NCBI RefSeq assembly: GCF_003003285.1
Contig: NZ_PVTP01000003.1
Location: 310,001-374,000, forward strand
DNA from: Yoonia maritima
GTDB lineage: Bacteria; Pseudomonadota; Alphaproteobacteria; Rhodobacterales; Rhodobacteraceae
Direction of reading: 5' to 3'
DNA length: 64,000 bases
The notes beneath the pieces were generated by a model. It was not told the DNA's origin, ran no database searches, and saw only the letters and a program-made list of their open reading frames with translations. A program made the translations under genes and the position numbers. Of this stretch, positions 1 to 64,000 are shown one piece after another; position 1 is the first letter of the stretch, and each line of letters starts with the position of its first letter.

Positions 1-252
1 CTGAACTTTGTTATCAATCCCATCACACATCAGGGCTTGAACATGGAAATGGTAAACGCTCAAAACGCAGCCATGGAAACGTCATCTGGCCCGACCCTTG
101 CATATTGTGCTTCTGGTACGCGATCTTCGATCGTCTGGTCGCTTGGCAAAGCTGGCGATTTGCCAACTGATGACATCATCGCAGCAACAACAGCAGCAGG
201 TTATGATCTAGGCGGTATGCGCGGCCAGCTTGATGCCTTGGCTGGCGGCTAA
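1..252 (+). CDS. DUF442 / TIGR01244 family sulfur transferase-phosphatase, C-terminal part
   Basis: The reading frame is open from the first base, so the gene begins outside the window and only about 83 C-terminal residues are seen. They contain the P-loop YCASGTRSS (Cys at visible residue 36), typical of the rhodanese/tyrosine-phosphatase-like DUF442 domain, followed by the family's usual alanine- and glycine-rich helical end. The Cys would be the nucleophile. In the family these domains are linked to sulfide/persulfide handling or are annotated as phosphatases; the substrate here is unknown. An internal TTG or ATG start is unlikely because the upstream residues read as protein. The stop overlaps the stop of the convergent FliM-like gene. 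Confidence 0.75.
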   Translation: MNFVINPITHQGLNMEMVNAQNAAMETSSGPTLAYCASGTRSSIVWSLGKAGDLPTDDIIAATTAAGYDLGGMRGQLDALAGG

Positions 253-1292
253 CTGTTTTCTAACGCACCTGCTTCGACCGTAGCAGTTTCGTTCAAGACT
301 GTATCAGCGGCGGGTAACCTATCCGCCGTCATTGCGTTCTCAATTTTTGGTACGCCTTGGGACGGCTCAGGTGCGACACCAGACCTGCACGGTAACCCGT
401 TCAGATCAGCCATCGGTTGGGTTATTTCACTTTCGATCCGAACGGCACGCATGCCTCCCACCTGCCCTAGCTTAGCATTAGCAACCACTTGACCGTCCAG
501 CGCCAGGAGCCGGACAGAGCCAACAGTACACCCATGCAGCGGGATAAGCTGCCCAACCTCAAGGTCCTGCGCACTACCCAAGGACATTTTAAAACGATGC
601 AAAAGGGCATCCAAAGAGGCCGGTGCATCTTCTACCGCAGCTTGGAATGCCGTCGACCAGTCTACGGGTTCTGGCGGGATGGTTGCATGCTCTTCCTCGG
701 TCGATACGCAAGGCAGTGCAAGCGTTAGGACAGACTGACGATCCGCAATGCCTAGATCCACGTTCATGCGAAGCACCCGATAGGTACAGTCGTCCAGCAT
801 CAAACCAACTTCGCGCCTGCTCTCTATCAATGCATCAGCGTGAACATTGTCAGCCCACCCGGCGAATTCTTCAGCGGGCATCGCGCCGGGAAGCGATGAT
901 AGCAACATCGCAAGCATCGGACCACACATTGTTTTATCAGTCACCGTCGGTGCACGCTGTTCCGCCTCGCGCGGGATCAAGGTTCCCATCAATTGCATCT
1001 CAAGGATGGCCGCGCGCAATTGCATATCAAGCGCCACAACCCCAATCAAACGATCATTCCGATTTACCCCAACAAGCATGAGCGTATCGTCGATTGTGTT
1101 TAGCATCTCATCAAGCTGCAAGATGTCATCGGTGACGGTATTAACCGTTAGAATAAGTCCCACCGCGTCGTTTGCTGATTTTGCGAGCGCCAGACGCATC
1201 GCACGCGACGACGTTAGCGGACTATCGTCGACGACAAGATCGCCGCCCCCGGACATCCGGCGCAAGATTGATAAATGTGTCTCGTCTGTCAT
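249..1292 (-). CDS. FliM/FliN-family (SpoA domain) protein, orphan
   Basis: 347 residues. The segment at about residues 230-295 (LLHRFKMSLG, then VGQLIPLHGC, then VANAKLGQVGG) matches the SpoA/FliM-FliN C-terminal fold of flagellar motor switch proteins: a hydrophobic core with a G-x-V-x-L turn. The N-terminal 200 residues are only loosely FliM-like, and a proline- and alanine-rich tail follows the domain. Family knowledge suggests a switch-complex or type III secretion C-ring part, but no flagellar gene is nearby, so the role is uncertain. It follows the sensor-kinase gene on the same strand, 44 bp downstream, and may share its transcript. Confidence 0.65.
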   Translation of the reverse strand: MTDETHLSILRRMSGGGDLVVDDSPLTSSRAMRLALAKSANDAVGLILTVNTVTDDILQLDEMLNTIDDTLMLVGVNRNDRLIGVVALDMQLRAAILEMQLMGTLIPREAEQRAPTVTDKTMCGPMLAMLLSSLPGAMPAEEFAGWADNVHADALIESRREVGLMLDDCTYRVLRMNVDLGIADRQSVLTLALPCVSTEEEHATIPPEPVDWSTAFQAAVEDAPASLDALLHRFKMSLGSAQDLEVGQLIPLHGCTVGSVRLLALDGQVVANAKLGQVGGMRAVRIESEITQPMADLNGLPCRSGVAPEPSQGVPKIENAMTADRLPAADTVLNETATVEAGALENS

Positions 1293-1336
1293 ACGCCTGT
1301 CACCGGTAGCCCAACAGCATATTAACCAGATAAGCG

Positions 1337-4033
1337 TTACAGTTCCCCTAACGTGTTTTTCAATTTCTTCTTAGGTAACCTTAATCGAAATGCAGTTCCA
1401 TATTGCCCAGGTAGATAGGTGATATCACCACCCAATCGGCGCATAATTTCGCGACAAATCGCAAGCCCAAGGCCCGCTCCTCCGGCCTTTGATCCATCGG
1501 CAACGCGCGAAAACTTTTCAAATATAAGCTGCTGATTGTCCGCAGCGATACCGCTGCCATTGTCAACAAAATCAATATAAAAATGCGACCCACGGTCAAA
1601 GACTGATATCTTCAATCTTGGGTGCCGCGCGTCGCAATATTTCCGAGAGTTCGCGATCAAATTGATGAAAACTTGCACCAAACGATCTAAATCTGTGGTG
1701 ATGGTAACATCGTCAACTTCGGGCGTACGCACGATTTTCAGGTTACTCCCCAACAGACCAGCACCACCAATCGCACGATCCAACAATGCAGATAGACTTC
1801 CGGTTTGTTCGTTTAACATGACTTGCCCATTTTCAAGCACGGACAGATCAAGAAGATCATCCAACAGACGGGTTAGCCGGATCGCCTCATCATGGATAAT
1901 TCCGGAATAGCGTTTTTGTGCGTCTCCTCCGACTTCGCCGTCGCGCAAAATGTCCGAGAATGATCGGATTGAAGTCATCGGCGTGCGTAATTCATGGCTA
2001 ATTTGGCTGAGGAACGCGTCTTTCTGAATTGAAAGCGCCGTCAACTTGGCATTGGCATCCCTCAATGCCCGCGCTGTTTGCTCTTGCTCGGTCGATTTAG
2101 CTTCTAGCCGATTAGAATACTCTAGAATTTGCGCTGCTTCATCCGCGACCGCGATCAGGTCTTCGACTGAAACACCACTGCCGCCAATCAACTGGCCAAC
2201 CATAGCATGCGCGGTCGCAGCCCCCACAGAGCCCGCCAATTCGCGTTCAAGCAATTCGATGAACGCGGGTGTGACCTCTGGCAGGTAACCCTTTTTACCT
2301 TGGCGGGTTGCTTCGCGTTCAAATATCGCCTGCGCATCGGTACTGCCCATGATGCGTTGCGCCATGATCAATAAATCCTCGGCACCTGCGGCCGCATTTG
2401 TCCACGCTGGTGCAGCGGCCGAGTGTTCAAATATATTTACGAACTGAGCCCCCTGAAGCCGTTCTAACGGCGTTGGAAAACTAACCAACGACCCAATAAT
2501 GAAGGTCCCAGTGTTCAGTATCATCGACCATAAAATGCCATGCACCAGCGGATCCAGACCACTGATCCCAAACAGTGCCTGCGGCCGCAACCAGCTCAGA
2601 CCAAAGGGGCCATTGTCGAAAACGGACTGACTAATCAACGCATCAGCCCCAAAACTGGGTAAGAACAGCGTCCAAAGCCATAGCGTCAATCCGACGATCA
2701 GGCCCGCAGCTGCGCCGATGCGGGTTGCCCCGCGCCAAAAGATGCCGCCAATCATTGCCGGCAAAATTTGAACCGCGCCCGAAAACGATACCAATCCGAT
2801 TGCAGCGAGCGCAGTGCCGCCGCCCGACACACGGTAATAGATGAAACCTAAGAATAAGACCGCTGCGATCGACAGTCGACGCGCCAACAAGATCACATGC
2901 CGGATATCGCCTGACATGACCGCCTGCTGATTTGGACGCATCGATAGCCAGATCGGCACAACGATGTGGTTCGACACCATTGTTGCAAGCGCAATCGTGG
3001 CGACCATCACCATTGAAGTCGCAGACGAAAACCCGCCAAGGAATGACAACATGGCAAGCCCGTCCCTGCCCTGAGACAAGGGAACCGTCAGAACAAACAA
3101 ATCTGGGTTGCTGCCCGTAGGAAGTAAATCCAGCCCCACGACGGCAATGGGCACGACGAACAGGCTCATTAACATCAAGTATGCCGGAAACGCCCAACTT
3201 GCGATCGCCAAATGACGTTCATCTGCGTTTTCGACGACAAGAACTTGAAACATGCGCGGCAAACAAATGAATGCCGCAGCTGATAGAAACAGCAGGCTAA
3301 TCCAGCGGCCGCCGTTATGATCCCAGAGCGTAATCGGCGACGCATCAATACGTGTCAGCATTTCTGAAGGGCCGCCCGCAACCCCCCAGACCACAAACAC
3401 TCCAACTGCTAACAGTGCGACCAGCTTGACCACCGCTTCAACAGCGATGGCCATAACAATACCATGGTGGCGTTCGTTTGCATCAAGATTGCGCGTTCCA
3501 AAAATGACCGTGAAGATGACCAATCCAACAGACACCCACATTGCAGTCGCATTCAATTCTGCGTCGCGCCACACGTGTCCGTTGCTTTGCGCAAAGACGG
3601 CAAATGATAGGGTCACAGATTGAAGTTGAAGCGCAATGTAAGGTGTTGCTGCAACAACAGAAATCACCGTAACGATCATCCCCAAAGAGGTGGATTTTCC
3701 GAACCGTGATGACACCAAGTCAGCAATCGAGGTAATGCGCTGTGCGCGTCCAATACGGACCAGTTTACGAAGTATCCACCACCAGCCAATCATCATCAAT
3801 GTCGGCCCAAGATAAATTGTAGCGAATTCTAACCCCGAACGCGCCGCATACCCCACTGCGCCGTAAAACGTCCAAGCCGTACAATAGATACTCAGCGAAA
3901 GCGTATAGATAAGCGGAGAATACAACCAAGTCGCGTTCCCCATCATCGCACGCCGTTCGGCCATGAATGCGACCATGAACAAAATAGCGACATAGCAAAG
4001 CGAAATGGCAATAACGACGTTAAAGCTTAGCAT
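1337..4033 (-). CDS. Sodium/solute symporter-type sensor histidine kinase (SSS-HK, CrbS-like)
   Basis: 898 residues. Residues 1 to about 510 are a multi-pass sodium:solute symporter (SLC5-like) domain. Residues about 540-640 form a helical linker (MAQRIMGSTDAQAIF onward) that looks like the STAC domain found between transporter and kinase parts. A coiled coil leads to HisKA with the phospho-acceptor His680 in ISHELRTP, then HATPase_c with N-box (NLIANSRKY, about 791-799), DNGSGI and GAGLGLAICREI. No PAS domain is apparent. By analogy to CrbS it should sense, and possibly carry, a small carboxylate or similar solute and phosphorylate the receiver protein encoded upstream. The ATG overlaps the stop of the small membrane gene by 1 bp, which suggests translational coupling. 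Confidence 0.85.
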   Translation of the reverse strand: MLSFNVVIAISLCYVAILFMVAFMAERRAMMGNATWLYSPLIYTLSLSIYCTAWTFYGAVGYAARSGLEFATIYLGPTLMMIGWWWILRKLVRIGRAQRITSIADLVSSRFGKSTSLGMIVTVISVVAATPYIALQLQSVTLSFAVFAQSNGHVWRDAELNATAMWVSVGLVIFTVIFGTRNLDANERHHGIVMAIAVEAVVKLVALLAVGVFVVWGVAGGPSEMLTRIDASPITLWDHNGGRWISLLFLSAAAFICLPRMFQVLVVENADERHLAIASWAFPAYLMLMSLFVVPIAVVGLDLLPTGSNPDLFVLTVPLSQGRDGLAMLSFLGGFSSATSMVMVATIALATMVSNHIVVPIWLSMRPNQQAVMSGDIRHVILLARRLSIAAVLFLGFIYYRVSGGGTALAAIGLVSFSGAVQILPAMIGGIFWRGATRIGAAAGLIVGLTLWLWTLFLPSFGADALISQSVFDNGPFGLSWLRPQALFGISGLDPLVHGILWSMILNTGTFIIGSLVSFPTPLERLQGAQFVNIFEHSAAAPAWTNAAAGAEDLLIMAQRIMGSTDAQAIFEREATRQGKKGYLPEVTPAFIELLERELAGSVGAATAHAMVGQLIGGSGVSVEDLIAVADEAAQILEYSNRLEAKSTEQEQTARALRDANAKLTALSIQKDAFLSQISHELRTPMTSIRSFSDILRDGEVGGDAQKRYSGIIHDEAIRLTRLLDDLLDLSVLENGQVMLNEQTGSLSALLDRAIGGAGLLGSNLKIVRTPEVDDVTITTDLDRLVQVFINLIANSRKYCDARHPRLKISVFDRGSHFYIDFVDNGSGIAADNQQLIFEKFSRVADGSKAGGAGLGLAICREIMRRLGGDITYLPGQYGTAFRLRLPKKKLKNTLGEL

Positions 4034-4305
4034 TACGATGGCGGGCCTTTTTGCTGCGGGTCACCATCCACGTGCATCATCCGCGACAAAAACGCGGACA
4101 ACACGATTAGTAGCACCCATACACCAAAAACATAGACAAGCGCGCCCGAGCTGTAGGACATTTCTCCACTATCTTGCGGCCAGAGCAGCGGAATCGAAAG
4201 CAGAACAATCCCCAAAACTGGCAGCATCCGAACCGCGTCCCGTAGCCGGCGCTGACGATAGCCCGCCTGTTCAAGAAAAATCTTGGACTTGGGGCCTATG
4301 GTCAT
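4033..4305 (-). CDS. Small two-helix membrane protein coupled to the SSS sensor kinase
   Basis: 90 residues with two predicted membrane segments (about residues 28-43 and 55-73) and charged ends. It sits between the receiver gene (4-bp overlap) and the transporter-kinase (TAATG overlap), so all three are probably made together. Size and layout resemble the small DUF485/DUF4212-type partners encoded next to SSS permeases such as ActP, but no diagnostic motif lets me assign the family. The inference is an accessory subunit of the symporter-like sensor. It is too short and too hydrophobic to be a regulator by itself. Confidence 0.7.
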   Translation of the reverse strand: MTIGPKSKIFLEQAGYRQRRLRDAVRMLPVLGIVLLSIPLLWPQDSGEMSYSSGALVYVFGVWVLLIVLSAFLSRMMHVDGDPQQKGPPS

Positions 4306-4670
4306 GCTTCCATCAAATTACGCACATGATCGCGCACTTCCGCATTGGAAAACGGTTTCGTCATGAAATGATTCGCGCCAAGACGTAGTGCCAGTTCGCG
4401 ATCCTTTTCTTGTCCGCGTGCCGTGAGCATCATCACGGGAATATCTTTGGTCGTATCGGTTCCACGCAGATCACGCAGGATGTCAAAACCGCTTCGTCCC
4501 GGAAGCATGACATCAAGAATGATCATATCTGGTGGGAACCCGACCACCTTTTGCATTGCTGTTTCCCCATCTTCATGGGTGTGAACTGTCCAGCCATCGC
4601 GGGACAAAATAAAACTGATCGCCTCAAGAATGTTAGGCTCATCTTCGATCAGAAGGACACGTTTGCCCAT
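4302..4670 (-). CDS. Single-domain response regulator (CheY-like receiver)
   Basis: 122 residues, all one receiver domain: acidic residues E9/D10/E11, phospho-acceptor Asp53 in ILDVMLPG, Thr83 and Lys105 in the FMTKPF turn. There is no output domain, so it must act through protein contacts or as a phosphate shuttle. The start is supported by GGGGAGG about 9 nt upstream of the ATG. It is first in the operon with the small membrane protein and the SSS-type kinase and is the obvious partner for that kinase. CrbR-type partners of such kinases normally carry a LuxR-type output domain; its absence here is notable. Confidence 0.9.
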   Translation of the reverse strand: MGKRVLLIEDEPNILEAISFILSRDGWTVHTHEDGETAMQKVVGFPPDMIILDVMLPGRSGFDILRDLRGTDTTKDIPVMMLTARGQEKDRELALRLGANHFMTKPFSNAEVRDHVRNLMEA

Positions 4671-4751
4671 CTCATCGCCTCCCCAATTGTCTTACTGCTC
4701 CCTCCAGAGCAGCCTCCCTAGCGCGGACTATCGGGGCAATTGGGTCCGAAG

Positions 4752-6056
4752 TCAAAGACCCGATGCCGCTGAAACGCCGATAATCGCAGGCTCGCGGCGG
4801 CTTGTGCAATCAGAGCGCGGGCAAATCCGGCAAGACCCACCCACAGGAATAGCAAGCCCCGCCCCTTCGGCCGGATCAGCGACGACTAACATCGTACTTT
4901 GCAAGACGGGTGCCACATCAAACTGATGCGCACCGACGGGCATCGCCATCGCATAGCACAAAAAGCGCGTTTGCGATGCGTCAGGTAACGACACCTCTGC
5001 ACGGATTGGCTGCGTTGGGCGGCTAAGCGCGCTAAAAATAGGCCAAAGCGGGCACGCCCCATTGGTACGCGAATAAGTAAAACCTGGCACAGGCTTTAAA
5101 AATGTCAACGCGCCAGACACATCACAAGTGGCAAGCCCCATACGCGGATGACCTTCGCCCGTTGGTAAGCTCGACAAGCGGCGCAATACCGTGGGAAAAT
5201 CAGCGTTGAACTGGCGGGCCAGTTGCGATGGATCATAATCGGTGGCACGACATGCTTCGGAAAATGACTGCATGGGCAGCAGAGCTGCATCTTGTTGATA
5301 TTGCGCAGCGTAAGCTTCGAATAGCTGGGCGGCAGGACCGCTCAATCCCAACTCCTGCGCCAACGCCGCGGTATCTGCGGATTCTTGTTCAAGTGGCGCA
5401 AGAAAGTAGTCACGTAGCGCCAAAGCATTTTCCAACTGCTCAAACGGGGATTGCGCGACTTCAACCGTGGTGTCGGGGACCTCAAGATATGCGATCAGCG
5501 CTTCGCTGCTATCAGCCAAGCGCAGGCTATCTTTGTGGATGTTCTGGTGAAACCGGCGCTGCCAATCTGCATCCAGCTGTTCTTGGGTGACCAAAATCGA
5601 TGCCGACGACCGAATGGATGTTACCGCCGAGATAACTTCGTGCAGTGAATTGGCCAACTGGGGATCATGTGCGATGCGATCGGTCAGCGCCAGTATATGT
5701 TCATCAAGCGCAGCTATGCGACGTGCTTGTGCAACGACCAGCGCGCTCCAACCCGGATAGCGAGCAGCGAATTCTTCCGTCCGAGCAATTTCTGCCTCCC
5801 CCCCCATTGCAGCGGCAGCACTACGCATTTGGTCTAATAGATCGCTGTCGGCACCATCGGTTAACATGGTCGGATCGACGCCAAGAACACGCGCTAAATC
5901 AGTAAGAAGTTTTCCTCCGATTCTGCGGCGATTGTGTTCTATGAGGTTTAGATACGACGGCGAAATCCCCACGGCCTCTGCCACAGCAGCCTGCCGCAAA
6001 CCTTGGTCCAATCGTTTTTCGCGGATACGCGAACCTGTCAATCTTTTAACGGGCAC
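4752..6056 (-). CDS. XRE/ScfR-type transcriptional regulator (short-chain fatty acyl regulator family)
   Basis: 434 residues. Residues about 6-62 are a helix-turn-helix of XRE type (RLDQGLRQAAVAEAVGIS, then YLNLIEHNRRRI). The C-terminal part contains the ScfR/DUF2083 region, with PVGAHQFDVAPVL followed by a Cys cluster ICPRSDC near the end. Family members such as RamB control acetate/propionate and glyoxylate genes in response to acyl metabolites. A HExxH metallopeptidase motif, present in many relatives, is not seen. The gene is divergent from the ABC transporter at 6277 with about 220 bp between, so it probably controls that operon or itself. Confidence 0.8.
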   Translation of the reverse strand: MPVKRLTGSRIREKRLDQGLRQAAVAEAVGISPSYLNLIEHNRRRIGGKLLTDLARVLGVDPTMLTDGADSDLLDQMRSAAAAMGGEAEIARTEEFAARYPGWSALVVAQARRIAALDEHILALTDRIAHDPQLANSLHEVISAVTSIRSSASILVTQEQLDADWQRRFHQNIHKDSLRLADSSEALIAYLEVPDTTVEVAQSPFEQLENALALRDYFLAPLEQESADTAALAQELGLSGPAAQLFEAYAAQYQQDAALLPMQSFSEACRATDYDPSQLARQFNADFPTVLRRLSSLPTGEGHPRMGLATCDVSGALTFLKPVPGFTYSRTNGACPLWPIFSALSRPTQPIRAEVSLPDASQTRFLCYAMAMPVGAHQFDVAPVLQSTMLVVADPAEGAGLAIPVGGSCRICPRSDCTSRREPAIIGVSAASGL

Positions 6057-6127
6057 CTTGAATTACCTTAATGCTTTCAAGCGCTTTCTGCACCTGCGGG
6101 AAAACTGGTTTACAACCAGAGAATTAA

Positions 6128-6149
6128 ATTTGTACATTTTTTTACAAAT
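6128..6149. promoter_or_regulatory. Inverted repeat in the divergent regulator/transporter region
   Basis: ATTTGTA (6128-6134) and TACAAAT (6143-6149) are perfect inverted arms 8 nt apart, in the 220-bp gap between the ScfR-type regulator and the transporter operon. TTTGCAAA-like half-sites are known for RamB-type relatives, so this is a plausible operator. GTAC-rich sequence lies at about 6208-6223. Function is inferred from position only. Confidence 0.4.
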
Positions 6150-6276
6150 AAAGCAAGCCGTCCCAATGGGTTGTTGCCGAAACGCCCCCTCAGACCCAAC
6201 AATGGACATGTACGTACACGTACAAGCTGTGAAGCCTTTCGGGGTGAAACAGCACAAACCTTTAGGGAGGAAAATA

Positions 6277-7623
6277 ATGTCAAAATCGAATTTCTCACGT
6301 CGCGGCGTGTTGAAGACCGGCGCAATTGCCGGTGCCGGCCTTGCGCTTCCGACATATCTACGTGCGGACGCCCATGCTGGTTTCACCAACGCACCCGGTG
6401 ACAGTGAGGTCATTCTTGGCTTCAACGTTCCACAGACTGGCCCATATGCGGACGAGGGCGCAGATGAACTGCGTGCATATGAACTAGCTGTTGAACATCT
6501 GAACGGTGGCGGTGACGGCGGTATGCTGAACACCTTCTCTTCAAAAGTTTTAGACGGCACAGGTATCTTGGGCCGCGAAGTTAAATATGTAACCGGTGAC
6601 ACGCAGACCAAGTCTGACGCGGCGCGTGCTTCTGCACGTTCGATGATCGAAAAAGACGGCGCAATCATGATCACAGGCGGTTCATCGTCTGGTGTAGCTG
6701 TTGCTGTTCAAGCGCTTTGCCAAGAGGCTGGCGTGATCTTCATGGCGGGTCTGACCCACTCGAACGACACAACTGGTAAAGATAAGCGGGCCAACGGCTT
6801 CCGTCACTTCTTTAACTCTTACATGACTGGTGCGGCTCTTGCGCCTGTTTTGGCTGCAAACTACGGCACTGACCGTAAAGCGTACCACCTGACAGCAGAC
6901 TACAACTGGGGCTATACAACAGAAGAAGCGATCCGCTCTTCGACGGAAGCTATGGGTTGGGAAACTGTGAACGCTGTGAAAACACCGCTGACACAGACCG
7001 ACTTCTCTTCTTATATCGCGCCAGTTCTTAACTCTGGTGCCGACGTTCTGGTCCTGAACCACTACGGCGGGAACATGGTGAACTCGCTGACCAACGCTGT
7101 TCAGTTTGGCCTGCGCGATGCAATGGCAAACGGCCATAACTTTGAAATCGTTGTTCCGCTTTACTCTCGCCTTATGGCGCGCGGTGCGGGTGCGAACGTT
7201 AAAGGCATCTTCGGTTCAACAAACTGGCACTGGTCATTGCAAGACGAAGGTTCAAAAGCATTCGTTCAGTCATTCGGCACAAAATACGGCTTCCCACCAT
7301 CGCAGGCTGCGCACACAACATACGTGCAAACACTGCTTTATGCGGATGCGGTTACACGCGCAGGCTCTTTCAACCCATGTGCAGTTGCTGAAGCTCTGGA
7401 AGACTATGAATTCGACGGTCTGGGCAATGGTAAAACACTTTACCGTGGCGACGACCACCAGTGCTTCAAAGACGTGCTGGTTGTGAAGGGTAAAGAAAAC
7501 CCAGAAAACGAATTCGACCTTCTCGAAATCGTTGAAGTTACACCTGTCGATCAGGTCACTTACGATCCAAACCACCCGCAATTCCAAGGCGGTGCTTTGG
7601 GTACCTGTAACCCAGGCGCATAA
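6277..7623 (+). CDS. ABC transporter substrate-binding protein, branched-chain amino acid/amide type, Tat-exported
   Basis: 448 residues, type I periplasmic binding fold (Peripla_BP_6). The N-terminus has a twin-arginine motif SRRGVLKTG (Arg8-Arg9), a hydrophobic stretch and a likely cleavage site after about residue 31-33 (RADA/HAG). The start is set by AGGGAGG at 6264-6270; the frame is open further upstream but that part is not protein-like. VILGFNVPQTGPYA opens the mature ligand-binding lobe, and GGSSSGVAVA is the expected second-lobe contact. It feeds the two permeases and two ATPases that follow. The ligand is not readable; amino acids, amides or urea-like compounds are the family options. 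Confidence 0.92.
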   Translation: MSKSNFSRRGVLKTGAIAGAGLALPTYLRADAHAGFTNAPGDSEVILGFNVPQTGPYADEGADELRAYELAVEHLNGGGDGGMLNTFSSKVLDGTGILGREVKYVTGDTQTKSDAARASARSMIEKDGAIMITGGSSSGVAVAVQALCQEAGVIFMAGLTHSNDTTGKDKRANGFRHFFNSYMTGAALAPVLAANYGTDRKAYHLTADYNWGYTTEEAIRSSTEAMGWETVNAVKTPLTQTDFSSYIAPVLNSGADVLVLNHYGGNMVNSLTNAVQFGLRDAMANGHNFEIVVPLYSRLMARGAGANVKGIFGSTNWHWSLQDEGSKAFVQSFGTKYGFPPSQAAHTTYVQTLLYADAVTRAGSFNPCAVAEALEDYEFDGLGNGKTLYRGDDHQCFKDVLVVKGKENPENEFDLLEIVEVTPVDQVTYDPNHPQFQGGALGTCNPGA

Positions 7624-7636
7624 ACTACCAACAACT

Positions 7637-7663
7637 CAGGTCACCACATCACGTGGTGGCCTG
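7637..7663 (+). terminator. Hairpin after the binding-protein gene
   Basis: CAGGTCACCAC and GTGGTGGCCTG form an 11-bp stem (one G-U) with a 5-nt loop, 13 nt after the stop. No T run follows. In such operons a hairpin here usually protects the binding-protein mRNA or partly terminates, giving more binding protein than permease. Confidence 0.6.
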
Positions 7664-7749
7664 TCACGTCGACAGTAAACTGCGCCCTGCGGGGCAGCGG
7701 TATGTCTTTTGGTACTCCGCCAACACTTAAACCGATCAGAGGTCACCTC

Positions 7750-8781
7750 ATGGACCAGTTCATTCTGCAAATCCTTAACGGACTTGATAAGGGTTCAGCT
7801 TATGCGCTTATTGCGCTCGGGCTTACACTTATCTTTGGAACGCTTGGCGTTGTCAACTTCGCCCACGGGGCGCTCTTCATGCTGGGCGCGTTCTGCGCTG
7901 TTACCGTCAGCAAACTTCTTTCACTCAGCCACAAAGTTGTGGATGACACCCGGACCGACTTTTTGGGTAACCCAATGCAAGTCGATGTCCCCTATCTTCA
8001 TGATTGGTTCGGAGCGGCCACAGGCGATACGATTATTGACTGGGCCGTACCGATATCCATCATTTTTGCTATTCCGGTCATGGTTTGCATTGGTTTCATC
8101 ATGGAACGCGGCCTCATCAAGCACTTTTACAAGCGCCCACATGCTGACCAAATCCTTGTGACCTTTGGCCTCGCTATCGTGATCCAAGAAGTTATCAAGT
8201 ATTACTATGGTGCGAACCCAATCCCAACACCTGCGCCAAGCGCGTTCAAAGGTAGCTTTGATTTCGGTGTCCTGATTGGCTTTGACGTCAATGCGATTAT
8301 CTATCCGTACTGGCGCCTTGTGTACTTCTTCTTCTCGCTGGTTGTTATCGGTGCCGTCTTTGCTTTCTTGCAGTTCACCACCTTTGGGATGGTTGTACGT
8401 GCTGGCATGGCAGACCGCGAAACAGTTGGGCTGCTTGGCATCGACATCGACAAGCGGTTCACCGTTATGTTCGGCATCGCCGCCGCCGTCGCGGGTCTTG
8501 CTGGGGTGATGTACGTTCCAATCAATCCACCAAACTATCACATGGGCATGGACTTTCTGGTGCTGAGCTTTGTGGTTGTGGTTGTGGGCGGCATGGGGTC
8601 CCTACCCGGCGCTGTCGCTGCAGGCTTCCTCTTGGGCATCCTTGAAAGCTTTGCCTCAACCTCTTGGGCAGTCAGCAACCTGCCAGGAATCAACCAGGTC
8701 ATCATCTACCTGGTCGCAATTATCATTCTATTAACACGTCCGCGTGGCCTGATGGGTCGCAAGGGCGTGATGGAGGAATAA
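7750..8781 (+). CDS. Branched-chain amino acid/amide ABC permease, LivH type
   Basis: 343 residues, about eight hydrophobic segments. [21 protein letters not shown] near the N-terminus and the late [13 protein letters not shown] segment are family signatures. An extra hydrophilic stretch (about residues 57-95, rich in Asp and Gly) lies between early helices and is longer than in Escherichia coli LivH. I chose the ATG at 7750 because [12 protein letters not shown] is the usual beginning and AGAGGT precedes it; an upstream in-frame ATG would add 16 residues unlike the family. It pairs with the LivM-type permease whose ATG is 4 nt after this stop. Confidence 0.92.
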
Positions 8782-8785
8782 GCCA

Positions 8786-9985
8786 ATGCTCGGTCTCGAA
8801 AAGAAAGACTTCCGGCTGCTTCTTGTTGTCATTGGCCTGACACTATTCGCACCAATCATCCTGAACCCGTTTCCTGCGGGGTCAGAGATGGCCCAGTTCA
8901 ACGCAGGCTATCCTGATCTAATGCAACGCTTTGTGATCTTTGGTATCTTTGCCATTGGGTTTAACATCCTGTTCGGCCTCACTGGGTACCTGTCATTCGG
9001 ACACGCTGCGTTCTTGGGTGTGGGTTCATACTCTGCCGTCTGGATGTTCAAGCTGCTTAGCATGAACGTGCTGCCAGCAATCATCCTTAGCGTCATCATC
9101 GCGGGCCTGTTCTCGCTGCTGATCGGGTTCATCTCGCTGCGCCGTTCGGGGATCTACTTCTCGATCCTGACACTTGCCTTTGCGCAAATGTCATTCGCGC
9201 TGGCTTATTCGGTGCTGACACCTATCACCGGTGGTGAAACTGGCTTGCAACTTGCACTTGATGATCCACGTATCTTGGGTGCGTCACAAACAGCAAGCGG
9301 CAACATCCCAGTGCCATCCCTGTTCGGACTTGAGATGCGTGCATCTTACGAAATGGCAGTCGGCGCATGGTCGTTCACCTTTAACGCAGGTTACTACCTT
9401 GCTGCGATCATCCTTGTGCTTGCCTTTTATCTGGCGATCCGGATCTTCCGGTCACCATTTGGCATGATGCTGCGTGCGATTAAATCCAACCAAACGCGCA
9501 TGAGCTACACAGGTCTGAACGCACGCCCTTACACACTGGCCGCATTTGTCATCTCTGGCATGTACGCGGGTCTTGCTGGTGGCCTGATGGCTTCAATGGA
9601 TCCACTGGCTGGTGCTGAGCGTATGCAGTGGACTGCTTCAGGCGAGGTTGTTCTGATGACCATCCTCGGTGGTGCAGGTACGCTGATTGGCCCAGTTTTG
9701 GGTGCAGGTATGATCAAGTACTTTGAAAACATCTTCTCCAAGATCAACAGCCAAGTTCTGCACGAATGGTTTGGCTTCCTGCCAGATGGGCTCGAAGACT
9801 TTGTTGTCACTCTGATCTACCCATTCGTGGGTAAGGGCTGGCACCTGACACTGGGTATTGTGTTCATGCTTGTCGTGATCTTCCTGCCAGGTGGCCTTGT
9901 TCAAGGTGGTCAGAAAATCCTCGCTACCTTGCGCCGCAAAAAAACCGATGACGCCAATCCCGGCGCCACTAAACCGGCCGAATAA
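8786..9985 (+). CDS. Branched-chain amino acid/amide ABC permease, LivM type
   Basis: 399 residues, membrane protein with about ten hydrophobic segments. Family signatures are [20 protein letters not shown] near residue 55 and [12 protein letters not shown] with [14 protein letters not shown] in the second half. It forms the channel with the LivH-type subunit. The C-terminus is basic ([10 protein letters not shown]), cytoplasmic. The short spacing to both neighbours (4 nt before, 12 nt after) shows one operon. Confidence 0.93.
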
Positions 9986-9997
9986 GGAGAAACGGAT

Positions 9998-10756
9998 ATG
10001 GGAATCCTTGAAGTAAAAGGCATCAACAAACGGTTCGGTGGCCTGCAAGCGCTGGGTGATGTGAACCTAAGCGTGGAAGAAAACACCGTCCACGCGATCA
10101 TCGGGCCGAACGGTGCGGGTAAATCCACACTACTGAACGTTCTGGTTGGCAAACTGATCCCTGATAGCGGTTCGGTCATGTTTGACGGGCAGTCAGTACT
10201 GGGGCGCAAGCCGCATGAGATCAATCAGATGGGGATTAGCCGGGTGTTCCAAACACCCGAAATCTTCACCGATCTGACAGTGTTCGAAAACGTGATGATC
10301 CCCTGCTTTGCCAAACGTGACGGTGCATTCCGTATGCACGCGATCGAAAGCATCGTGTCCGAAAAAGGTATTCGGGCACAGGCCGAAGAAATGCTCGCCG
10401 ACGTGAACATGCTTGAAAAGCGTGACATGCTGACATCCAGCCTTTCACGTGGTGACAAACGTCGTTTGGAAATGGCGATGTGTCTGGTGCAGGATCCAAA
10501 ACTGCTGTTGCTCGATGAGCCAACAGCAGGCATGGCGCGGGCTGATACGGAAAACACGATCAACCTGCTCAAAGAGATCCGGACCAAACGCGGCATCACT
10601 ATGGCCATTATTGAGCACGACATGAACGTTGTGTTCTCATTGGCGGAACGGATCACCGTGTTGGCACAGGGTACACCCCTTGTCGAAGACATCCCGGAAA
10701 ACATCAAAGGCCACCCAAAAGTGCGCGAAGCCTACCTTGGCGAAGCACAGGTCTAA
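9998..10756 (+). CDS. Branched-chain amino acid/amide ABC ATPase, LivG/UrtD type
   Basis: 252 residues. Walker A GPNGAGKST (about 37-45), Walker B LLLLDEPTAGM, switch histidine in IIEHDMNVVF. The ABC signature reads LSRGDKRRLE instead of LSGGQ; departures at this site also occur in UrtD-type subunits, which fits the amide/urea branch better than classic LivG. AAGGAG stands 8 nt before the ATG. It energises the LivHM-type permease with the next ATPase. Confidence 0.92.
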   Translation: MGILEVKGINKRFGGLQALGDVNLSVEENTVHAIIGPNGAGKSTLLNVLVGKLIPDSGSVMFDGQSVLGRKPHEINQMGISRVFQTPEIFTDLTVFENVMIPCFAKRDGAFRMHAIESIVSEKGIRAQAEEMLADVNMLEKRDMLTSSLSRGDKRRLEMAMCLVQDPKLLLLDEPTAGMARADTENTINLLKEIRTKRGITMAIIEHDMNVVFSLAERITVLAQGTPLVEDIPENIKGHPKVREAYLGEAQV

Positions 10757-10770
10757 CCTTCATCCAGCGG

Positions 10771-10793
10771 CCAATTCTTGTATCAGGAATTGG
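10771..10793 (+). promoter_or_regulatory. Intercistronic hairpin before the second ATPase gene
   Basis: CCAATTC and GAATTGG make a perfect 7-bp stem around a 9-nt loop between the two ATPase genes. A second small stem (CTCTG/CAGAG, 10801-10813) follows. There is no T run, so this is more likely an mRNA-processing or stability element than a terminator. Confidence 0.5.
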
Positions 10794-10834
10794 CCACAAA
10801 CTCTGACACAGAGTTTGGCACCCCGGAGACAAAC

Positions 10835-11584
10835 ATGAACGAACCATTCAACAAACACGCAAATAACGCGGCCACCCACCCCGCCTTTCTTAGCGTTTGG
10901 GAAATCGAAGCCTACTACGGCGAAAGCTATATCGTCCAAAACGTGAGCTTCAACATCCACGAAGGCGAAATCCTCGCGCTTCTTGGCCGTAACGGTGCTG
11001 GTAAAACGTCAACACTGCGCACAATCGCTCGTCTTGACGACCCAGAGCTGAAGCACGGTGAAATCTGGCTAGACCATAAACCGCTGCACGAAATGAAAAG
11101 CCACCAAGCAGCTGCCGAAGGCATCGCATTGGTTCCCGAAGATCGCCGGATTATTCCGGGCCTAACAGTGGAAGAAAACCTGCAGCTTGCACAAATCGCA
11201 CCACCAAAAGGCTGGTCGCTAGACCGCATCTACGATCTATTTCCTCGCCTAGGTGAACGCCGTAAGCAAGAAGGCGTTACGCTTTCTGGTGGTGAACAGC
11301 AGATGTTGGCCATCGCACGCGCGCTTGCTCGCGACATCAAAGTGTTGCTGCTTGATGAACCTTACGAAGGCCTGGCCCCTGTTATCGTGCAGGAAATCGC
11401 CAAGACACTCGGCATCATCCGCGACCAAGGCATCACGACCGTGATCGTCGAGCAAAACGCTGTTGCTGCGCTAAAATTGGCCGACCGTGCTGTGATCCTT
11501 GATACCGGTACTGTTGTTTTTGACGGTTCTGCGGCTGAAGTTCTCGAAAATGATGAATTGCGCGCGCAATATCTCGCAATTTAA
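10835..11584 (+). CDS. Branched-chain amino acid/amide ABC ATPase, LivF type
   Basis: 249 residues. Walker A GRNGAGKTS, signature LSGGEQQML, Walker B VLLLDEPYEGL, and the late IVEQN switch region. The N-terminus is about 20 residues longer than E. coli LivF and polar. The ATG at 10835 is preceded by CCGGAGAC; an in-frame TTG at 10778 would run through the upstream hairpin and is rejected. It is the last gene of the transporter operon; a hairpin follows the stop. Confidence 0.92.
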   Translation: MNEPFNKHANNAATHPAFLSVWEIEAYYGESYIVQNVSFNIHEGEILALLGRNGAGKTSTLRTIARLDDPELKHGEIWLDHKPLHEMKSHQAAAEGIALVPEDRRIIPGLTVEENLQLAQIAPPKGWSLDRIYDLFPRLGERRKQEGVTLSGGEQQMLAIARALARDIKVLLLDEPYEGLAPVIVQEIAKTLGIIRDQGITTVIVEQNAVAALKLADRAVILDTGTVVFDGSAAEVLENDELRAQYLAI

Positions 11585-11592
11585 AGACGTTT

Positions 11593-11623
11593 AGTCGGGC
11601 GTATCTTGCGTGAACGCCCGGCT
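11593..11623 (+). terminator. Hairpin ending the transporter operon
   Basis: AGTCGGGCGT pairs with ACGCCCGGCT (10 bp, one G-U) around an 11-nt loop, 8 nt after the stop of the second ATPase. No T run follows, so termination may be only partial. The remaining bases up to accB at 11777 hold no gene that I can see. Confidence 0.55.
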
Positions 11624-11776
11624 ATCCCCCTATGGCAACGCACCATTTTGCCAAAGCGCTGCATTTTCATGCGCGCCCGCTTCCCCCCCCGGCAGGCTTG
11701 CCCTATAAGTGACCTAATCTTTTGTGACGTAGCGTCGCAAAGGCTAAGGAATTCAGGGCAAACGGCCGAGGACAAA

Positions 11777-12271
11777 ATGAGCAACAAAACTTCTCACGAC
11801 AGCGATGTCAGCTTTATTCAGGCTCTGGCAGAGCTGTTGCGCGAAAATGATCTAACCGAATTGCAGGTCAAGCGTGACTACGCTGAAAATGACAGCCTGA
11901 ACGTTCGCGTTAGCCGCCAAACCCAGACAGTTGTGCAAGCCACGGTGCCTGCAGCGACCCCTACCCCAGTCGCCACTGCAGCGCCTGCTGCGGCCGTCGC
12001 TGCGCCAGCTACAGAATCCGCTGATCCGGCAAGCCATCCTGGCGCGGTTACTTCACCGATGGTTGGCACGGTATACATGGCCCCTGAACCGGGCGCTGCC
12101 GCATTTTCAACTGTTGGCGCATCCGTCAACGAAGGCGACACGTTGCTGATCATCGAAGCCATGAAAACGATGAACCACATTCCAGCACCGCGTTCAGGTA
12201 CAATCAAACGCATCTTGGTCGAAGACGGCGGCGCTGTCGAATTTGGCGCTCCTCTTGTGATCATCGAATAA
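11777..12271 (+). CDS. accB: Acetyl-CoA carboxylase biotin carboxyl carrier protein
   Basis: 164 residues. An N-terminal helical region, then an alanine/proline-rich linker (about 55-85), then the biotinyl domain with EAMKTMNHI, where Lys130 carries biotin. It shuttles the carboxyl group in malonyl-CoA synthesis, working with AccC, encoded 10 nt downstream. I chose the ATG at 11777 ([11 protein letters not shown]) because the family starts there; the frame is open further upstream but reads as intergenic. accD and accA are not in the window, as usual. Confidence 0.96.
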
Positions 12272-12281
12272 GGGCGGACCC

Positions 12282-13631
12282 ATGTTCGATAAAATCCTTA
12301 TTGCAAACCGGGGCGAAATTGCCCTGCGCGTTGTACGCGCTTGCCGCGAAATGGGTGTAAAATCCGTTGCGGTCCATTCAACAGCTGATGCTGACGCAAT
12401 GCATGTCCGTATGGCAGATGAGGCAATCTGTATCGGCCCCCCATCGTCAGCGCAAAGCTATCTATCGTTTCCTGCGATCATCTCGGCTTGTGAAATCACG
12501 GGCGCACAGGCGATTCACCCCGGCTATGGTTTCTTGTCTGAAAACGCTGCATTCGTGCAGGCCGTCGAAGACCACGACCTGACATTTATCGGCCCCACAG
12601 CGGAACATATCCGCACAATGGGTGACAAAATCACTGCCAAAGACACGATGAAGGCGCTTGGCGTTCCATGTGTCCCCGGTTCTGACGGTGGCGTGCCAAC
12701 GTTAGAAGACGCGCAACGCATCGGTGAAGAAGTCGGCTATCCGGTTATCATCAAGGCGACAGCCGGCGGCGGTGGACGCGGCATGAAAGTGGCGCAAACA
12801 GCCGCTGACATGGAACAAGCGTTCCATTCTGCGCGCGCGGAAGGCAAAGCCGCTTTTGGTAACGACGAAGTTTACATCGAAAAATACCTGACAACACCGC
12901 GCCATATCGAAATTCAAGTTTTCGGTGACGGCAAAGGTAACGCAGTGCACCTGGGTGAACGCGATTGTTCGCTACAACGCCGCCACCAGAAAGTGTTTGA
13001 AGAGGCCCCCGGCCCCTGTATCACGCCTGAGCTGCGTGCGAAAATCGGCAAAGTCTGTGCGGATGCGGTTGCGAAGATCAACTATATCGGCGCGGGTACG
13101 ATCGAATTCCTGTTCGAAAACGATGAATTCTATTTCATTGAAATGAACACACGTTTGCAGGTGGAACACCCTGTTACCGAATCAATCTTTGGTGTCGATT
13201 TGGTGCGCGAACAGCTGCGCGTTGCGGCTGGCATGCCGATGTCATTTACCCAAGATGATCTGCAGATCAACGGTCACTCGATTGAAGTACGGATTAACGC
13301 TGAAAAGCTGCCAAACTTTGCGCCATGCCCCGGCACAATCACACAGTATCACACGCCGGGTGGACTTGGCGTACGTATGGATAGTGCACTTTATGACGGC
13401 TATCGCATTCCACCCTATTACGACAGCTTGATTGGCAAACTGATCGTACATGGTCGCGACCGCCCAGAAGCATTGGCCCGTCTGGCCCGCGCCTTGGGCG
13501 AACTTATCGTAGATGGGGTCGATACAACAATTCCACTGTTTCACGCGCTACTTGCTGAAGAAGCCGTTCAAACGGGTGAATACAACATTCACTGGCTAGA
13601 GCACTGGTTAGAAGAAAACCTAAACGGCTAA
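12282..13631 (+). CDS. accC: Acetyl-CoA carboxylase biotin carboxylase subunit
   Basis: 449 residues, the normal length. The N-terminus [20 protein letters not shown] is typical. The ATP-grasp domain shows [12 protein letters not shown] (glycine-rich loop), [13 protein letters not shown], and the catalytic stretch [14 protein letters not shown] with Glu/Asn metal ligands and the reactive Arg. It carboxylates biotin on AccB using ATP and bicarbonate. It is co-transcribed with accB; an intrinsic terminator follows at once. Confidence 0.97.
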
Positions 13632-13639
13632 ACAAATTC

Positions 13640-13670
13640 GCGCGGTCCGGTTTATCGGGCCGCGCTTTTC
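13640..13670 (+). terminator. Rho-independent terminator after accC
   Basis: GCGCGGTCCG and CGGGCCGCGC form a 10-bp stem (one G-U) with a GTTTAT loop, followed by TTTTC. It ends 30 nt before the aat start, so aat needs its own promoter or read-through. Confidence 0.85.
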
Positions 13671-13699
13671 TTATTCTGTGACGCGTTGGGCGTTTATCG

Positions 13700-14338
13700 A
13701 TGCAAGACCTTACGCCAGACTTATTGCTATCTGCCTATGCCCAAGGCGTCTTTCCGATGTCAGAAAGCCGCGATGACCCTGACATTTTTTGGGTGGATCC
13801 TACGATGCGTGGGATGCTTCCATTGGATGGCTTCCGTATTTCGCGCAGTCTGGCGAAAACCATGCGACGCGAGGACTTTACCGTTAGCTTTGACACCGAT
13901 TTTGCCGCTGTTGTGCAAGGCTGCGCAGACCGTGACGAAACTTGGATCAATGATACTATCTTTGACCTCTATTGCACACTGCACAGGCGCGGCGACGCGC
14001 ACTCTGTCGAAGTATGGCGCGATGGGCTACTGGTCGGTGGCGCATATGGCGTCACCGTTGGCGCAGCCTTCTTTGGAGAAAGCATGTTTAGCCGTGCCAC
14101 CGATGCGTCCAAGGTGGCGCTTGCCTATCTCGTTGATCGGCTACGCATGGGCGGCTTTCAACTGTGCGACACGCAATTTATCACCGATCATCTGGCAAGC
14201 CTTGGTGCCGTCGAAGTACCGCGAGAAACCTATCACGCCTATCTAAATGCTGCCATTAGCAGACCAGCATCATTCGTCGCACCCGGCGGCGTTCCGACAG
14301 CTCAGGATGTGATACAGCGCAACGCCCAAACGTCATAA
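13700..14338 (+). CDS. aat: Leucyl/phenylalanyl-tRNA--protein transferase
   Basis: 212 residues. Aat signatures: [11 protein letters not shown] near the N-terminus, [32 protein letters not shown], and the conserved FFGESMFS. The enzyme adds Leu or Phe to N-terminal Arg/Lys of proteins so that ClpS/ClpAP degrade them (N-degron pathway). The ATG at 13700 gives the usual short N-terminus [10 protein letters not shown]. The 3' end overlaps the convergent DUF2155 gene by 37 bp. Clustering with accBC and the NDUFA12 homologue is normal in this family. Confidence 0.96.
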
Positions 14339-14667
14339 CGCGGATGGTCCATCGCATTGAGCGCTGGTGACGACGCAATCATCCACCCCGCGAATGCAGG
14401 TTCTTCTTGGTCGCGATATTTTACCACCAATTCGATATATGCATCCCCAGAAGGGTTTGATTCTGGGTAGCGGCAATCATTTAGAGTAACATGCAAGTAA
14501 CCAAGTCGACCTGTTTCACCAGTATGCAGCGTCAAATCAATGTGGTCGCCAGTTAGCTTATCCAGCACACGCACCACACCAGTATCGGCCGAGACTGCGA
14601 CCTCTTCTTGCGCAGCAGCAGACAACGGCACGGCAAGCATCGCAGAAATGATCAGTGACTTATACAT
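14302..14667 (-). CDS. DUF2155 domain protein, exported
   Basis: 121 residues. A signal peptide ([20 protein letters not shown]) with cleavage near residue 20 precedes the DUF2155 domain: [14 protein letters not shown], then [45 protein letters not shown] and a final Cys. The two Cys could form a disulfide. Its function is not established; the family is alphaproteobacterial and usually sits beside the NDUFA12 homologue. I start at 14667, as the 32 codons upstream lack signal-peptide character. Confidence 0.88.
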
Positions 14668-14680
14668 GATTAACGGGCCC

Positions 14681-15064
14681 TTATTCAGGCGCCCATGCCT
14701 CATAATCGGACCGTTCAGCAGGTGTTGATTTACGAATAGAACCCGCTGGCGCGTACGCCGCAACAGTACCCGTCAGATTTTCCTGATGAGGCTTTTCCCA
14801 TGGCTTGTGGTTCAACGCCACCTCTGTCGGAGGCTCGTCCCAAGTACGATGCAACCAACCATGCCATTCGGGGCTCACGCGTGATGCCTCGTTTTCACCG
14901 TTATAAATCACCCAGCGTCGACTATCGTCAGCATTACGGTAAAACACGTTACCTTCGGCATCTTCGCCGACTTTTTTGCCGTTCCGGCTCGTCCATAGTT
15001 GGGTGCCAAAGGATTGACCGTCCCACCATGTAAAGATGCGTTTGATATTGTGACCAAGGCCCAT
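14681..15064 (-). CDS. NADH:ubiquinone oxidoreductase subunit NDUFA12 (B17.2) homologue
   Basis: 127 residues. Signatures of the family are [55 protein letters not shown] and the YEAWAPE end. In alphaproteobacteria and mitochondria this is a supernumerary peripheral-arm subunit of complex I, on the cytoplasmic face, needed for assembly. The main nuo operon is not in this window; finding this subunit apart from it, next to DUF2155, is the usual arrangement. Confidence 0.94.
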
Positions 15065-15124
15065 GTCGCGTCTCCGTTTGCGTTACCTGTGCATGCCTGA
15101 AATAGGCAGAAAGGTCCAGTCCGG

Positions 15125-15496
15125 TTAAAGCCCCGCGCGATACGCGGTCAGTTCAATTTCGATTTTGTACTTTGCGTCAATCAACGGAGAAGAAATCATC
15201 ATGGCAGCTGGCGGGTTGCCACCAAATGCTTGCGATAAGATCGGCCAGCACGGCTCAAAATCTGCTGGATTAGGAACCACATAGGTCACCCGAACAGCAT
15301 CAGCAAAGCTCGTCCCTGCTTCAGTCAGCGCCTTTTCTATCACTGATAAAGCAGCTGCACATTGGGTGGCGACATCGTCAGAAATATCGTCACCCGGCGC
15401 GACAGTCCCTGACACATGAACCCAGCCATCGGCAACAACCGCGCGGCAATATCCGATTTTATCTTCGAAAATGCCGCCCGATTTGATCCGTTTCAT
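15125..15496 (-). CDS. RidA-family protein (YjgF/YER057c/UK114), substituted active site
   Basis: 123 residues, single chorismate-mutase-like fold, expected to be a trimer. Family features include VSGTVAPG, ALTEAGTSFADAVRVTYVV and the C-terminal IEIELTAY strand. RidA proper deaminates reactive enamine/imine intermediates using an Arg in the motif near the C-terminus (ARLP type); here that stretch reads MMISSPLIDAKYKIEIE, with Pro where Arg is expected. It therefore probably belongs to a Rid subfamily of unknown substrate. It lies 3 nt downstream of clpX and may be co-transcribed. Confidence 0.85.
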   Translation of the reverse strand: MKRIKSGGIFEDKIGYCRAVVADGWVHVSGTVAPGDDISDDVATQCAAALSVIEKALTEAGTSFADAVRVTYVVPNPADFEPCWPILSQAFGGNPPAAMMISSPLIDAKYKIEIELTAYRAGL

Positions 15497-15499
15497 CGT

Positions 15500-16768
15500 T
15501 TAGCTCGCTGAGGCCGTTTCTTTGGCTTGTTTACCATCGTCGTGGATCATCAAAGGTGCGACGTCGGATGTCACGGCCTCTTCGTTCACGACAACCTCGG
15601 TCACGGTGTCCATGCCCGGCAGGTCAAACATCGTGTCGAGCAAGATGTCCTCCATGATCGAACGCAGACCACGCGCACCAGTTTTACGTTCAATCGCACG
15701 CGCAGCGATGGCAGTTAGCGCATCATCTGTAAACGTTAGTTTAGTATCTTCAAGTTCGAATAGACGCTGATACTGCTTAACCAATGCGTTCTTCGGCTTG
15801 GTCAGGATCGTGATAAGCGCGTCAGCATCCAAATCAGTCAATGTTGCGATGACAGGCAGACGGCCAACAAATTCAGGAATGAGACCAAACTTCAAAAGAT
15901 CTTCTGGCTCTAAGTCTTGAAACACCTCGCCGACACCGCGCTCATCAACGTCATTCACTTCAGCGCCAAAGCCCATGCTTGTGCCCTTGCCACGCTGCGC
16001 GATGATCTTATCCAGACCAGCAAACGCACCGCCACAGATGAACAGGATGTTCGTCGTGTCGACCTGAAGGAATTCTTGCTGCGGGTGCTTACGGCCACCC
16101 TGCGGCGGCACAGATGCAACTGTACCTTCCATGATCTTTAGCAATGCCTGCTGCACGCCTTCACCCGATACATCACGGGTGATTGAAGGATTATCAGACT
16201 TGCGCGTGATTTTATCGACCTCATCGATATAAACGATCCCGCGCTGCGCGCGTTCAACATTGTATTCAGACGCCTGCAGCAGTTTTAGAATGATGTTTTC
16301 AACATCTTCACCAACATAACCAGCTTCTGTCAGAGTAGTCGCATCCGCCATTGTAAATGGAACATCAAGGATACGCGCCAAAGTTTGGGCAAGAAGTGTT
16401 TTACCACAACCCGTTGGGCCGATCAGCATAATGTTGGATTTCGCCAGCTCGATATCAGATTTATCGGCGTGGTTAAGGCGCTTATAGTGGTTATGCACAG
16501 CAACAGACAAAACACGCTTTGCGTGCATTTGGCCGATCACATAATCATCAAGTACCTGACAAATTTCAGTTGGGGTCGGCACACCATCGCCAGCCTTAAG
16601 GCCTGCGGTTTTGGTTTCCTCGCGGATAATGTCCATGCAAAGTTCAACACATTCATCACAGATGAATACCGTTGGACCCGCAATCAGCTTACGCACCTCA
16701 TGTTGGCTTTTGCCACAGAAGCTACAGTAAAGCGTGTTTTTGCTGTCGTTTCCGGTCGTAGTCGCCAT
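15500..16768 (-). CDS. clpX: ATP-dependent Clp protease ATP-binding subunit ClpX
   Basis: 422 residues. The N-terminal zinc-binding domain has two CxxC pairs (YCSFCG and FICDEC). The AAA+ core has Walker A GPTGCGKT, Walker [10 protein letters not shown], the pore loop GYVGEDVE and the ClpP-contact loop near ISMGFG-type residues (TSMGFGAEV), with sensor-2 region RGLRSIMED. It unfolds tagged proteins, including regulators of the alphaproteobacterial cell cycle, and feeds them to ClpP, encoded upstream. Confidence 0.98.
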
Positions 16769-16806
16769 CTCAAACCCCTTGGCCTATAGGCCCGTCAAAC
16801 ATAATT

Positions 16807-16840
16807 CGGGCTGCCCCTATCGCAACTTTAGGGCAGCCCG
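16807..16840 (-). terminator. Hairpin between clpP and clpX
   Basis: CGGGCTGCCC and GGGCAGCCCG form a perfect 10-bp stem in the 124-nt gap between clpP and clpX (both minus strand). Only an A/T-rich stretch, not a T run, follows, so it likely attenuates or stabilises rather than fully terminates, letting ClpP be made in excess over ClpX. Confidence 0.6.
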
Positions 16841-16892
16841 GCAAGGTCCACAATGTCAAAATGACCAAGTCGTGGTCAGGTTAACATTACTC

Positions 16893-17513
16893 TCAATCTT
16901 CGCCTTTTTCGCGGTTCTCAACGATTTCGTCGATCAAACCCCAATCTTTAGCCTCTTCAGGAGACATAAAGTTGTCGCGCTCAAGTCCCGCTTCAACTTT
17001 TTTCAGCGTATTTCCGGTATGCTTAACGTAAATTTCATTCAAGCGTGTTTTCAGCTTTTGGGTTTCTTGGGCGTGGATCATAATGTCCGTTGCTTGCCCC
17101 TGATATCCACCAGATGGTTGGTGCACCATCACGCGGCTGTTTGGCAGCGAGAAACGCATGCCTGCATGGCCCGCAGTCAACAATAGTGATCCCATAGATG
17201 CAGCCTGACCAATAACCAGCGTGCTTACCTTTGGTTTGATGTACTGCATAGTATCGTAAATCGACAAACCAGATGTCACCACGCCACCGGGGCTGTTGAT
17301 ATACATGCTGATTTCTTTTTTCGGGTTTTCCGATTCGAGGTGCAGAAGCTGCGCCACGATCAGTTGACTCATGCCGTCATGCACTGGGCCGTTCACAAAA
17401 ATGATCCGCTCCTTCAAAAGGCGCGAAAAAATGTCATAGGCGCGTTCACCCCGAGCGGTCTGTTCAACGACCATTGGGACAAGGTTCATGTAGGTCTCGA
17501 CGGGGTCTTGCAT
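16893..17513 (-). CDS. clpP: ATP-dependent Clp protease proteolytic subunit ClpP
   Basis: 206 residues. Catalytic triad: Ser106 in [11 protein letters not shown], His131 in VMVHQPSGG and Asp180 in [20 protein letters not shown] is the family oxyanion region. It forms the tetradecameric chamber that degrades substrates delivered by ClpX or ClpA. The aat gene upstream in this window works in a ClpAP-linked pathway, but the two are not in one operon. The start is 132 bp from the divergent ArsR-type gene. Confidence 0.98.
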
Positions 17514-17620
17514 ATGTAGTGCCTCACTCTTGGACGGTGTCGTCCTAATTCAAAAGTCCTGACAGAGTCTTAGTGACAGGCGTCAGGGGCTTCAAGGGTT
17601 GCAGGGTACGTTTGACGAAT

Positions 17621-17646
17621 CGTAAGCAGTGACTTACGGTAAGTCA
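17621..17646. promoter_or_regulatory. Palindromic operator overlapping the ArsR-type gene start
   Basis: TGACTTACGGTAAGTCA (17630-17646) is a perfect 8+1+8 palindrome whose last base is the A of the ATG. It overlaps a second repeat, CGTAAG(6 nt)CTTACG, at 17621-17638. ArsR-family proteins bind such sites at their own promoters, so autoregulation is the likely role. Confidence 0.6.
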
Positions 17647-17963
17647 TGACCTACCAACATGCAATCACTGCCCTCGCCGATCCAACACGCCGCGCCATAA
17701 TTGACCGCCTGCGTAGCGGTCCACTGCCTGTTGGGGCGATTGCATACGGAATGGACATCAGCCGTCCTGCCGTCAGTCAACACCTGCGCGTACTATCGGA
17801 TGCAGGGCTGTTGACCGTCACACCATCCGGGAATCGCAGGCTTTACGCCATTGCCCCTGATGGCATCGATGAACTGCGAAGATATCTGGATAACCTGTGG
17901 GGTGATGCGCTAGCTGCCTTTGCCCGTGCCGCCCATGACCAAGCGAAGAGACCGAAAAAATGA
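17646..17963 (+). CDS. ArsR-family winged-helix regulator paired with an SRPBCC protein
   Basis: 105 residues. ALADPTRRAIIDRLRSGPLPVGAIA and then MDISRPAVSQHLRVLSDAGLL make the winged helix; GNRRLYAIAP is the wing. No Cys metal-binding motif (ELCVCDL type) is seen, so it is not a classic metal sensor; it fits the subgroup that is encoded with AHSA1/SRPBCC proteins. Its stop overlaps the next ATG by 4 bp. A palindrome covers its own start, pointing to autorepression. Confidence 0.88.
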   Translation: MTYQHAITALADPTRRAIIDRLRSGPLPVGAIAYGMDISRPAVSQHLRVLSDAGLLTVTPSGNRRLYAIAPDGIDELRRYLDNLWGDALAAFARAAHDQAKRPKK

Positions 17964-18421
17964 ACGACCCGATCCACAAAATCGTAGATGTGCCGCTAAC
18001 ACCAGAAGACGCTTTTGCCCTATTCACCGATGGAATCGACAGCTGGTGGCCCGGTGCGGCCTACTCAGAATCCTTCAGTGACGGCCGCACGCCGCGCAAC
18101 ATCCGGATTGAAACGCACAAAGGTGGCAAGATCATCGAAACAACAAAAAGCGGCGCCGAATGCATCTGGGGCGAAATCATCGCCTATAACCCTGGTAGGT
18201 TCCTGTCGTTCACATGGCACCCCGGTCAACCCGCAGCCAAGGCTACTGTCGTCGCAATAAGCTTCAAGGCAACCCAAACCGGTACACAGTGCGATCTGAC
18301 ACACGGCGGCTTTGATATCCTGGGGCCAATCGCTGATGCTGTAAGTACCTGCTATCTCACGGCGTGGCATTCGGTACTTGGATGCTTTTGTAGTTTCGCA
18401 AACGCGTGTATCGACGCTTAG
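17960..18421 (+). CDS. SRPBCC (AHSA1-type) domain protein
   Basis: 153 residues. The START-like fold is indicated by VPLTPEDAFALFTDGIDSWWPGA at the N-terminus, ETTKSGAECIWGEIIAYNPGRFLSFTWHPG in the middle and a C-terminal helix TAWHSVLGCF. Such proteins have a deep hydrophobic pocket and bind unknown small molecules or act as stress proteins. The last ten residues (CSFANACIDA) are Cys-rich and not typical; a late frame error cannot be excluded. It is translationally coupled to the ArsR-type gene and probably makes or senses what the regulator responds to. The 211 bp that follow are AT-rich and hold no convincing gene. Confidence 0.82.
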   Translation: MNDPIHKIVDVPLTPEDAFALFTDGIDSWWPGAAYSESFSDGRTPRNIRIETHKGGKIIETTKSGAECIWGEIIAYNPGRFLSFTWHPGQPAAKATVVAISFKATQTGTQCDLTHGGFDILGPIADAVSTCYLTAWHSVLGCFCSFANACIDA

Positions 18422-18632
18422 TGCTTTCTCAACATATGAACAAAATACGCCCGTCCAGAAATCGGGAATGACCGATTTCGATAGTGTGGTCAAAACGAGC
18501 TATTGCCCAAGTTTCAATCAATCCGCTTCATATTTCACCCGTTTATCACGTGAATGCCGAAAGAGTCGGAAAAATTATTGACTATTTGGTAAAAAATAAA
18601 GCTCCTAATAAATAACAATATAGGGATGTGCT

Positions 18633-19724
18633 ATGCCGACTGAGCTTCATACAAATTTTACTGGTCTTGATTTCGTAAACCCATTCGTGCTGGCCTCTGC
18701 GCCGCCGACCGAAAGTAAGCGCAAAATTCTAAAGGCCTTTGAGGTTGGCTGGGGTGGTGTTGTCACCAAGACAATCGGTTTGCACCCTGTCGAAAACGTG
18801 GCAGGTCCAAAAACGATCTATCAACGCGCAAGCGAAACAAAACCTTATGTCTCGCGCATAAAGCGACCAGACACCGTGTCCCATTCTTCTTGGAATTGGG
18901 AGTTGATCTCGGATCAACCACTGGATCTATGGTTACCTGATTTAGAAGAAATCAAAACTACCTACCCCGATCGGATGCTTATCGGGTCGATCATGGCAGG
19001 TGCTGGCGGCGAAGAAGAAATGGACAATTGGCGCAAACTTGCAACGTCTTGCGTGAATGCCGGCTGCGATGCTCTCGAATTGAATATGTCATGCCCACAT
19101 ATGGACCGCAAAGACATGGGCGCGCATATCGCCAACGATGAAGAAATCATCAAATCAATTCTGAAAGCTGTCACCAGTGTTGTCGACGTGCCAATTTGGG
19201 TCAAACTGACACCATCAAGTTCCTCTCTGGTCGAAGGCGCAGCGGCGGCTTACGCTGCAGGAGCGTCTTCAATTTCACTTTGCAACACGTTCCCGTCGCT
19301 GCCCTTAATGGACCCCGAAACCATGAAGTTTGAGGTCGAAGTAGATGGCCTTGTTACTTCTGGTGGGCTTGGCGGATTAGCAATCTTGCACCAATCCTTG
19401 CAGCGTGTGTCAGATATTTCTCGCGCTTTCCCAGATAAATCTATCTCTGGTATTGGCGGAATTCGTGGTTTTCGCGAAGCGTTCAATTTCATTGTGCATG
19501 GCGCTGGCAACTTGCAAGTGTGCACGGCCGCGATGGAAGAAAAAGGCAGCGGTGGGATCGGCGTTAAGCTGATTCAAGAATTGAAAGACGACCTAAGCGA
19601 CTATCTGCAACGCAACAATTATTCATCAATTGAAGCGTTCCGCGGTGTCGCTCGCGAACGCATTGTCGAGCATTCTAAGGTGCGTAGAAAGAGCGACGAC
19701 TACACAGGTGGCTACGCGAAATAA
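18633..19724 (+). CDS. PreA-like dihydropyrimidine/dihydroorotate dehydrogenase, without ferredoxin domain
   Basis: 363 residues, FMN-binding TIM barrel: NPFVLASAPPTESKRKILKAF, GWGGVVTKTIG, LELNMSCPHMDRKDMGAH, WVKLTPSS, then GIGGIRGFREAFNFI with the phosphate-binding glycines. This matches PreA, the pyrimidine-reducing subunit of bacterial dihydropyrimidine dehydrogenase, but PreA normally has a C-terminal 2x[4Fe-4S] domain, and here the protein ends (DDYTGGYAK) before it. No PreT partner is adjacent. AGGGAT lies 8 nt before the ATG. The substrate remains open; a related dihydro-base or dihydroorotate is possible. Confidence 0.75.
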   Translation: MPTELHTNFTGLDFVNPFVLASAPPTESKRKILKAFEVGWGGVVTKTIGLHPVENVAGPKTIYQRASETKPYVSRIKRPDTVSHSSWNWELISDQPLDLWLPDLEEIKTTYPDRMLIGSIMAGAGGEEEMDNWRKLATSCVNAGCDALELNMSCPHMDRKDMGAHIANDEEIIKSILKAVTSVVDVPIWVKLTPSSSSLVEGAAAAYAAGASSISLCNTFPSLPLMDPETMKFEVEVDGLVTSGGLGGLAILHQSLQRVSDISRAFPDKSISGIGGIRGFREAFNFIVHGAGNLQVCTAAMEEKGSGGIGVKLIQELKDDLSDYLQRNNYSSIEAFRGVARERIVEHSKVRRKSDDYTGGYAK

Positions 19725-19746
19725 ACGTCGACGGCCTCTTACTTGC

Positions 19747-19784
19747 CCCTCCATGCACCACGAAAATGCGTGGAGGGTTCTTTT
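19747..19784 (+). terminator. Rho-independent terminator after the PreA-like gene
   Basis: CCCTCCATGCA and TGCGTGGAGGG pair over 11 bp (one G-U) with a 9-nt loop, followed by TTCTTTT. It begins 23 nt after the stop. Confidence 0.8.
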
Positions 19785-19808
19785 AAACTATGCAGGCTGA
19801 TGCATAGC

Positions 19809-20912
19809 CTACCCGACATGGAACAGCGTCGAAAACAGCTTTGGATCAAGGCTCTCGCTCGCGAATGTATCGCCTTCGGTAAGCACCGACACCGCGTCGT
19901 GGCTGTGCAAGCTTTCTTGGTGACTGGCGATCACGCGAAAATCTGAAACGCGGTCATCTTGTTGCAACTGTTCTGTGAACAACCGAACGGCGTCTTCGAC
20001 AAAGATCGGGTTGGCGGCGTTTAGTTCCGCAAAGGCCTGTTCGTCTTCGCGTTTGACCATGACTTGAGTTTCGGTTGACACGGCAGCACGGGCGCGATCG
20101 ATCAGATCTTCGAACCACAGACAATCGCCAGCCTCGTCAAGTAGCACAGAAATACGTGCCACGGACCGCTGCGAATGCGGGGTGGCCAGTTGTCCGCGGA
20201 ACTGGCGGGCGTGCTCGGATAATTCCAATGAACATGGGCAGGTTGACGAATAAACATAGTCAAGGTGCATGATCTTTTTTCGCACCCCTGCGCTTTCCAC
20301 TAATTCCAGTGCAATGTCGTAATATTGATAGCCAGACAGGCCTGACCGCAGACTTTCGACCTTCATTGGAAAGGAAAATCGCATCTGGATACGCGCGTCA
20401 AAGCTTTCGAGGTCGTTCTTATAGGCATCAAGCGCACGTTCGATCACATCAAAGCTGAACGTCTCTTCTGCGTGTTTATAAAACGTCCGCATGATCCGAG
20501 ACATGTTAATGCCCTTCTTTTCGGCATCGAGTGACACAGACCCAGTCACCGACGTTTCCAGTCGGATGTCGTCGCCATCACGAGTTCGAAAACGGATCGG
20601 CAGGCGAAAATTCGAAATTCCAACGTGCTGGATTTGCTGTTTTGCACCCTTGATCAGGCTTGACGGTCCATTCTGAAGATCAGGCATAGATGCTTTGTAT
20701 TCATCATCCACCTCAAACGCGTCTGGATAGGCGCGCGCCAAGGCTGGGTAGTTCGAAACCTCTTGACCCGGGATCAAACGCGACACCAGTGGGTCTAATG
20801 TCGCAACTTCTTCTGCTGTCACATCGGTAGCCCATCGGCGCAATACCGCAAGCGCCGCGTCGGCGTCTTCACGCGTTGGGGCTTTATCCAAATCAGCTAC
20901 GTGTACATTCAT
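19809..20912 (-). CDS. folE2: GTP cyclohydrolase I type IB
   Basis: 367 residues. FolE2 signatures: PDLQNGPSSLIKGAKQQIQHVGISNFRLP, TSVTGSVSLDAEKKGINMSRIMRTFY, YSSTCPCSLELSEHARQ with the metal-binding Cys, and VEDAVRLF near the end. It converts GTP to dihydroneopterin triphosphate for folate and other pterins, and unlike FolE does not strictly need zinc. I chose the ATG at 20912 because GGAGG is 7 nt upstream and the family starts MNV-like. The frame stays open for 62 codons upstream, including an ATG at 21020, discussed as a finding. The 304 bp up to metZ otherwise hold only the metZ terminator. Confidence 0.96.
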   Translation of the reverse strand: MNVHVADLDKAPTREDADAALAVLRRWATDVTAEEVATLDPLVSRLIPGQEVSNYPALARAYPDAFEVDDEYKASMPDLQNGPSSLIKGAKQQIQHVGISNFRLPIRFRTRDGDDIRLETSVTGSVSLDAEKKGINMSRIMRTFYKHAEETFSFDVIERALDAYKNDLESFDARIQMRFSFPMKVESLRSGLSGYQYYDIALELVESAGVRKKIMHLDYVYSSTCPCSLELSEHARQFRGQLATPHSQRSVARISVLLDEAGDCLWFEDLIDRARAAVSTETQVMVKREDEQAFAELNAANPIFVEDAVRLFTEQLQQDDRVSDFRVIASHQESLHSHDAVSVLTEGDTFASESLDPKLFSTLFHVG

Positions 20913-21180
20913 TTCCTGACCTCCAGCATCATGCTTTCCCTTTACTACATGGGGGTTTGCATGCGCGTTTTTAACCATGTCTTGATATATACGCAGAACA
21001 TCTTGGGTTGGATCAGTCATTTTACTGGCTTCCACTTTTGTCGCGAGAACGTAGATAACCATAACACGGTGATACGACGACAACAGCGCAATGATCATGG
21101 AAAGTTCATTTAGGTCATGATGTGGCGCCCTATGCCTTGGTCATTGTTCCAACCTTGGCAATAGCGCAGGGCAGATCATC

Positions 21181-21210
21181 TTACTGGCCCGATCGCTTTC
21201 GGGCCAGTAA
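21181..21210 (-). terminator. Terminator after metZ
   Basis: TTACTGGCCCG and CGGGCCAGTAA form a perfect 11-bp stem with an 8-nt loop, starting 7 nt after the metZ stop. On the minus strand no long T run follows, but stem strength and position support termination. Confidence 0.75.
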
Positions 21211-21216
21211 ATATCC

Positions 21217-22395
21217 TTAGACTTTATCTAGGGCTGCCATCAGATCAGCAATCAGGTCAGCCGGGTCTTCAAGCCCAACTGACAACCGGATCAAACCCAT
21301 GGAAATACCTAACGTGTCTTTTTGATCTTGCGGCAACCGCTGGTGGGTTGTCGTCGAAGGGTGGGTTACAATGGATTTCGCGTCGGCAAAGTTGTTTGAA
21401 ATTGTGAAAATTTCCAGCGCATTGATAAAGCGAAAGCAAGCCTCGCGACCGCCCGCTACTTCAAATGCCAAGACCGTGCCCCCTGATGGCGCATGCGACT
21501 GGGCCAATGCCTGTTGTGGGTGGGCCTCATGCGTTGGGTAACGCACATGCGTCAGCCTGGGGTGGCCATTCAACGCCTCCGCGACTTGGAGTGCCGCCGT
21601 ACATTGCGCCCGCACACGCAGGTCAATCGTTTCAAGCGCCTTAAGGTGCGACCACGCCGTAAACGGATTCATCGCTCCGCCCGTATGCTTCATGTAGGTT
21701 TCAATCGGCCCACGGATAAGTTCACGTGATCCACAAATCGCGCCGCCTAGCATACGACCCTGCCCGTCGACGTGCTTTGTTGTTGAAATCACAGCAATGT
21801 CTGCACCGTGTTCACTTGCATATGAAAACACAGGGGTGGCCATTGCATCATCTACGACAACCAAAGCCCCAACAGCATGCGCTGCCGCAACCACATGTGC
21901 CATATCGACGATCTCAAGTGTCGGGTTTGAGATGCTTTCGAAAAACACCAATTTTGTGTCTGGACGGATCGCAGCATCCCATGCCGCGTTATCCATGCCG
22001 TCAACCAAAGTAATCTCAACGCCAAAACGGCCTAAAACGTCTTCAAGAACATACAGACACGATCCGAACAACGCACGTGACGACACAACATGATCGCCAG
22101 CTTTCAGTAGGGCGGTCAACGCACCTGTGACAGCAGCCATGCCTGACGTACATGCAAAACAATCCTCATACCCCAGCAACGTTGCGATACGGTCCTCGAA
22201 CATACGCACAGTCGGGTTACCGTAGCGCGCATAGATAAATTCATCGTCGCCTAGTTGAACAAAACGCGCTTCGGCATCTTCTGCCGTTTCATAGACAAAG
22301 CCCTGCGTCATAAAGATCGCTTCGCTGACCTCACCGTATTGGCTGCGCCGTGTTCCTGCATGCACCGCTTTGGTACGTTTGCTCCAATTTTTCAT
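21217..22395 (-). CDS. metZ: O-succinylhomoserine sulfhydrylase
   Basis: 392 residues, Cys/Met-metabolism PLP enzyme. FIYARYGNPTVRMFE binds cofactor phosphate, and Lys207 in VISTTKHVDGQGR forms the Schiff base. FTISNNFADAKSIVTHPSTTTHQRL is typical of the MetZ/MetB group. It makes homocysteine directly from O-succinylhomoserine and sulfide in methionine synthesis. The ATG at 22395 has GCGGGG at a good distance; ATG at 22401 is also possible. Control is by the SAM-II riboswitch and terminator upstream, which fits its product pathway. Confidence 0.95.
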   Translation of the reverse strand: MKNWSKRTKAVHAGTRRSQYGEVSEAIFMTQGFVYETAEDAEARFVQLGDDEFIYARYGNPTVRMFEDRIATLLGYEDCFACTSGMAAVTGALTALLKAGDHVVSSRALFGSCLYVLEDVLGRFGVEITLVDGMDNAAWDAAIRPDTKLVFFESISNPTLEIVDMAHVVAAAHAVGALVVVDDAMATPVFSYASEHGADIAVISTTKHVDGQGRMLGGAICGSRELIRGPIETYMKHTGGAMNPFTAWSHLKALETIDLRVRAQCTAALQVAEALNGHPRLTHVRYPTHEAHPQQALAQSHAPSGGTVLAFEVAGGREACFRFINALEIFTISNNFADAKSIVTHPSTTTHQRLPQDQKDTLGISMGLIRLSVGLEDPADLIADLMAALDKV

Positions 22396-22422
22396 CGTCA
22401 TATCCCCGCGCATTTACGCATT

Positions 22423-22442
22423 AAAAAACCCCGACACCGGGA
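22423..22442 (-). terminator. Intrinsic terminator in the metZ leader (attenuator)
   Basis: On the minus strand TCCCG-GTGT-CGGGG is followed at once by TTTTTT. The stem is short (5 bp) but the T run is complete. It lies between the SAM-II aptamer and the metZ ribosome site. No gene precedes it on this strand, so it should act as a riboswitch-controlled attenuator. Confidence 0.65.
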
Positions 22443-22469
22443 AAAGGGTATCGAGGCAGTATAAACCGC

Positions 22470-22525
22470 AACCCTCTTTAGCAGAATGTTTAACGTGGCC
22501 CGCAATCTGGTAACAAATCGCCACC
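22470..22525 (-). promoter_or_regulatory. SAM-II riboswitch (S-adenosylmethionine)
   Basis: The minus strand shows the SAM-II layout. P1 is GTGGC with GCCAC; the loop starts GATTTG; the pseudoknot pairs CAGA (in ACCAGA) with TCTG and ACC with the terminal GGT; and the conserved 3' element GCTAAAGAGGG is present. P1 flanks CACGTTAAAC, also a family hallmark. It lies 75 nt upstream of metZ, the expected gene class in alphaproteobacteria. SAM binding should lower metZ expression. Confidence 0.9.
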
Positions 22526-22696
22526 TCGTTTGCATATGCCTCATGCAGATATACGTCAAGAAGCACGTGTCATCGCGAACGCAGGCATAGGTGAAACCTG
22601 ATCCACGTGAACTGCGGCGCAAATATATGGGCCTGCTGCAACGCTTTCTTAAACCTGTCGGGTTAGCGTCAGTACAGTCTTTTATCAGGTGAAATT

Positions 22697-23026
22697 ATGC
22701 AACATCGTTCTCATAGATACCGCACCCAATACCCAGTTGAAATGCGCACCCCAGCTGGTGTTGTGATGGGGAAAATCGCTGACGTGAATAATCACGGTGC
22801 CCGGATCGAACGCGCCCGACCAATGCTTCGTGGCAGCAAGGTTTCGTTCAATGTTTTAGGCCGACCCGTCAATGGCGTCGTGGTATGGTCGACCAGCGAT
22901 CAAGTTGGGATCATCTTTCGCCCACACATCAACGACGATATTCTTGATACATTACGCTATCGGCGCGATGCTCGCGCTGGATCACATCGCGGTGCGGTTG
23001 GATTTGGATTAATGGAAATGCGTTAA
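22697..23026 (+). CDS. PilZ domain protein
   Basis: 109 residues. The N-terminus has RSHRYRTQYPVEM, an Arg-rich RxxxR-like element, followed by GKIADVNNHGARIE, where the usual D/N-x-S-x-x-G element is D-V-N-N-H-G-A. The later strands VSFNVLGRPVNGVVVW and GIIFRP complete the barrel. PilZ domains bind cyclic di-GMP; the Asn-for-Ser substitution leaves binding uncertain. It is a single-gene unit divergent from metZ and overlaps the stop of convergent yciB by 4 bp. The 301-bp gap before it holds the SAM-II riboswitch and attenuator on the other strand. Confidence 0.8.
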   Translation: MQHRSHRYRTQYPVEMRTPAGVVMGKIADVNNHGARIERARPMLRGSKVSFNVLGRPVNGVVVWSTSDQVGIIFRPHINDDILDTLRYRRDARAGSHRGAVGFGLMEMR

Positions 23027-23637
23027 TCGGGAATGTTTTTCGCGTCTTCTTCTATCAGGTACTTTTGTAGCCCGACGATTTGCACCCAAAGGAAAACAAA
23101 CAACGCGGCCGGGAATGCAAAGGTTTCCAGCTTGACCCACAAATCTGTTGATTGGGTCCGCCAAATGATTTCATTTGCGACCGCTAAAACAACAAACATG
23201 CCCGTCACGCGTTTTGTGAAAATCATCCAGCCTTCACGCTCCATCGGCAGGAATTCTTCCATGACGTACTGCAAATAGCTTTGGCCCCGGAGCAGCCCAA
23301 CCCCAAGAATGCCTGCCATAAAACCGTACACAATCGTGGTTTTCATTTTAAAGAAACGCTCATCGTTAAAATAAGCGGTCAGACCACCGAAAAAGATCAC
23401 CATGAATGCCGTGAATACCTGCATCCGGCTTAGCTTACCTGTCAGTTTCCACAAGATCGCCATCGACAGCAATAGGATCGGAATGAACACCAGCGCAGAC
23501 ACGATAAAGCCGGTATATTCCGTTCCGCCAATCAGATAGGTTTCTTCTTTAATCCTCACATAGATCAAGAAAAAAGCCAGCGTCGGACCAAGTTCAAGCA
23601 CCTGCTTCACGACGGGATTGATCTGTTTTTCTGGCAT
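23023..23637 (-). CDS. yciB: Inner membrane septation protein YciB (IspA/IspZ)
   Basis: 204 residues with about six hydrophobic helices. VLELGPTLAFFLIYVR near the N-terminus, GGLTAYFNDERFFKMKTTIVY and WRTQSTDLWVKLETF in the second half are family signatures. It is an integral membrane protein linked to cell envelope synthesis and division. A charged tail (LIEEDAKNIPD) is cytoplasmic. Last gene of the ftsY operon on the minus strand, 11 nt after the EamA gene. Confidence 0.93.
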   Translation of the reverse strand: MPEKQINPVVKQVLELGPTLAFFLIYVRIKEETYLIGGTEYTGFIVSALVFIPILLLSMAILWKLTGKLSRMQVFTAFMVIFFGGLTAYFNDERFFKMKTTIVYGFMAGILGVGLLRGQSYLQYVMEEFLPMEREGWMIFTKRVTGMFVVLAVANEIIWRTQSTDLWVKLETFAFPAALFVFLWVQIVGLQKYLIEEDAKNIPD

Positions 23638-23648
23638 GGATGTCTCCT

Positions 23649-24560
23649 TTAGCCTCCCATCTCTACGATCACAGCGCCTAGTGCAACCAGCGCCATTAAG
23701 AACAGGCGCCGCGGTCCGACTTTTTCACCTAAAATGAACCAACCGATCAACGCAGCAAACACAGTTGACGTTTCGCGCAGAACTGCCGCCTCACCGACTT
23801 TATCAAGGCGAGTTGCCATCATCACGCCGCCAAAGCTGACCCACGCGATCAGCGCCCCGGCAAGCCCACGCCACATCAACGGACGCAGCACAGGCGGGTT
23901 TTCCATACGGCGATAGCGCCAGACCGCAAGAATTGGCATGTCGATTGCGGTCACAAAAAAGAACCACGCCAAGAACGTAAATGGATCAGGTGATTGCCGG
24001 ATGCCATAGGCATCATACGTCGTATAAAGCGCAACCAGCATCCCGCAGACCAAGGCCCACAACAGCCCAGTCTTAAGCGAGGCAAGATCAATCACCTCTT
24101 CCGACAAGTTCCGTAGTGCCAGCAACAAAATCCCGCCTGACAGGCAGGCAACACCGACCCACTGCACCGCGCTAAAGTGTTCACCAAAGAACAGCGACGC
24201 CGCGAAAACTGTAACCAATGGCCCGGTGCCGCGCACAACCGGATAAACGACTGTATATGCAGCCTTTTCATACGCCAGCGCCATTGTGACCTTATATGCA
24301 AAATGCACGACAATTGCCCCGACAAGCACCAGCGCAGTCGCTGCATTAGGCCATGGCACCAAAAACAGTGCAACCGGTGCCGAAATCACGGCAAGCCAAG
24401 CATCAATCGCCCCACGCGATAGCCAAGGGTCATAACGTCCCTTTTGTAAGGCCCCAAAAAACGCATGTGCCACTGCGGACACCAATGCAAGTATCGTCGC
24501 AAGTCTCGCACCCTCTGGGGTGCCCGCAATCGATACCAGCCAATCAGCTAGATTGTTCAA
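23649..24560 (-). CDS. EamA/DMT-family transporter
   Basis: 303 residues, ten hydrophobic segments in two EamA repeats (about 10-140 and 165-300). VYPVVRGTGPLVTVFAASLFFGE and RETSTVFAALIGWFILGEKVG are the paired repeat signatures. Members export metabolites such as amino acids or drugs; the substrate is not readable. The start overlaps the preceding gene by 4 bp, so it is coupled to the ftsY operon. Confidence 0.9.
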   Translation of the reverse strand: MNNLADWLVSIAGTPEGARLATILALVSAVAHAFFGALQKGRYDPWLSRGAIDAWLAVISAPVALFLVPWPNAATALVLVGAIVVHFAYKVTMALAYEKAAYTVVYPVVRGTGPLVTVFAASLFFGEHFSAVQWVGVACLSGGILLLALRNLSEEVIDLASLKTGLLWALVCGMLVALYTTYDAYGIRQSPDPFTFLAWFFFVTAIDMPILAVWRYRRMENPPVLRPLMWRGLAGALIAWVSFGGVMMATRLDKVGEAAVLRETSTVFAALIGWFILGEKVGPRRLFLMALVALGAVIVEMGG

Positions 24561-25423
24561 AATTCACCTGACTTCCAAGAAACATCGATGGTCACACCAG
24601 ACAAAGCAACACCAACCGCAGTCGCGATATCATCATCACTATGCGCGTCAGGCATATTCAAGAACGGCAATGCCGCCTGCATGATACCCAAGCCAGATTC
24701 TGAGCTGATCTCAACATCAATTGTGCCTTCTTTATCGGCGACCATCGCGAGAAATGCCTGACGACTGTCAGTGCTGACATTCCAACGCGGCACGTCGCGT
24801 AAAGCACTTCCAACACTAACGCGGTTTACATCCGACAGATCGACATCGAGATCGTCCAACAATGGCTGGTTTACCACGACTTGTGCCCGCAGATCGGACA
24901 TGCGCATACCGATTAAACTGGTTTGCATATTCCCAATCGAGCTAAAATAAGCACCATCCATGATCATGCTTGCAGCTATTCCGCTACCGTCTTCATGGCG
25001 CAAGGTGTAGCTCTCAACGATAAGCTGACCTTCTTCGGGCATACGGCGCAATCGCAATGACGCGTCATAATTGCGTGTTCCGACCTCGAAATCGCTCAAT
25101 CTGACTGCCATCGCATCCGGCAAGCCTTGTCCATTGAGGAGTGGATCAACCGTTTCGATACGAAAACCCAATCCGGACACCCCCTTAGCACGCCATGATG
25201 ACTGAGCCGCACCATCCCAGCCAAGCTGCCGATCGTGAACTTCGCACCATCCATCCGCGGCTAATTCAACCTTTGTTTGGGTAAACGCTTGAAATATTTC
25301 TCTATAGGGAATGACGGCATCTTTGAGCGCATCCCAGCTGTTTTGGCAAATTTCGGAAGTCATCGTGTCATAGGCGAATGCTGGTGATGCTGTCAGACAT
25401 GCCGCAGCGATGAACGCCTTCAT
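24557..25423 (-). CDS. Hypothetical exported protein in the ftsY operon
   Basis: 288 residues. A signal peptide (MKAFIAAACLTASPAFA) with cleavage near residue 17 is clear. The mature part has a Cys pair (about residues 26 and 59) that might form a disulfide, alternates beta-type strands and contains no motif I recognise. It overlaps both ftsY (upstream) and the EamA gene (downstream) by 4 bp, so it is a genuine translated gene. Its position between ftsY and a membrane transporter gives no firm function. Weak resemblance to DUF2125-like periplasmic proteins is a guess only. Confidence 0.75.
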   Translation of the reverse strand: MKAFIAAACLTASPAFAYDTMTSEICQNSWDALKDAVIPYREIFQAFTQTKVELAADGWCEVHDRQLGWDGAAQSSWRAKGVSGLGFRIETVDPLLNGQGLPDAMAVRLSDFEVGTRNYDASLRLRRMPEEGQLIVESYTLRHEDGSGIAASMIMDGAYFSSIGNMQTSLIGMRMSDLRAQVVVNQPLLDDLDVDLSDVNRVSVGSALRDVPRWNVSTDSRQAFLAMVADKEGTIDVEISSESGLGIMQAALPFLNMPDAHSDDDIATAVGVALSGVTIDVSWKSGEF

Positions 25424-26517
25424 GCCTCAACCCCAACCAGCGCCGATGCGAATTCTTCGGGATCAAAGGGCGCAAGGTCATCGATCTGCTCACCAACGCC
25501 AATCGCGTGAATAGGCAGGCCGAATTGGTCGGCCAATGCGACCAGCACGCCGCCCTTTGCCGTGCCATCCAGCTTAGTCATCACCAATCCAGACACATCT
25601 GCGAGTTCTTGGAACACCTTGACCTGCTGCACAGCGTTTTGGCCTGTCGTGGCATCAAGAACCAACAGCGTGTTGTGCGGCGCATCAGGGTCCTTTTTGC
25701 GGATCACCCGCACGATCTTAGATAATTCTTCCATCAGGTCGGTCCGGTTTTGCAGACGCCCAGCAGTGTCGATCATCAACAGATCCGCACCATCAGCTTC
25801 GGCCTGTGTCATGGCATCAAATGCAAGGCTCGCGGGGTCGGACCCTTCGGGGGCTGTCAGCACAGGCACACCCGCGCGATCACCCCATACCTGCAACTGT
25901 TCAACGGCAGCAGCACGGAATGTATCACCCGCAGCGATAACGACCTTTTTGCCGGCCGCCTGAAACTGGCTAGCTAGCTTACCGATTGTCGTTGTCTTAC
26001 CTGCGCCATTCACGCCAACGACCAGAACCACCTGCGGTTTCTTCGCATAAAGCGGCATGGCCCGCGCGACAGGTTCCATGATCCGCGTGATCTCATCCGC
26101 CATGAGCTGTTTGATTTCAGCCACCGACAGTTTCTTGCCCAAGCGCCCTTCGGCCATGTTCGCCGTGACGCGCAGCGCGGTATCCACACCCATGTCAGCC
26201 GTAATCAGCAATTCTTCAAGCTGCTCTAGCATCTCATCGTCAAGCGTGCGGCGCACAACGGTTGCCTGTTCAGCACCGAACATACGACCCAGAATACCTG
26301 ATTTCTTAGGGACTTCTGGAGCGTCTTTGACCTGCTCAAGTTCATCAACGGCCACTTCAGGTTCCGGGACCGGCGTAGGCTCGGGTACTTCGACCTTGGG
26401 CGTCTCAACGACGGGCGGTTCTTCTACCCCGCCCTCGCTTACGATCGCGTCCAGACCTTCGTCAATTTTGGAAGATGATCCCGTTAGCCGATCTTTGAGC
26501 TTTTTGAAAAACGACAT
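25420..26517 (-). CDS. ftsY: Signal recognition particle receptor FtsY
   Basis: 365 residues. An acidic, proline-rich A region (about 1-70, VEEPPVVETPKVEVPEP) contacts the membrane and translocon. The NG domain follows: GVNGAGKTTTIGKLA (G1), DTFRAAAVEQL, DTAGR (G3), TKLDGTAKGG (G4/G5) and GVGEQIDDLAPF. It is the GTPase docking ribosome-SRP complexes at the SecYEG translocon. First gene of an operon with a hypothetical protein, an EamA transporter and yciB. Confidence 0.97.
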   Translation of the reverse strand: MSFFKKLKDRLTGSSSKIDEGLDAIVSEGGVEEPPVVETPKVEVPEPTPVPEPEVAVDELEQVKDAPEVPKKSGILGRMFGAEQATVVRRTLDDEMLEQLEELLITADMGVDTALRVTANMAEGRLGKKLSVAEIKQLMADEITRIMEPVARAMPLYAKKPQVVLVVGVNGAGKTTTIGKLASQFQAAGKKVVIAAGDTFRAAAVEQLQVWGDRAGVPVLTAPEGSDPASLAFDAMTQAEADGADLLMIDTAGRLQNRTDLMEELSKIVRVIRKKDPDAPHNTLLVLDATTGQNAVQQVKVFQELADVSGLVMTKLDGTAKGGVLVALADQFGLPIHAIGVGEQIDDLAPFDPEEFASALVGVEA

Positions 26518-26584
26518 ACGCCAGCGCCTTTGGTAAATTACGTCTTATGACCTAATCCCTTGGGCAGTGATTGAAAAGACCCGG

Positions 26585-28270
26585 TCAGATTTCGTCGCTG
26601 AAATGCTGCATGACCAGTTTAATCGGGTTCGGCGCCGCCTGCCCCAGCCCGCAAATCGATGCATCAGACATCGCAGTGCAAAGTTCGGTCAAAAGCGGTT
26701 GATCCCAGTGATCGGCCTGCATCAGTTTAACCGCCTTTTCACAGCCAACCCGACAAGGTGTACACTGACCACAGCTTTCGTCCTCAAAGAACCGCAGCAT
26801 ATTCAGTGCCGCACTGCGTGCACTGTCTTGGTCTGACAACACGACCACTGCCGCCGATCCGATGAATGTGCCGTGCGGTTGCAGCGTATCAAAATCTAGC
26901 GGAATGTCGTTCATCGTTGCAGGCAACAACCCCGAGGATGGGCCGCCCGGTTGATAGGCTTTGAACACATGACCGTCAGCCATTCCACCAGCGGCACCAA
27001 TAACGTCGGTGATGGTCGATCCTGCCTCTAACAAATAGACACCCGGGTTGGCGACACGCCCAGAAACCGAATAAGAACGCAGGCCCTTGCGCCCGTTCAA
27101 TTCATTGCGGTGCAGCACCTCTGGCCCTTCGCGGCAGACACGCGCCACCCAAAGTAGCGTTTCAACGTTGTGCACAAGCGTTGGCCTATCAAAAATGCCA
27201 ACTTGCGCCACAAACGGTGGACGGTGACGCGGGATGCCGCGTTTACCTTCGATGCTTTCGATCATCGCGCTTTCTTCGCCACAGATATATGCGCCAGCCC
27301 CGCGACGCAGATCAATGTAACCCGGCGCGACAATACCCGCGTCCTCTAAGGCGGCAATCTCGCGACGCAAAATTTCAAGCACGGCCGGATATTCGTCGCG
27401 CATGTAGATAAAACAAGTGTCGGCCTCGACCGCCCACGCAGCGATCAACATACCCTCAAGCATCAGGTGCGGGGTGCGTTCGAGGTAGAATCGGTCTTTA
27501 AAAGTACCCGGTTCGCCTTCGTCGCCGTTTACCGCCAAATAGCGTGGTCCAGGGTTTGCACGTACAAAGCCCCACTTCTTGCCTGACGGGAAACCCGCGC
27601 CGCCTAAACCGCGCAAGCCAGATGATAGTAGTTTGTCTTGGACGGCCTCCCAGTCTCCACCGTCGCGTAGTTCGCTCAAGACACGATAACCGCCGTCGGC
27701 GATATAGGCTGCATAGGTTTGATATTCGGGAACATGGGCGTGGGTATCATTGGCAGCAATCGCGGCCTGCACTTTATCAACGGTTGCGTGATCAATATGG
27801 TTGTGACCGATCTCTAACACCGGCGCGGTATCGCAACGCCCCATACATGGCGCACGCAGAACGCGGACTTCGGCAGGGTTCACCCCATCCTCTAATGCTG
27901 TTTTCAATTGCTGCGCCCCTGCAAGTTCACAAGATAGGCTATCGCAGACCCGGATCGTCAATGCAGGCGGCGGCGTGTCCTCTTCTTTGACGATGTCGAA
28001 ATGTGCGTAAAAGCTCGCGACTTCATAAACTTCAGCCTGTGACAATCGCATTTCTTCGGCCAATGCATACATGTGAGCCGCTGACAGATGCCCATATGCG
28101 TCTTGAATGAGGTGCAAAAACTCAATCAGCAAATCCCGGCGACGCGGACGATCACCCAAAAGTGCTTTGACCTCTGCCCAAGCAGCATCGTCCAACTGAC
28201 GGCCTTTGGGGGTGTGACGCCCTTTGCCCTTGCCGGATTTCCAGACACCGCTTTGTCCGTCTGCTGCCAT
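26585..28270 (-). CDS. NuoE-NuoF fusion: NADH-binding diaphorase subunit (formate dehydrogenase beta-like)
   Basis: 561 residues in two parts. Residues about 25-165 are a thioredoxin-like [2Fe-2S] domain with Cys109, Cys114, Cys142 and Cys146 (CDSLSC and CMGRC). From about 215 it is NuoF-like: RGLGGAGFPSGKKW for FMN, NGDEGEPGTFKDR and GAGAYICGEESAMIESIEG for NADH/FMN, then a [4Fe-4S] site at Cys500, 503, 506 and 540. Such modules pass electrons between NAD and a partner, as in formate dehydrogenase or hydrogenase. No catalytic partner gene is adjacent, so the role is open. The ATG at 28270 follows AAGGGG; the upstream extension is not protein-like. Confidence 0.88.
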   Translation of the reverse strand: MAADGQSGVWKSGKGKGRHTPKGRQLDDAAWAEVKALLGDRPRRRDLLIEFLHLIQDAYGHLSAAHMYALAEEMRLSQAEVYEVASFYAHFDIVKEEDTPPPALTIRVCDSLSCELAGAQQLKTALEDGVNPAEVRVLRAPCMGRCDTAPVLEIGHNHIDHATVDKVQAAIAANDTHAHVPEYQTYAAYIADGGYRVLSELRDGGDWEAVQDKLLSSGLRGLGGAGFPSGKKWGFVRANPGPRYLAVNGDEGEPGTFKDRFYLERTPHLMLEGMLIAAWAVEADTCFIYMRDEYPAVLEILRREIAALEDAGIVAPGYIDLRRGAGAYICGEESAMIESIEGKRGIPRHRPPFVAQVGIFDRPTLVHNVETLLWVARVCREGPEVLHRNELNGRKGLRSYSVSGRVANPGVYLLEAGSTITDVIGAAGGMADGHVFKAYQPGGPSSGLLPATMNDIPLDFDTLQPHGTFIGSAAVVVLSDQDSARSAALNMLRFFEDESCGQCTPCRVGCEKAVKLMQADHWDQPLLTELCTAMSDASICGLGQAAPNPIKLVMQHFSDEI

Positions 28271-28407
28271 TTCATTCCCCTTCGTCGTTGGCAAAAACAT
28301 ATCGTCACGCCCCATGGGCGACCACAAGAAAGCGACGCAACGCGCCAGTTAACGCCTCACGCCACATTTGAAGTGACGCAACCAAATCACCATGGTACCG
28401 ATGCCAT

Positions 28408-29421
28408 ATGACCCCACAAATGCGCCAATTTGCTATAATTACCTTAGTCCCGGTTGCCTTGCTTGGCCTGGCTGCGGTTCAAGGTGGGCTTTGGGTCCTT
28501 GCCGCGTTGATCTACCTGACAGGTTTTGCGCGACTTGTTGATAATGCTGTCAAAACTGACAGGCCTGCATCCGAATTTCCGGCGGGCACGACGCTGTCTG
28601 TGGCGCTGGCACTGGCGCATTTTGTGCTGCTTGCACTTACCGTGTTTGCCCTTGCTGGCAATGACCACGCCTTGATGGAAAAACTAGGTCTCTTCATCGC
28701 TGCCGGGATGTTCTTTGGCCAAGTCAGCAATGCAAACGCTCATGAACTTATCCACCGTGGTAGCCGCACCCTGCATCGGTTGGGCATGTGGGTTTATATT
28801 TCATTGCTGTTTGGGCATCACACATCGGCGCATGTTCTGGTGCATCACCGTTATGTCGCCACACCAACAGACCCAAACACATCGCGACGCGGAGAAAGCT
28901 TTTACCGCTTTGCATTTCGCGCATGGATCGGATCGTTTCGTCAAGGGTACGCTGCAGAGGCCGCACGTCTCGCAAAGGTTAACCGTCCAACATGGCGCAA
29001 CCCATATGTCGTTTATTTAGCTGGGGCCGCTGGATTTATGCTGCTTGCGCTGATGATCAGCCCGGAGGCGCTGATCGCCTATGTCTTGCTGGCGGGCCAC
29101 GCGCAGATGCAGCTGCTTATGTCTGACTATGTGCAGCATTATGGGCTAATGCGCGCAATGGGTGAAAACGGAAAACCCACCCCCATCGGACCAGAGCACA
29201 GCTGGAACAGCCCGCATTGGTTCACCTCTGCCATGATGCTGAACGCGACCCGGCATTCAGATCACCACGCGCATCCATCAAGGCATTACCCTGCCCTCAC
29301 GATTCCTGATCAAGCGCCGATGCTGCCAAAACCATTGCCCGTGATGGGTGCTATTGCGTTAGTGCCACCTGTTTGGCGCAATATCATGGATCCACTTCTA
29401 GACAGGTATACAGATGCTTAG
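28408..29421 (+). CDS. Alkane 1-monooxygenase, AlkB-like membrane di-iron enzyme
   Basis: 337 residues with several membrane helices. Histidine boxes are HELIHR (112-117), HVLVHHRY (142-149) and RHSDHH (282-287), with NSPHW (267-271) just before the last, the AlkB pattern. It would hydroxylate the terminal carbon of an alkane or a similar chain using rubredoxin or ferredoxin electrons. It is shorter than typical AlkB (about 400), chiefly at the N-terminus. No rubredoxin gene is beside it, though the ferredoxin fdxA is 5 kb away. The gene is divergent from the NuoE-F fusion (137 bp) and overlaps the next gene by 8 bp. Confidence 0.85.
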   Translation: MTPQMRQFAIITLVPVALLGLAAVQGGLWVLAALIYLTGFARLVDNAVKTDRPASEFPAGTTLSVALALAHFVLLALTVFALAGNDHALMEKLGLFIAAGMFFGQVSNANAHELIHRGSRTLHRLGMWVYISLLFGHHTSAHVLVHHRYVATPTDPNTSRRGESFYRFAFRAWIGSFRQGYAAEAARLAKVNRPTWRNPYVVYLAGAAGFMLLALMISPEALIAYVLLAGHAQMQLLMSDYVQHYGLMRAMGENGKPTPIGPEHSWNSPHWFTSAMMLNATRHSDHHAHPSRHYPALTIPDQAPMLPKPLPVMGAIALVPPVWRNIMDPLLDRYTDA

Positions 29422-29803
29422 ACCGCTATTTTTCTTGCTGACAGTGTCGACGGCAACGCAGGCCCAAGACAGGATGGGCGCGACCGATTTCGAAGCACAT
29501 GTCGAAGGCCGCACGCTCGTTTACAGGTATCTCGCGGACGACAGTATCGGCATTGAACGTTATCTCGCAGGACGTCGTGTGATGTGGTCGTCGCAGGCAG
29601 GCATCTGCCAATATGGGGTCTGGTACGAAAGCAAAGGCGACATTTGCTTTCGCTATGACCATGACCCAGAACCAAAATGCTGGACAGTCTATGACGAACC
29701 CGGCGGCCTTCGCGGCATTTTTACGAACCGCCCACCGTTTACGGTTATTCGTGAAATGCCCGACCGGAACGATCCGCTGATCTGCAGCGACCTATCCTCC
29801 TGA
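29414..29803 (+). CDS. Small exported protein of unknown function
   Basis: 129 residues. A signal peptide (MLRPLFFLLTVSTATQAQ) is clear with cleavage near residue 18. The rest has four Cys (about residues 56, 69, 80 and 125) and a GRTLVYRYLADDSIGIERYL start seen in many Roseobacter periplasmic proteins; likely disulfide-stabilised. It overlaps the AlkB-like gene by 8 bp and so is probably co-translated with it. I cannot name a function. Confidence 0.72.
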   Translation: MLRPLFFLLTVSTATQAQDRMGATDFEAHVEGRTLVYRYLADDSIGIERYLAGRRVMWSSQAGICQYGVWYESKGDICFRYDHDPEPKCWTVYDEPGGLRGIFTNRPPFTVIREMPDRNDPLICSDLSS

Positions 29804-29812
29804 CGGATCATA

Positions 29813-31222
29813 TCAATCGGCGCTCACAGCAACTCGTCCATCCGCAAATTCAATTTCAAGCTTGCCGGTCGCTTGGTCCTGTCTTGTCACAACCCCGGCC
29901 TCGCCGCGCACAACGGCGTAACCACGATCTAACGTCGCTTTATAGCCAAGCGTTTCGCGCAAGCGTTCTAACGCTGCCAACCGTGCAACCCGTTCTGCCT
30001 GCTGTCGCGATGCACGGTCTGACAAACGAGACAGCGCCATCTCTAGGCGCTCTGACTGTCGGGAAATACGCGCGCCAAGTAACGTTGGCGTTAATCGATC
30101 TGACAGTGCCGCGAAACGACGGCGGTCCTCGGCGACCCGTCGGCTGAGGATAGTTGGGCGCAATGCGGCCTCTGACAATTGCAGACGTTTTTTTGCCGCT
30201 GCTGTTTTCAACGCAATAGGTAACCGTTCAGCTAAGTGATCCAAACGTTGCGCCGGGACGTTCAACAAGCTGTCTTTACTTGGCAACGCGCGGCCCAAAT
30301 CGTGAACGCGTTGCTGCCTTTGCTGCACGCCAGTCGACAAAGCACGCCCAAGACGCGCCCCCTGCTGATCGACCCAAGCCAGCAGTTCCATCCGCACAGG
30401 CACCGCCAATTCGGCAGCCGCAGTTGGGGTCGGTGCACGGTGATCAGAAACAAAGTCGATCAGTGTCGTATCCGTTTCGTGACCTACGGCAGATATGAGC
30501 GGAATTTGCGAAGCAGCGGCCGCGCGGGCCACGATCTCCTCGTTAAAGCCCCATAGATCCTCTAGCGATCCGCCACCACGGGCAATAATCAAAAGGTCAG
30601 GCCGGGGCAGCGCACCACCCGGTGTTAAACGGTTGAACCCTTCAATTGCTGCGGCGACATCAGGCGCGCAACGCTGCCCTTGCACGGCCACAGGCCAGAC
30701 CAAAACCTTGCGTGGGAAACGGTCACGTAAGCGGTGCAAAATGTCTCGGATCACCGCACCTGAAGGGGATGTGACCACCCCAATGATTTCTGGCAGATAT
30801 GGCAATGGCTGTTTGCGTTCAGGCGCGAACAGACCTTCGGCAGCCAAGGCTGCTTTGCGCTTTTCAAGCATCGCCATCAACGCGCCCGCTCCGGCAGGTG
30901 CTATATCTTCGATGATCATCTGATATTTGGACTGACCGGGAAATGTAGTTAGCTTACCAGTCGCAACGACCTCCATGCCTTCTTCAGGACGGTGGGCCAA
31001 CGCTTGGGCGCGACCTTTCCAAATGACGGCAGACAAAACAGCGCGATCATCCTTTAGATCAAGATACAGGTGGCCCGATCCAGGCCGCGAAACGCGCCCG
31101 ACCTCTCCGCGGACCCGCACGTGCGAAAAGCCGCCTTCTATCGCCTTTTTGACAGCACCAGATAGTTCCCCAACTGAAAACTCAGGCGTGTTGTCAACAG
31201 GCGCATCATCAAACAGGTCCAT
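29813..31222 (-). CDS. xseA: Exodeoxyribonuclease VII large subunit
   Basis: 469 residues. The N-terminal OB fold (FSVGELSGAVKKAIEGGFSHVRVRGEVG, then GHLYLDLKDD) binds single strands; the catalytic region contains VVTSPSGAVIRDILHRL, IARGGGSLEDLWGFNEE and SAVGHETDTTLIDFVSDHRAPTPTAAAE. A long helical coiled-coil part (about 290-420) follows. It degrades single-stranded DNA with XseB, which is not in this window. I start at ATG 31222 (AGGA upstream) rather than the TTG at 31225. The start overlaps the preceding gene by 14 bp. Confidence 0.96.
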   Translation of the reverse strand: MDLFDDAPVDNTPEFSVGELSGAVKKAIEGGFSHVRVRGEVGRVSRPGSGHLYLDLKDDRAVLSAVIWKGRAQALAHRPEEGMEVVATGKLTTFPGQSKYQMIIEDIAPAGAGALMAMLEKRKAALAAEGLFAPERKQPLPYLPEIIGVVTSPSGAVIRDILHRLRDRFPRKVLVWPVAVQGQRCAPDVAAAIEGFNRLTPGGALPRPDLLIIARGGGSLEDLWGFNEEIVARAAAASQIPLISAVGHETDTTLIDFVSDHRAPTPTAAAELAVPVRMELLAWVDQQGARLGRALSTGVQQRQQRVHDLGRALPSKDSLLNVPAQRLDHLAERLPIALKTAAAKKRLQLSEAALRPTILSRRVAEDRRRFAALSDRLTPTLLGARISRQSERLEMALSRLSDRASRQQAERVARLAALERLRETLGYKATLDRGYAVVRGEAGVVTRQDQATGKLEIEFADGRVAVSAD

Positions 31223-31817
31223 CAATTTTATTTTCCTTTGGTTTAGCGCTTTGAAGGGGGAGCGAGGAATACTTCCACTGTAGAAATGCGTTAACTGTCA
31301 TTACCATTGCGCCGAAAAATGCAAAAAGAAATGATGAAAACATCATCGACAATGCAAACGCAGCACAGCCGACGGCCCACATCAGAAAACGCGATAGCTT
31401 CATGAGCCCATCATCTGGGTCAGGCCAGTATTGCACTTGCGGACGGCCAAATTCTTGTGCGTAATATTCAAGCGTCAAGCCATAGGCAGGGTCGTCTTCG
31501 ATCGGTGGCAGGTCTTCGGCGCGGTAAATAATACGCCCGATAATACGTGGGCAAAAATCTTCGAAATATGCGCGTTTATCGGCGATGTGTAACCGCCAAA
31601 CCTGATCAACAATTGGCGAAGGCGTTAAGTCTTCTCCTGTACTGCCAATCAAATACATGAAACGCCTGTATTCCTCGGCCATCGTATAACAAACATCCAC
31701 CGAATGGCCGGTCGCATCTTCAATTTGATCGATCAATGACCGGGTCAACGGCCGTTCATGAAAGCTGTATCCCTCAAGACGATGCCAAAGCGCACGGTCC
31801 CGCTTTTCGTATTTCAT
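31209..31817 (-). CDS. GRDP-like (DUF1399) domain protein with C-terminal membrane anchor
   Basis: 202 residues. The core YRRFMYLIGSTGEDLTPSPIVDQVWRLHIADKRAYFEDFC matches the glycine-rich-domain-protein-like fold, whose motif is VDxxWHxH (here VDQVWRLHI). Two membrane segments (about residues 140-178) lie near the C-terminus, with a lysine-rich tail. Function is unknown for the bacterial members. It precedes xseA on the minus strand with a 14-bp overlap and is divergent from purD. Confidence 0.72.
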   Translation of the reverse strand: MKYEKRDRALWHRLEGYSFHERPLTRSLIDQIEDATGHSVDVCYTMAEEYRRFMYLIGSTGEDLTPSPIVDQVWRLHIADKRAYFEDFCPRIIGRIIYRAEDLPPIEDDPAYGLTLEYYAQEFGRPQVQYWPDPDDGLMKLSRFLMWAVGCAAFALSMMFSSFLFAFFGAMVMTVNAFLQWKYSSLPLQSAKPKENKIDGPV

Positions 31818-31977
31818 ATGCGGCCCCTATAGCGCGTTAACCACCAAATTAGCCCGCACGCACCATAAAGGCCAAGTGGAAATCTATATATGGCTCGATT
31901 ACGGGCTTCTGAACACTTGTGATCGCGCATATCCAACCGTAAAACCACGCAACGATACTAACGCAAATGGGGCAAGT

Positions 31978-33240
31978 ATGAACATTCTAATTTTGGGCAG
32001 CGGCGGACGTGAACATAGCTTGGCTTGGGCTGTCAAACAAAACCCAAAATGTGATCGCTTGATTGTCTCGCCGGGAAATGCCGGTATCGCGGCAATCGCC
32101 GAATGCGCGGATATCAACATCCTTGATGGGGATGCTGTTGCAACGTTTGCGGAAGAAAACGCGATCAGCTTTGTCATTGTCGGACCTGAAGCACCGCTCG
32201 CCGCCGGCGTAGCCGACCGCCTGCGGTCTGCTGGACTGCTGGTATTTGGCCCAAGCCAAGAAGCTGCACAACTTGAAGCATCAAAATCATTCACAAAGGC
32301 GATCTGTGACGCGGCCGACGCCCCAACTGCCGCCTATGCCCATTTCACCGATGGTGACGCCGCCCGCAACTACATCCGTGCTCAAGGCGCTCCAATCGTC
32401 GTAAAGGCGGATGGTCTAGCGGCAGGTAAAGGCGTGATCGTTGCTATGACCGAGGACGAGGCGCTTGCCGCAATTGATGACATGTTCGACGGCAGCTTTG
32501 GTGATGCCGGTGCAGAAGTCGTGATCGAAGAATTCATGGAAGGCGAAGAGGCATCGTTCTTTGTTCTATGCGACGGCAGAACGATCCTGCCCGTAGGCAC
32601 GGCACAAGACCATAAACGTGCCTATGACGGTGATACGGGTCCTAACACTGGCGGCATGGGCGCTTACTCCCCCGCCCCCGTGATGACCGATGACGTTACA
32701 CAAAAGGCGTTGGATGAAATCATTCAACCTACGATGGATGAAATGAACAAACGCGGCACACCGTTCCAAGGTGTCTTGTTTGTTGGGCTTATGATCAAAG
32801 ACGGCCAACCAAGGCTGGTAGAATACAACGTGCGCTTTGGCGACCCAGAATGCCAATGTCTAATGATGCGCCTAGGCGGTCAAATTTTGGATATTCTTCA
32901 AGCTTGCGCCGAAGAACGTCTACATGAAGTGAAGGCAAATTGGGCTAACGATCACGCATTAACGATCGTGATGGCTGCAAAGGGCTATCCCGGTTCTTAC
33001 GAAAAAGGCACAGCAATCAAAGGCCTTGATACGCAACCAGAAGATAGCTCTCATATGGTGTTCCATGCTGGCACGGCTGAAAAAGACGGTAATATCGTCG
33101 CAGTCGGGGGGCGGGTTCTGAGCGTCACCGCACGCGGTGACACATTAGCTGAAGCCCATGAAAAAGCATATGCAATGGCGCAAAACGTCGATTGGGATCA
33201 GGGTTTTTACCGTTCCGATATTGGGTGGCGGGCGCTGTAA
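31978..33240 (+). CDS. purD: Phosphoribosylamine--glycine ligase
   Basis: 420 residues, the expected length. MNILILGSGGREHSLAWAV is the standard N-terminus, so ATG 31978 is chosen over the 34 codons of open frame upstream. The ATP-grasp domain shows VVKADGLAAGKGVIVA and EEFMEGEEASFFVL; DHKRAYDGDTGPNTGGMGAYSPAP and NVRFGDPECQ carry substrate and metal residues. It makes glycinamide ribonucleotide in purine synthesis. It is a single gene with a 160-bp divergent leader. Confidence 0.97.
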   Translation: MNILILGSGGREHSLAWAVKQNPKCDRLIVSPGNAGIAAIAECADINILDGDAVATFAEENAISFVIVGPEAPLAAGVADRLRSAGLLVFGPSQEAAQLEASKSFTKAICDAADAPTAAYAHFTDGDAARNYIRAQGAPIVVKADGLAAGKGVIVAMTEDEALAAIDDMFDGSFGDAGAEVVIEEFMEGEEASFFVLCDGRTILPVGTAQDHKRAYDGDTGPNTGGMGAYSPAPVMTDDVTQKALDEIIQPTMDEMNKRGTPFQGVLFVGLMIKDGQPRLVEYNVRFGDPECQCLMMRLGGQILDILQACAEERLHEVKANWANDHALTIVMAAKGYPGSYEKGTAIKGLDTQPEDSSHMVFHAGTAEKDGNIVAVGGRVLSVTARGDTLAEAHEKAYAMAQNVDWDQGFYRSDIGWRAL

Positions 33241-33394
33241 GTCAACACGCTCACCTTAAGTCAGAACGTCAGAACAACGATAGCTTGACGCTAGGGCAGT
33301 ACATTTCAGCCTTCCAATAACCACAACCCTAAGGTTACAGTTGATATACCACTCAATTATGACGTGGCGTATCGATTATTATTGGGAGGTTGTG

Positions 33395-33859
33395 TTGCTT
33401 TTAAAGAAAGTACTTCTTACCATCGGAACAATTCTTATTGGCACCAGCGTGCTGGCTGATTGCACGCGGAGCCCGGATCGGGTTTCCATTTTAATTGGAT
33501 CCGAACATGTTAATGCATCAAAGGAATTCACCGAGCTCAACCCTGGCGTATTTTTGTCGTGGGATTGTAACAACATAATGTTAACCGCAGGCATATATGA
33601 AAACAGCCTCGGGGATCCGTCCCCCTCGGCTCTGGTTTCATACGAAATATACGAATATCAAGATTTTTCGCTTAGTGCATTTGCTGGAATTAGTTACTTT
33701 CCAGAAACCGACGGATTGGACTTAGAATACTCAAGTCACTACGTCCCACTTGTCGGGCTGCAGACAAATTATAAGAATATCTTTATGCAATTCATTCCCG
33801 GTGTGGAAAACCAGTTTGATATGCTAATTACTGCCGGGCTTCGCTTTGAACTGAACTAA
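33395..33859 (+). CDS. Orphan exported protein, possibly a small outer-membrane barrel
   Basis: 154 residues if it starts at TTG 33395, which has GGAGG 5 nt upstream; GTG 33392 is nearly as good. A signal peptide (about residues 2-20, ending in SVLA before DC) is followed by alternating aromatic strands (SYEIYEYQDFSLSAFAGISY, then GLRFELN at the end). The look is of a small beta-barrel such as PagL/PagP-like proteins, but no catalytic motif is seen. It is poorer in GC than its neighbours and has no operon partner; a recent acquisition is possible. A shared hairpin follows. Confidence 0.5.
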   Translation: MLLKKVLLTIGTILIGTSVLADCTRSPDRVSILIGSEHVNASKEFTELNPGVFLSWDCNNIMLTAGIYENSLGDPSPSALVSYEIYEYQDFSLSAFAGISYFPETDGLDLEYSSHYVPLVGLQTNYKNIFMQFIPGVENQFDMLITAGLRFELN

Positions 33860-33863
33860 AAAA

Positions 33864-33887
33864 GGCCGCGTCACAATAGACGCGGCC
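33864..33887 (-). terminator. Convergent terminator between the orphan gene and carD
   Basis: GGCCGCGTC and GACGCGGCC form a perfect 9-bp stem with a 6-nt loop. On the minus strand it is followed by TTTTTT, so it ends carD transcription; on the plus strand the tail is CCCTAA, so the effect there is weaker. Confidence 0.85.
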
Positions 33888-33907
33888 CCCTAACATAATT
33901 ATCCGAT

Positions 33908-34414
33908 TTAAGCTGCGCGGCCCACCAACACAGACGTTATTTCTTCGCCAGCGACAGATTCTTCGCTTCCTGCAACCGCAGCAAATTCGCGTGTCAGCCG
34001 TTCAAGTGCAGCTTCATACAGCTGACGCTCTGAATAGCTTTGCTCGCGCTGATCGTCTTGGCGGTGCAAGTCGCGTACAACTTCTGCAATCGCAATCAAA
34101 TCGCCAGAATTAATCTTCTGTTCGTATTCTTGCGCCCGGCGGGACCACATCGCTTTTTTAACCTTGGCTTTACCGCGCAGCGTCTTCATCGCATGAGATA
34201 CGACATCAGGCGTCGCCAAAGCGCGCATACCAACCTCGGTTGCCTTATGTGTCGGAACCCGCAACGTCATTTTGTCTTTCTCGAAGGAAATAACAAATAG
34301 CTCCAGCTCAAACCCTGCGACTTCTTGTGTCTCAACAGTTACAATTTTGCCAACCCCATGCGCAGGATAGACAACAAATTGCTCTGGGCTAAATTCACTT
34401 TTCTTCTTACTCAT
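33908..34414 (-). CDS. CarD-family transcriptional regulator (CdnL-like)
   Basis: 168 residues. The N-terminal Tudor-like RNA-polymerase-interacting domain is VVYPAHGVGKIVTVETQEVAG, followed by FVISFEKDKMTLRVPTHKA. The C-terminal helical part (about 85-168) holds WSRRAQEYEQKINSGDLIAIAEVVRDL, the DNA-contact region with the conserved Trp. It stabilises open complexes at housekeeping promoters through the beta subunit. ATG 34414 is preceded by AAAGGA; the upstream codons are not family-like. Confidence 0.95.
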   Translation of the reverse strand: MSKKKSEFSPEQFVVYPAHGVGKIVTVETQEVAGFELELFVISFEKDKMTLRVPTHKATEVGMRALATPDVVSHAMKTLRGKAKVKKAMWSRRAQEYEQKINSGDLIAIAEVVRDLHRQDDQREQSYSERQLYEAALERLTREFAAVAGSEESVAGEEITSVLVGRAA

Positions 34415-34607
34415 GGTCGTCCTTTCATAGCGATCCATCACAGGTTTGAACGACAAAAAATCCGGCGGAGACTTTCGTCACCGTCGGCAATATCGTCTAA
34501 GTGATTGGATCAACTTGTTCGCAGCATCACAGTAATCATATCATAAAAATGTCGCATCGAAAAGCGCCGCATTGCAGCACGCTGAAAAACCAATAAAATC
34601 AGGTGCC

Positions 34608-34629
34608 TTCGGGGTGTAAAAGCCCCGAA
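34608..34629 (-). terminator. Hairpin directly after fdxA
   Basis: TTCGGGG and CCCCGAA form a 7-bp stem with an 8-nt loop right next to the fdxA stop. On the minus strand it is followed after some bases by a T-rich stretch, so it is a moderate terminator. The remaining bases up to carD at 34414 hold no evident gene. Confidence 0.6.
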
Positions 34630-34965
34630 TCAGCCGCCTTCGCCGGGCGCTTCAGAAAGCAATTCAAGCTTGCCTTCTTTACCATCCATTTCCTCTGCTG
34701 TTGGCAGTGGATCTTTTTTGGTAACGATCACAGGCCACATCTCGGAATATTTGCGGTTAAACTCGACCCATTTTTCCATGTCTGGCTCTGTATCCGGACG
34801 AATAGCATCCGCAGGACATTCAGGTTCGCAAACGCCACAGTCGATGCATTCATCAGGATGGATGACCAATGTATTCTCACCCTCGTAAAAACAATCTACG
34901 GGGCAAACTTCGACGCAATCGGTATACTTACACGCAATGCAATTTTCGGTGACAACATAGGTCAT
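34630..34965 (-). CDS. fdxA: Seven-iron ferredoxin FdxA
   Basis: 111 residues. [17 protein letters not shown] starts the 3Fe-4S/4Fe-4S ferredoxin: Cys9, 12, 17, 21 and 25, then Cys40, 43, 46 and 50 ([14 protein letters not shown]). The long C-terminal tail ([15 protein letters not shown]) is typical of FdxA. It carries electrons in the cytoplasm for several oxidoreductases. I prefer ATG 34965 (the usual MTYVV start) over GTG 34971. It follows the S4 protein on the same strand. Confidence 0.95.
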
Positions 34966-35014
34966 AGGCACGTTCCACTTTGTATCAAAGGCCTAGCTAG
35001 GACAGTGCGACGGA

Positions 35015-35404
35015 TCATTCAAGGTCAATTGAACCGTCAATGCTGCGATGCGTCATCATATCCCGGCGTTGCTTCTTTGTTGGACGTCCTTTCCTATCAC
35101 CGCCCGGATTATAGGGACGGCGTTCTACCACAGGTGACAGGTCTTCGTACAAAGATTGGGCCTCAGGTGCAGGGCCACGGCGTTCACCACACCCAAGGAT
35201 TCGCACGACCTTGGTCGCGTCGGCCTGAATAAATGTCAAAACATCACCCGGACCAACGGCGCGGGCCGGTTTGCTGACGGGTGTTCCGTCAACACGTACT
35301 TTTCCAGAAGTAACCACCCCGGCAGCAAGGCTGCGCGATTTGAAAAACCGCGCATGCCACAGCCATTTGTCTAGCCGGATCGTTTGCCGGGGTTGGTCTG
35401 TCAA
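35015..35404 (-). CDS. S4 RNA-binding domain protein, HslR-like
   Basis: 129 residues. IRLDKWLWHARFFKSRSLAAGVV begins the S4 domain, which ends in VRVDGTPVSKPARAVGPGDVLTF. The C-terminal half (YNPGGDRKGRPTKKQRRD) is basic. Like HslR (Hsp15) it should bind ribosomal RNA, perhaps on stalled 50S subunits. The start overlaps the helicase stop by 4 bp, so the two are translated together. Confidence 0.92.
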   Translation of the reverse strand: MTDQPRQTIRLDKWLWHARFFKSRSLAAGVVTSGKVRVDGTPVSKPARAVGPGDVLTFIQADATKVVRILGCGERRGPAPEAQSLYEDLSPVVERRPYNPGGDRKGRPTKKQRRDMMTHRSIDGSIDLE

Positions 35405-38094
35405 TCCTTTTTGAACCCTGCCAGTGCGGCTGCAAACGGGTTGTCAGGATCAATCGCTTTTTCGCGTTTTGGCTTAGCTGCAAAGGTTTGCGGCTTGTTA
35501 CCACCCTGCGGCTTACCTTTGCCCTTACCCTTGGGCTTGCCTTTACCGCGCGGACGGTCGTTTTGCGGACGCGCAGGGCGTGCAGCACGGCCACCCCACG
35601 TGAAGGTGTAGAACACCTCCAGCTCTGGGCCGGTTTCTTCGGCAGGTGCGGCAGGTTCTGCTTCTGCTGTAGCAGCTGGCGCAGCCTCTGCGTCAGCGGA
35701 ATCAGCGGCAGGTGCTGCTTTTACTTTTTCGCGCTCAGCTTTTTCGGCTTTGTAGCCAAGTCCGCTCATCAGATCAGCGAACTGTTCAAGCGTCATGCCT
35801 GTGATCGACAACATGTCAGGGTTTGCTTCAAACCCGCCACGGCTGTCTTTGTCACGCAGCATATCGGCCAGACGTTCCAGCATATCGATACGAATCGCAC
35901 GCTCGCCCGCAGCACGGTAGCCTGACATCGCATAGTAACCCGGCACCGCATCTTTGGCGGCAGGTACAGTCACCAGACCCGGTGGAGGGCTTTCTGGAAA
36001 TTCCTGCAGACCTTTGGCCAGTGACCAAAGAACCAAACGCAGACGTGTCGGCGCTGGCTTTAGCAAAAGCGGCTGGAAGATCGTGAACTGACCAAAGCGA
36101 ACGCCATGCTTGCGCAGCGAACCGCGTGCATCTTGATCAAGCGCTTTGACTTCATCGGCAACTTCACCACGTGGGATGATGCCAAATCCTTCGGCCATCC
36201 GGTAAGCAAAGCCTTTGGCAGCGCCTGTCAGCGTCTCGTCGTTTTTCAACGCAAGCAGACCCTCGAAGCCCGCTGCGATTTTACGATCAATGAAATGCTG
36301 TAGACGGCGCTGCACCTTTGCAGCAACGTCTTCGCCGGCCTCGTCATCAACAAAAGCAGTGACACCCGGTTTGAACGGATCAGATCCCGCGACAAGCTTA
36401 CCTACCGCATGGTCGCCCCACATAAGGCCGCCCTGTTCGGTAAAATCAATCTCGGGGTCTGGTGCGTTATAAAACCGGTCTGCTAGCAGGTGGAACTGTG
36501 GAACCAGCGCCTGTACTGACGCCTGACGCAATGTCTTGGCCTCATCTGGGCTACCAGCCTTATCCATCCGAAAGCGGAATCCTTCCAACCGTCCGACGAA
36601 TTCGCCCTCTACGGTTACTTCACCTTTGTCGTTTACGTCAGCCAAAAGGCTCTCCTTCTGTTTGAGCCGCCGAAGCAAAATGCTTGTCCGCCGGTCCACA
36701 AATCTTTGCGTTAGCGCGCCGTGAAGCGCGTCTGATAGTCGGTCTTCTACAGCGCGCGTCTCGTCGCGCCAATGGTTTTCGTCACGCAACCAACCGTTGC
36801 GCTGTGCAACATATGTCCACGTACGTATATAGGCCAGTCGTTTTGACAGGGTATCAATGTCCCCGTCCGTGCGGTCAATGCGTCTGACCTGCAGACCAAA
36901 CCAGTTGGCGGACACATGCCCAAGTTGGTGCAGGTCGTTATAAATATGGGTTAAAAGGCTCGCGTGTTCGCCAGATGAAATGCCCCGAAAATCAGGCACC
37001 CGGCAGACTTCCCATAGCAACTTCACTGAAGGGCCGTCAGTGGCCCGCGCCGCAACTTCCGCGTCCCCGCCGAGCGCTTTCAAAGCCTTCAAATCGTCGC
37101 TTTCTCGGACACGGGTAAGCCAGCGGTCATCGGTGCGCTCCTCAAGCGTCGCGATCAGGCGCTTGACAGACCCAAATTGCAGCCGGCTGTTGCGCCAATG
37201 CAATTTATTCACAGGGCTGAATTGATGCTCCGTGATTGCTTCAGCGATTTCATCGTCCAATGGTGGGGCCTCACCAGTGACACCAAATGTCCCGTTTTCG
37301 ATATGCCGCCCTGCCCGGCCTGCAATTTGCGCCAACTCTTGAGGCTGCAAATGGCGCATGCGTTGGCCATCAAACTTGATTAACGATGAAAACGCGACAT
37401 GCGAGATATCGAGGTTTAACCCCATCCCAATGGCGTCGGTGGCGACCAGATAGTCGACATCGCCGTTTTGGTACATTTCCACCTGCGCGTTCCGCGTCCG
37501 GGGCGACAACGCGCCCATAACCACGGCAGCCCCACCTTTAGTACGCCGTAAAAGCTCAGCAATCGCATAGACGTTTTCAACAGAAAACCCAACAATTGCG
37601 GCCCGAGCCGGCATTCTGCTTATCTTTTTCGAACCTGTATAGGTAAGCTGCGACATACGTTCGCGGTACATAAACTGCGCGGAGGGAACCATCGCAGAAA
37701 TCGCACCACGCATGGTGTCGGCACCCAAAAACAGCGTTTCATGCAATCCACGCGCATTCAGCAAACGGTCGGTAAAAACATGCCCACGTTCAGGATCGGC
37801 GCAAAGCTGGATTTCATCAATGGCAAGAAAATCGCAGCCCATACCTTCGGGCATCGCCTCGACTGTGCAGACCCAGTAGGCCGCGCGGGGCGGCACGATA
37901 CGTTCTTCCCCAGTGATAAGCGCAACAACTCCGGGCCCTCGGACTGCGACGATACGATCATATACCTCTCGTGCAAGTAGCCGCAGAGGCAATCCGATAA
38001 CGCCCGTCCGATAGGATAGCATCCGCTGAATCGCATAATGCGTTTTACCAGTATTCGTCGGGCCGAGAACGGCCGTGATCCGCGCAGTGGTCAT
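35401..38094 (-). CDS. Suv3-like superfamily 2 helicase
   Basis: 897 residues. Motif I GPTNTGKTHYA (residues 11-21), motif II DEIQ (DEAH-like), motif VI QIAGRAGR and the helicase C-terminal lobe are clear, and the Suv3 C-terminal region follows. An alanine/glutamate-rich and then lysine/glycine-rich tail (about 800-897, PRGKGKPKGKGKG) is probably flexible and nucleic-acid binding. The family unwinds RNA in mitochondrial and alphaproteobacterial RNA turnover. It is followed by the S4 protein with a 4-bp overlap, an arrangement common in this group. Confidence 0.92.
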   Translation of the reverse strand: MTTARITAVLGPTNTGKTHYAIQRMLSYRTGVIGLPLRLLAREVYDRIVAVRGPGVVALITGEERIVPPRAAYWVCTVEAMPEGMGCDFLAIDEIQLCADPERGHVFTDRLLNARGLHETLFLGADTMRGAISAMVPSAQFMYRERMSQLTYTGSKKISRMPARAAIVGFSVENVYAIAELLRRTKGGAAVVMGALSPRTRNAQVEMYQNGDVDYLVATDAIGMGLNLDISHVAFSSLIKFDGQRMRHLQPQELAQIAGRAGRHIENGTFGVTGEAPPLDDEIAEAITEHQFSPVNKLHWRNSRLQFGSVKRLIATLEERTDDRWLTRVRESDDLKALKALGGDAEVAARATDGPSVKLLWEVCRVPDFRGISSGEHASLLTHIYNDLHQLGHVSANWFGLQVRRIDRTDGDIDTLSKRLAYIRTWTYVAQRNGWLRDENHWRDETRAVEDRLSDALHGALTQRFVDRRTSILLRRLKQKESLLADVNDKGEVTVEGEFVGRLEGFRFRMDKAGSPDEAKTLRQASVQALVPQFHLLADRFYNAPDPEIDFTEQGGLMWGDHAVGKLVAGSDPFKPGVTAFVDDEAGEDVAAKVQRRLQHFIDRKIAAGFEGLLALKNDETLTGAAKGFAYRMAEGFGIIPRGEVADEVKALDQDARGSLRKHGVRFGQFTIFQPLLLKPAPTRLRLVLWSLAKGLQEFPESPPPGLVTVPAAKDAVPGYYAMSGYRAAGERAIRIDMLERLADMLRDKDSRGGFEANPDMLSITGMTLEQFADLMSGLGYKAEKAEREKVKAAPAADSADAEAAPAATAEAEPAAPAEETGPELEVFYTFTWGGRAARPARPQNDRPRGKGKPKGKGKGKPQGGNKPQTFAAKPKREKAIDPDNPFAAALAGFKKD

Positions 38095-38120
38095 GGTTTT
38101 CCTCAGGACTAGTCCGCGCC

Positions 38121-38681
38121 TTAAAGCGCTTGACCCTCAAGTTGCAACTGTAAACGTACAATAGAATCCTTTGTCACAACGGACTGCGGGTTAATCGCAA
38201 GAATCATTTGGTAAAGTTCTAACGCGTCTTCGGGGCGATTGAGCTCCTCCATGATGACTGCCAGACCATCGATGGCCTGAAAGTGACGCGGTTCAATTTG
38301 CAAAACGCGCTGCACATCATCCAACGCTGGGCCGGTCATGCCGAGCAGGTAATAAGAGGTCGCACGCCCGAAGTAGCCACCGGCAAAATGCGGGGCATGA
38401 TCCACAAGCGCCGTGAAATGTTCAACTGCGGCGTCAACCTGTCCATCACGCAAAGCGTCCTGACCACGTCGCAAAAGCAAATCCATCGCGGGCGATCCGC
38501 TTTTGTCCCACTGTGTGACAATTTGCTGCTCTATACGCGCATAAGAACCGTCATCTGCGTCGAGCAGCTCTTGATATAAGTTGTGCAACGTCGTTTCCTG
38601 CGCACTGGCAGGTAAGGAAATCCCGACTGCCAAATAAAGTGCCGTAACGATACGTTTGATGCGATGTGTCAGCGTAACCAT
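38121..38681 (-). CDS. Tetratricopeptide repeat protein, exported
   Basis: 186 residues. A signal peptide (RIVTALYLAVGISLPASAQ) is followed by about three TPR units, with AVEHFTALVDHAPHFAGGYFGRATSYYLLG, ALDDVQRVLQIEP and ALELYQMILAINP. TPR proteins mediate protein contacts; in the periplasm this may be envelope assembly. ATG 38681 is chosen as it begins the signal peptide; the earlier ATG adds an odd hydrophobic stretch. No operon partner can be named. Confidence 0.8.
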   Translation of the reverse strand: MVTLTHRIKRIVTALYLAVGISLPASAQETTLHNLYQELLDADDGSYARIEQQIVTQWDKSGSPAMDLLLRRGQDALRDGQVDAAVEHFTALVDHAPHFAGGYFGRATSYYLLGMTGPALDDVQRVLQIEPRHFQAIDGLAVIMEELNRPEDALELYQMILAINPQSVVTKDSIVRLQLQLEGQAL

Positions 38682-38755
38682 AACAACTAATGTAACGCAG
38701 AACGCGGCCAACACCAGAGGTCGGCCGCCACATCAACGAAGAAGGACGAAAAAAC

Positions 38756-39046
38756 ATGAGCGATGTTGTGACCGAGGCCGTAGCTGCCCTGAACGCGAAA
38801 ATGGACGGCGCAGGCTTTGACGGCTCTGCTAAATTTGTAATTGAAGGTGAAGGTTCAATCATCATCGATGCAGACGGCGCGCGCGCAAGCGACGACGACG
38901 CAGACGTTTCTTTGACCGCTGACACCGAAACATTCAAAGCAATTCTTGACGGCGAACTGAACCCAACAACGGCGTTCATGACCGGAAAACTGACCGTCGA
39001 TGGCGACATGGGTCAGGCGATGAAGCTTTCTAGCGTACTGGGTTAA
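38756..39046 (+). CDS. SCP2 sterol-binding domain protein
   Basis: 96 residues, one SCP2 domain: GAGFDGSAKFVIEGEGSIIIDADG, then ADVSLTADTETFKAILDGELNPTTAFMTGKLTVDGDMGQAMKLSSVL. The fold has a lipid-binding tunnel, and the conserved FMTGKLKxxGD segment is present. It is thought to bind lipids or acyl-CoAs. GAAGGA lies upstream of the ATG. It is 2 nt before the hydrolase gene, so the two probably work on the same lipid substrate. Confidence 0.9.
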   Translation: MSDVVTEAVAALNAKMDGAGFDGSAKFVIEGEGSIIIDADGARASDDDADVSLTADTETFKAILDGELNPTTAFMTGKLTVDGDMGQAMKLSSVLG

Positions 39047-39048
39047 CG

Positions 39049-40005
39049 ATGGAATCGGCACCTCTTTTTGACGACATTGCAAATGGTCCTGCGGGGGGTG
39101 CTGCCCATTGGCTAAGAACAACTGATGGGCTGCGCATCCGCGCGGGCCATTGGAAGAAGACGGATGCCAAGGGCACCGTTCTGATCTTTCCTGGTCGCAC
39201 CGAATTTATCGAAAAATACGGACGCGCGGCAAAGGCATTGCACGATCGCGGCTTTGCTAGCGTTGTCGTCGACTGGCGTGGCCAGGGCATTTCTGATCGC
39301 ATGACGGCGAACCGGGCAATTGGCCACGTCGCTCGTTTTCCTGACTTTCAACACGATGTCGCGGCACTTGTGGCCTATGCAAAGGCCCAAAACCTACCAA
39401 AACCTTATTATATGATTGCCCATTCAATGGGTGGCTGCATTGGCCTCCGCTCTTTGATCAATGGACTTGATATCAAAGCTGCAATGTTCTCGGCGCCGAT
39501 GTGGGGCATTCAGATGTCTGTTGCCCTGCGCCCTATTGCATGGGGGCTTTCGACAGTAAGTAGGCATCTTGGGTTTGATGAAACTCTTGCACCCGGACAA
39601 TTTGAAAAACCTTACGTTTTGCGCGCCTCGTTCGAGGGCAATACGCTAACGAATGACCGCGACATGTACGAAACACTGGGACAACAGCTCCGCTGTCATC
39701 CGGACCTAGCGCTTGGTGGTCCGTCATTGCGTTGGCTAAATACATCCCTGCGTGAGATGCACCGCCTTAGCGCGCTTCCGTCGCCTACGAACATCCCGTG
39801 CCTCACCTTCCTTGGAAGTAACGAAGCTATCGTTGACCCGGTGCGCATCCGCGACCGCATGGCAAATTGGCCCAACGGCCAATTGCGTGTCATTGCCGGC
39901 GGCCAACACGAGATGATGATGGACAGCCCTGCTATTCAGGCCAGCATCTTTGATGCGACAGCATCCCACTTTGAAGCGACATCGAACGCCAAAGTCATCG
40001 CCTAA
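39049..40005 (+). CDS. Alpha/beta hydrolase, lysophospholipase type (serine aminopeptidase S33 fold)
   Basis: 318 residues. GRTEFIEKYGRAAKALHDRGFASVVVDWRGQGISD is the lysophospholipase-like beginning; the nucleophile elbow is AHSMGGCIG (Ser in GxSxG-like HSMGG), and FLGSNEAIVDPVRI and GGQHEMMMDSP give the acid and His. Monoacylglycerol or lysolipid hydrolysis is likely. It follows the SCP2 gene by 2 nt, which supports a shared lipid role. No signal peptide is seen. Confidence 0.9.
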   Translation: MESAPLFDDIANGPAGGAAHWLRTTDGLRIRAGHWKKTDAKGTVLIFPGRTEFIEKYGRAAKALHDRGFASVVVDWRGQGISDRMTANRAIGHVARFPDFQHDVAALVAYAKAQNLPKPYYMIAHSMGGCIGLRSLINGLDIKAAMFSAPMWGIQMSVALRPIAWGLSTVSRHLGFDETLAPGQFEKPYVLRASFEGNTLTNDRDMYETLGQQLRCHPDLALGGPSLRWLNTSLREMHRLSALPSPTNIPCLTFLGSNEAIVDPVRIRDRMANWPNGQLRVIAGGQHEMMMDSPAIQASIFDATASHFEATSNAKVIA

Positions 40006-40091
40006 CGATCAAACCTTTGAACATGTTGGGGGCTTTCAACTGCCCCGGCACATACCTATGTTGTGCGCAAACAACCGTTCAGAGGTATGAT

Positions 40092-41909
40092 ATGAAGTTT
40101 CCACAGCCCGTATTCGACGCAAACGCCAGTGGCGGAAAAGACTTGGGCAATCTGCCTGAGTGGGATTTGAGCGATCTTTACACAAGCGAAGACGCCCCCG
40201 AACTGACGCGCGATATGGGCTGGCTCGAAACCGAATGCGCCGCATTTGCGAGTGATTATGAAGGTAAACTGGATAGGCTAGACGCTGCAGGGCTTCTGGC
40301 AGCCGTTCAGCGGTACGAACAGATCGACGTGATCGCTGGGCGCATCATGTCTTTTGCTGGGCTGCGTTATTATCAAATCACAACAGATAGTGACCGCGCC
40401 AAATTCATGGCGGACTGCCAAGACAAGATTACAAACTTCACTACCCCGCTGGTGTTCTATGGCCTTGAATTTAACCGCTTGGATGATGACCACCTTGCCG
40501 GGCTATTGGCCACAAACGACGACCTCGCCCGTTACAAACCTGTGTTCGACCGGATGCGTGCGATGAAACCGCATCAGCTTTCCGATGAGCTAGAGAAATT
40601 CCTGCACGACCAATCCACTGTTGGGTCAGCCGCATGGAATCGGTTGTTTGACGAAACGATGGCCGGGCTTGAATTCGACGTCGATGGCGAAACGCTAAAC
40701 CTTGAAGCGACGCTAAACCTGCTCACCGAACAAGACCGCAGCAAACGCGAAGCAGCGACACATGCTTTGGCGAAGGTTTTTCAAGACAACATCAAAATCT
40801 TTTCTCGCGTGCACAACACGCTTGCCAAAGAAAAAGAGATCGAAGACCGCTGGCGCAAGATGCCGACCCCGCAAACAGGCCGGCACCTGTCTAACCATGT
40901 CGAACCTGAAGTCGTCGAAGCGCTGCGCAACGCCGTCGTCGCTGCCTACCCGCGCCTGTCGCACCGTTACTACGCGCTGAAAGCCAAATGGCTTGGGCTT
41001 GATCGAATGCAGACGTGGGACCGCAACGCCCCCCTCCCGATGGAAACGACACGTACCGTTGATTGGGATGAGGCGACAAAAACCGTGTTGGATGCCTACG
41101 CGAGCTTTGATCCAAAGATGGCCGAAATCGCACAGCCGTTCTTTGACAAAGGCTGGATCGACGCCGCTGTTAAACCCGGCAAGGCCCCCGGCGCATTCGC
41201 GCATCCTACCGTCACACCCGTACACCCCTATGTCATGCTGAACTATCTGGGCAAACCCCGCGATGTCATGACACTTGCGCATGAACTCGGTCATGGCGTG
41301 CACCAAGTTCTGGCAGCAGAACAAGGTGAACTGCTCTCGTCCACCCCGCTGACACTCGCGGAAACGGCATCTGTGTTTGGTGAAATGCTAACGTTCCAGA
41401 AGCTTCTGGACGGGGCAAAAACCAAAGAAGAACGCAAAGTCCTGCTAGCAGGCAAAGTCGAAGACATGATCAATACGGTTGTGCGTCAGATCGCGTTCTA
41501 CGATTTCGAATGCAAACTGCACGCAGCCCGCGCCGAAGGCGAGCTGACGCCAGACGACATCAACGCGCTTTGGATGTCAGTGCAGGCGGAATCATTAGGT
41601 GAAGTATTCGACTTTGCACCCGGCTATGAAACCTTCTGGGCCTACATCCCGCACTTTGTGCATTCCCCGTTCTACGTCTACGCCTATGCGTTTGGCGACG
41701 GGCTGGTGAACGCATTGTACGCCGTATACGCAGAAGGCGATGCTGATTTCCAAGCCAAGTATTTCGAAATGCTGCGCGCGGGCGGATCCAAACACCACAA
41801 AGACCTACTTGCGCCGTTCGGCCTTGATGCGTCCGACCCAAAATTCTGGGACAAGGGCCTAGCCATGATCGAAGGCTTCATAGACGAACTTGAGGCCATG
41901 GAAGAGTGA
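40092..41909 (+). CDS. pepF: M3-family oligoendopeptidase F
   Basis: 605 residues. The zinc site is TLAHELGHGVHQ, with His397, Glu398 and His401; the third ligand lies in TLAETASVFGEM. The all-helical N-terminal half (about 1-330) caps the active site. It cuts oligopeptides of about 7-17 residues in the cytoplasm. ATG 40092 is chosen since AGAGGT precedes it and the 25 upstream codons are unlike the family. The stop overlaps the start of the next gene (GTGA). Confidence 0.95.
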   Translation: MKFPQPVFDANASGGKDLGNLPEWDLSDLYTSEDAPELTRDMGWLETECAAFASDYEGKLDRLDAAGLLAAVQRYEQIDVIAGRIMSFAGLRYYQITTDSDRAKFMADCQDKITNFTTPLVFYGLEFNRLDDDHLAGLLATNDDLARYKPVFDRMRAMKPHQLSDELEKFLHDQSTVGSAAWNRLFDETMAGLEFDVDGETLNLEATLNLLTEQDRSKREAATHALAKVFQDNIKIFSRVHNTLAKEKEIEDRWRKMPTPQTGRHLSNHVEPEVVEALRNAVVAAYPRLSHRYYALKAKWLGLDRMQTWDRNAPLPMETTRTVDWDEATKTVLDAYASFDPKMAEIAQPFFDKGWIDAAVKPGKAPGAFAHPTVTPVHPYVMLNYLGKPRDVMTLAHELGHGVHQVLAAEQGELLSSTPLTLAETASVFGEMLTFQKLLDGAKTKEERKVLLAGKVEDMINTVVRQIAFYDFECKLHAARAEGELTPDDINALWMSVQAESLGEVFDFAPGYETFWAYIPHFVHSPFYVYAYAFGDGLVNALYAVYAEGDADFQAKYFEMLRAGGSKHHKDLLAPFGLDASDPKFWDKGLAMIEGFIDELEAMEE

Positions 41910-42388
41910 CATCCGTCACGCTGACGCCGCTCACACCTGCCCTAGCTGACAAGCTGAGGCAGGTTACAGTGGCACCTGATCAGGTCGTGTTTTCGGGGCA
42001 ACCCACCGAATTCATCGACCTGAACGATCCCGCAATTGATGTCCATGTGATTTTGTCTGACGGCGCGACCGTGGGCATGTTTCGCATCGATCGCGGGTTT
42101 CACAACCACCACCAGTTTGCCGCGCGCAGTATCTTTGGCCTGCGGACGTTTCTGGTTGATCAGCACAAGCAAGGCCGTGGCATTGCTAAGGCGTGTTGCC
42201 AGCAGCTCCATTCATATCTGTCTGCTGCATACCCAAAGGCCGAGGCGATCATGCTTACGGTCAACCTACGTAATCCCGGCGCGTATCGCGCCTATGTCAG
42301 CGGTGGGTTTATCGATACAGGCGCCCAGTACATGGACGGCGGCGCAGGACCGCAGAAAATCCTGAAACTACCGCTCCATACTCTGTGA
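41906..42388 (+). CDS. GNAT-family N-acetyltransferase
   Basis: 160 residues, with GTG start in a GTGA overlap with pepF. The central RSIFGLRTFLVDQHKQGRGIAKACCQQL carries the acetyl-CoA loop (QGRGIA, a Q/RxxGxG/A form). The C-terminal VNLRNPGAYRAYVSGGFIDTGAQYMD is the usual last strand and helix. The substrate is unknown; coupling to a peptidase may point to peptide or amino acid acetylation, but this is inference only. Confidence 0.9.
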   Translation: MTSVTLTPLTPALADKLRQVTVAPDQVVFSGQPTEFIDLNDPAIDVHVILSDGATVGMFRIDRGFHNHHQFAARSIFGLRTFLVDQHKQGRGIAKACCQQLHSYLSAAYPKAEAIMLTVNLRNPGAYRAYVSGGFIDTGAQYMDGGAGPQKILKLPLHTL

Positions 42389-42473
42389 ATGCCTAATAAG
42401 CCTGATTGCTATTGAATTACCAACAGATCACTTTTGCCATACAAGTAGTAGCGAACCGATCTAGGAACTCAAT

Positions 42474-42725
42474 TTGGAGGTTTATACTGCCATCATTAAA
42501 TTCATTGGACTGGTGATCTTTTACACCTCGCCACTAATCATCTTCGGCGTTTTGGGATTCATCAAATGGAAACGCCACTATGGTAAAGACCATTCGATTT
42601 TGGGCTATTACTTCCGGTATGCCACCGGGAAGCAAGTCACGGACGACCCCTGGCCAATATGCGTCACGAAACTATGCGTGTTCTTGTTATGGTCAATGTT
42701 GGTTACGGCAGTTCGGACCATATAA
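42474..42725 (+). CDS. Small membrane protein with uncertain start
   Basis: About 83 residues in two hydrophobic segments (about 6-28 and 64-80), with a polar middle KWKRHYGKDHSILGYYFRY. The only plain start is TTG 42474, but the best Shine-Dalgarno (GGAGG, 42476-42480) overlaps it, so the true start may be a rare codon such as ATC 42492 or a later GTG. I do not recognise the family. It is followed by a hairpin that also ends the convergent dcw operon. Confidence 0.45.
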   Translation: MEVYTAIIKFIGLVIFYTSPLIIFGVLGFIKWKRHYGKDHSILGYYFRYATGKQVTDDPWPICVTKLCVFLLWSMLVTAVRTI

Positions 42726-42754
42726 GCCTCATCGAAGCGCGGTAGCGAACGTAA

Positions 42755-42779
42755 AATAGGGGCCGCGCTGGCCCCTATT
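42755..42779 (-). terminator. Strong bidirectional terminator after mraY
   Basis: AATAGGGGCC and GGCCCCTATT form a perfect 10-bp stem around GCGCT. The minus strand continues with TTTTAC, ending the dcw operon; the plus strand has a T run (CTTTTTG) slightly later, ending the small membrane gene. Nothing else is visible between the two genes. Confidence 0.85.
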
Positions 42780-42797
42780 CGTATCTTTTTGTTGTCT

Positions 42798-43880
42798 TTA
42801 CCGGACTTTCAGCGTCGCCAGCCCGATCATCGCGAGGATCAATGAGATGATCCAGAAGCGGATGACGATCTGCGGTTCGGCCCAACCCTTTTTCTCGTAG
42901 TGGTGGTGGATCGGCGCCATCAAGAACACGCGTTTGCCGGTACGTTTAAAGTACAGCACTTGGATAATCACGCTTAGGGCTTCGACGACGAACAGACCAC
43001 CGACCACGGCTAGGACGATCTCGTGCTTGGTTGCAACGGCAATGGCACCAAGTGCACCGCCCAATGCAAGCGACCCAGTGTCGCCCATAAAGACAGCCGC
43101 AGGTGGCGCATTATACCACAAGAAACCAAGTCCACCGCCAATAAGTCCGGCACAGAAAATCAGGATTTCACCCGTACGCGGTACGTAGTGAACGTCCAGA
43201 TATTCTGTAAAGTCGGTCCGGCCAACTGCATAGGCGATGATCCCAAAGGTCGCGGCGGCGATCATCACAGGCATAATTGCCAATCCATCAAGCCCATCAG
43301 TCAGGTTCACCGCATTCGCAGCGCCGACGATCACAACAACCGAAAACGGTACAAACAAAATGCCCAGGTTGATCAGCGTGTCTTTGAATACTGGCATGGC
43401 AAGCTGGTTGCTTAGGTCATCTGGGTGGTAAGCGGCGGCCCAATATCCAGCAACGCCCGCAATCAAAATACCCAGCAAAATACGCACCTTACCGGATACA
43501 CCTGCGGTATTCTGTTTTGATACTTTGGCGTAGTCATCGGCGAAACCGATCGCCGCAAATGACAGCGTCACGAACAGAACCATCCATACGAATGGGTTAT
43601 CAAGCCGCGCCCAAAGCAGTGTCGATGTTGTCAGCGCGCCAACGATCAGCAGCCCACCCATTGTAGGGGTGCCTGCCTTTGCAAAATGTCCCTCGGGGCC
43701 ATCGTCGCGAATTGGCTGACCTTTGCCCTGCTTGCGACGCAGAACGTTGATTAGGGGCGGCCCAAAGATGAAACCGAACAGCAGTGACGTCATGAACGCC
43801 CCGCCCGCGCGGAAGGTGATATAGCGGAACAAGTTGAAAAAGTCGCCGCCATCGGAAAGTGACGTAAGCCAATAAAGCAT
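42798..43880 (-). CDS. mraY: Phospho-N-acetylmuramoyl-pentapeptide-transferase
   Basis: 360 residues, ten membrane helices. Family motifs: [37 protein letters not shown] with the catalytic Asp pair, [13 protein letters not shown], and [12 protein letters not shown] near the end, with [12 protein letters not shown]. It makes lipid I from UDP-MurNAc-pentapeptide and undecaprenyl phosphate. It is the last gene in this dcw segment, 9 nt after murF, and a terminator follows; murD, ftsW and murG do not follow here. Confidence 0.97.
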
Positions 43881-43889
43881 GAGGGAATC

Positions 43890-45317
43890 CTATTCTTCTT
43901 GGGGGCGGCGATGCCCCAGTTTACGGATGGCGTCAACGACCAGACTAATTTTACTGCCAGCCGACCCTTTAACCAGCACAACATCGCCTGCGTCCAACAT
44001 GCGTGAAACTTGGGGAACAAGGTCGGCGGGGCTTTCGGCCCACTGCCCGCGCTGGTGCTGTGGCAAGGCGCGCCACAAGTGATACATCAGCGGACCGGCA
44101 CAATGGACCTGATCCATTTTCTGCAAATGACAGTTTTGTGCCAAGGCACCATGTAATTGTGCGGCACCTGCTCCCAAACCGCCCATATCCCCAAGGATCA
44201 CAACGCGCCGTCCTTTGATGATCCGGCCTACGTTGTCATGAGGTTCAGAGGCTGCGATGACTTCTAGCGAGGTATCGACAGATGTCGGGTTAGCGTTGAA
44301 CGCATCATCCAACAGTTCAATCGTTTCCCCATCATTTGCGGGGTCGAGCACAATCCGTTCACGCGTACCGCGCCCGGTCGACGGGGCCCAATGCGCAAGA
44401 TCAAGCGTAGCCGTAACAGTATCAACACCCATCGCCGTCACAGCCGCGAGCGCACCAAGCGCGTTTACCGCGAAGTGCCGCCCCGGCACCGAAAGCTTGA
44501 ACAAATAGTCCTGTCCCTGCCCGTTCGCCAAAATCACGGTCACGTCCCGGCTAAGCCGCACATTTCGTAGCGCCCAATCATTGCCTGCCTTGCCAAAACT
44601 GGTGGGCAGGCCTTCGCCTGTGCCTGCACGCAAATGCACGGCAGTCTCATCATCACCGTGAAAGATTGCGACGCCGTCTTTGCCTAACCCATCAAAGATC
44701 GATGCCTTTTCATGTGCGATTGCGGTGATGCTTCCGAATGCCTCTAGGTGTTCGGGGGCAACTCGCGTCACGATAGCCACATGCGGCTGAACAAGCTGCG
44801 AAAGCGGGCCAATGTCGCCGGGTCGACGTGCGCCAATCTTGATCACTGCAAAGTCGGCGTCTGGCGGTAACGTCGCGAGGCTAAGCGGAACATCCCATTG
44901 ATTTACATAAGACGCCTGCGACGCATGGCATGTGCCTTGTCCAGAAAGCATGATGCGCAGCATTCCAATGGTAGAAGCTTTGCCGACCGACCCGGTGACC
45001 GCAACGATCTGCGCCTTGGCCCGGAACCGCGCCGCACGCGCCAGATCACGAAGCGCCCGGAGAGTATCAGGCACAGTGACAAGGCGCATGTCATCGGACA
45101 CACCTGTCGGGGCTTGGCAAACGATCGCGGCAACAGCGCCTTTTTCAAAGGCCTCGGCAACGTAATCGTGCCCATCAGCGATATGTTTCAGGGCGACGAA
45201 TAGATCGCCCTTGCGCAACGTGCGCGTATCAACAGAAACACCCGTAGCGGACCAATCATCAGGGCCATGACCGCCTATCGCGGCCACGACATCTTCGCCG
45301 GTCCAAAGCTTGATCAT
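43890..45317 (-). CDS. murF: UDP-N-acetylmuramoyl-tripeptide--D-Ala-D-Ala ligase
   Basis: 475 residues. Mur ligase N-domain (TDTRTLRKGDLFVALK-like region), central ATPase domain and C-domain with ILGDMGGLGAGA. The Walker A loop reads VTGSVGKAST, where the family has GKTS/T: the Thr of GKT is Ala here. The following K and E of the usual GKTSTKEM are also changed (IGM). FNANPTSV and the catalytic Lys region are present. It adds D-Ala-D-Ala to UDP-MurNAc-tripeptide. It overlaps murE by 4 bp. Confidence 0.93.
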   Translation of the reverse strand: MIKLWTGEDVVAAIGGHGPDDWSATGVSVDTRTLRKGDLFVALKHIADGHDYVAEAFEKGAVAAIVCQAPTGVSDDMRLVTVPDTLRALRDLARAARFRAKAQIVAVTGSVGKASTIGMLRIMLSGQGTCHASQASYVNQWDVPLSLATLPPDADFAVIKIGARRPGDIGPLSQLVQPHVAIVTRVAPEHLEAFGSITAIAHEKASIFDGLGKDGVAIFHGDDETAVHLRAGTGEGLPTSFGKAGNDWALRNVRLSRDVTVILANGQGQDYLFKLSVPGRHFAVNALGALAAVTAMGVDTVTATLDLAHWAPSTGRGTRERIVLDPANDGETIELLDDAFNANPTSVDTSLEVIAASEPHDNVGRIIKGRRVVILGDMGGLGAGAAQLHGALAQNCHLQKMDQVHCAGPLMYHLWRALPQHQRGQWAESPADLVPQVSRMLDAGDVVLVKGSAGSKISLVVDAIRKLGHRRPQEE

Positions 45318-46801
45318 ATTTTGCCTTCGAGTACTGCAACTGCCATGCTTGCTTGTTCGACATCATCAAATGGAAGAACAGAATCCCCGATGGTTTGACC
45401 TGTCTCGTGTCCCTTACCGGCAACCAAGAGCGCATCACCGGGACGCAACATATCAACAGCACGCAAAATCGCCTCGGCACGGTCGCCGACCTCAGTCACG
45501 TGGTCTGCGCCGCCGGCCTCTAACGCACCAGCCATGACCGCCGCACGAATTTTCGCAGGATCTTCTGAGCGTGGGTTGTCGTCAGTAACGATTACAACAT
45601 CAGCGTTTTGCGCGGCAGCCGCCCCCATCAATGGGCGCTTGGTTGTATCACGGTCCCCACCGGCACCAACAATCGCAATAATGCGGCCCATGACATGCGG
45701 GCGCATCGCGGTCAGCGCAGTTTTCACCGCATCAGGCGTGTGGGCATAATCAACGAACACAGCTGCGCCGTTTTCGCGTGTCGCAGCAAGCTCCATCCGG
45801 CCATGCACCGTACCAAGGTGCGGCAAGGTATCAAAAACGTCCGCAGGTTCAGCACCAGCAGCTATAACCAAGCCAGCAGCAAGTAACACGTTGTCCGCCT
45901 GAAATCCGCCAATCAGACCAAGCCGCACTTGCTGCGCCTTGCCTTGCCATTCAAACAGCAAATCTTGTCCGGTTGCATCGAACCGTTGTCCCGTCAGACG
46001 CAGGCGCGCGCTGGGATGACGCCCGACACCAATCACCTCTTGGCCGCGTTCCGTGCAAATTTCAGCGACCTCTGGCCCTTTGGGATCATCAAGATTCACA
46101 ACAGCCACACCATCATCTGACAGCACACGCGTGAATAGACCCATTTTTGCTTCGAAATAGGCTTCAAACGTTTCGTGATAATCGAGGTGGTCTTGGGTGA
46201 AATTCGTAAATCCAGCGGCAGCAAGAACCACGCCGTCCAAACGGCGTTGATCTAAGCCATGCGAAGATGCCTCCATCGCGACATGAGTGACGCCATGTTG
46301 AACAGCCTCGGACATCACGCGATGCAATGTGATCGGTTCTGGTGTCGTGTGTTTGAGCGGATGGGTCCAAGCGCCTTCAACGCCTGTCGTGCCTAGGTTC
46401 ACACCAAACAGCCCCAGCTCTTCCCAGATTTGACGACAAAAAGTCGAAACCGAAGTTTTACCATTGGTGCCTGTCACGGCGACGACCGTACCGGGATGGG
46501 CCCCAAACCAAAGCGATGCAGTTTGCGCTAGCGTTTGGCGTGGGTCTTGGGCGACGATGGTTGCAACATTTAACGCAGCCAAAACATCAGCCGCAATCTT
46601 TGCGCCAGCGGCATCCGTCAGCACGGCGCTTGCGCCCAGCTCAATCGCTTTTGCAATAAAATTACCGCCGTGGACCGTGGCGCCGGGCAAAGCCGCGAAC
46701 AGGTTACCGGGTTTCACGTTACGACTATCTACAGTCAGCCCCGTGATCTGGACCTCGCGCCCGTTTGCCGCCGTCAGCCCCAGTTCAGCCAGTGTTTTCA
46801 T
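45314..46801 (-). CDS. murE: UDP-N-acetylmuramoyl-L-alanyl-D-glutamate--2,6-diaminopimelate ligase
   Basis: 495 residues. Walker A VTGTNGKTSVST (about 110-121) and the DNPR motif (VTDDNPRSEDP), which marks the meso-diaminopimelate-adding type and so Gram-negative peptidoglycan. YAHTPDAVKTAL and GAGGDRDTTKRPLMG are further signatures. It adds the third residue of the stem peptide. It overlaps murF by 4 bp and follows ftsI by 12 nt. Confidence 0.97.
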   Translation of the reverse strand: MKTLAELGLTAANGREVQITGLTVDSRNVKPGNLFAALPGATVHGGNFIAKAIELGASAVLTDAAGAKIAADVLAALNVATIVAQDPRQTLAQTASLWFGAHPGTVVAVTGTNGKTSVSTFCRQIWEELGLFGVNLGTTGVEGAWTHPLKHTTPEPITLHRVMSEAVQHGVTHVAMEASSHGLDQRRLDGVVLAAAGFTNFTQDHLDYHETFEAYFEAKMGLFTRVLSDDGVAVVNLDDPKGPEVAEICTERGQEVIGVGRHPSARLRLTGQRFDATGQDLLFEWQGKAQQVRLGLIGGFQADNVLLAAGLVIAAGAEPADVFDTLPHLGTVHGRMELAATRENGAAVFVDYAHTPDAVKTALTAMRPHVMGRIIAIVGAGGDRDTTKRPLMGAAAAQNADVVIVTDDNPRSEDPAKIRAAVMAGALEAGGADHVTEVGDRAEAILRAVDMLRPGDALLVAGKGHETGQTIGDSVLPFDDVEQASMAVAVLEGKI

Positions 46802-46813
46802 CGTCTACCCCGA

Positions 46814-48598
46814 TCAGTTTGAGGTGAGTGTTACACCGATGGATTGGGGCGTGTCCACGTGTGGTCGCAGCCCCAAAAGCGGTGCAACGCGGCGTATCAT
46901 TTCCGCGGCAACAGGCACCGCTGTCCAGCCTGCGGTACGGCGTGTTTCACCAAGCGTGTAAACCGAAGGTTCATCCAGCGTCACGATCAAAACATACTTT
47001 GGATCGCTTGCAGGAAAGACAGACGCAAATGTCGCGATGACCTTATCATCGTAATAGCCGCCACCGTTTTCACGCGGCTTATCCGCAGTCCCGGTTTTGC
47101 CGGCGACCTCGTATCCGGCAACCTCGCCCAGTGACGCGGTACCGCGTACAACTACCTGACGTAGCATGTGAATCGCGCTTTGGCTTACAGCATCACTTAA
47201 GATGCGCGGTCCCACTTCAGGTGTCTCAACACGCAGCAATGTTGGTTCCACCCGATGACCGCCGTTCGCGATCGAGGCATAGGCCGTTGCAAGGTGCACA
47301 GGGGATGATGACAGCCCGTGACCATATGAAATTGTCATGGCCGATATCTCGGACCAATTGGCGGGCAGCAATGGCTTACCAGACGCGGCTTCGCCCATTT
47401 CAACCGACGTAGCCTCAAGAAACCCGAGTGAGCCCAAGAAATCACGCTGACGATCTGCACCGATTTGCATTGCGATACGGGCAGTTCCAACGTTCGACGA
47501 TTCGACGATCACATCAGTTGACGTAAGCTCGGGACCATAGTCGTGGAAATCGCGAATACGGAATCGGCCCCATGTCAGCGGGCCCTGAGTATCGATCATT
47601 GTGTTGGCGTTGATTAGGCCCAACTCCATCGCTTGCGCGACCGCGAAAATCTTGAAGGTGGAACCAAGCTCGTAAACACCCTGCACCGCACGGTTAAACA
47701 ACGGGCTGTCAGACTGATCACCACTTGTTAGCACGCGTGGCCGGTTGTTGGGATCAAAGTCTGGCAGCGACACCATCGAAATGATCTCGCCGGTGTGCAC
47801 ATCCATCAAGACGGACGCAGCACCTTTGGCCGACATGATAGACATACCGCCAGCAAGCACCTGTTCAGATGCCGCCTGCACGGTCAAATCCAAGGATAGC
47901 TCAAGCGGTGCTCCCTCGTTCGCGGGATCACGCAAGAAACCATCGAATTGACGCTCAACACCCGCTACGCCGATCACCTCGGCGCTTGCTACGCCTTCGC
48001 GACCATAGCTGGCGCCACCTAAAATATGAGCCGCAACTGAACCGTTTGGATATAGGCGCATTTCACGCGGACCAAACAGCAAGCCCGGGCTACCAATGTC
48101 GTGCACCGCTTGCATCTGCTCTGGGCTGATCTGGCGGCGAATCCATAGGAATTTCCGCTCGCCTATAAAATCGGCAAGCAGTTCAGCTTCGTCCAGTTCA
48201 GGAAAAATTGCGGCAAGGCCTTTGGCGGCATTCGCCGGATCAACCATGTCGCGTGGGTGTGCGTATAGCGAATGGGTCGCAAGGTTGGTCGCTAGGATGC
48301 GTCCATTTCTATCAACAATATCAGACCGCTGCCCGATAATCGGGTTGCCGACTGTCGTCGCGCGCGGCTCTTCCGGCACTGACGAAGCAAGCGTGCCCAT
48401 GCGTGCGCCGATGGTTGTAAACGCGCAAAAGAAAGCAAGCCCCAACACCAACAGCCGCCCTTCGGCGCGCTGGCGGGACTTGTCGTGCATTTCCTCGTGA
48501 CGCTTGGCACGAATTTCGGCTTCGATCACATCAGGGTTTTCGCCGGTTTCCCGCGCTTTCAAAATCCGAGCCAGCGGTCTGAGCGGCGTGCGGGTCAT
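46814..48598 (-). CDS. ftsI: Peptidoglycan D,D-transpeptidase FtsI (PBP3)
   Basis: 594 residues. A cytoplasmic stretch of about 40 residues and one membrane anchor (GRLLVLGLAFFCAFTTIG, about 45-62) precede the dimerisation domain with GQRSDIVDRNGRILATNL. The transpeptidase has the nucleophile in ELGSTFKIFAV (STFK), SSN in VESSNVGTA, and KTGT in AGKTGTADKP. It crosslinks septal peptidoglycan with FtsW. Length and order in the dcw cluster are standard. Confidence 0.97.
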   Translation of the reverse strand: MTRTPLRPLARILKARETGENPDVIEAEIRAKRHEEMHDKSRQRAEGRLLVLGLAFFCAFTTIGARMGTLASSVPEEPRATTVGNPIIGQRSDIVDRNGRILATNLATHSLYAHPRDMVDPANAAKGLAAIFPELDEAELLADFIGERKFLWIRRQISPEQMQAVHDIGSPGLLFGPREMRLYPNGSVAAHILGGASYGREGVASAEVIGVAGVERQFDGFLRDPANEGAPLELSLDLTVQAASEQVLAGGMSIMSAKGAASVLMDVHTGEIISMVSLPDFDPNNRPRVLTSGDQSDSPLFNRAVQGVYELGSTFKIFAVAQAMELGLINANTMIDTQGPLTWGRFRIRDFHDYGPELTSTDVIVESSNVGTARIAMQIGADRQRDFLGSLGFLEATSVEMGEAASGKPLLPANWSEISAMTISYGHGLSSSPVHLATAYASIANGGHRVEPTLLRVETPEVGPRILSDAVSQSAIHMLRQVVVRGTASLGEVAGYEVAGKTGTADKPRENGGGYYDDKVIATFASVFPASDPKYVLIVTLDEPSVYTLGETRRTAGWTAVPVAAEMIRRVAPLLGLRPHVDTPQSIGVTLTSN

Positions 48599-48954
48599 AG
48601 CGGGTTCTCCACGCTTTGAAACGCATCGCTCGATAGTTCAATCGGGTTCGTAATCGGTAGGATTGGTGGCAGAGGATAGATAATCTGATCAACACGACCA
48701 AACGCATCAGGCATGATTGGCAATAGACCCAAGCGGTCAAAGTTCAGTTCAGCCAAATCCGCTAGACGATCCGGGCGATTCAAATAGGCCCACTCCGCCC
48801 GCAACATGCTTAGCCGTTCATGTGACGCGCCAATTTGCGCGTGCAGCTCACGGACTTCGCGGATAGTCGCCTGCGTTTTGTAGTTTTCCTGATAGGCCCA
48901 AAAGGCCAACCCCATCACTGCAAGAGCGGCGACAACAAATAAAATACCACGCAC
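48595..48954 (-). CDS. ftsL: Cell division protein FtsL
   Basis: 119 residues. One membrane helix (about 4-20, ILFVVAALAVMGLAFWAYQE) is followed by a coiled-coil periplasmic part (REVRELHAQIGASHERLSMLRAEWAYLNRPDRLADLAE). FtsL has little sequence conservation; the identity rests on topology, size and its position between rsmH (abutting) and ftsI (4-bp overlap). It forms the FtsQLB divisome complex. Confidence 0.9.
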   Translation of the reverse strand: MRGILFVVAALAVMGLAFWAYQENYKTQATIREVRELHAQIGASHERLSMLRAEWAYLNRPDRLADLAELNFDRLGLLPIMPDAFGRVDQIIYPLPPILPITNPIELSSDAFQSVENPL

Positions 48955-49938
48955 TTACCTGCCCCCCTTTTTGTTCTTTTTCATTGGCATGCCAAGGTCA
49001 GCAGGATCAATATTCTGCGCCGGTGCATCAGTACGGATTGCAACACGCAATTTGGCGGAACGCGAACGCGGGTTTTCCGCCAATTCTTCGGCGTCCGGAC
49101 CGATTGCTTTGCGCTTTTCGATACGGAACGCCGGAGTAATTTGTTCGACCTCGGGCGCATAACGGTTTGCATTTGCCGTGTTACCAGAACGCGCCTGCAA
49201 GAAACGTTTAACCATACGATCTTCGACGGAATGGAATGTCACGACAGCCAACTTACCACCGGGCTTCAGCGCGCGTTCAGCGGCCATCAACCCTTCGGCC
49301 AATTCGCCATATTCATTGTTCACCGCAATGCGAAGCGCCTGAAAGGTACGTGTCGCCGGGTGTGACTGATTTGGCTTTGCACGCGGCAAACAGCTTTCGA
49401 CCACCTTCGCCAATTGCAAAGTCGTCGTCAGCGGACGCGCAGCAACAATCGCACGCGCGATACGCCGGGATGCACGCTCTTCACCATACAGAAAGATAAT
49501 ATTAGCAAGTTCAGATTCGTCAGCAGTGTTCACAAGATCAGCAGCCGAAGGCCCGTCCTGCGACATCCGCATATCCAGCGGCCCGTCACGCATGAACGAA
49601 AACCCGCGCTCTGCCAGATCAAGCTGCATAGAGCTGACGCCAAGGTCCAGCACCACGCCATCCAAATCGGATGCATATTCATCTAGCTTTGAAAACGTAC
49701 CAAGCTGCATTTTGATCCGGTCACCATAGGCATCGGCCCACTCTGCGGCCATTTCAAATGCCAGTGGATCACGGTCTACAGCGATGACCTGATCAGCGCC
49801 GGCCGCCAACAATTCTCGGGTATAACCGCCAGCACCAAAGGTCCCATCAAGCCAGACACCAGAAACAGGAGAGACCGCTGCAATCAGCGGTCTAATCAGA
49901 ACAGGAATATGAGGTTTATCGTCGGAGGCAGCTGACAT
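48955..49938 (-). CDS. rsmH: 16S rRNA (cytosine1402-N4)-methyltransferase
   Basis: 327 residues. SAM site [19 protein letters not shown], then [43 protein letters not shown] and [21 protein letters not shown], all standard RsmH/MraW. The last 40 residues carry a basic, lysine-rich end (KKNKKGGR). It methylates C1402 in the ribosomal P site. Second gene of the dcw cluster, 9 nt after mraZ, and it abuts ftsL. Confidence 0.97.
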
Positions 49939-49947
49939 CGTAATCCC

Positions 49948-50442
49948 CTAATCGTCCAAAAGGCTTAGCGGATCAAAGTCCTCGCCCTGCTCATCCAGCC
50001 AGCCAGTCAAATCATCCACGATCTCTTCGGCGTATGTTTCGGCTTTCCAAATTTCAAAGTGATCGCCAAGGCCACTGAACTTAAGTTCACCATCAGTCAA
50101 GCCAAGCTTTTGACGCTGCTTGATCGGCATAACCGTGCGACCATCCTTGTCGACGTCCAATTTGATGGACTGACCGATAATCAAACGCGACAGTTTCTTC
50201 TTGTTCGCGGAACCCCGCGGCATCGCATTGATCTGATCGACCAAAGCGGTGAATTCGTTAACAGTATAACCGTGAAGTTCGTTTTTCAGGTGGTCACCGT
50301 ACAAAAGGTACATACGCGGGAACAGACCTGTCGTCCATTCGGGGTCACCAGCTTCAAGCACACGACGAAAATCAGCCGGGATCGACATGCGCCCCTTGCT
50401 GTCCACCTTTTGGGTGTGTTCGCCTGTGAAACTTAGAACCAC
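49948..50442 (-). CDS. mraZ: Transcriptional regulator MraZ
   Basis: 164 residues with GTG start at 50442, preceded by GAGGG; the family begins with a short VLSFTGEHTQKVDSKGRMSIPADFR, so the longer frame upstream is rejected. Two AbrB-like repeats carry DSKGRMSIP and DKDGRTVMPIKQR, the paired DNA-binding elements. MraZ regulates the dcw operon, including its own gene, by binding TGGGN repeats in E. coli. An insert between the repeats (RGSANKKKLSRL) and an acidic C-terminus are seen. It leads the operon. Confidence 0.95.
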   Translation of the reverse strand: MVLSFTGEHTQKVDSKGRMSIPADFRRVLEAGDPEWTTGLFPRMYLLYGDHLKNELHGYTVNEFTALVDQINAMPRGSANKKKLSRLIIGQSIKLDVDKDGRTVMPIKQRQKLGLTDGELKFSGLGDHFEIWKAETYAEEIVDDLTGWLDEQGEDFDPLSLLDD

Positions 50443-50747
50443 TGTCCCTCGGCCCTTTACCTTGCACTTACGCCGCAACTTGCGGCCCTGAATGTAGAAA
50501 CGGCGAATTGCGCTGCTGCCACTGCACAATCCGCCGCCTTGCCCCACGTTGGGGGAAAAGTCCGACTGCGCGTGCCACCTGGGGGGATGTCTGCTCGCTC
50601 ACGCGCCGGATCTGTTTTGAGTAAAGACGAAGCCTGTATGAAACCTGCTTTTGCCGGTTGGGGTTCTTTTGCGCCCCGTTTGAAGTCGTGTTCGCCGTTA
50701 CCGTGCAACTGTTTTGACAGCAGAACGCGATGCGATCAACAGTTTTC

Positions 50748-50772
50748 TGGGAATTCATGGAACCTGATGGGG
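50748..50772 (+). promoter_or_regulatory. Candidate MraZ box (three TGGGN-like repeats, 10-bp spacing)
   Basis: TGGGA at 50748, TGGAA at 50758 and TGGGG at 50768 lie at exact 10-bp steps with 5-nt spacers, the arrangement known for E. coli MraZ sites (TGGGN). The middle copy has one mismatch. The set is about 300 bp upstream of mraZ and reads on the strand opposite to the gene. Confidence 0.45.
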
Positions 50773-50850
50773 AATTCCGCCGACACAGGATTACACCCCA
50801 AGACGAATCACGCAATTTTTACAGAAATTGTAGCGAACAAGACAAAACAA

Positions 50851-50868
50851 GGCACAACATGTTGTGCC
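50851..50868. promoter_or_regulatory. Perfect 18-bp palindrome upstream of the dcw operon
   Basis: GGCACAACATGTTGTGCC is fully self-complementary. As DNA it looks like an operator for a dimeric regulator. As RNA on the minus strand it makes a 7-bp hairpin followed by TTGTTTTG, so weak termination is an alternative. No known family site is matched. Confidence 0.5.
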
Positions 50869-50940
50869 ACTAGCTCGCCCAAAAAAAGTTCCAGAAATTT
50901 CCACATTATTGGCGTCACTTGACGCCCGAACAGATTCTAA

Positions 50941-50969
50941 AAATGAATATTTGGATAAATAATTCATTT
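50941..50969. repeat. AT-rich inverted repeat
   Basis: AAATGAAT (50941-50948) and ATTCATTT (50962-50969) are perfect inverted arms 13 nt apart. They lie in the upstream region of the dcw operon and could be part of a promoter or a protein site. Confidence 0.4.
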
Positions 50970-51093
50970 CGACCCGCTCAGAGGCGCCCCTAGCGTCGAA
51001 TCACATTGGGGTTCCATAGTTTCCCAACCATACCCACCAGAACGTCGCAACGGCCGTGGCATTCCGGCCACAGGGCCACCCCGCCAACAAAAA

Positions 51094-51120
51094 GGGCGGC
51101 AAAGCAAATGCTCGCCGCCC
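51094..51120 (-). terminator. Rho-independent terminator after apbC
   Basis: GGGCGGC and GCCGCCC form the stem, with an inner AGCA/TGCT pairing; on the minus strand the hairpin is followed by TTTTTGTT. It lies 33 nt after the apbC stop. Confidence 0.85.
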
Positions 51121-51152
51121 AAACTGACAGATATAGTGTCTTTGTGTTGGCT

Positions 51153-52226
51153 CTAAGCCATCCCGCCGTCAATGAACCGCCGGGCAAGCTGGCGGTAAGC
51201 GTCGGCCATTGGTCCATCCCCTGCTGCGATTGGCGTACCAGCGTCACCTGCCAGCCGCGTATCAAGATCAATCGGCAAAGCCCCCAGCAAAGGCACACCC
51301 ATCCTGTCCGCCTCTGCCGCAACACCGCCGTGACCAAAGATATGGGACTCATGACCGCAATTCGGGCAATGGAACGTCGACATGTTTTCGATCAGACCAA
51401 GGACAGGCGTCTTTAGCGTGTTGAACATATCAATCGCCTTTCGCGCATCAATGAGTGCGACATCTTGCGGGGTGCTCACCACGACTGCGCCAGTCAGATT
51501 AGTCTTTTGACATAATGTGAGCTGCACATCACCCGTACCGGGCGGCAGATCGACGATAAGAACGTCTAATTCACCCCACTCAACCTGCCCCAGCATTTGC
51601 TGAAGTGCACCCATCAACATAGGGCCACGCCACACGACCGCCTTGTCCGGGTCCACCATTAAACCAATCGACATCATAGTGACGCCATGTGCTTGTAGCG
51701 GAATAATGGTTTTACCATCTGGGCTGGCTGGGCGCTTATTGACGCCCATCATGCGCGGCTGACTGGGACCATATATATCAGCATCCAACAAACCCACACG
51801 ACGCCCCTCGCGCGCCAATGCCACGGCAAGGTTAGAAGATACTGTCGACTTACCAACGCCACCCTTACCGGACCCGATCGCCAAAATGCGGTCTACGCCA
51901 GCGACAGGTGCCGGACCGGCCTGCGGTGTCGGGTGACGACCTACCTTCAACGATGGGGCTTCTGGCGCCTTGGGTGCCGGGCCATGTGCTGTAAGAACGA
52001 CAGACACGGAATCGACACCGTCCATACCCCGCACAAGTTCTTCAGCTGCGACACGGATCGCGTCCATCTTGGCGGCCTCTGCCGGATCTGCGGCCTCAAT
52101 AACAAAACGGACGGCACCAGATTCGATGGTCAACGCCCGGATCATATCGCGCGAAACCAGATTCTCACCGCCCGGCAACGTCAGCCGCGCAAGTTCGCTT
52201 AGAATTTCATCACGCGTAATCGCCAT
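51153..52226 (-). CDS. apbC: Mrp/NBP35-family Fe-S cluster carrier ATPase
   Basis: 357 residues. An N-terminal DUF59-like domain ([23 protein letters not shown]) is followed by a linker and the P-loop ATPase: [29 protein letters not shown] and [19 protein letters not shown] ([10 protein letters not shown]) is the cluster-binding CxxC. It assembles or transfers [4Fe-4S] clusters to apo-proteins. ATG 52226 with AAGGGG is chosen; the upstream extension is not family-like. Single gene with its own terminator. Confidence 0.95.
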
Positions 52227-52279
52227 AGCAGGCCCCTTGTTTATAAAGCGTCTATTTCGTGACCAACATCTGGCACGTT

Positions 52280-52370
52280 TTATGCAAACCACAAGCCCTA
52301 GGGCCGATCTGCATAAGAATACTACAGATTGATGACGTTAGGTCAGCGATGCTTATGCATTTTCTGCATA
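52280..52370. promoter_or_regulatory. Cluster of TTATGCA half-sites upstream of the DUF1127 gene
   Basis: TTATGCA occurs at 52280-52286 and 52353-52359, and its complement TGCATAA or TGCATAG at 52310-52316 and 52365-52371. The last two form an inverted repeat TATGCA(5 nt)TGCATA. They lie in the 253-bp gap before the DUF1127 gene and suggest a regulator binding region; the protein is unknown. Confidence 0.4.
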
Positions 52371-52418
52371 GCAGCAATGACCAATCGTCCGTTGTGCAGC
52401 TGCAGCATAATCCTTCAT

Positions 52419-52425
52419 AAGGAGG
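52419..52425 (+). promoter_or_regulatory. Shine-Dalgarno-like AAGGAGG without a start codon
   Basis: AAGGAGG is an almost ideal ribosome site, but no ATG, GTG or TTG follows at a usable distance and the DUF1127 ATG is 55 nt further. TCCTT just upstream can pair with it over a 3-nt loop. It is complementary to the CCUCCU loops made 300 nt downstream. Confidence 0.45.
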
Positions 52426-52479
52426 ACAACCAAAGCGACACGGGTCGCAACGACGTAATGAGATAGACGAGTAAGTAAC

Positions 52480-52695
52480 ATGACATACCAAACACAAACA
52501 CAATTCGCTGGCGCTTCTTTTGCAGCACGCTTCTCCGCTTTCCGCGCTGAGATCGCTCAGAAACTGGCAAACCGCAAAGTGTACACAACAACAGTTAACG
52601 AGCTGCAGGCTCTTAGCAACCGCGAACTGGCTGATCTTGGCCTGGGTCGTTCAGAAATCAAACGTATCGCTCTAGAAGCTGCATACGGCAACTAA
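52480..52695 (+). CDS. ccaF1: DUF1127 small RNA-binding protein (CcaF1-like)
   Basis: 71 residues. The C-terminal ELQALSNRELADLGLGRSEIKRIALEAAY is the DUF1127 motif, with conserved L-S-x-R-x-L-x-D-(I/L)-G and Arg. The N-terminal part is a basic helix. In Rhodobacter sphaeroides the homologue CcaF1 (RSP_6037) is co-transcribed with the CcsR sRNAs, binds RNA and assists their maturation under heat-shock sigma control. The same order here, with the hairpin array starting 12 nt after the stop, supports that assignment. The SD before ATG 52480 is weak (GAGTAAG). Confidence 0.88.
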   Translation: MTYQTQTQFAGASFAARFSAFRAEIAQKLANRKVYTTTVNELQALSNRELADLGLGRSEIKRIALEAAYGN

Positions 52696-52706
52696 TAACG
52701 AGATCG

Positions 52707-52738
52707 GAACTGTCGCTTCCTCCCTGAAAAGACAGTTC
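52707..52738 (+). ncRNA. Cuckoo hairpin 1
   Basis: Stem GAACTGTC/GACAGTTC (8 bp). The loop carries CTTCCTCCC, one mismatch from the consensus. First hairpin after the DUF1127 stop. Confidence 0.85.
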
Positions 52739-52744
52739 TGAAAC

Positions 52745-52779
52745 GACCCAACGCTCCTCCTCCTCCCTGAGCTTGGGTC
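52745..52779 (+). ncRNA. Cuckoo hairpin 2
   Basis: Stem GACCCAA/TTGGGTC extended by GCTC/GAGC across a bulged C. The 12-nt loop holds an extended CTCCTCCTCCCT with an exact CCTCCTCCC. Confidence 0.87.
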
Positions 52780-52788
52780 ACACATAAG

Positions 52789-52822
52789 GTGGCGACATTC
52801 ACCTCCTCCCGGATGTCGCCAC
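52789..52822 (+). ncRNA. Cuckoo hairpin 3
   Basis: Perfect stem GTGGCGACAT/ATGTCGCCAC (10 bp) closing a loop with an exact CCTCCTCCC. Confidence 0.88.
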
Positions 52823-52834
52823 TTTACACCAGTT

Positions 52835-52866
52835 TCGGAACCGCCACCTCCTCCCGGCGGAACCGA
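52835..52866 (+). ncRNA. Cuckoo hairpin 4
   Basis: CCGCC/GGCGG next to the loop and TCGG/CCGA outside, separated by a symmetric AA/AA internal loop. The apical loop is ACCTCCTCCC. Confidence 0.85.
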
Positions 52867-52876
52867 TCATACCGCA

Positions 52877-52906
52877 GGCCGCGCTCACCTCCTCCCGAGC
52901 AACGCC
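52877..52906 (+). ncRNA. Cuckoo hairpin 5
   Basis: GCTC/GAGC closes an exact ACCTCCTCCC loop. The outer part has three mismatches before GGC/GCC pairs, so this is the weakest hairpin of the set. Confidence 0.78.
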
Positions 52907-52914
52907 CGCGAGGA

Positions 52915-52952
52915 AGCGCCTCGCTCTTCTCCTCCCAGAGCAGGCAGGCGCT
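52915..52952 (+). ncRNA. Cuckoo hairpin 6
   Basis: Outer stem AGCGCCT/AGGCGCT and inner stem GCTCT/AGAGC, with a small asymmetric internal loop. The apical loop TCTCCTCCC differs from the consensus at one base. Confidence 0.85.
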
Positions 52953-52962
52953 GATCATAGAG

Positions 52963-53002
52963 ACGGTCATGCCCACCTCCTCCCGGGCATGACCGTTTTT
53001 TT
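52963..53002 (+). terminator. Cuckoo hairpin 7 and transcript terminator
   Basis: Perfect 12-bp stem ACGGTCATGCCC/GGGCATGACCGT closing an exact ACCTCCTCCC loop, followed by a seven-T run (52996-53002). It combines an anti-SD loop with a rho-independent terminator. Confidence 0.92.
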
Positions 53003-53060
53003 ATGTACAAACGGTATTCCGCAATTGCAGCGCAACGGTTTTGCCCGATAGACATGCAAC

Positions 53061-53453
53061 ATGAGCATGCCGCCAAGATTTCCAATCACTGCAGATCAAA
53101 TCACCCTGGTCGTGAAACAGTTCTATACCGCCGTCCGCACGAACCCAGAGATTGGCCCAATCTTTGCGAAACACGTCACCGATTGGCCCAGCCACGAATC
53201 AAAAATCGCGGGCTTTTGGCGCAATGCGATTCTGTTTGAACGGAGCTATGACGGCAATCCGATGCAGGCACATATGCGTGCAGGAAATGTGCGCCCCGAA
53301 CATTTTGATATTTGGTTGGGACTGTTCGATACGATTCTGGCCAAAAATCTACCCACCGACACAGCTGCATCATGGTCGACACTAGCCCACCGTATCGGCC
53401 GCGGGTTGCGTTACGGCGTTGAGCCAACCGAAGGACCGCCCACCCTGACCTAG
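53061..53453 (+). CDS. Group III truncated haemoglobin
   Basis: 130 residues. FYTAVRTNPEIGPIFAKHVTDWPSHESKIAGFWRNAILFERSYDGNPM is the group III pattern, with Tyr at B10-like FY. The haem proximal His is most likely in the following helix (His71 or His81, HMRAGNVRPEHFDIW), which needs alignment to settle. It may bind oxygen, nitric oxide or sulfide. It starts 58 nt after the sRNA terminator and overlaps the convergent Lrp gene by 4 bp. Confidence 0.88.
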   Translation: MSMPPRFPITADQITLVVKQFYTAVRTNPEIGPIFAKHVTDWPSHESKIAGFWRNAILFERSYDGNPMQAHMRAGNVRPEHFDIWLGLFDTILAKNLPTDTAASWSTLAHRIGRGLRYGVEPTEGPPTLT

Positions 53454-53893
53454 GCGCGCGTATCCTTTGGCGAGCCCATCACCATATAGCTCGTGATCGA
53501 ACGCACATGCGGCACAGTTCCCAAGATTTCCGTGTGAAACGCCTTATAGGCAGGCAAATCGGCGACCTCGACACGCAGCATATATTCAAACGCACCAGCG
53601 ACATTGTGGCATTCAACCACCTGATCTGCGTTTTCCATGGCCTGCTCAAACCCATCTTGCGCGGCCTTCGTATGCTCGGCCAATCCAACGGCGACATAAA
53701 CCACATAGGCCCGCCCGGTTTGGGCCGGATCGAATCTGGCGCGGTATCCCTGAATCACGCCGGTACGCTCCAATTCTTGTACGCGCCGCAAGCAAGCAGA
53801 AGGCGACCGCCCGACCTGATCAGCGAGCTGCAGATTGCTAATGCGACCATCGCGGGACAATACGCGCAATATCTTGTCGTTAATCGGATCCAT
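53450..53893 (-). CDS. Lrp/AsnC-family transcriptional regulator
   Basis: 147 residues. The N-terminal helix-turn-helix (ILRVLSRDGRISNLQLADQVGRSPSACLRRVQELERTGVIQGYRA) is followed by the RAM domain (YVVYVAVGLAEHTKAAQDGFE, then VAGAFEYMLRVEVADLPAYKAFH). RAM binds amino acids and drives oligomer formation. It is divergent from a LysE-type exporter with a 66-bp gap, so it likely regulates that exporter in response to an amino acid. Confidence 0.94.
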   Translation of the reverse strand: MDPINDKILRVLSRDGRISNLQLADQVGRSPSACLRRVQELERTGVIQGYRARFDPAQTGRAYVVYVAVGLAEHTKAAQDGFEQAMENADQVVECHNVAGAFEYMLRVEVADLPAYKAFHTEILGTVPHVRSITSYMVMGSPKDTRA

Positions 53894-53959
53894 CTACGCC
53901 ATTCATTGCTGCAAATATGCAAACTACAAACAATAAGAAATTTCATTGCGTGATTCTTC

Positions 53960-54574
53960 GTGCATTATTGTGCGATGAATTACGAAATCTTAACAGCCCT
54001 GATTGGCTTTGCCTTTGCGACGTCAATCACCCCCGGTCCAAACAACCTGATGCTGATGGCGTCAGGCGCAAATTACGGCTTGCGGCGCACCTTACCGCAT
54101 ATGTTCGGCATTTCGCTGGGTCATGCGTTTATGGTCGTGGTCGTTGGGCTGGTTCTTTTGCAGCTTTTTGAACAATTCCCTGTGCTCAATACGATTCTAA
54201 AGGTGCTGAGCGTGGGCTATATGCTTTGGCTGGCATGGAAAATCGCGAACGCGGCACCGCCAAGCGACAAAGCCCCTACTGGTAAGCCCTTTACCTTCCT
54301 GCAAGCCGCAGCATTTCAATGGGTAAACCCAAAGGCATGGTCGATGGCGATCACCGCAATCAGCGGGTACGCACCACAAGATCGCGGCATTTTCTTTGGC
54401 TCGCTCATTGTAGCCTGCGTTTTTGCGGCAACCAACCTACCCTCGGTTTCGGTCTGGGCATGGATGGGCGTTCAGGTCAGACGCTGGCTCGGCACCTCAA
54501 CCAGACTCCGTTTCTTTAACATCACGATGGCACTGTTACTGGTCGCGTCGCTCTATCCGATTCTGACCCATTAA
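53960..54574 (+). CDS. LysE/RhtB-family amino acid exporter
   Basis: 204 residues, six hydrophobic segments. FAFATSITPGPNNLMLMASGANYGLRRTLPHMFGISLGHAFM is the LysE-family beginning and AAAFQWVNPKAWSMAITAI the middle motif. The substrate may be a basic or neutral amino acid. It is divergent from the Lrp-type regulator, the typical pairing, and its stop overlaps uvrD by 4 bp. Confidence 0.93.
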   Translation: MHYCAMNYEILTALIGFAFATSITPGPNNLMLMASGANYGLRRTLPHMFGISLGHAFMVVVVGLVLLQLFEQFPVLNTILKVLSVGYMLWLAWKIANAAPPSDKAPTGKPFTFLQAAAFQWVNPKAWSMAITAISGYAPQDRGIFFGSLIVACVFAATNLPSVSVWAWMGVQVRRWLGTSTRLRFFNITMALLLVASLYPILTH

Positions 54575-57039
54575 AACGGAATGTCATCCGCCTGATCAGC
54601 CGCCACGATAAAACGTGCGACGACGTGCTTTGACCCGGCCTTATCGAATTCGATCACCAGCTTATCGCCCTCGATCCCCATCAATTCACCATAGCCGAAT
54701 TTCTGATGGAACACGCGATCACCGACCGTAAAGGCACTGACAGCCTCAAGATCAATGGTGACGCTTTGCGCCCGCGGCGTCGCGGACGTTCCGCGCTGTT
54801 GGCTGCGGCTTTGAAGGCGCTTCCAACCGGGCGAATCGTAGACGTCAGCGGAATGGGCTTTCTCGTGCAGCGTCGACTTCGCCGCGCCAGCAATTGCCGG
54901 GGACGCGCTGGCAGACATGCCCGCCGCACCATAATTCCCACCGTACAACCCCGGAGGCGTCAGCACCTCTACATGTTGCTCTGGTAATTCGTCGATGAAG
55001 CGCGACGGCAGCTGCGATTGCCACTGCCCGTAGACCCGTCGGTTAGCGGCGAAGGAAATCGTGCATAATTCCTCGGCCCGCGTGATACCGACATAGGCTA
55101 GCCGCCGTTCTTCCTCTAATCCCTTTAGCCCGCTTTCATCCATTGACCGCTGGGACGGGAACAATCCGTCTTCCCAACCGGGCAAAAACACCGCTGGAAA
55201 CTCAAGACCCTTAGCCGCGTGAAGCGTCATGATGCTGACCTTCTCGCCCTGTTCTTCTGTTTCATTGTCCATGATCAGGCTGACATGTTCGAGGAACCCT
55301 TGCAGGTTCTCAAAATTCTCAAGCGCTTTAACCAATTCTTTTAGGTTTTCGAGCCGCCCCGGCGCCTCTGGCGTTTTATCGTTTTGCCAAAACCCGGTGT
55401 AGCCAGATTCGTCCAAAATCATCTCGGCCAGTTCAACGTGGTTATAATCGGCAGCTTCCGTGCCAAACCCGGCATCAACCAGACCGTCATCCAGAACCGC
55501 ATCGTCATCGATCACAGGCATCGCAGGCCCACGCGTGACGGAACGCCAACGGTCAAGCCCATCGACCAAAATCGTCAATTCTTTCAGGCCCTTGCCGCCC
55601 AGCAATTTACCTTGGCAAACAAGCCGCGCACCTTCGACCAAAGACACGTCATTGTCGCGTGCCGTGCGTTGGATGGTCTGAACAGCCTTATCGCCTAGTC
55701 CACGTTTTGGGGTGTTCACGATCCGCTCAAACGCGAGATCATCATCGTGACTGACCGCGAGCCGGAAATAGGCCATCGCATCGCGGATCTCCATACGTTC
55801 ATAGAAACGCGGGCCACCGATGACGCGGTACGGCAAACCGATGCTTAGAAAACGATCCTCAAAGGCGCGCATCTGGTGCGACGCACGGACAAGGATCGCC
55901 ATACTATCCAAACCGAGTGGCGACATGCCACGCGTGCCGCGCTGCATCGCTTCAATCTCTTCGCCAACCCAGCGGGATTCTTCTTCGCCGTCCCAATGAC
56001 CTATCAGGCGAACCTTTTCTCCATCTTCACGAGACGTAAACAGCGTCTTACCCAGACGCCCCTTGTTTGCTGCAATCACACCAGAGGCAGCAGCCAGAAT
56101 ATGCGGCGTAGACCGATAATTTTCTTCAAGCCGCACAACATGCGCGCCCGGAAAGTCAGTTTCAAACCGTAGGATGTTTCCCACCTCGGCACCGCGCCAA
56201 CCATAGATCGACTGGTCATCATCACCGACGCAGCAAATGTTTTTATGCTTGCTCGCGAGCAGGCGCAGCCACAGGTATTGGGCAACGTTCGTATCTTGAT
56301 ACTCGTCCACCAGAATATAGCGGAACCAGCGTTGGTATTGATCCAGCACGTCTTCGTGTTTTTGGAAGATCGTGACCATGTGCAAAAGAATGTCGCCGAA
56401 ATCGACAGCATTCAGGTCGCGCAAGCGCTTCTGATAGGCCGTGTAAAGCGCGATACCCTGATGATCAAAAGCAGCGCTATCTGCGACAGGCACGTTATCA
56501 GGCGTCCATGCCTTGTTTTTCCAATTGTCGATAATGCCGGACAGCATGCGGGGCGGCCAACGCTTTGCGTCAATGCCAGCGGCCTCGATTAACTGCTTCA
56601 TCAGGCGAATCTGATCGTCAGTATCAAGAATGGTAAAGTTCGACTTTAACCCAACTAATTCCGCATGACGGCGCAGCAGTTTTGCACAGACAGAGTGGAA
56701 CGTGCCAAGCCAAGGCATGCCCTCAACAGCCTCGCCCATCAATGACCCAATCCGCGACTTCATTTCGCGGGCCGCCTTATTGGTGAATGTCACCGCGAGG
56801 ATTTCATGCGGCCGCGCCGTTCCGGTCGCCAAAAGATGCGCAATCCGTGTCGTCAGCGCCTTTGTCTTCCCCGTGCCAGCACCCGCCAACATCAAGACAG
56901 GACCGTTCAACGTCTCGACCGCTTCGCGCTGTGCTGGGTTCAAGCTGTCCAAATATGGCATCGGACGCGCAGACATTGCACGTTGGCTAAGCGGGACGGC
57001 AGCAGCCTCAAAGGCGTCTTCTTCGGAAAAATCATTCAT
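54571..57039 (-). CDS. uvrD: ATP-dependent DNA helicase UvrD/PcrA
   Basis: 822 residues, superfamily 1. LNPAQREAVETLNGPVLMLAGAGTGKTKALTTRIAHLL holds the Q motif and Walker A (GAGTGKT, residues 53-59). YILVDEYQDTN (motif II), GDDDQSIYGWRGA (motif III), YRSTPHIL, and VSIMTLHAAKGLEFPAVFLPGWEDGLFP (motif V) are complete. A C-terminal Tudor-like part (FTVGDRVFHQKFGYGELMGIEGDKL) binds RNA polymerase in PcrA/UvrD. It acts in excision repair and replication. ATG 57039 is chosen; the upstream extension is not family-like. Confidence 0.96.
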   Translation of the reverse strand: MNDFSEEDAFEAAAVPLSQRAMSARPMPYLDSLNPAQREAVETLNGPVLMLAGAGTGKTKALTTRIAHLLATGTARPHEILAVTFTNKAAREMKSRIGSLMGEAVEGMPWLGTFHSVCAKLLRRHAELVGLKSNFTILDTDDQIRLMKQLIEAAGIDAKRWPPRMLSGIIDNWKNKAWTPDNVPVADSAAFDHQGIALYTAYQKRLRDLNAVDFGDILLHMVTIFQKHEDVLDQYQRWFRYILVDEYQDTNVAQYLWLRLLASKHKNICCVGDDDQSIYGWRGAEVGNILRFETDFPGAHVVRLEENYRSTPHILAAASGVIAANKGRLGKTLFTSREDGEKVRLIGHWDGEEESRWVGEEIEAMQRGTRGMSPLGLDSMAILVRASHQMRAFEDRFLSIGLPYRVIGGPRFYERMEIRDAMAYFRLAVSHDDDLAFERIVNTPKRGLGDKAVQTIQRTARDNDVSLVEGARLVCQGKLLGGKGLKELTILVDGLDRWRSVTRGPAMPVIDDDAVLDDGLVDAGFGTEAADYNHVELAEMILDESGYTGFWQNDKTPEAPGRLENLKELVKALENFENLQGFLEHVSLIMDNETEEQGEKVSIMTLHAAKGLEFPAVFLPGWEDGLFPSQRSMDESGLKGLEEERRLAYVGITRAEELCTISFAANRRVYGQWQSQLPSRFIDELPEQHVEVLTPPGLYGGNYGAAGMSASASPAIAGAAKSTLHEKAHSADVYDSPGWKRLQSRSQQRGTSATPRAQSVTIDLEAVSAFTVGDRVFHQKFGYGELMGIEGDKLVIEFDKAGSKHVVARFIVAADQADDIPF

Positions 57040-57135
57040 GCTGGACACGATACCCGCAAACCGCAGGCAGGAAAAGCCTTGTTCACATAATGTTCCCAGC
57101 TTCCCTTGCCGAAATTGTTCGGCTACGCATTGCAT

Positions 57136-57837
57136 ATGTTTCAGGTCATTCTTCTCGGAAGCCTTGCAGGCGCGATGATCCCCCTTGGGGGCCTGATCGC
57201 CGCCAATGAAAACATTCAGCGTTACTGGCTGCGCAACGAATTTCGGCACAGCGTTGTTGCCTTTGGCGGCGGTGCGCTGCTGAGTGCCGTGGCCTTTGTA
57301 CTGATCCCCGACGGTGAAAAGGCGCTTAACACATTCGCTGTCATTGGCTGGATTGCCGCAGGTGCGATATTGATGGCGGCTGTCGACGCGCGCCTTTCAC
57401 GCCGTGGATCGCACCGTGCACAGCTTGTCGCGATGCTGTCGGATTTTATCCCGGAAGCCGTGGCACTCGGGGCCGTAATCGCAAGCGGAGAGAGTTCGGG
57501 CCTACTGCTCGCCATGATGATCGCCCTGCAAAACCTGCCCGAAGGCTTTAACGCGTTTCGTGAACAGCGTGATTCAGGTGCAAAAACGGGGCGAATATTG
57601 CGTAATTTTGTCGGCCTCTCACTGATAGGCCCAATCGCTGCGCTTGCTGGCTTTCTGCTTCTTGCTGATTTCCCCCAAGTCACAGGGGCAATTATGCTGA
57701 CTGCGGCTGGCGCTATTTTGTACCTGATTTTTCAGGACATCGCGCCGCAAGCAAAACTGGCAAACCGGCACGGTCCCGCGCTTGGGGCTGTTGCGGGTTT
57801 TCTACTGGGCCTGACCGGCCACCTGTTGATTGGATAG
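57136..57837 (+). CDS. ZIP-family metal transporter
   Basis: 233 residues, about eight hydrophobic helices. SDFIPEAVALGAVIASG and ALQNLPEGFNAFRE are the paired metal-binding segments (E-A and N-L-P-E-G elements) found in ZIP proteins; the usual His in these segments is absent. GTIPLGGLIAA-like sequence starts the chain (AMIPLGGLIAANENI). Zinc or another divalent metal is likely. ATG 57136 has no strong SD, while an upstream TTG would add ten doubtful residues. It is divergent from uvrD. Confidence 0.82.
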   Translation: MFQVILLGSLAGAMIPLGGLIAANENIQRYWLRNEFRHSVVAFGGGALLSAVAFVLIPDGEKALNTFAVIGWIAAGAILMAAVDARLSRRGSHRAQLVAMLSDFIPEAVALGAVIASGESSGLLLAMMIALQNLPEGFNAFREQRDSGAKTGRILRNFVGLSLIGPIAALAGFLLLADFPQVTGAIMLTAAGAILYLIFQDIAPQAKLANRHGPALGAVAGFLLGLTGHLLIG

Positions 57838-57841
57838 CTAA

Positions 57842-58972
57842 TTGTCACTACATACGAAATACCCAGCCATTGCCGATCTAAAGACGCGAGCAAGAAAACG
57901 TATCCCGCATTTTGTATGGGAATATCTGGATAGCGCGACGGGAACTGAAGCGACGCAAAAGCGCAATCGGTCATCGCTTGATCAAGTCCTACTCAAACCC
58001 TCAATCCTACACGGCGAGTTCGAACCCGACCTTCGCACCACGTTTCTTGGCAAAGAGTATCCATTGCCGATCGGGATTGCGCCGGTGGGCATGTCTGGCT
58101 TGGTTTGGCCCGGCGCAGAACAAATGCTCGCCCGCACCGCAGCGAAAGAGGGTATTCCCTACACACTATCTACGGTCGCCAGCCAACTGCCCGAAGACGT
58201 TGGCCCACATGCGGGCGATCAGGGATGGTTTCAGCTATACCCGCCCCGCGATCCAGAAATCCGCAAAGACATCTTGAACCGCGCCGAAAACTCCGGCTTC
58301 CACACGCTGGTTCTAACCGTTGACGTGCCCGTCGCATCTCGGCGCGAGCGACAGACACGCGGCGGCATGACAAACCCGCCTAAGCTAACACCGCGTCTGG
58401 CAATGCAAGCGGCCCAATGCCCTGCATGGTTGAACGGCATTCGCAAAACGGGGATGCCGCGTTTGCGCTTGATGGAAAGCTATTCCAACATCAAGACCGC
58501 CCTGCCGTCGACCCAGCATATCGGGTATTTGCTACGGACCTCGCCTGATTGGGACTATCTAAAATGGCTGCGCGATCATTGGGATGGACCACTGATCGTA
58601 AAAGGTGTCGGAAACCCGGACGATGCGGCACGGCTGGCCGATGAAGGCGTCGATGCAATCTGGGTCAGCAATCACGCGGGCCGCCAATTTGACGGCGCAC
58701 CTGCAACGATCGATGTCCTTCCCGGCATCCGCGCTGCAACCACCTTGCCGCTTATCTTTGACAGCGGCATCGAGGGCGGTCTTGATGTATTGCGCGCCCT
58801 CGCACTTGGCGCTGACTTCGTGATGCTGGGACGCGCGTTCCATTATGGGTTGGCCGCACTAGGTGAACCTGGCGCGGCGCATGTGTTGGACATTTTGCGT
58901 CAGGATATGATCAGCAACATGGGACAGATCAGTGCGCGTAACCTTACGGAAATTCACCGGGCAAGACTTTAA
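57842..58972 (+). CDS. FMN-dependent alpha-hydroxy-acid dehydrogenase (L-lactate dehydrogenase type)
   Basis: 376 residues with TTG start at 57842, 4 nt after the previous stop; SLHTKYPAIADLKTRARKRIPHFVWEYLDSATGTEAT is the expected N-terminus. TVDVPVASRRERQTR, KGVGNPDDAARLADEGVDAIWVSNHAGRQFDGAPA (with the catalytic His and Arg) and DSGIEGGLDVLRALALGADFVMLGR bind FMN and substrate. It oxidises L-lactate or a similar 2-hydroxy acid. The next gene is pyruvate carboxylase, which would use the pyruvate made. Confidence 0.92.
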   Translation: MSLHTKYPAIADLKTRARKRIPHFVWEYLDSATGTEATQKRNRSSLDQVLLKPSILHGEFEPDLRTTFLGKEYPLPIGIAPVGMSGLVWPGAEQMLARTAAKEGIPYTLSTVASQLPEDVGPHAGDQGWFQLYPPRDPEIRKDILNRAENSGFHTLVLTVDVPVASRRERQTRGGMTNPPKLTPRLAMQAAQCPAWLNGIRKTGMPRLRLMESYSNIKTALPSTQHIGYLLRTSPDWDYLKWLRDHWDGPLIVKGVGNPDDAARLADEGVDAIWVSNHAGRQFDGAPATIDVLPGIRAATTLPLIFDSGIEGGLDVLRALALGADFVMLGRAFHYGLAALGEPGAAHVLDILRQDMISNMGQISARNLTEIHRARL

Positions 58973-58980
58973 TACAACAC

Positions 58981-58992
58981 GTTAGCGCTAAC
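58981..58992. promoter_or_regulatory. Perfect palindrome in the pyruvate carboxylase leader
   Basis: GTTAGCGCTAAC is a 12-bp perfect palindrome 61 nt before the pyc ATG. A central CG in an AGCGCT core is usual for LacI-family operators. Function is inferred from sequence and position. Confidence 0.5.
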
Positions 58993-59053
58993 ATTAGGGC
59001 TGGACAATTCCTGATCCGCACCCGACAATGCTGCAACTGCGAAGGGGAGAGCA

Positions 59054-62000
59054 ATGGCTGAGTTTAACAAGATTTTGATCGCAAACCGTGGTGAAATCGC
59101 CATCCGGATCATGCGGGCAGCAAACGAGATGGGCAAAAAGACCGTCGCGGTCTACGCCGAAGAAGACAAACTTGGCCTGCACCGCTTCAAAGCGGACGAA
59201 GCTTACCGTATCGGTGAAGGCATGGGGCCGGTTGCTGCTTACCTTTCCATCGAAGAAATCATTCGCGTCGCCAAAATGTCTGGCGCTGACGCGATCCACC
59301 CCGGTTACGGGCTTTTGTCCGAAAACCCTGAATTTGTAGATGCTTGCGAAGCAAACGGCATCACGTTCATCGGCCCCAAGGCCGCAACCATGCGCCAGCT
59401 GGGCGACAAGGCCAGCGCCCGTCGGGTTGCGATCGAAGCTGGCGTGCCCGTCATCCCAGCAACCGAAGTTCTTGGCGACGATATGGCCAAGATCAAGAAA
59501 CAAGCAGCCGAAGTCGGCTATCCGCTGATGCTCAAGGCGTCATGGGGTGGTGGTGGTCGCGGTATGCGCCCGATCATGTCCGAAGACGAACTTGAGGAAA
59601 AAGTGCTTGAAGGCCGCCGCGAAGCCGAAGCTGCTTTTGGTAACGGCGAAGGTTATCTGGAAAAGATGATCATCAAAGCTCGCCACGTCGAAGTGCAAAT
59701 TTTGGGCGATACACATGGTCAAATGTACCACCTATGGGAACGCGATTGTTCTGTGCAACGACGTAACCAAAAGGTCGTTGAACGCGCCCCTGCCCCATAT
59801 CTGTCAGGCACACAGCGTGAACAACTGTGTAATTTGGGCAAGAAAATCTGCCAGCATGTGAATTATGAGTGTGCCGGTACTGTCGAATTCCTGATGGATA
59901 TGGACAGCGGTGAATTCTATTTCATCGAAGTTAACCCCCGCGTTCAGGTCGAACACACTGTCACCGAAGAGGTCACAGGTATCGACATCGTACGTGCGCA
60001 AATCCTGATCGCCGAAGGTAAATCATTGGTCGAGGCAACAGGCTGCGCATCCCAGTACGACGTCAAACTGGACGGTCACGCACTGCAGTGTCGTGTCACC
60101 ACAGAAGACCCGCAAAACAACTTTATCCCCGATTACGGTCGCATCCAGATGTACCGCTCGGCGACAGGCCCGGGCATCCGTCTCGACGGCGGCACCGCCT
60201 ATTCCGGTGCGGTCATTACGCGTTATTACGATAGTTTGCTGACGAAAGTTACTGCGCGTGCACCTACACCAGAAATGGCAATCGCACGTATGGACCGCGC
60301 CTTGCGCGAATTCCGTATTCGCGGCGTCTCCACCAACATCGCGTTTGTGGAAAACCTGCTTAAGCACCCGACGTTCCTGAACAACGAATACCACACAAAA
60401 TTCATCGACCAGACACCTGATCTGTTTAACTTTTCTAAGCGTCGGGACCGTGCCACAAAGATCCTGACCTATATCGCAGACATCACCGTGAACGGTCACC
60501 CAGAAACAGCTGGTCGTGCGCGTCCTGCAGCGGATGTGAAGCCACCGAAACCACCGGTGAAACCAACCACAGATGTAACCCCCGGCACACGCAATATCCT
60601 TGATGATTTCGGACCAGAGGCAGTGGCCGATTGGATGCGCGATCAAAAACAACTGCTGATCACCGACACCACAATGCGTGACGGTCACCAGTCGTTGCTG
60701 GCAACGCGGATGCGGTCAATTGATATGATCAATGCGGCCCCTGCATATGCGGCGAAGATGAACCAATTGTTCAGCGTTGAATGCTGGGGCGGCGCGACAT
60801 TCGATGTGGCCTATCGTTTCTTGCAGGAATGCCCATGGCAACGCCTGCGCGACATTCGGGCGGCTATGCCAAACATCATGACACAGATGTTGCTCCGTGC
60901 ATCAAACGGCGTGGGCTACACCAACTATCCTGACAACGTCGTTCAAAGCTTTGTTGCGCAAGCCGCCGAGTCCGGCGTCGACGTGTTCCGCGTGTTCGAC
61001 AGCCTAAACTGGGTTGAAAACATGCGTGTCGCAATGGATGCCGTTGGCAACGCAGGCAAAGTGATCGAAGGTACGATTTGTTATACGGGCGATGTACGTG
61101 ATCCAAATCGCGCAAAATACGACTTGAAATACTATGTCGGCATGGCACGTGAGCTCGAAGCGGCTGGTGCACATGTACTGGGTCTTAAAGACATGGCTGG
61201 CTTGATGAAGCCAGCCGCGGCCAAGACGTTGATCCTTGCACTCAAAGAAGAAGTCGGCCTGCCGATCCACTTCCACACACATGACACATCAGGCGCATCA
61301 ATCGCGACTGTACTGGCGGCTTCGGCTGCTGGCGTGGATTGTGTGGATGCAGCGATGGATTCATTCTCGGGGAATACATCACAGCCGACGCTTGGTTCTA
61401 TTGTTGAATCGCTGCGCGGCGATGCCCGTGACACCGGCCTGAACATCAAAGCGATCCGTGAGATCAGCAACTATTTTGAGCAGGTCCGCGAACACTATAC
61501 TGCGTTCGAATCCGGTCTTCAGGCCCCTGCCTCCGAAGTCTACCTGCACGAAATGCCCGGCGGGCAGTTTACCAACCTCAAGGCCCAAGCACGTAGCCTT
61601 GGCCTAGAAGAGCGTTGGCACGAGGTCGCGCAGACCTATGCAGATGTGAACCAGATGTTTGGTGATATCGTCAAAGTGACGCCTTCATCCAAAGTTGTCG
61701 GCGATATGGCCCTGATGATGGTTTCACAAAACCTGACACGCGCCCAAGTCGAAGATCCAAAGGTTGACGTCGTCTTTCCTGACAGCGTTGTGGACATGAT
61801 GCGCGGTAGCCTTGGCCAGCCTCCGGGTGGATGGCCCGAAGGCATTCAAAAGAAGATCCTGAAAGGTGAAAAGCCAATCACAGAGCGCCCGGGTAAATCC
61901 TTGCCCCCTGTTGATCTGGAAGCGACGCGTGCGGACCTGTCAAAGCAACTTGATGGTGCCAGCGTCGATGATGAAGACCTGAACGGTTACCTGATGTATC

Positions 62001-62497
62001 CTAAGGTGTTCCTTGATTACATGGGCCGTCACAAAAACTATGGCCCTGTGCGTACCCTGCCCACGCGGACGTTCTTTTATGGCATGGAACCCGGTGAAGA
62101 GATTTCAGCCGAAATAGACCCCGGCAAAACGCTGGAAATTCGTCTCCAAGCCGTGTCTGAAATGAACGAAGATGGTGAGGTAAAAGTGTTCTTTGAACTT
62201 AACGGCCAGCCACGTGCGATCCGTGTGATGAACCGCCTAGCCGCCGCCGAAAAGGTTTCACGCCCCAAAGCCGAAGCTGGTAACCCTGACCACATTGGCG
62301 CGCCCATGCCGGGCGTCGTGGCAACTGTTGCTGCTGTCGCCGGGAAAGAAGTCAAAGAAGGCGATCTACTTTTGACGATTGAAGCGATGAAAATGGAAAC
62401 TGGCATCCACGCAGAACGCGATGCCGTGATTAAGGCAGTGCATGTGCACGCTGGCAGCCAGATCGACGCCAAGGATCTGTTGATCGAGCTTGAGTAA
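59054..62497 (+). CDS. pyc: Pyruvate carboxylase
   Basis: 1147 residues. Biotin carboxylase domain: [49 protein letters not shown] (about 1-455). Carboxyltransferase domain from about 530: ITDTTMRDGHQSLLATRMR with metal residues, WGGATFDVAYRFLQECPW, FHTHDTSGAS and the catalytic Lys in VLGLKDMAGL. C-terminal biotinyl domain: biotin Lys in IEAMKMETG. It makes oxaloacetate from pyruvate and bicarbonate, refilling the TCA cycle. GGGGAG is 7 nt before the ATG. An upstream palindrome and the lactate dehydrogenase-type gene suggest control by carbon source. Confidence 0.97.
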   Translation: MAEFNKILIANRGEIAIRIMRAANEMGKKTVAVYAEEDKLGLHRFKADEAYRIGEGMGPVAAYLSIEEIIRVAKMSGADAIHPGYGLLSENPEFVDACEANGITFIGPKAATMRQLGDKASARRVAIEAGVPVIPATEVLGDDMAKIKKQAAEVGYPLMLKASWGGGGRGMRPIMSEDELEEKVLEGRREAEAAFGNGEGYLEKMIIKARHVEVQILGDTHGQMYHLWERDCSVQRRNQKVVERAPAPYLSGTQREQLCNLGKKICQHVNYECAGTVEFLMDMDSGEFYFIEVNPRVQVEHTVTEEVTGIDIVRAQILIAEGKSLVEATGCASQYDVKLDGHALQCRVTTEDPQNNFIPDYGRIQMYRSATGPGIRLDGGTAYSGAVITRYYDSLLTKVTARAPTPEMAIARMDRALREFRIRGVSTNIAFVENLLKHPTFLNNEYHTKFIDQTPDLFNFSKRRDRATKILTYIADITVNGHPETAGRARPAADVKPPKPPVKPTTDVTPGTRNILDDFGPEAVADWMRDQKQLLITDTTMRDGHQSLLATRMRSIDMINAAPAYAAKMNQLFSVECWGGATFDVAYRFLQECPWQRLRDIRAAMPNIMTQMLLRASNGVGYTNYPDNVVQSFVAQAAESGVDVFRVFDSLNWVENMRVAMDAVGNAGKVIEGTICYTGDVRDPNRAKYDLKYYVGMARELEAAGAHVLGLKDMAGLMKPAAAKTLILALKEEVGLPIHFHTHDTSGASIATVLAASAAGVDCVDAAMDSFSGNTSQPTLGSIVESLRGDARDTGLNIKAIREISNYFEQVREHYTAFESGLQAPASEVYLHEMPGGQFTNLKAQARSLGLEERWHEVAQTYADVNQMFGDIVKVTPSSKVVGDMALMMVSQNLTRAQVEDPKVDVVFPDSVVDMMRGSLGQPPGGWPEGIQKKILKGEKPITERPGKSLPPVDLEATRADLSKQLDGASVDDEDLNGYLMYPKVFLDYMGRHKNYGPVRTLPTRTFFYGMEPGEEISAEIDPGKTLEIRLQAVSEMNEDGEVKVFFELNGQPRAIRVMNRLAAAEKVSRPKAEAGNPDHIGAPMPGVVATVAAVAGKEVKEGDLLLTIEAMKMETGIHAERDAVIKAVHVHAGSQIDAKDLLIELE

Positions 62498-62504
62498 GCC
62501 ACAC

Positions 62505-62534
62505 TCCTTTGGGCGGCAAGCGTCGCCCAAAGGA
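62505..62534 (+). terminator. Hairpin after pyc
   Basis: TCCTTTGGGCG and CGCCCAAAGGA form a perfect 11-bp stem with an 8-nt loop, 7 nt after the pyc stop. No T run follows, so read-through into the MAPEG gene is possible. Confidence 0.65.
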
Positions 62535-62563
62535 TAAACCAGAGCAGTAATTTTGGAGACACC

Positions 62564-62950
62564 ATGTTACCCATTACGGCGATCTACGGTGCTTTGACTG
62601 CACTGGTTTACCTAACCTTGACGATCCGCGTGATCGGTCAACGACGGACATTGAAAATTTCACTGGGTGACAAAGACAACCCCGCAATGCGCCAGCACAT
62701 TCGTGCCCACGCAAACTGCGCGGAATATGCGCCGATGGGGATTATCCTTCTTGGCCTTGTCGAACTGAATGGCGGCGCAACTTGGCTTGTCCATCTGTTG
62801 GGATTGATGGTCATCTTGGGCCGCGTTGCACACGCAGCCGCATTCTGGAAACACCCGATGAGCTTTCCACTGCGCCAACTGGGGATGTTGCTGACTATGG
62901 TGCAACTTGCGCTCGCTTCACTTGTAATCCTTATCAGCGCGTTATTCTAA
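62564..62950 (+). CDS. MAPEG-family membrane protein
   Basis: 128 residues, four hydrophobic helices. MRQHIRAHANCAEYAPMGIILLGLVELNGG is the MAPEG signature (R-x-H-x-N-x-x-E-x-x-P), with glutathione-binding Arg and Asn positions kept. Members are glutathione-dependent transferases or peroxidases in membranes; the substrate here is open. GGAG lies 7 nt before the ATG. It abuts the next, glyoxalase-fold, gene. Confidence 0.9.
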   Translation: MLPITAIYGALTALVYLTLTIRVIGQRRTLKISLGDKDNPAMRQHIRAHANCAEYAPMGIILLGLVELNGGATWLVHLLGLMVILGRVAHAAAFWKHPMSFPLRQLGMLLTMVQLALASLVILISALF

Positions 62951-63345
62951 TTGCAGCGCCTGGCCCTGCTATCGTTGGTGGTCCCCGACTACGACGCGGG
63001 AATTGCATTTTTCGTTGATGTCATGGGATTTGAGCTACTAGAAGACACCGATCTAGGCGGCGGCAAGCGCTGGGTGCGGGTTGCCCCGAAGGGTGCGGAA
63101 ACTGCGTTTCTTTTGGCCCGTGCAGTCGGCGACAAACAGGTCGCTGCCATAGGCAATCAAGGCGGTGGGCGCGTTTGGCTGTTTTTGCAGACTGACGACT
63201 TTGATCGTGACCATGCCCACATGCTGGCCAAAGGCGTGTATTTCGAAGAACAGCCACGCGGCGAACCATATGGCCGCGTGGCAGTATTAACGATCCCTTC
63301 GGCAACCGATGGGACCTCGTTCAGTTTAACCCAGAACCTGCGTAA
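62951..63345 (+). pseudogene. VOC (glyoxalase-fold) protein with a one-base frameshift
   Basis: TTG start at 62951 directly after the MAPEG stop. The frame reads LLSLVVPDYDAGIAFFVDVMGFELLEDTDLGG and onward to PRGEPYGRVAV, the usual VOC domain, then leaves the family at about 63287. Skipping to the next frame from 63289 restores the expected NDPFGNRWDLVQFNPEPA and a stop at 63343-63345. A missing T in the GTATT run (VFNDPFG expected) explains it. Without that base, the protein would run to 63673 with a nonsense tail overlapping the aminotransferase. It is a recent pseudogene, a sequencing error, or less likely programmed frameshifting. Confidence 0.8.
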
Positions 63346-64000
63346 TTGCCTTTTTAGTGACATCGACAACTTTGTCGATCTCAGCCTCAGAGATGCAGAA
63401 CGGCGGTGCAAAGCCGATGATATCGCCTTGTGGCATCGCACGTGCAATAACGCCCTGCTCGGCCATCGCGCCCACAATCGTTGGGCATATCTTATCAGCA
63501 GCCTCAAAAGCCTGTTTAGTGTCTTGGTTTTTTACCAACTCCACCCCGCACAACAAACCGTCACCGCGTATTTCGCCCATGTTCACATGATCGCCCAGCG
63601 CATCACGCATCGCTGCATTCAAATAGGTACCCATCCGCCCCGCATTTGCGACCAAATTCAAATCATCAATTAGCTTTAGGTTTGCAACACCAGCAGCCGC
63701 ACAGATAGGATGCGCCGAATAGGTCCAGCCGTGTCCAATGGGGCCGTTCTCATCGGCGCCTTGCTCTAACACCTTCCACATTTTGTCAGACACGATTGAC
63801 CCGGACAGTGGCGCATAGGCAGATGTCAGGCCCTTGGCGATCGTGATCAGATCCGGCTTCATTCCATAATATTCAGAACCAAACATCGTGCCCAAGCGCC
63901 CAAAGCCAGTTACCACTTCATCCGCGACCAAAAGAATATCGTGCTTATCCAAAACGGCTTGGATGGCGGCCCAGTAACCCGCAGGCGGAGGCACGATACC
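63326..64000 (-). CDS. Class III (omega-type) PLP aminotransferase, C-terminal part
   Basis: The frame runs off the window's right end, so only about 224 C-terminal residues are visible. VLDKHDILLVADEVVTGFGRLGTMFGSEYYGMKPDLITIAKGLTSAYAPLSG holds the Asp pairing with the pyridine ring and the PLP Lys (IAKG). GHGWTYSAHPICAAAGVANLKLI and GDGLLCGVELVKN follow. Pyruvate-dependent omega-amino acid, taurine or putrescine-type aminotransferases share this pattern; the substrate is unknown. Its 3' end overlaps the repaired end of the VOC gene by 20 bp. Confidence 0.9.
   Translation of the reverse strand, partial: GIVPPPAGYWAAIQAVLDKHDILLVADEVVTGFGRLGTMFGSEYYGMKPDLITIAKGLTSAYAPLSGSIVSDKMWKVLEQGADENGPIGHGWTYSAHPICAAAGVANLKLIDDLNLVANAGRMGTYLNAAMRDALGDHVNMGEIRGDGLLCGVELVKNQDTKQAFEAADKICPTIVGAMAEQGVIARAMPQGDIIGFAPPFCISEAEIDKVVDVTKKAITQVLG

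Follow-up and report, generated by a model that had tools for sequence, protein, structure and literature searches.

A conserved CcaF1-CcsR/cuckoo-type locus in Yoonia maritima: a DUF1127 gene followed by seven anti-Shine-Dalgarno hairpins and preceded by predicted LsrB/VtlR-type boxes

The locus described here, a gene for a 71-aa DUF1127 protein (52480-52695, forward strand) followed by seven hairpins (52706-53000), is a real and well-conserved member of the known CcaF1-CcsR/cuckoo/alpha-r14 kind. Positions are those of the window, i.e. the whole 64,000-nt stretch of Yoonia maritima DNA that was analysed. The gene order, the hairpins with their co-varying stems and conserved loops, the terminator and the conserved promoter words can all be read directly from the sequences; by analogy with related systems, we infer how the locus is transcribed and processed, what its protein does, and what its targets and regulators are. 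Taken together, the findings make it probable that this is one stress-responsive operon of the CcaF1-CcsR/cuckoo kind, with an RpoH-like core promoter and two LsrB/VtlR-type boxes, the transcript of which is processed to anti-Shine-Dalgarno sRNAs. The new part is the conserved promoter boxes, which suggest how relatives may switch the operon on.

The ORF at 52480-52695 encodes a CcaF1-like protein, as assessed by a Pfam search (PF06568, E 1.7e-11). The first loop motif lies 20 nt 3' of its stop codon. The neighbour on the opposite strand is a Mrp/ApbC-type ATPase gene; downstream lies a gene resembling bacterial globins, and the neighbourhood also includes an AsnC/Lrp-type regulator. About 2 kb from the locus, visual inspection identified ORFs resembling rsmH and mraZ, the start of a dcw cluster (48955-50547, reverse strand); the UpsM sRNA of Rhodobacter sphaeroides is made from the 5' UTR of the dcw cluster (PMC8625941). 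Elsewhere in the window there is a SAM_alpha riboswitch (RF00521; 22457-22534, reverse strand; 46.4 bits, cut-off 36). The genome has six DUF1127 matches above the Pfam cut-off, and an Rfam scan of the five other DUF1127 loci returned no match. A second DUF1127 match adjoins, and is divergent from, a LysR-type match (C2:296655-296738, reverse strand, and C2:296955-297128, forward strand).

The seven hairpins have different stems and CCUCCUCCC-type loops, five of which are exact CCTCCTCCC and two of which (hairpins 1 and 6) match at 8/9 positions. The loop motifs start at 52716 (one mismatch), 52759, 52802, 52847, 52888, 52928 (one mismatch), and 52976, i.e. at successive spacings of 43, 43, 45, 41, 40, and 48 nt. 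All hairpins are on the forward strand. Hairpin 1 (52706-52739) has the loop CTTCCTCCC, which is partly paired in the predicted fold. Hairpins 2 (52745-52779), 3 (52785-52826), 4 (52835-52866), and 5 (52873-52910) have CCTCCTCCC, hairpin 6 (52915-52952) has TCTCCTCCC, and hairpin 7 (52959-53000), again with CCTCCTCCC, doubles as an intrinsic terminator. The predicted fold of the 307-nt stretch consists of seven separate hairpins (-135.2 kcal/mol, z -11 versus shuffled sequence). Within 310 nt of the stop codon, seven motif-carrying hairpins were observed, compared with a mean of 0.10 and a maximum of 1 in 300 dinucleotide shuffles. Pfam, motif, fold and shuffles thus bear out what an earlier, sequence-only reading had proposed, a DUF1127 gene with seven tandem anti-Shine-Dalgarno hairpins on distinct stems. 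Its proposal that the last hairpin combines a cuckoo hairpin with a terminator also held, for hairpin 7 runs into T7, the only one of the seven to be followed by a T run; a consensus terminator scan, which admits loops of 3-8 only, did not return hairpin 7.

What is unusual is the clustering of the motif. With at most one mismatch, it occurs 12 times in the 64-kb window against 8.3 expected, and 10 of 100 shuffles reach 12, which is no clear excess. Exact CCTCCTCCC words number seven on both strands of the 3.68-Mb genome, and five of these are within the array. A search of the class for sets of three exact motifs spaced 33-63 nt apart returned only this genome of 385, with a pattern strict enough to miss another genome of the same genus (G294). 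In the window scan, the Rfam model ar14 (RF02344) matched 52699-52826 with 61.3 bits (cut-off 58.8), whereas the genome-wide search gave two matches at the locus that fall just below the cut-off (58.0 and 56.8); the model covers hairpins 1-3 and, below the cut-off, 5-7. It matched one of six large arrays of the family (L128, L181, L220, L217, L137, and L143) and one of two further genus loci.

To the conservation of the array, the genus Yoonia contributed 56 genomes, 48 of which had a DUF1127 match with an E-value of at most 1e-15; all 48, including the window's own, were used, and the eight without such a match were left out of the array counts. All 48 loci have the seven hairpin positions. 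In 40 of them, every loop has at most one mismatch and its stem is formed, and in the remaining eight one or two of the loops, standing at the same positions, have more changes. The stop codon of two loci (L075 and L087) was misplaced by the script, and their register was shifted by hand. The loops of hairpins 1-7 are exact in 29, 41, 45, 46, 44, 7, and 45 of the 48 loci, respectively, one miss at hairpin 7 (L047) being an artefact of the extraction window. Hairpin 6 displays a nearly fixed one-base variant, TCTCCTCCC (52928-52936 in the window), found at 40 of the 48 loci.

While the loops are constant across the genus, the stems vary, and the sequence-only reading had made compensatory stem changes in relatives one of its touchstones. 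Such changes are present. RNAalifold analysis of the alignment of 48 arrays yielded 63 pairs, 36 of which show kept double changes. For a controlled count we used a named structure, also of 63 pairs, in which five pairs were added in hairpin 2 and five outer ones omitted. Double changes affect 39 of these 63 pairs and 223 cells, compared with 55.6 cells in shuffles, none of 500 shuffles being as high; 96.2% of cells are paired, compared with 28-41% when the partners are slid. Hairpin 2 aligns poorly, with 81.5% of cells paired. In the alignment-free arm-swap test, each left arm was scored against its own right arm and against those of orthologues. Across distinct flank pairs, its own arm gave the better pairing in 43/45 (hairpin 1), 44/44 (hairpin 2), 43/44 (hairpin 3), 20/35 (hairpin 4), 38/40 (hairpin 5), 29/31 (hairpin 6), and 41/42 (hairpin 7). 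For six hairpins this agrees with the count on the alignment, and the covariation signal of hairpin 4 is weak. This is strong evidence, from comparison of the aligned loci, that the array stems are kept by selection. Two other accounts of the array were rejected. It is not coding sequence, because its spacing differs by 1-2 nt among relatives and no frame is kept, nor does it consist of mobile or REP-like repeats, because the stems differ within the array and a left arm finds a better partner in the right arms of its orthologues than in those of the other hairpins.

We then have the number of hairpins across Rhodobacteraceae, for which 295 genomes, about one per genus, were sampled. Exact motifs occur as one or more close pairs in 218 of them, and a similar DUF1127 gene is present in 277. 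From these 277 genomes, 129 loci were taken nearly in rank order (L210 was chosen for its array, outside that order), and hairpins were counted at the 128 that were readable. The query alignment was made of the window's protein and array-linked proteins, and the lack of zero counts thus means little. The counter is heuristic, with at most two loop mismatches, rules for stem energy and spacing, and a spacing of at least 30 nt, and for four loci that run into contig ends (L145, L164, L182, and L214) the counts are minima. Hairpins per locus range from 1 to 26, with a median of 8 and quartiles of 5 and 10, and 75 of the 128 loci have seven or more. The window's array is therefore of middling size and ordinary for the family, just under the median, and not the expanded array that the sequence-only reading had seen in it. 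Among 27 named records, hand-picked from 80, Roseivivax sediminis has the lowest count (0) and Mesobaculum littorinae the highest (16), and both Yoonia records have seven.

An odd number had also been said to sit badly with simple two-hairpin units. For the family this has some merit, since even counts exceed odd ones (88 versus 40 of the 128 loci), which fits such units. Spacing was classified at the 115 loci that have at least four hairpins: 63 alternate between short and long spacing (defined as spacings of 58 nt or more making up at least 30%), 32 show a mixed pattern and 20 share the uniform spacing of the window; the typical spacings of the alternating loci, ∼39 and 66 nt, are as in two-hairpin units. 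In Yoonia, however, seven hairpins are kept across the genus with uniform spacing, so that an array of seven is stable here, not the remnant of a broken one. The largest array (L128 in genome G165, 288-1197) has 26 hairpins, spacings that repeat in threes and a 140-bp unit present 6.5 times with 97% matches. This suggests a cuckoo array that has recently expanded in tandem, and the repeat unit indicates that arrays can grow by tandem duplication.

How might such an operon work? A stress or nutrient signal would activate the promoter, with its RpoH-like core and two LsrB/VtlR-type boxes, giving a single transcript that comprises the DUF1127 mRNA and the seven hairpins. The unpaired linkers would be cut, probably by RNase E aided by the DUF1127 protein, by analogy with R. 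sphaeroides, in which the same gene order yields CcsR1-4 via RNase E processing with CcaF1 (PMC10253847, PMC8625941, PMC7866481). The products would be short sRNAs, each with one hairpin or a small number of them. Their CCUCCUCCC loops would pair with purine-rich Shine-Dalgarno sequences and block translation of many mRNAs, by analogy with NfeR1, in which the anti-Shine-Dalgarno loops are described as redundant; they silence ntrB in the region of its start, and silencing is lost when all three are mutated (PMC10746234). The seven loops would be largely interchangeable, so that hairpin number may set the dose. Counting against this model are the weak covariation of hairpin 4, the poor alignment of hairpin 2, the atypical -10 of the window, the published view of LsrB as unique to Rhizobiales (PMC11975290) and the uniform spacing of the array, in which no long linker marks processing sites. 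In addition, the part of the DUF1127 protein in RNA processing is not certain, because other DUF1127 proteins act by protein binding, those of Agrobacterium binding PhoR in a role that CcaF1 can complement (PMC12501420). Outside the array and its mirror strand, the genome contains only two exact full-complement GGGAGGAGG sites (C7:68594 and C10:68236), and in the window there is one 7-nt site before a start codon (6265).

Two other roles for the hairpins have to be weighed against mRNA pairing in trans. The array might mainly be a sponge, the hairpins of which bind the DUF1127 protein or Hfq and set the level of free protein, with mRNA pairing secondary. That the R. sphaeroides hairpins are made together with the gene of an RNA-binding protein, that CcaF1 affects CcsR levels (PMC10253847, PMC8307010), and that the number of hairpins varies from 1 to 26 in the family loci counted would all suit a sponge. 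It should, however, conserve a stem or shape, whereas the conserved part is a nine-base loop complementary to the Shine-Dalgarno sequence, and the loss of silencing upon loop mutation in the related NfeR1 (PMC10746234) speaks for pairing as well, so that we consider a sponge unlikely. It is more improbable still that the hairpins act in cis only, by stabilising the DUF1127 mRNA or terminating its transcription at the 3' end. They do lie close to the gene, all within 310 nt of the stop codon in the window and with the first loop at a median of 22 nt 3' of the stop codon in the family, and the last one is a terminator. However, one terminator hairpin would be enough, the T run follows the last hairpin only, all seven retain the loop word, and CcsRs of R. 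sphaeroides target flhR mRNA (PMC8307010). Across the family, a run of at least four T occurs within 45 nt past the last loop at 96 of 128 loci. We also rejected an AAGGAGG word (52419-52425) as a cis partner of the loops; it overlaps the putative transcription start and, among the 19 rows listed, is found only in the three nearest (L043-L045).

The block upstream of the DUF1127 gene is conserved through the genus. Numbering follows the RpoHI/RpoHII promoters of R. sphaeroides, with TTG at -36 to -34 (PMC3441632). A predicted RpoH-like core promoter (52392-52420, forward strand) consists of TTG at 52392-52394 and a -10-like CCTTCATAA at 52412-52420, which would place the start near 52428. Ahead of it is a TGCA-N6-GCAT palindrome (52356-52369, ∼-72 to -59 from that start), a predicted LsrB/VtlR-type site, and a second one (52395-52408) overlaps the -35 region, in the same place at 40 of 48 genus and 76 of 128 family loci. 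TGCA-N6-GCAT is described as the LsrB box in the NfeR1 promoter of S. meliloti, within the -72 to -57 stretch (PMC10746234). Upstream stretches of 420 nt, measured from the 3' part of the gene, contain the word at 46 of 48 genus and 110 of 128 family loci (the other 18 family loci lack it). Among stretches of the same size taken downstream of the arrays it occurs in 1 of 126, and among shuffled upstream sequences in 1 of 128. A box 35-38 nt before TTG, which is its position in NfeR1, is found at 43 genus and 78 family loci. Over the whole window the word shows no excess (8 versus 5.7 expected). In the genome, the extended promoter block was found with at most one mismatch only at this locus, and with three mismatches in two other places.

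The core is also widespread, a TTGTGC element being present at 118 of 128 family loci, but it is less typical in the window. Besides TTG at -36 to -34, the R. sphaeroides promoters have a T at -9, which RpoHI needs (PMC3441632). That T is found at 104 of the 118 family loci with TTGTGC and is absent in the window, where the -10 CCTTCATAA is shifted and weaker than the usual family form, and RpoH dependence is therefore less sure for the window than for the family. A scan of 52200-53100 for sigma-70 promoters found none. As judged by these promoter words, the anti-Shine-Dalgarno sRNA operon is probably under RpoH-like control, and perhaps under LsrB-type control as well.

As a candidate for the protein that would bind the boxes, a LysR-type regulator of the genome stands out. 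In Rhizobiales, lsrB is in an operon with trxB (PMC11975290; PMC7486931). A trxB search of the class covered 115 genomes, 104 with a match, and among the best 30 of these 104 loci 19 have a LysR-like neighbour. All 19 neighbours share the same best match, C3:163332, in a comparison set of 30 of the genome's 32 LysR loci. Over the first 62 residues, C3:163332 is 61-87% identical to the trxB-linked proteins (82-87% in 10 of 18), and over the remainder 26-41%; 18 of the 19 proteins were aligned, and the ranges leave out the distant L344 among them (40% and 20%). Four of the genome's own LysR paralogues are only 32-47% identical in the first part. The high identity of the DNA-binding domain makes a shared DNA word likely, and C3:163332 is a likely candidate for an LsrB/VtlR orthologue. 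The genome's trxB has no adjoining LysR gene and lies apart from C3:163332, its flanks being Lrp-type and sulfate-adenylyltransferase-like ORFs by visual inspection. Near C3:163332, just downstream of this likely orthologue, there is an Rfam match to SorX (RF02784, L353:2695-2778, 56.8 bits, cut-off 46.6). In Agrobacterium, AbcR sRNAs adjoin vtlR (PMC7486931), and SorX may, by analogy of position, be their counterpart.

Whether the boxes serve this regulator or another dyad-binding one is a close matter, and the latter is a serious possibility, although we would not call it probable. TGCA-N6-GCAT is a short palindrome, and its binding by LsrB/VtlR is predicted. The word of Brucella VtlR, CAATGCAGCCATGCA (PMC12595884), matches the window at only 12 of 15 positions by visual inspection, and 19 places in the genome match it better, with at most two mismatches, the window's not among them. 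A 2025 paper also calls LsrB unique to Rhizobiales, with a tree of three LsrB and nine OxyR, R. sphaeroides included (PMC11975290), while VtlR has been called conserved in the class Alphaproteobacteria (PMC7486931). On the other side, the box fits the LsrB box of NfeR1 both in word and in position (∼-72 to -59 here, -72 to -57 there; PMC10746234), and the genome does have a LysR protein with a DNA-binding domain 82-87% identical to those of 10 of 18 trxB-linked LysR proteins of the class. In our literature search, LsrB or VtlR was not found together with CcsR1; the founding papers on cuckoo RNA, CcsR and CcaF1 were outside that search, and we claim no priority. In the matching text of PMC12501420, LsrB is mentioned along with CcaF1, in a reference title only, and LsrB and "cuckoo RNA" are mentioned together in PMC10746234 and PMC7143759, both on rhizobia.

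Returning to an LsrB/VtlR-type regulator, we tentatively put forward a wider idea, to which we give somewhat less than an even chance, that the DUF1127-cuckoo operons of Rhodobacteraceae and the NfeR1/alpha-r14 sRNAs of rhizobia are one ancient regulon. An LsrB/VtlR-type regulator would activate anti-Shine-Dalgarno hairpins in both through a TGCA-N6-GCAT at ∼-72, contrary to the view that LsrB is restricted to Rhizobiales. In Rhodobacteraceae, an RpoH core would have been added, and the hairpins would have become a countable array, 1-26 in number and growing by tandem duplication, through which a general brake on translation is dosed. The family comparison thus offers a testable regulator for the DUF1127-cuckoo operons. 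If an LsrB-type protein drives them, a single switch would serve the anti-Shine-Dalgarno sRNAs of rhizobia and Rhodobacteraceae alike, and arrays that naturally range from 1 to 26 hairpins would then be a means of asking whether the strength of translational repression is set by how many loops there are. Of most interest for further work are the conserved LsrB-type boxes and this hairpin series.

Among known systems, the locus most resembles the CcaF1-CcsR1-4 operon of R. sphaeroides (RSP_6037, "CIN1"), as the sequence-only reading had recognised and as its DUF1127 gene and CcsR/cuckoo-type hairpins support. Both have a 71-aa DUF1127 protein, CcsR/cuckoo hairpins directly downstream and an end terminator. 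The promoter is of the RpoHI/RpoHII kind there (PMC10253847), and a TTG-type core is conserved in the Rhodobacteraceae loci here. The two differ in that R. sphaeroides has four CcsR RNAs, whereas the window has seven evenly spaced hairpins and a weak -10. Since the R. sphaeroides RNA RS0680a has two stem-loops (PMC3927594), four CcsR RNAs would amount to an array of about eight hairpins. Predicted LsrB-type boxes are present here, and in the text consulted on the R. sphaeroides operon we found no mention of them. The NfeR1/alpha-r14 sRNAs of Sinorhizobium (RF02344; SmelA075 and SmelA099) are alike in that they comprise three or four hairpins that share this loop while their stems differ (PMC3927594, PMC10746234), and in that a TGCA-N6-GCAT box precedes the putative start by the same distance. 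However, NfeR1 is a free-standing, Hfq-independent sRNA gene with a sigma-70 core (PMC10746234), whereas here the hairpins would form the 3' end of a DUF1127 mRNA. Finally, the VtlR system of Brucella and Agrobacterium also links an LsrB/VtlR-type regulator to DUF1127 genes and to AbcR sRNAs with anti-Shine-Dalgarno motifs (PMC12595884, PMC7486931, PMC7143759), but as separate units, whereas in Yoonia gene and hairpins apparently share one transcript.
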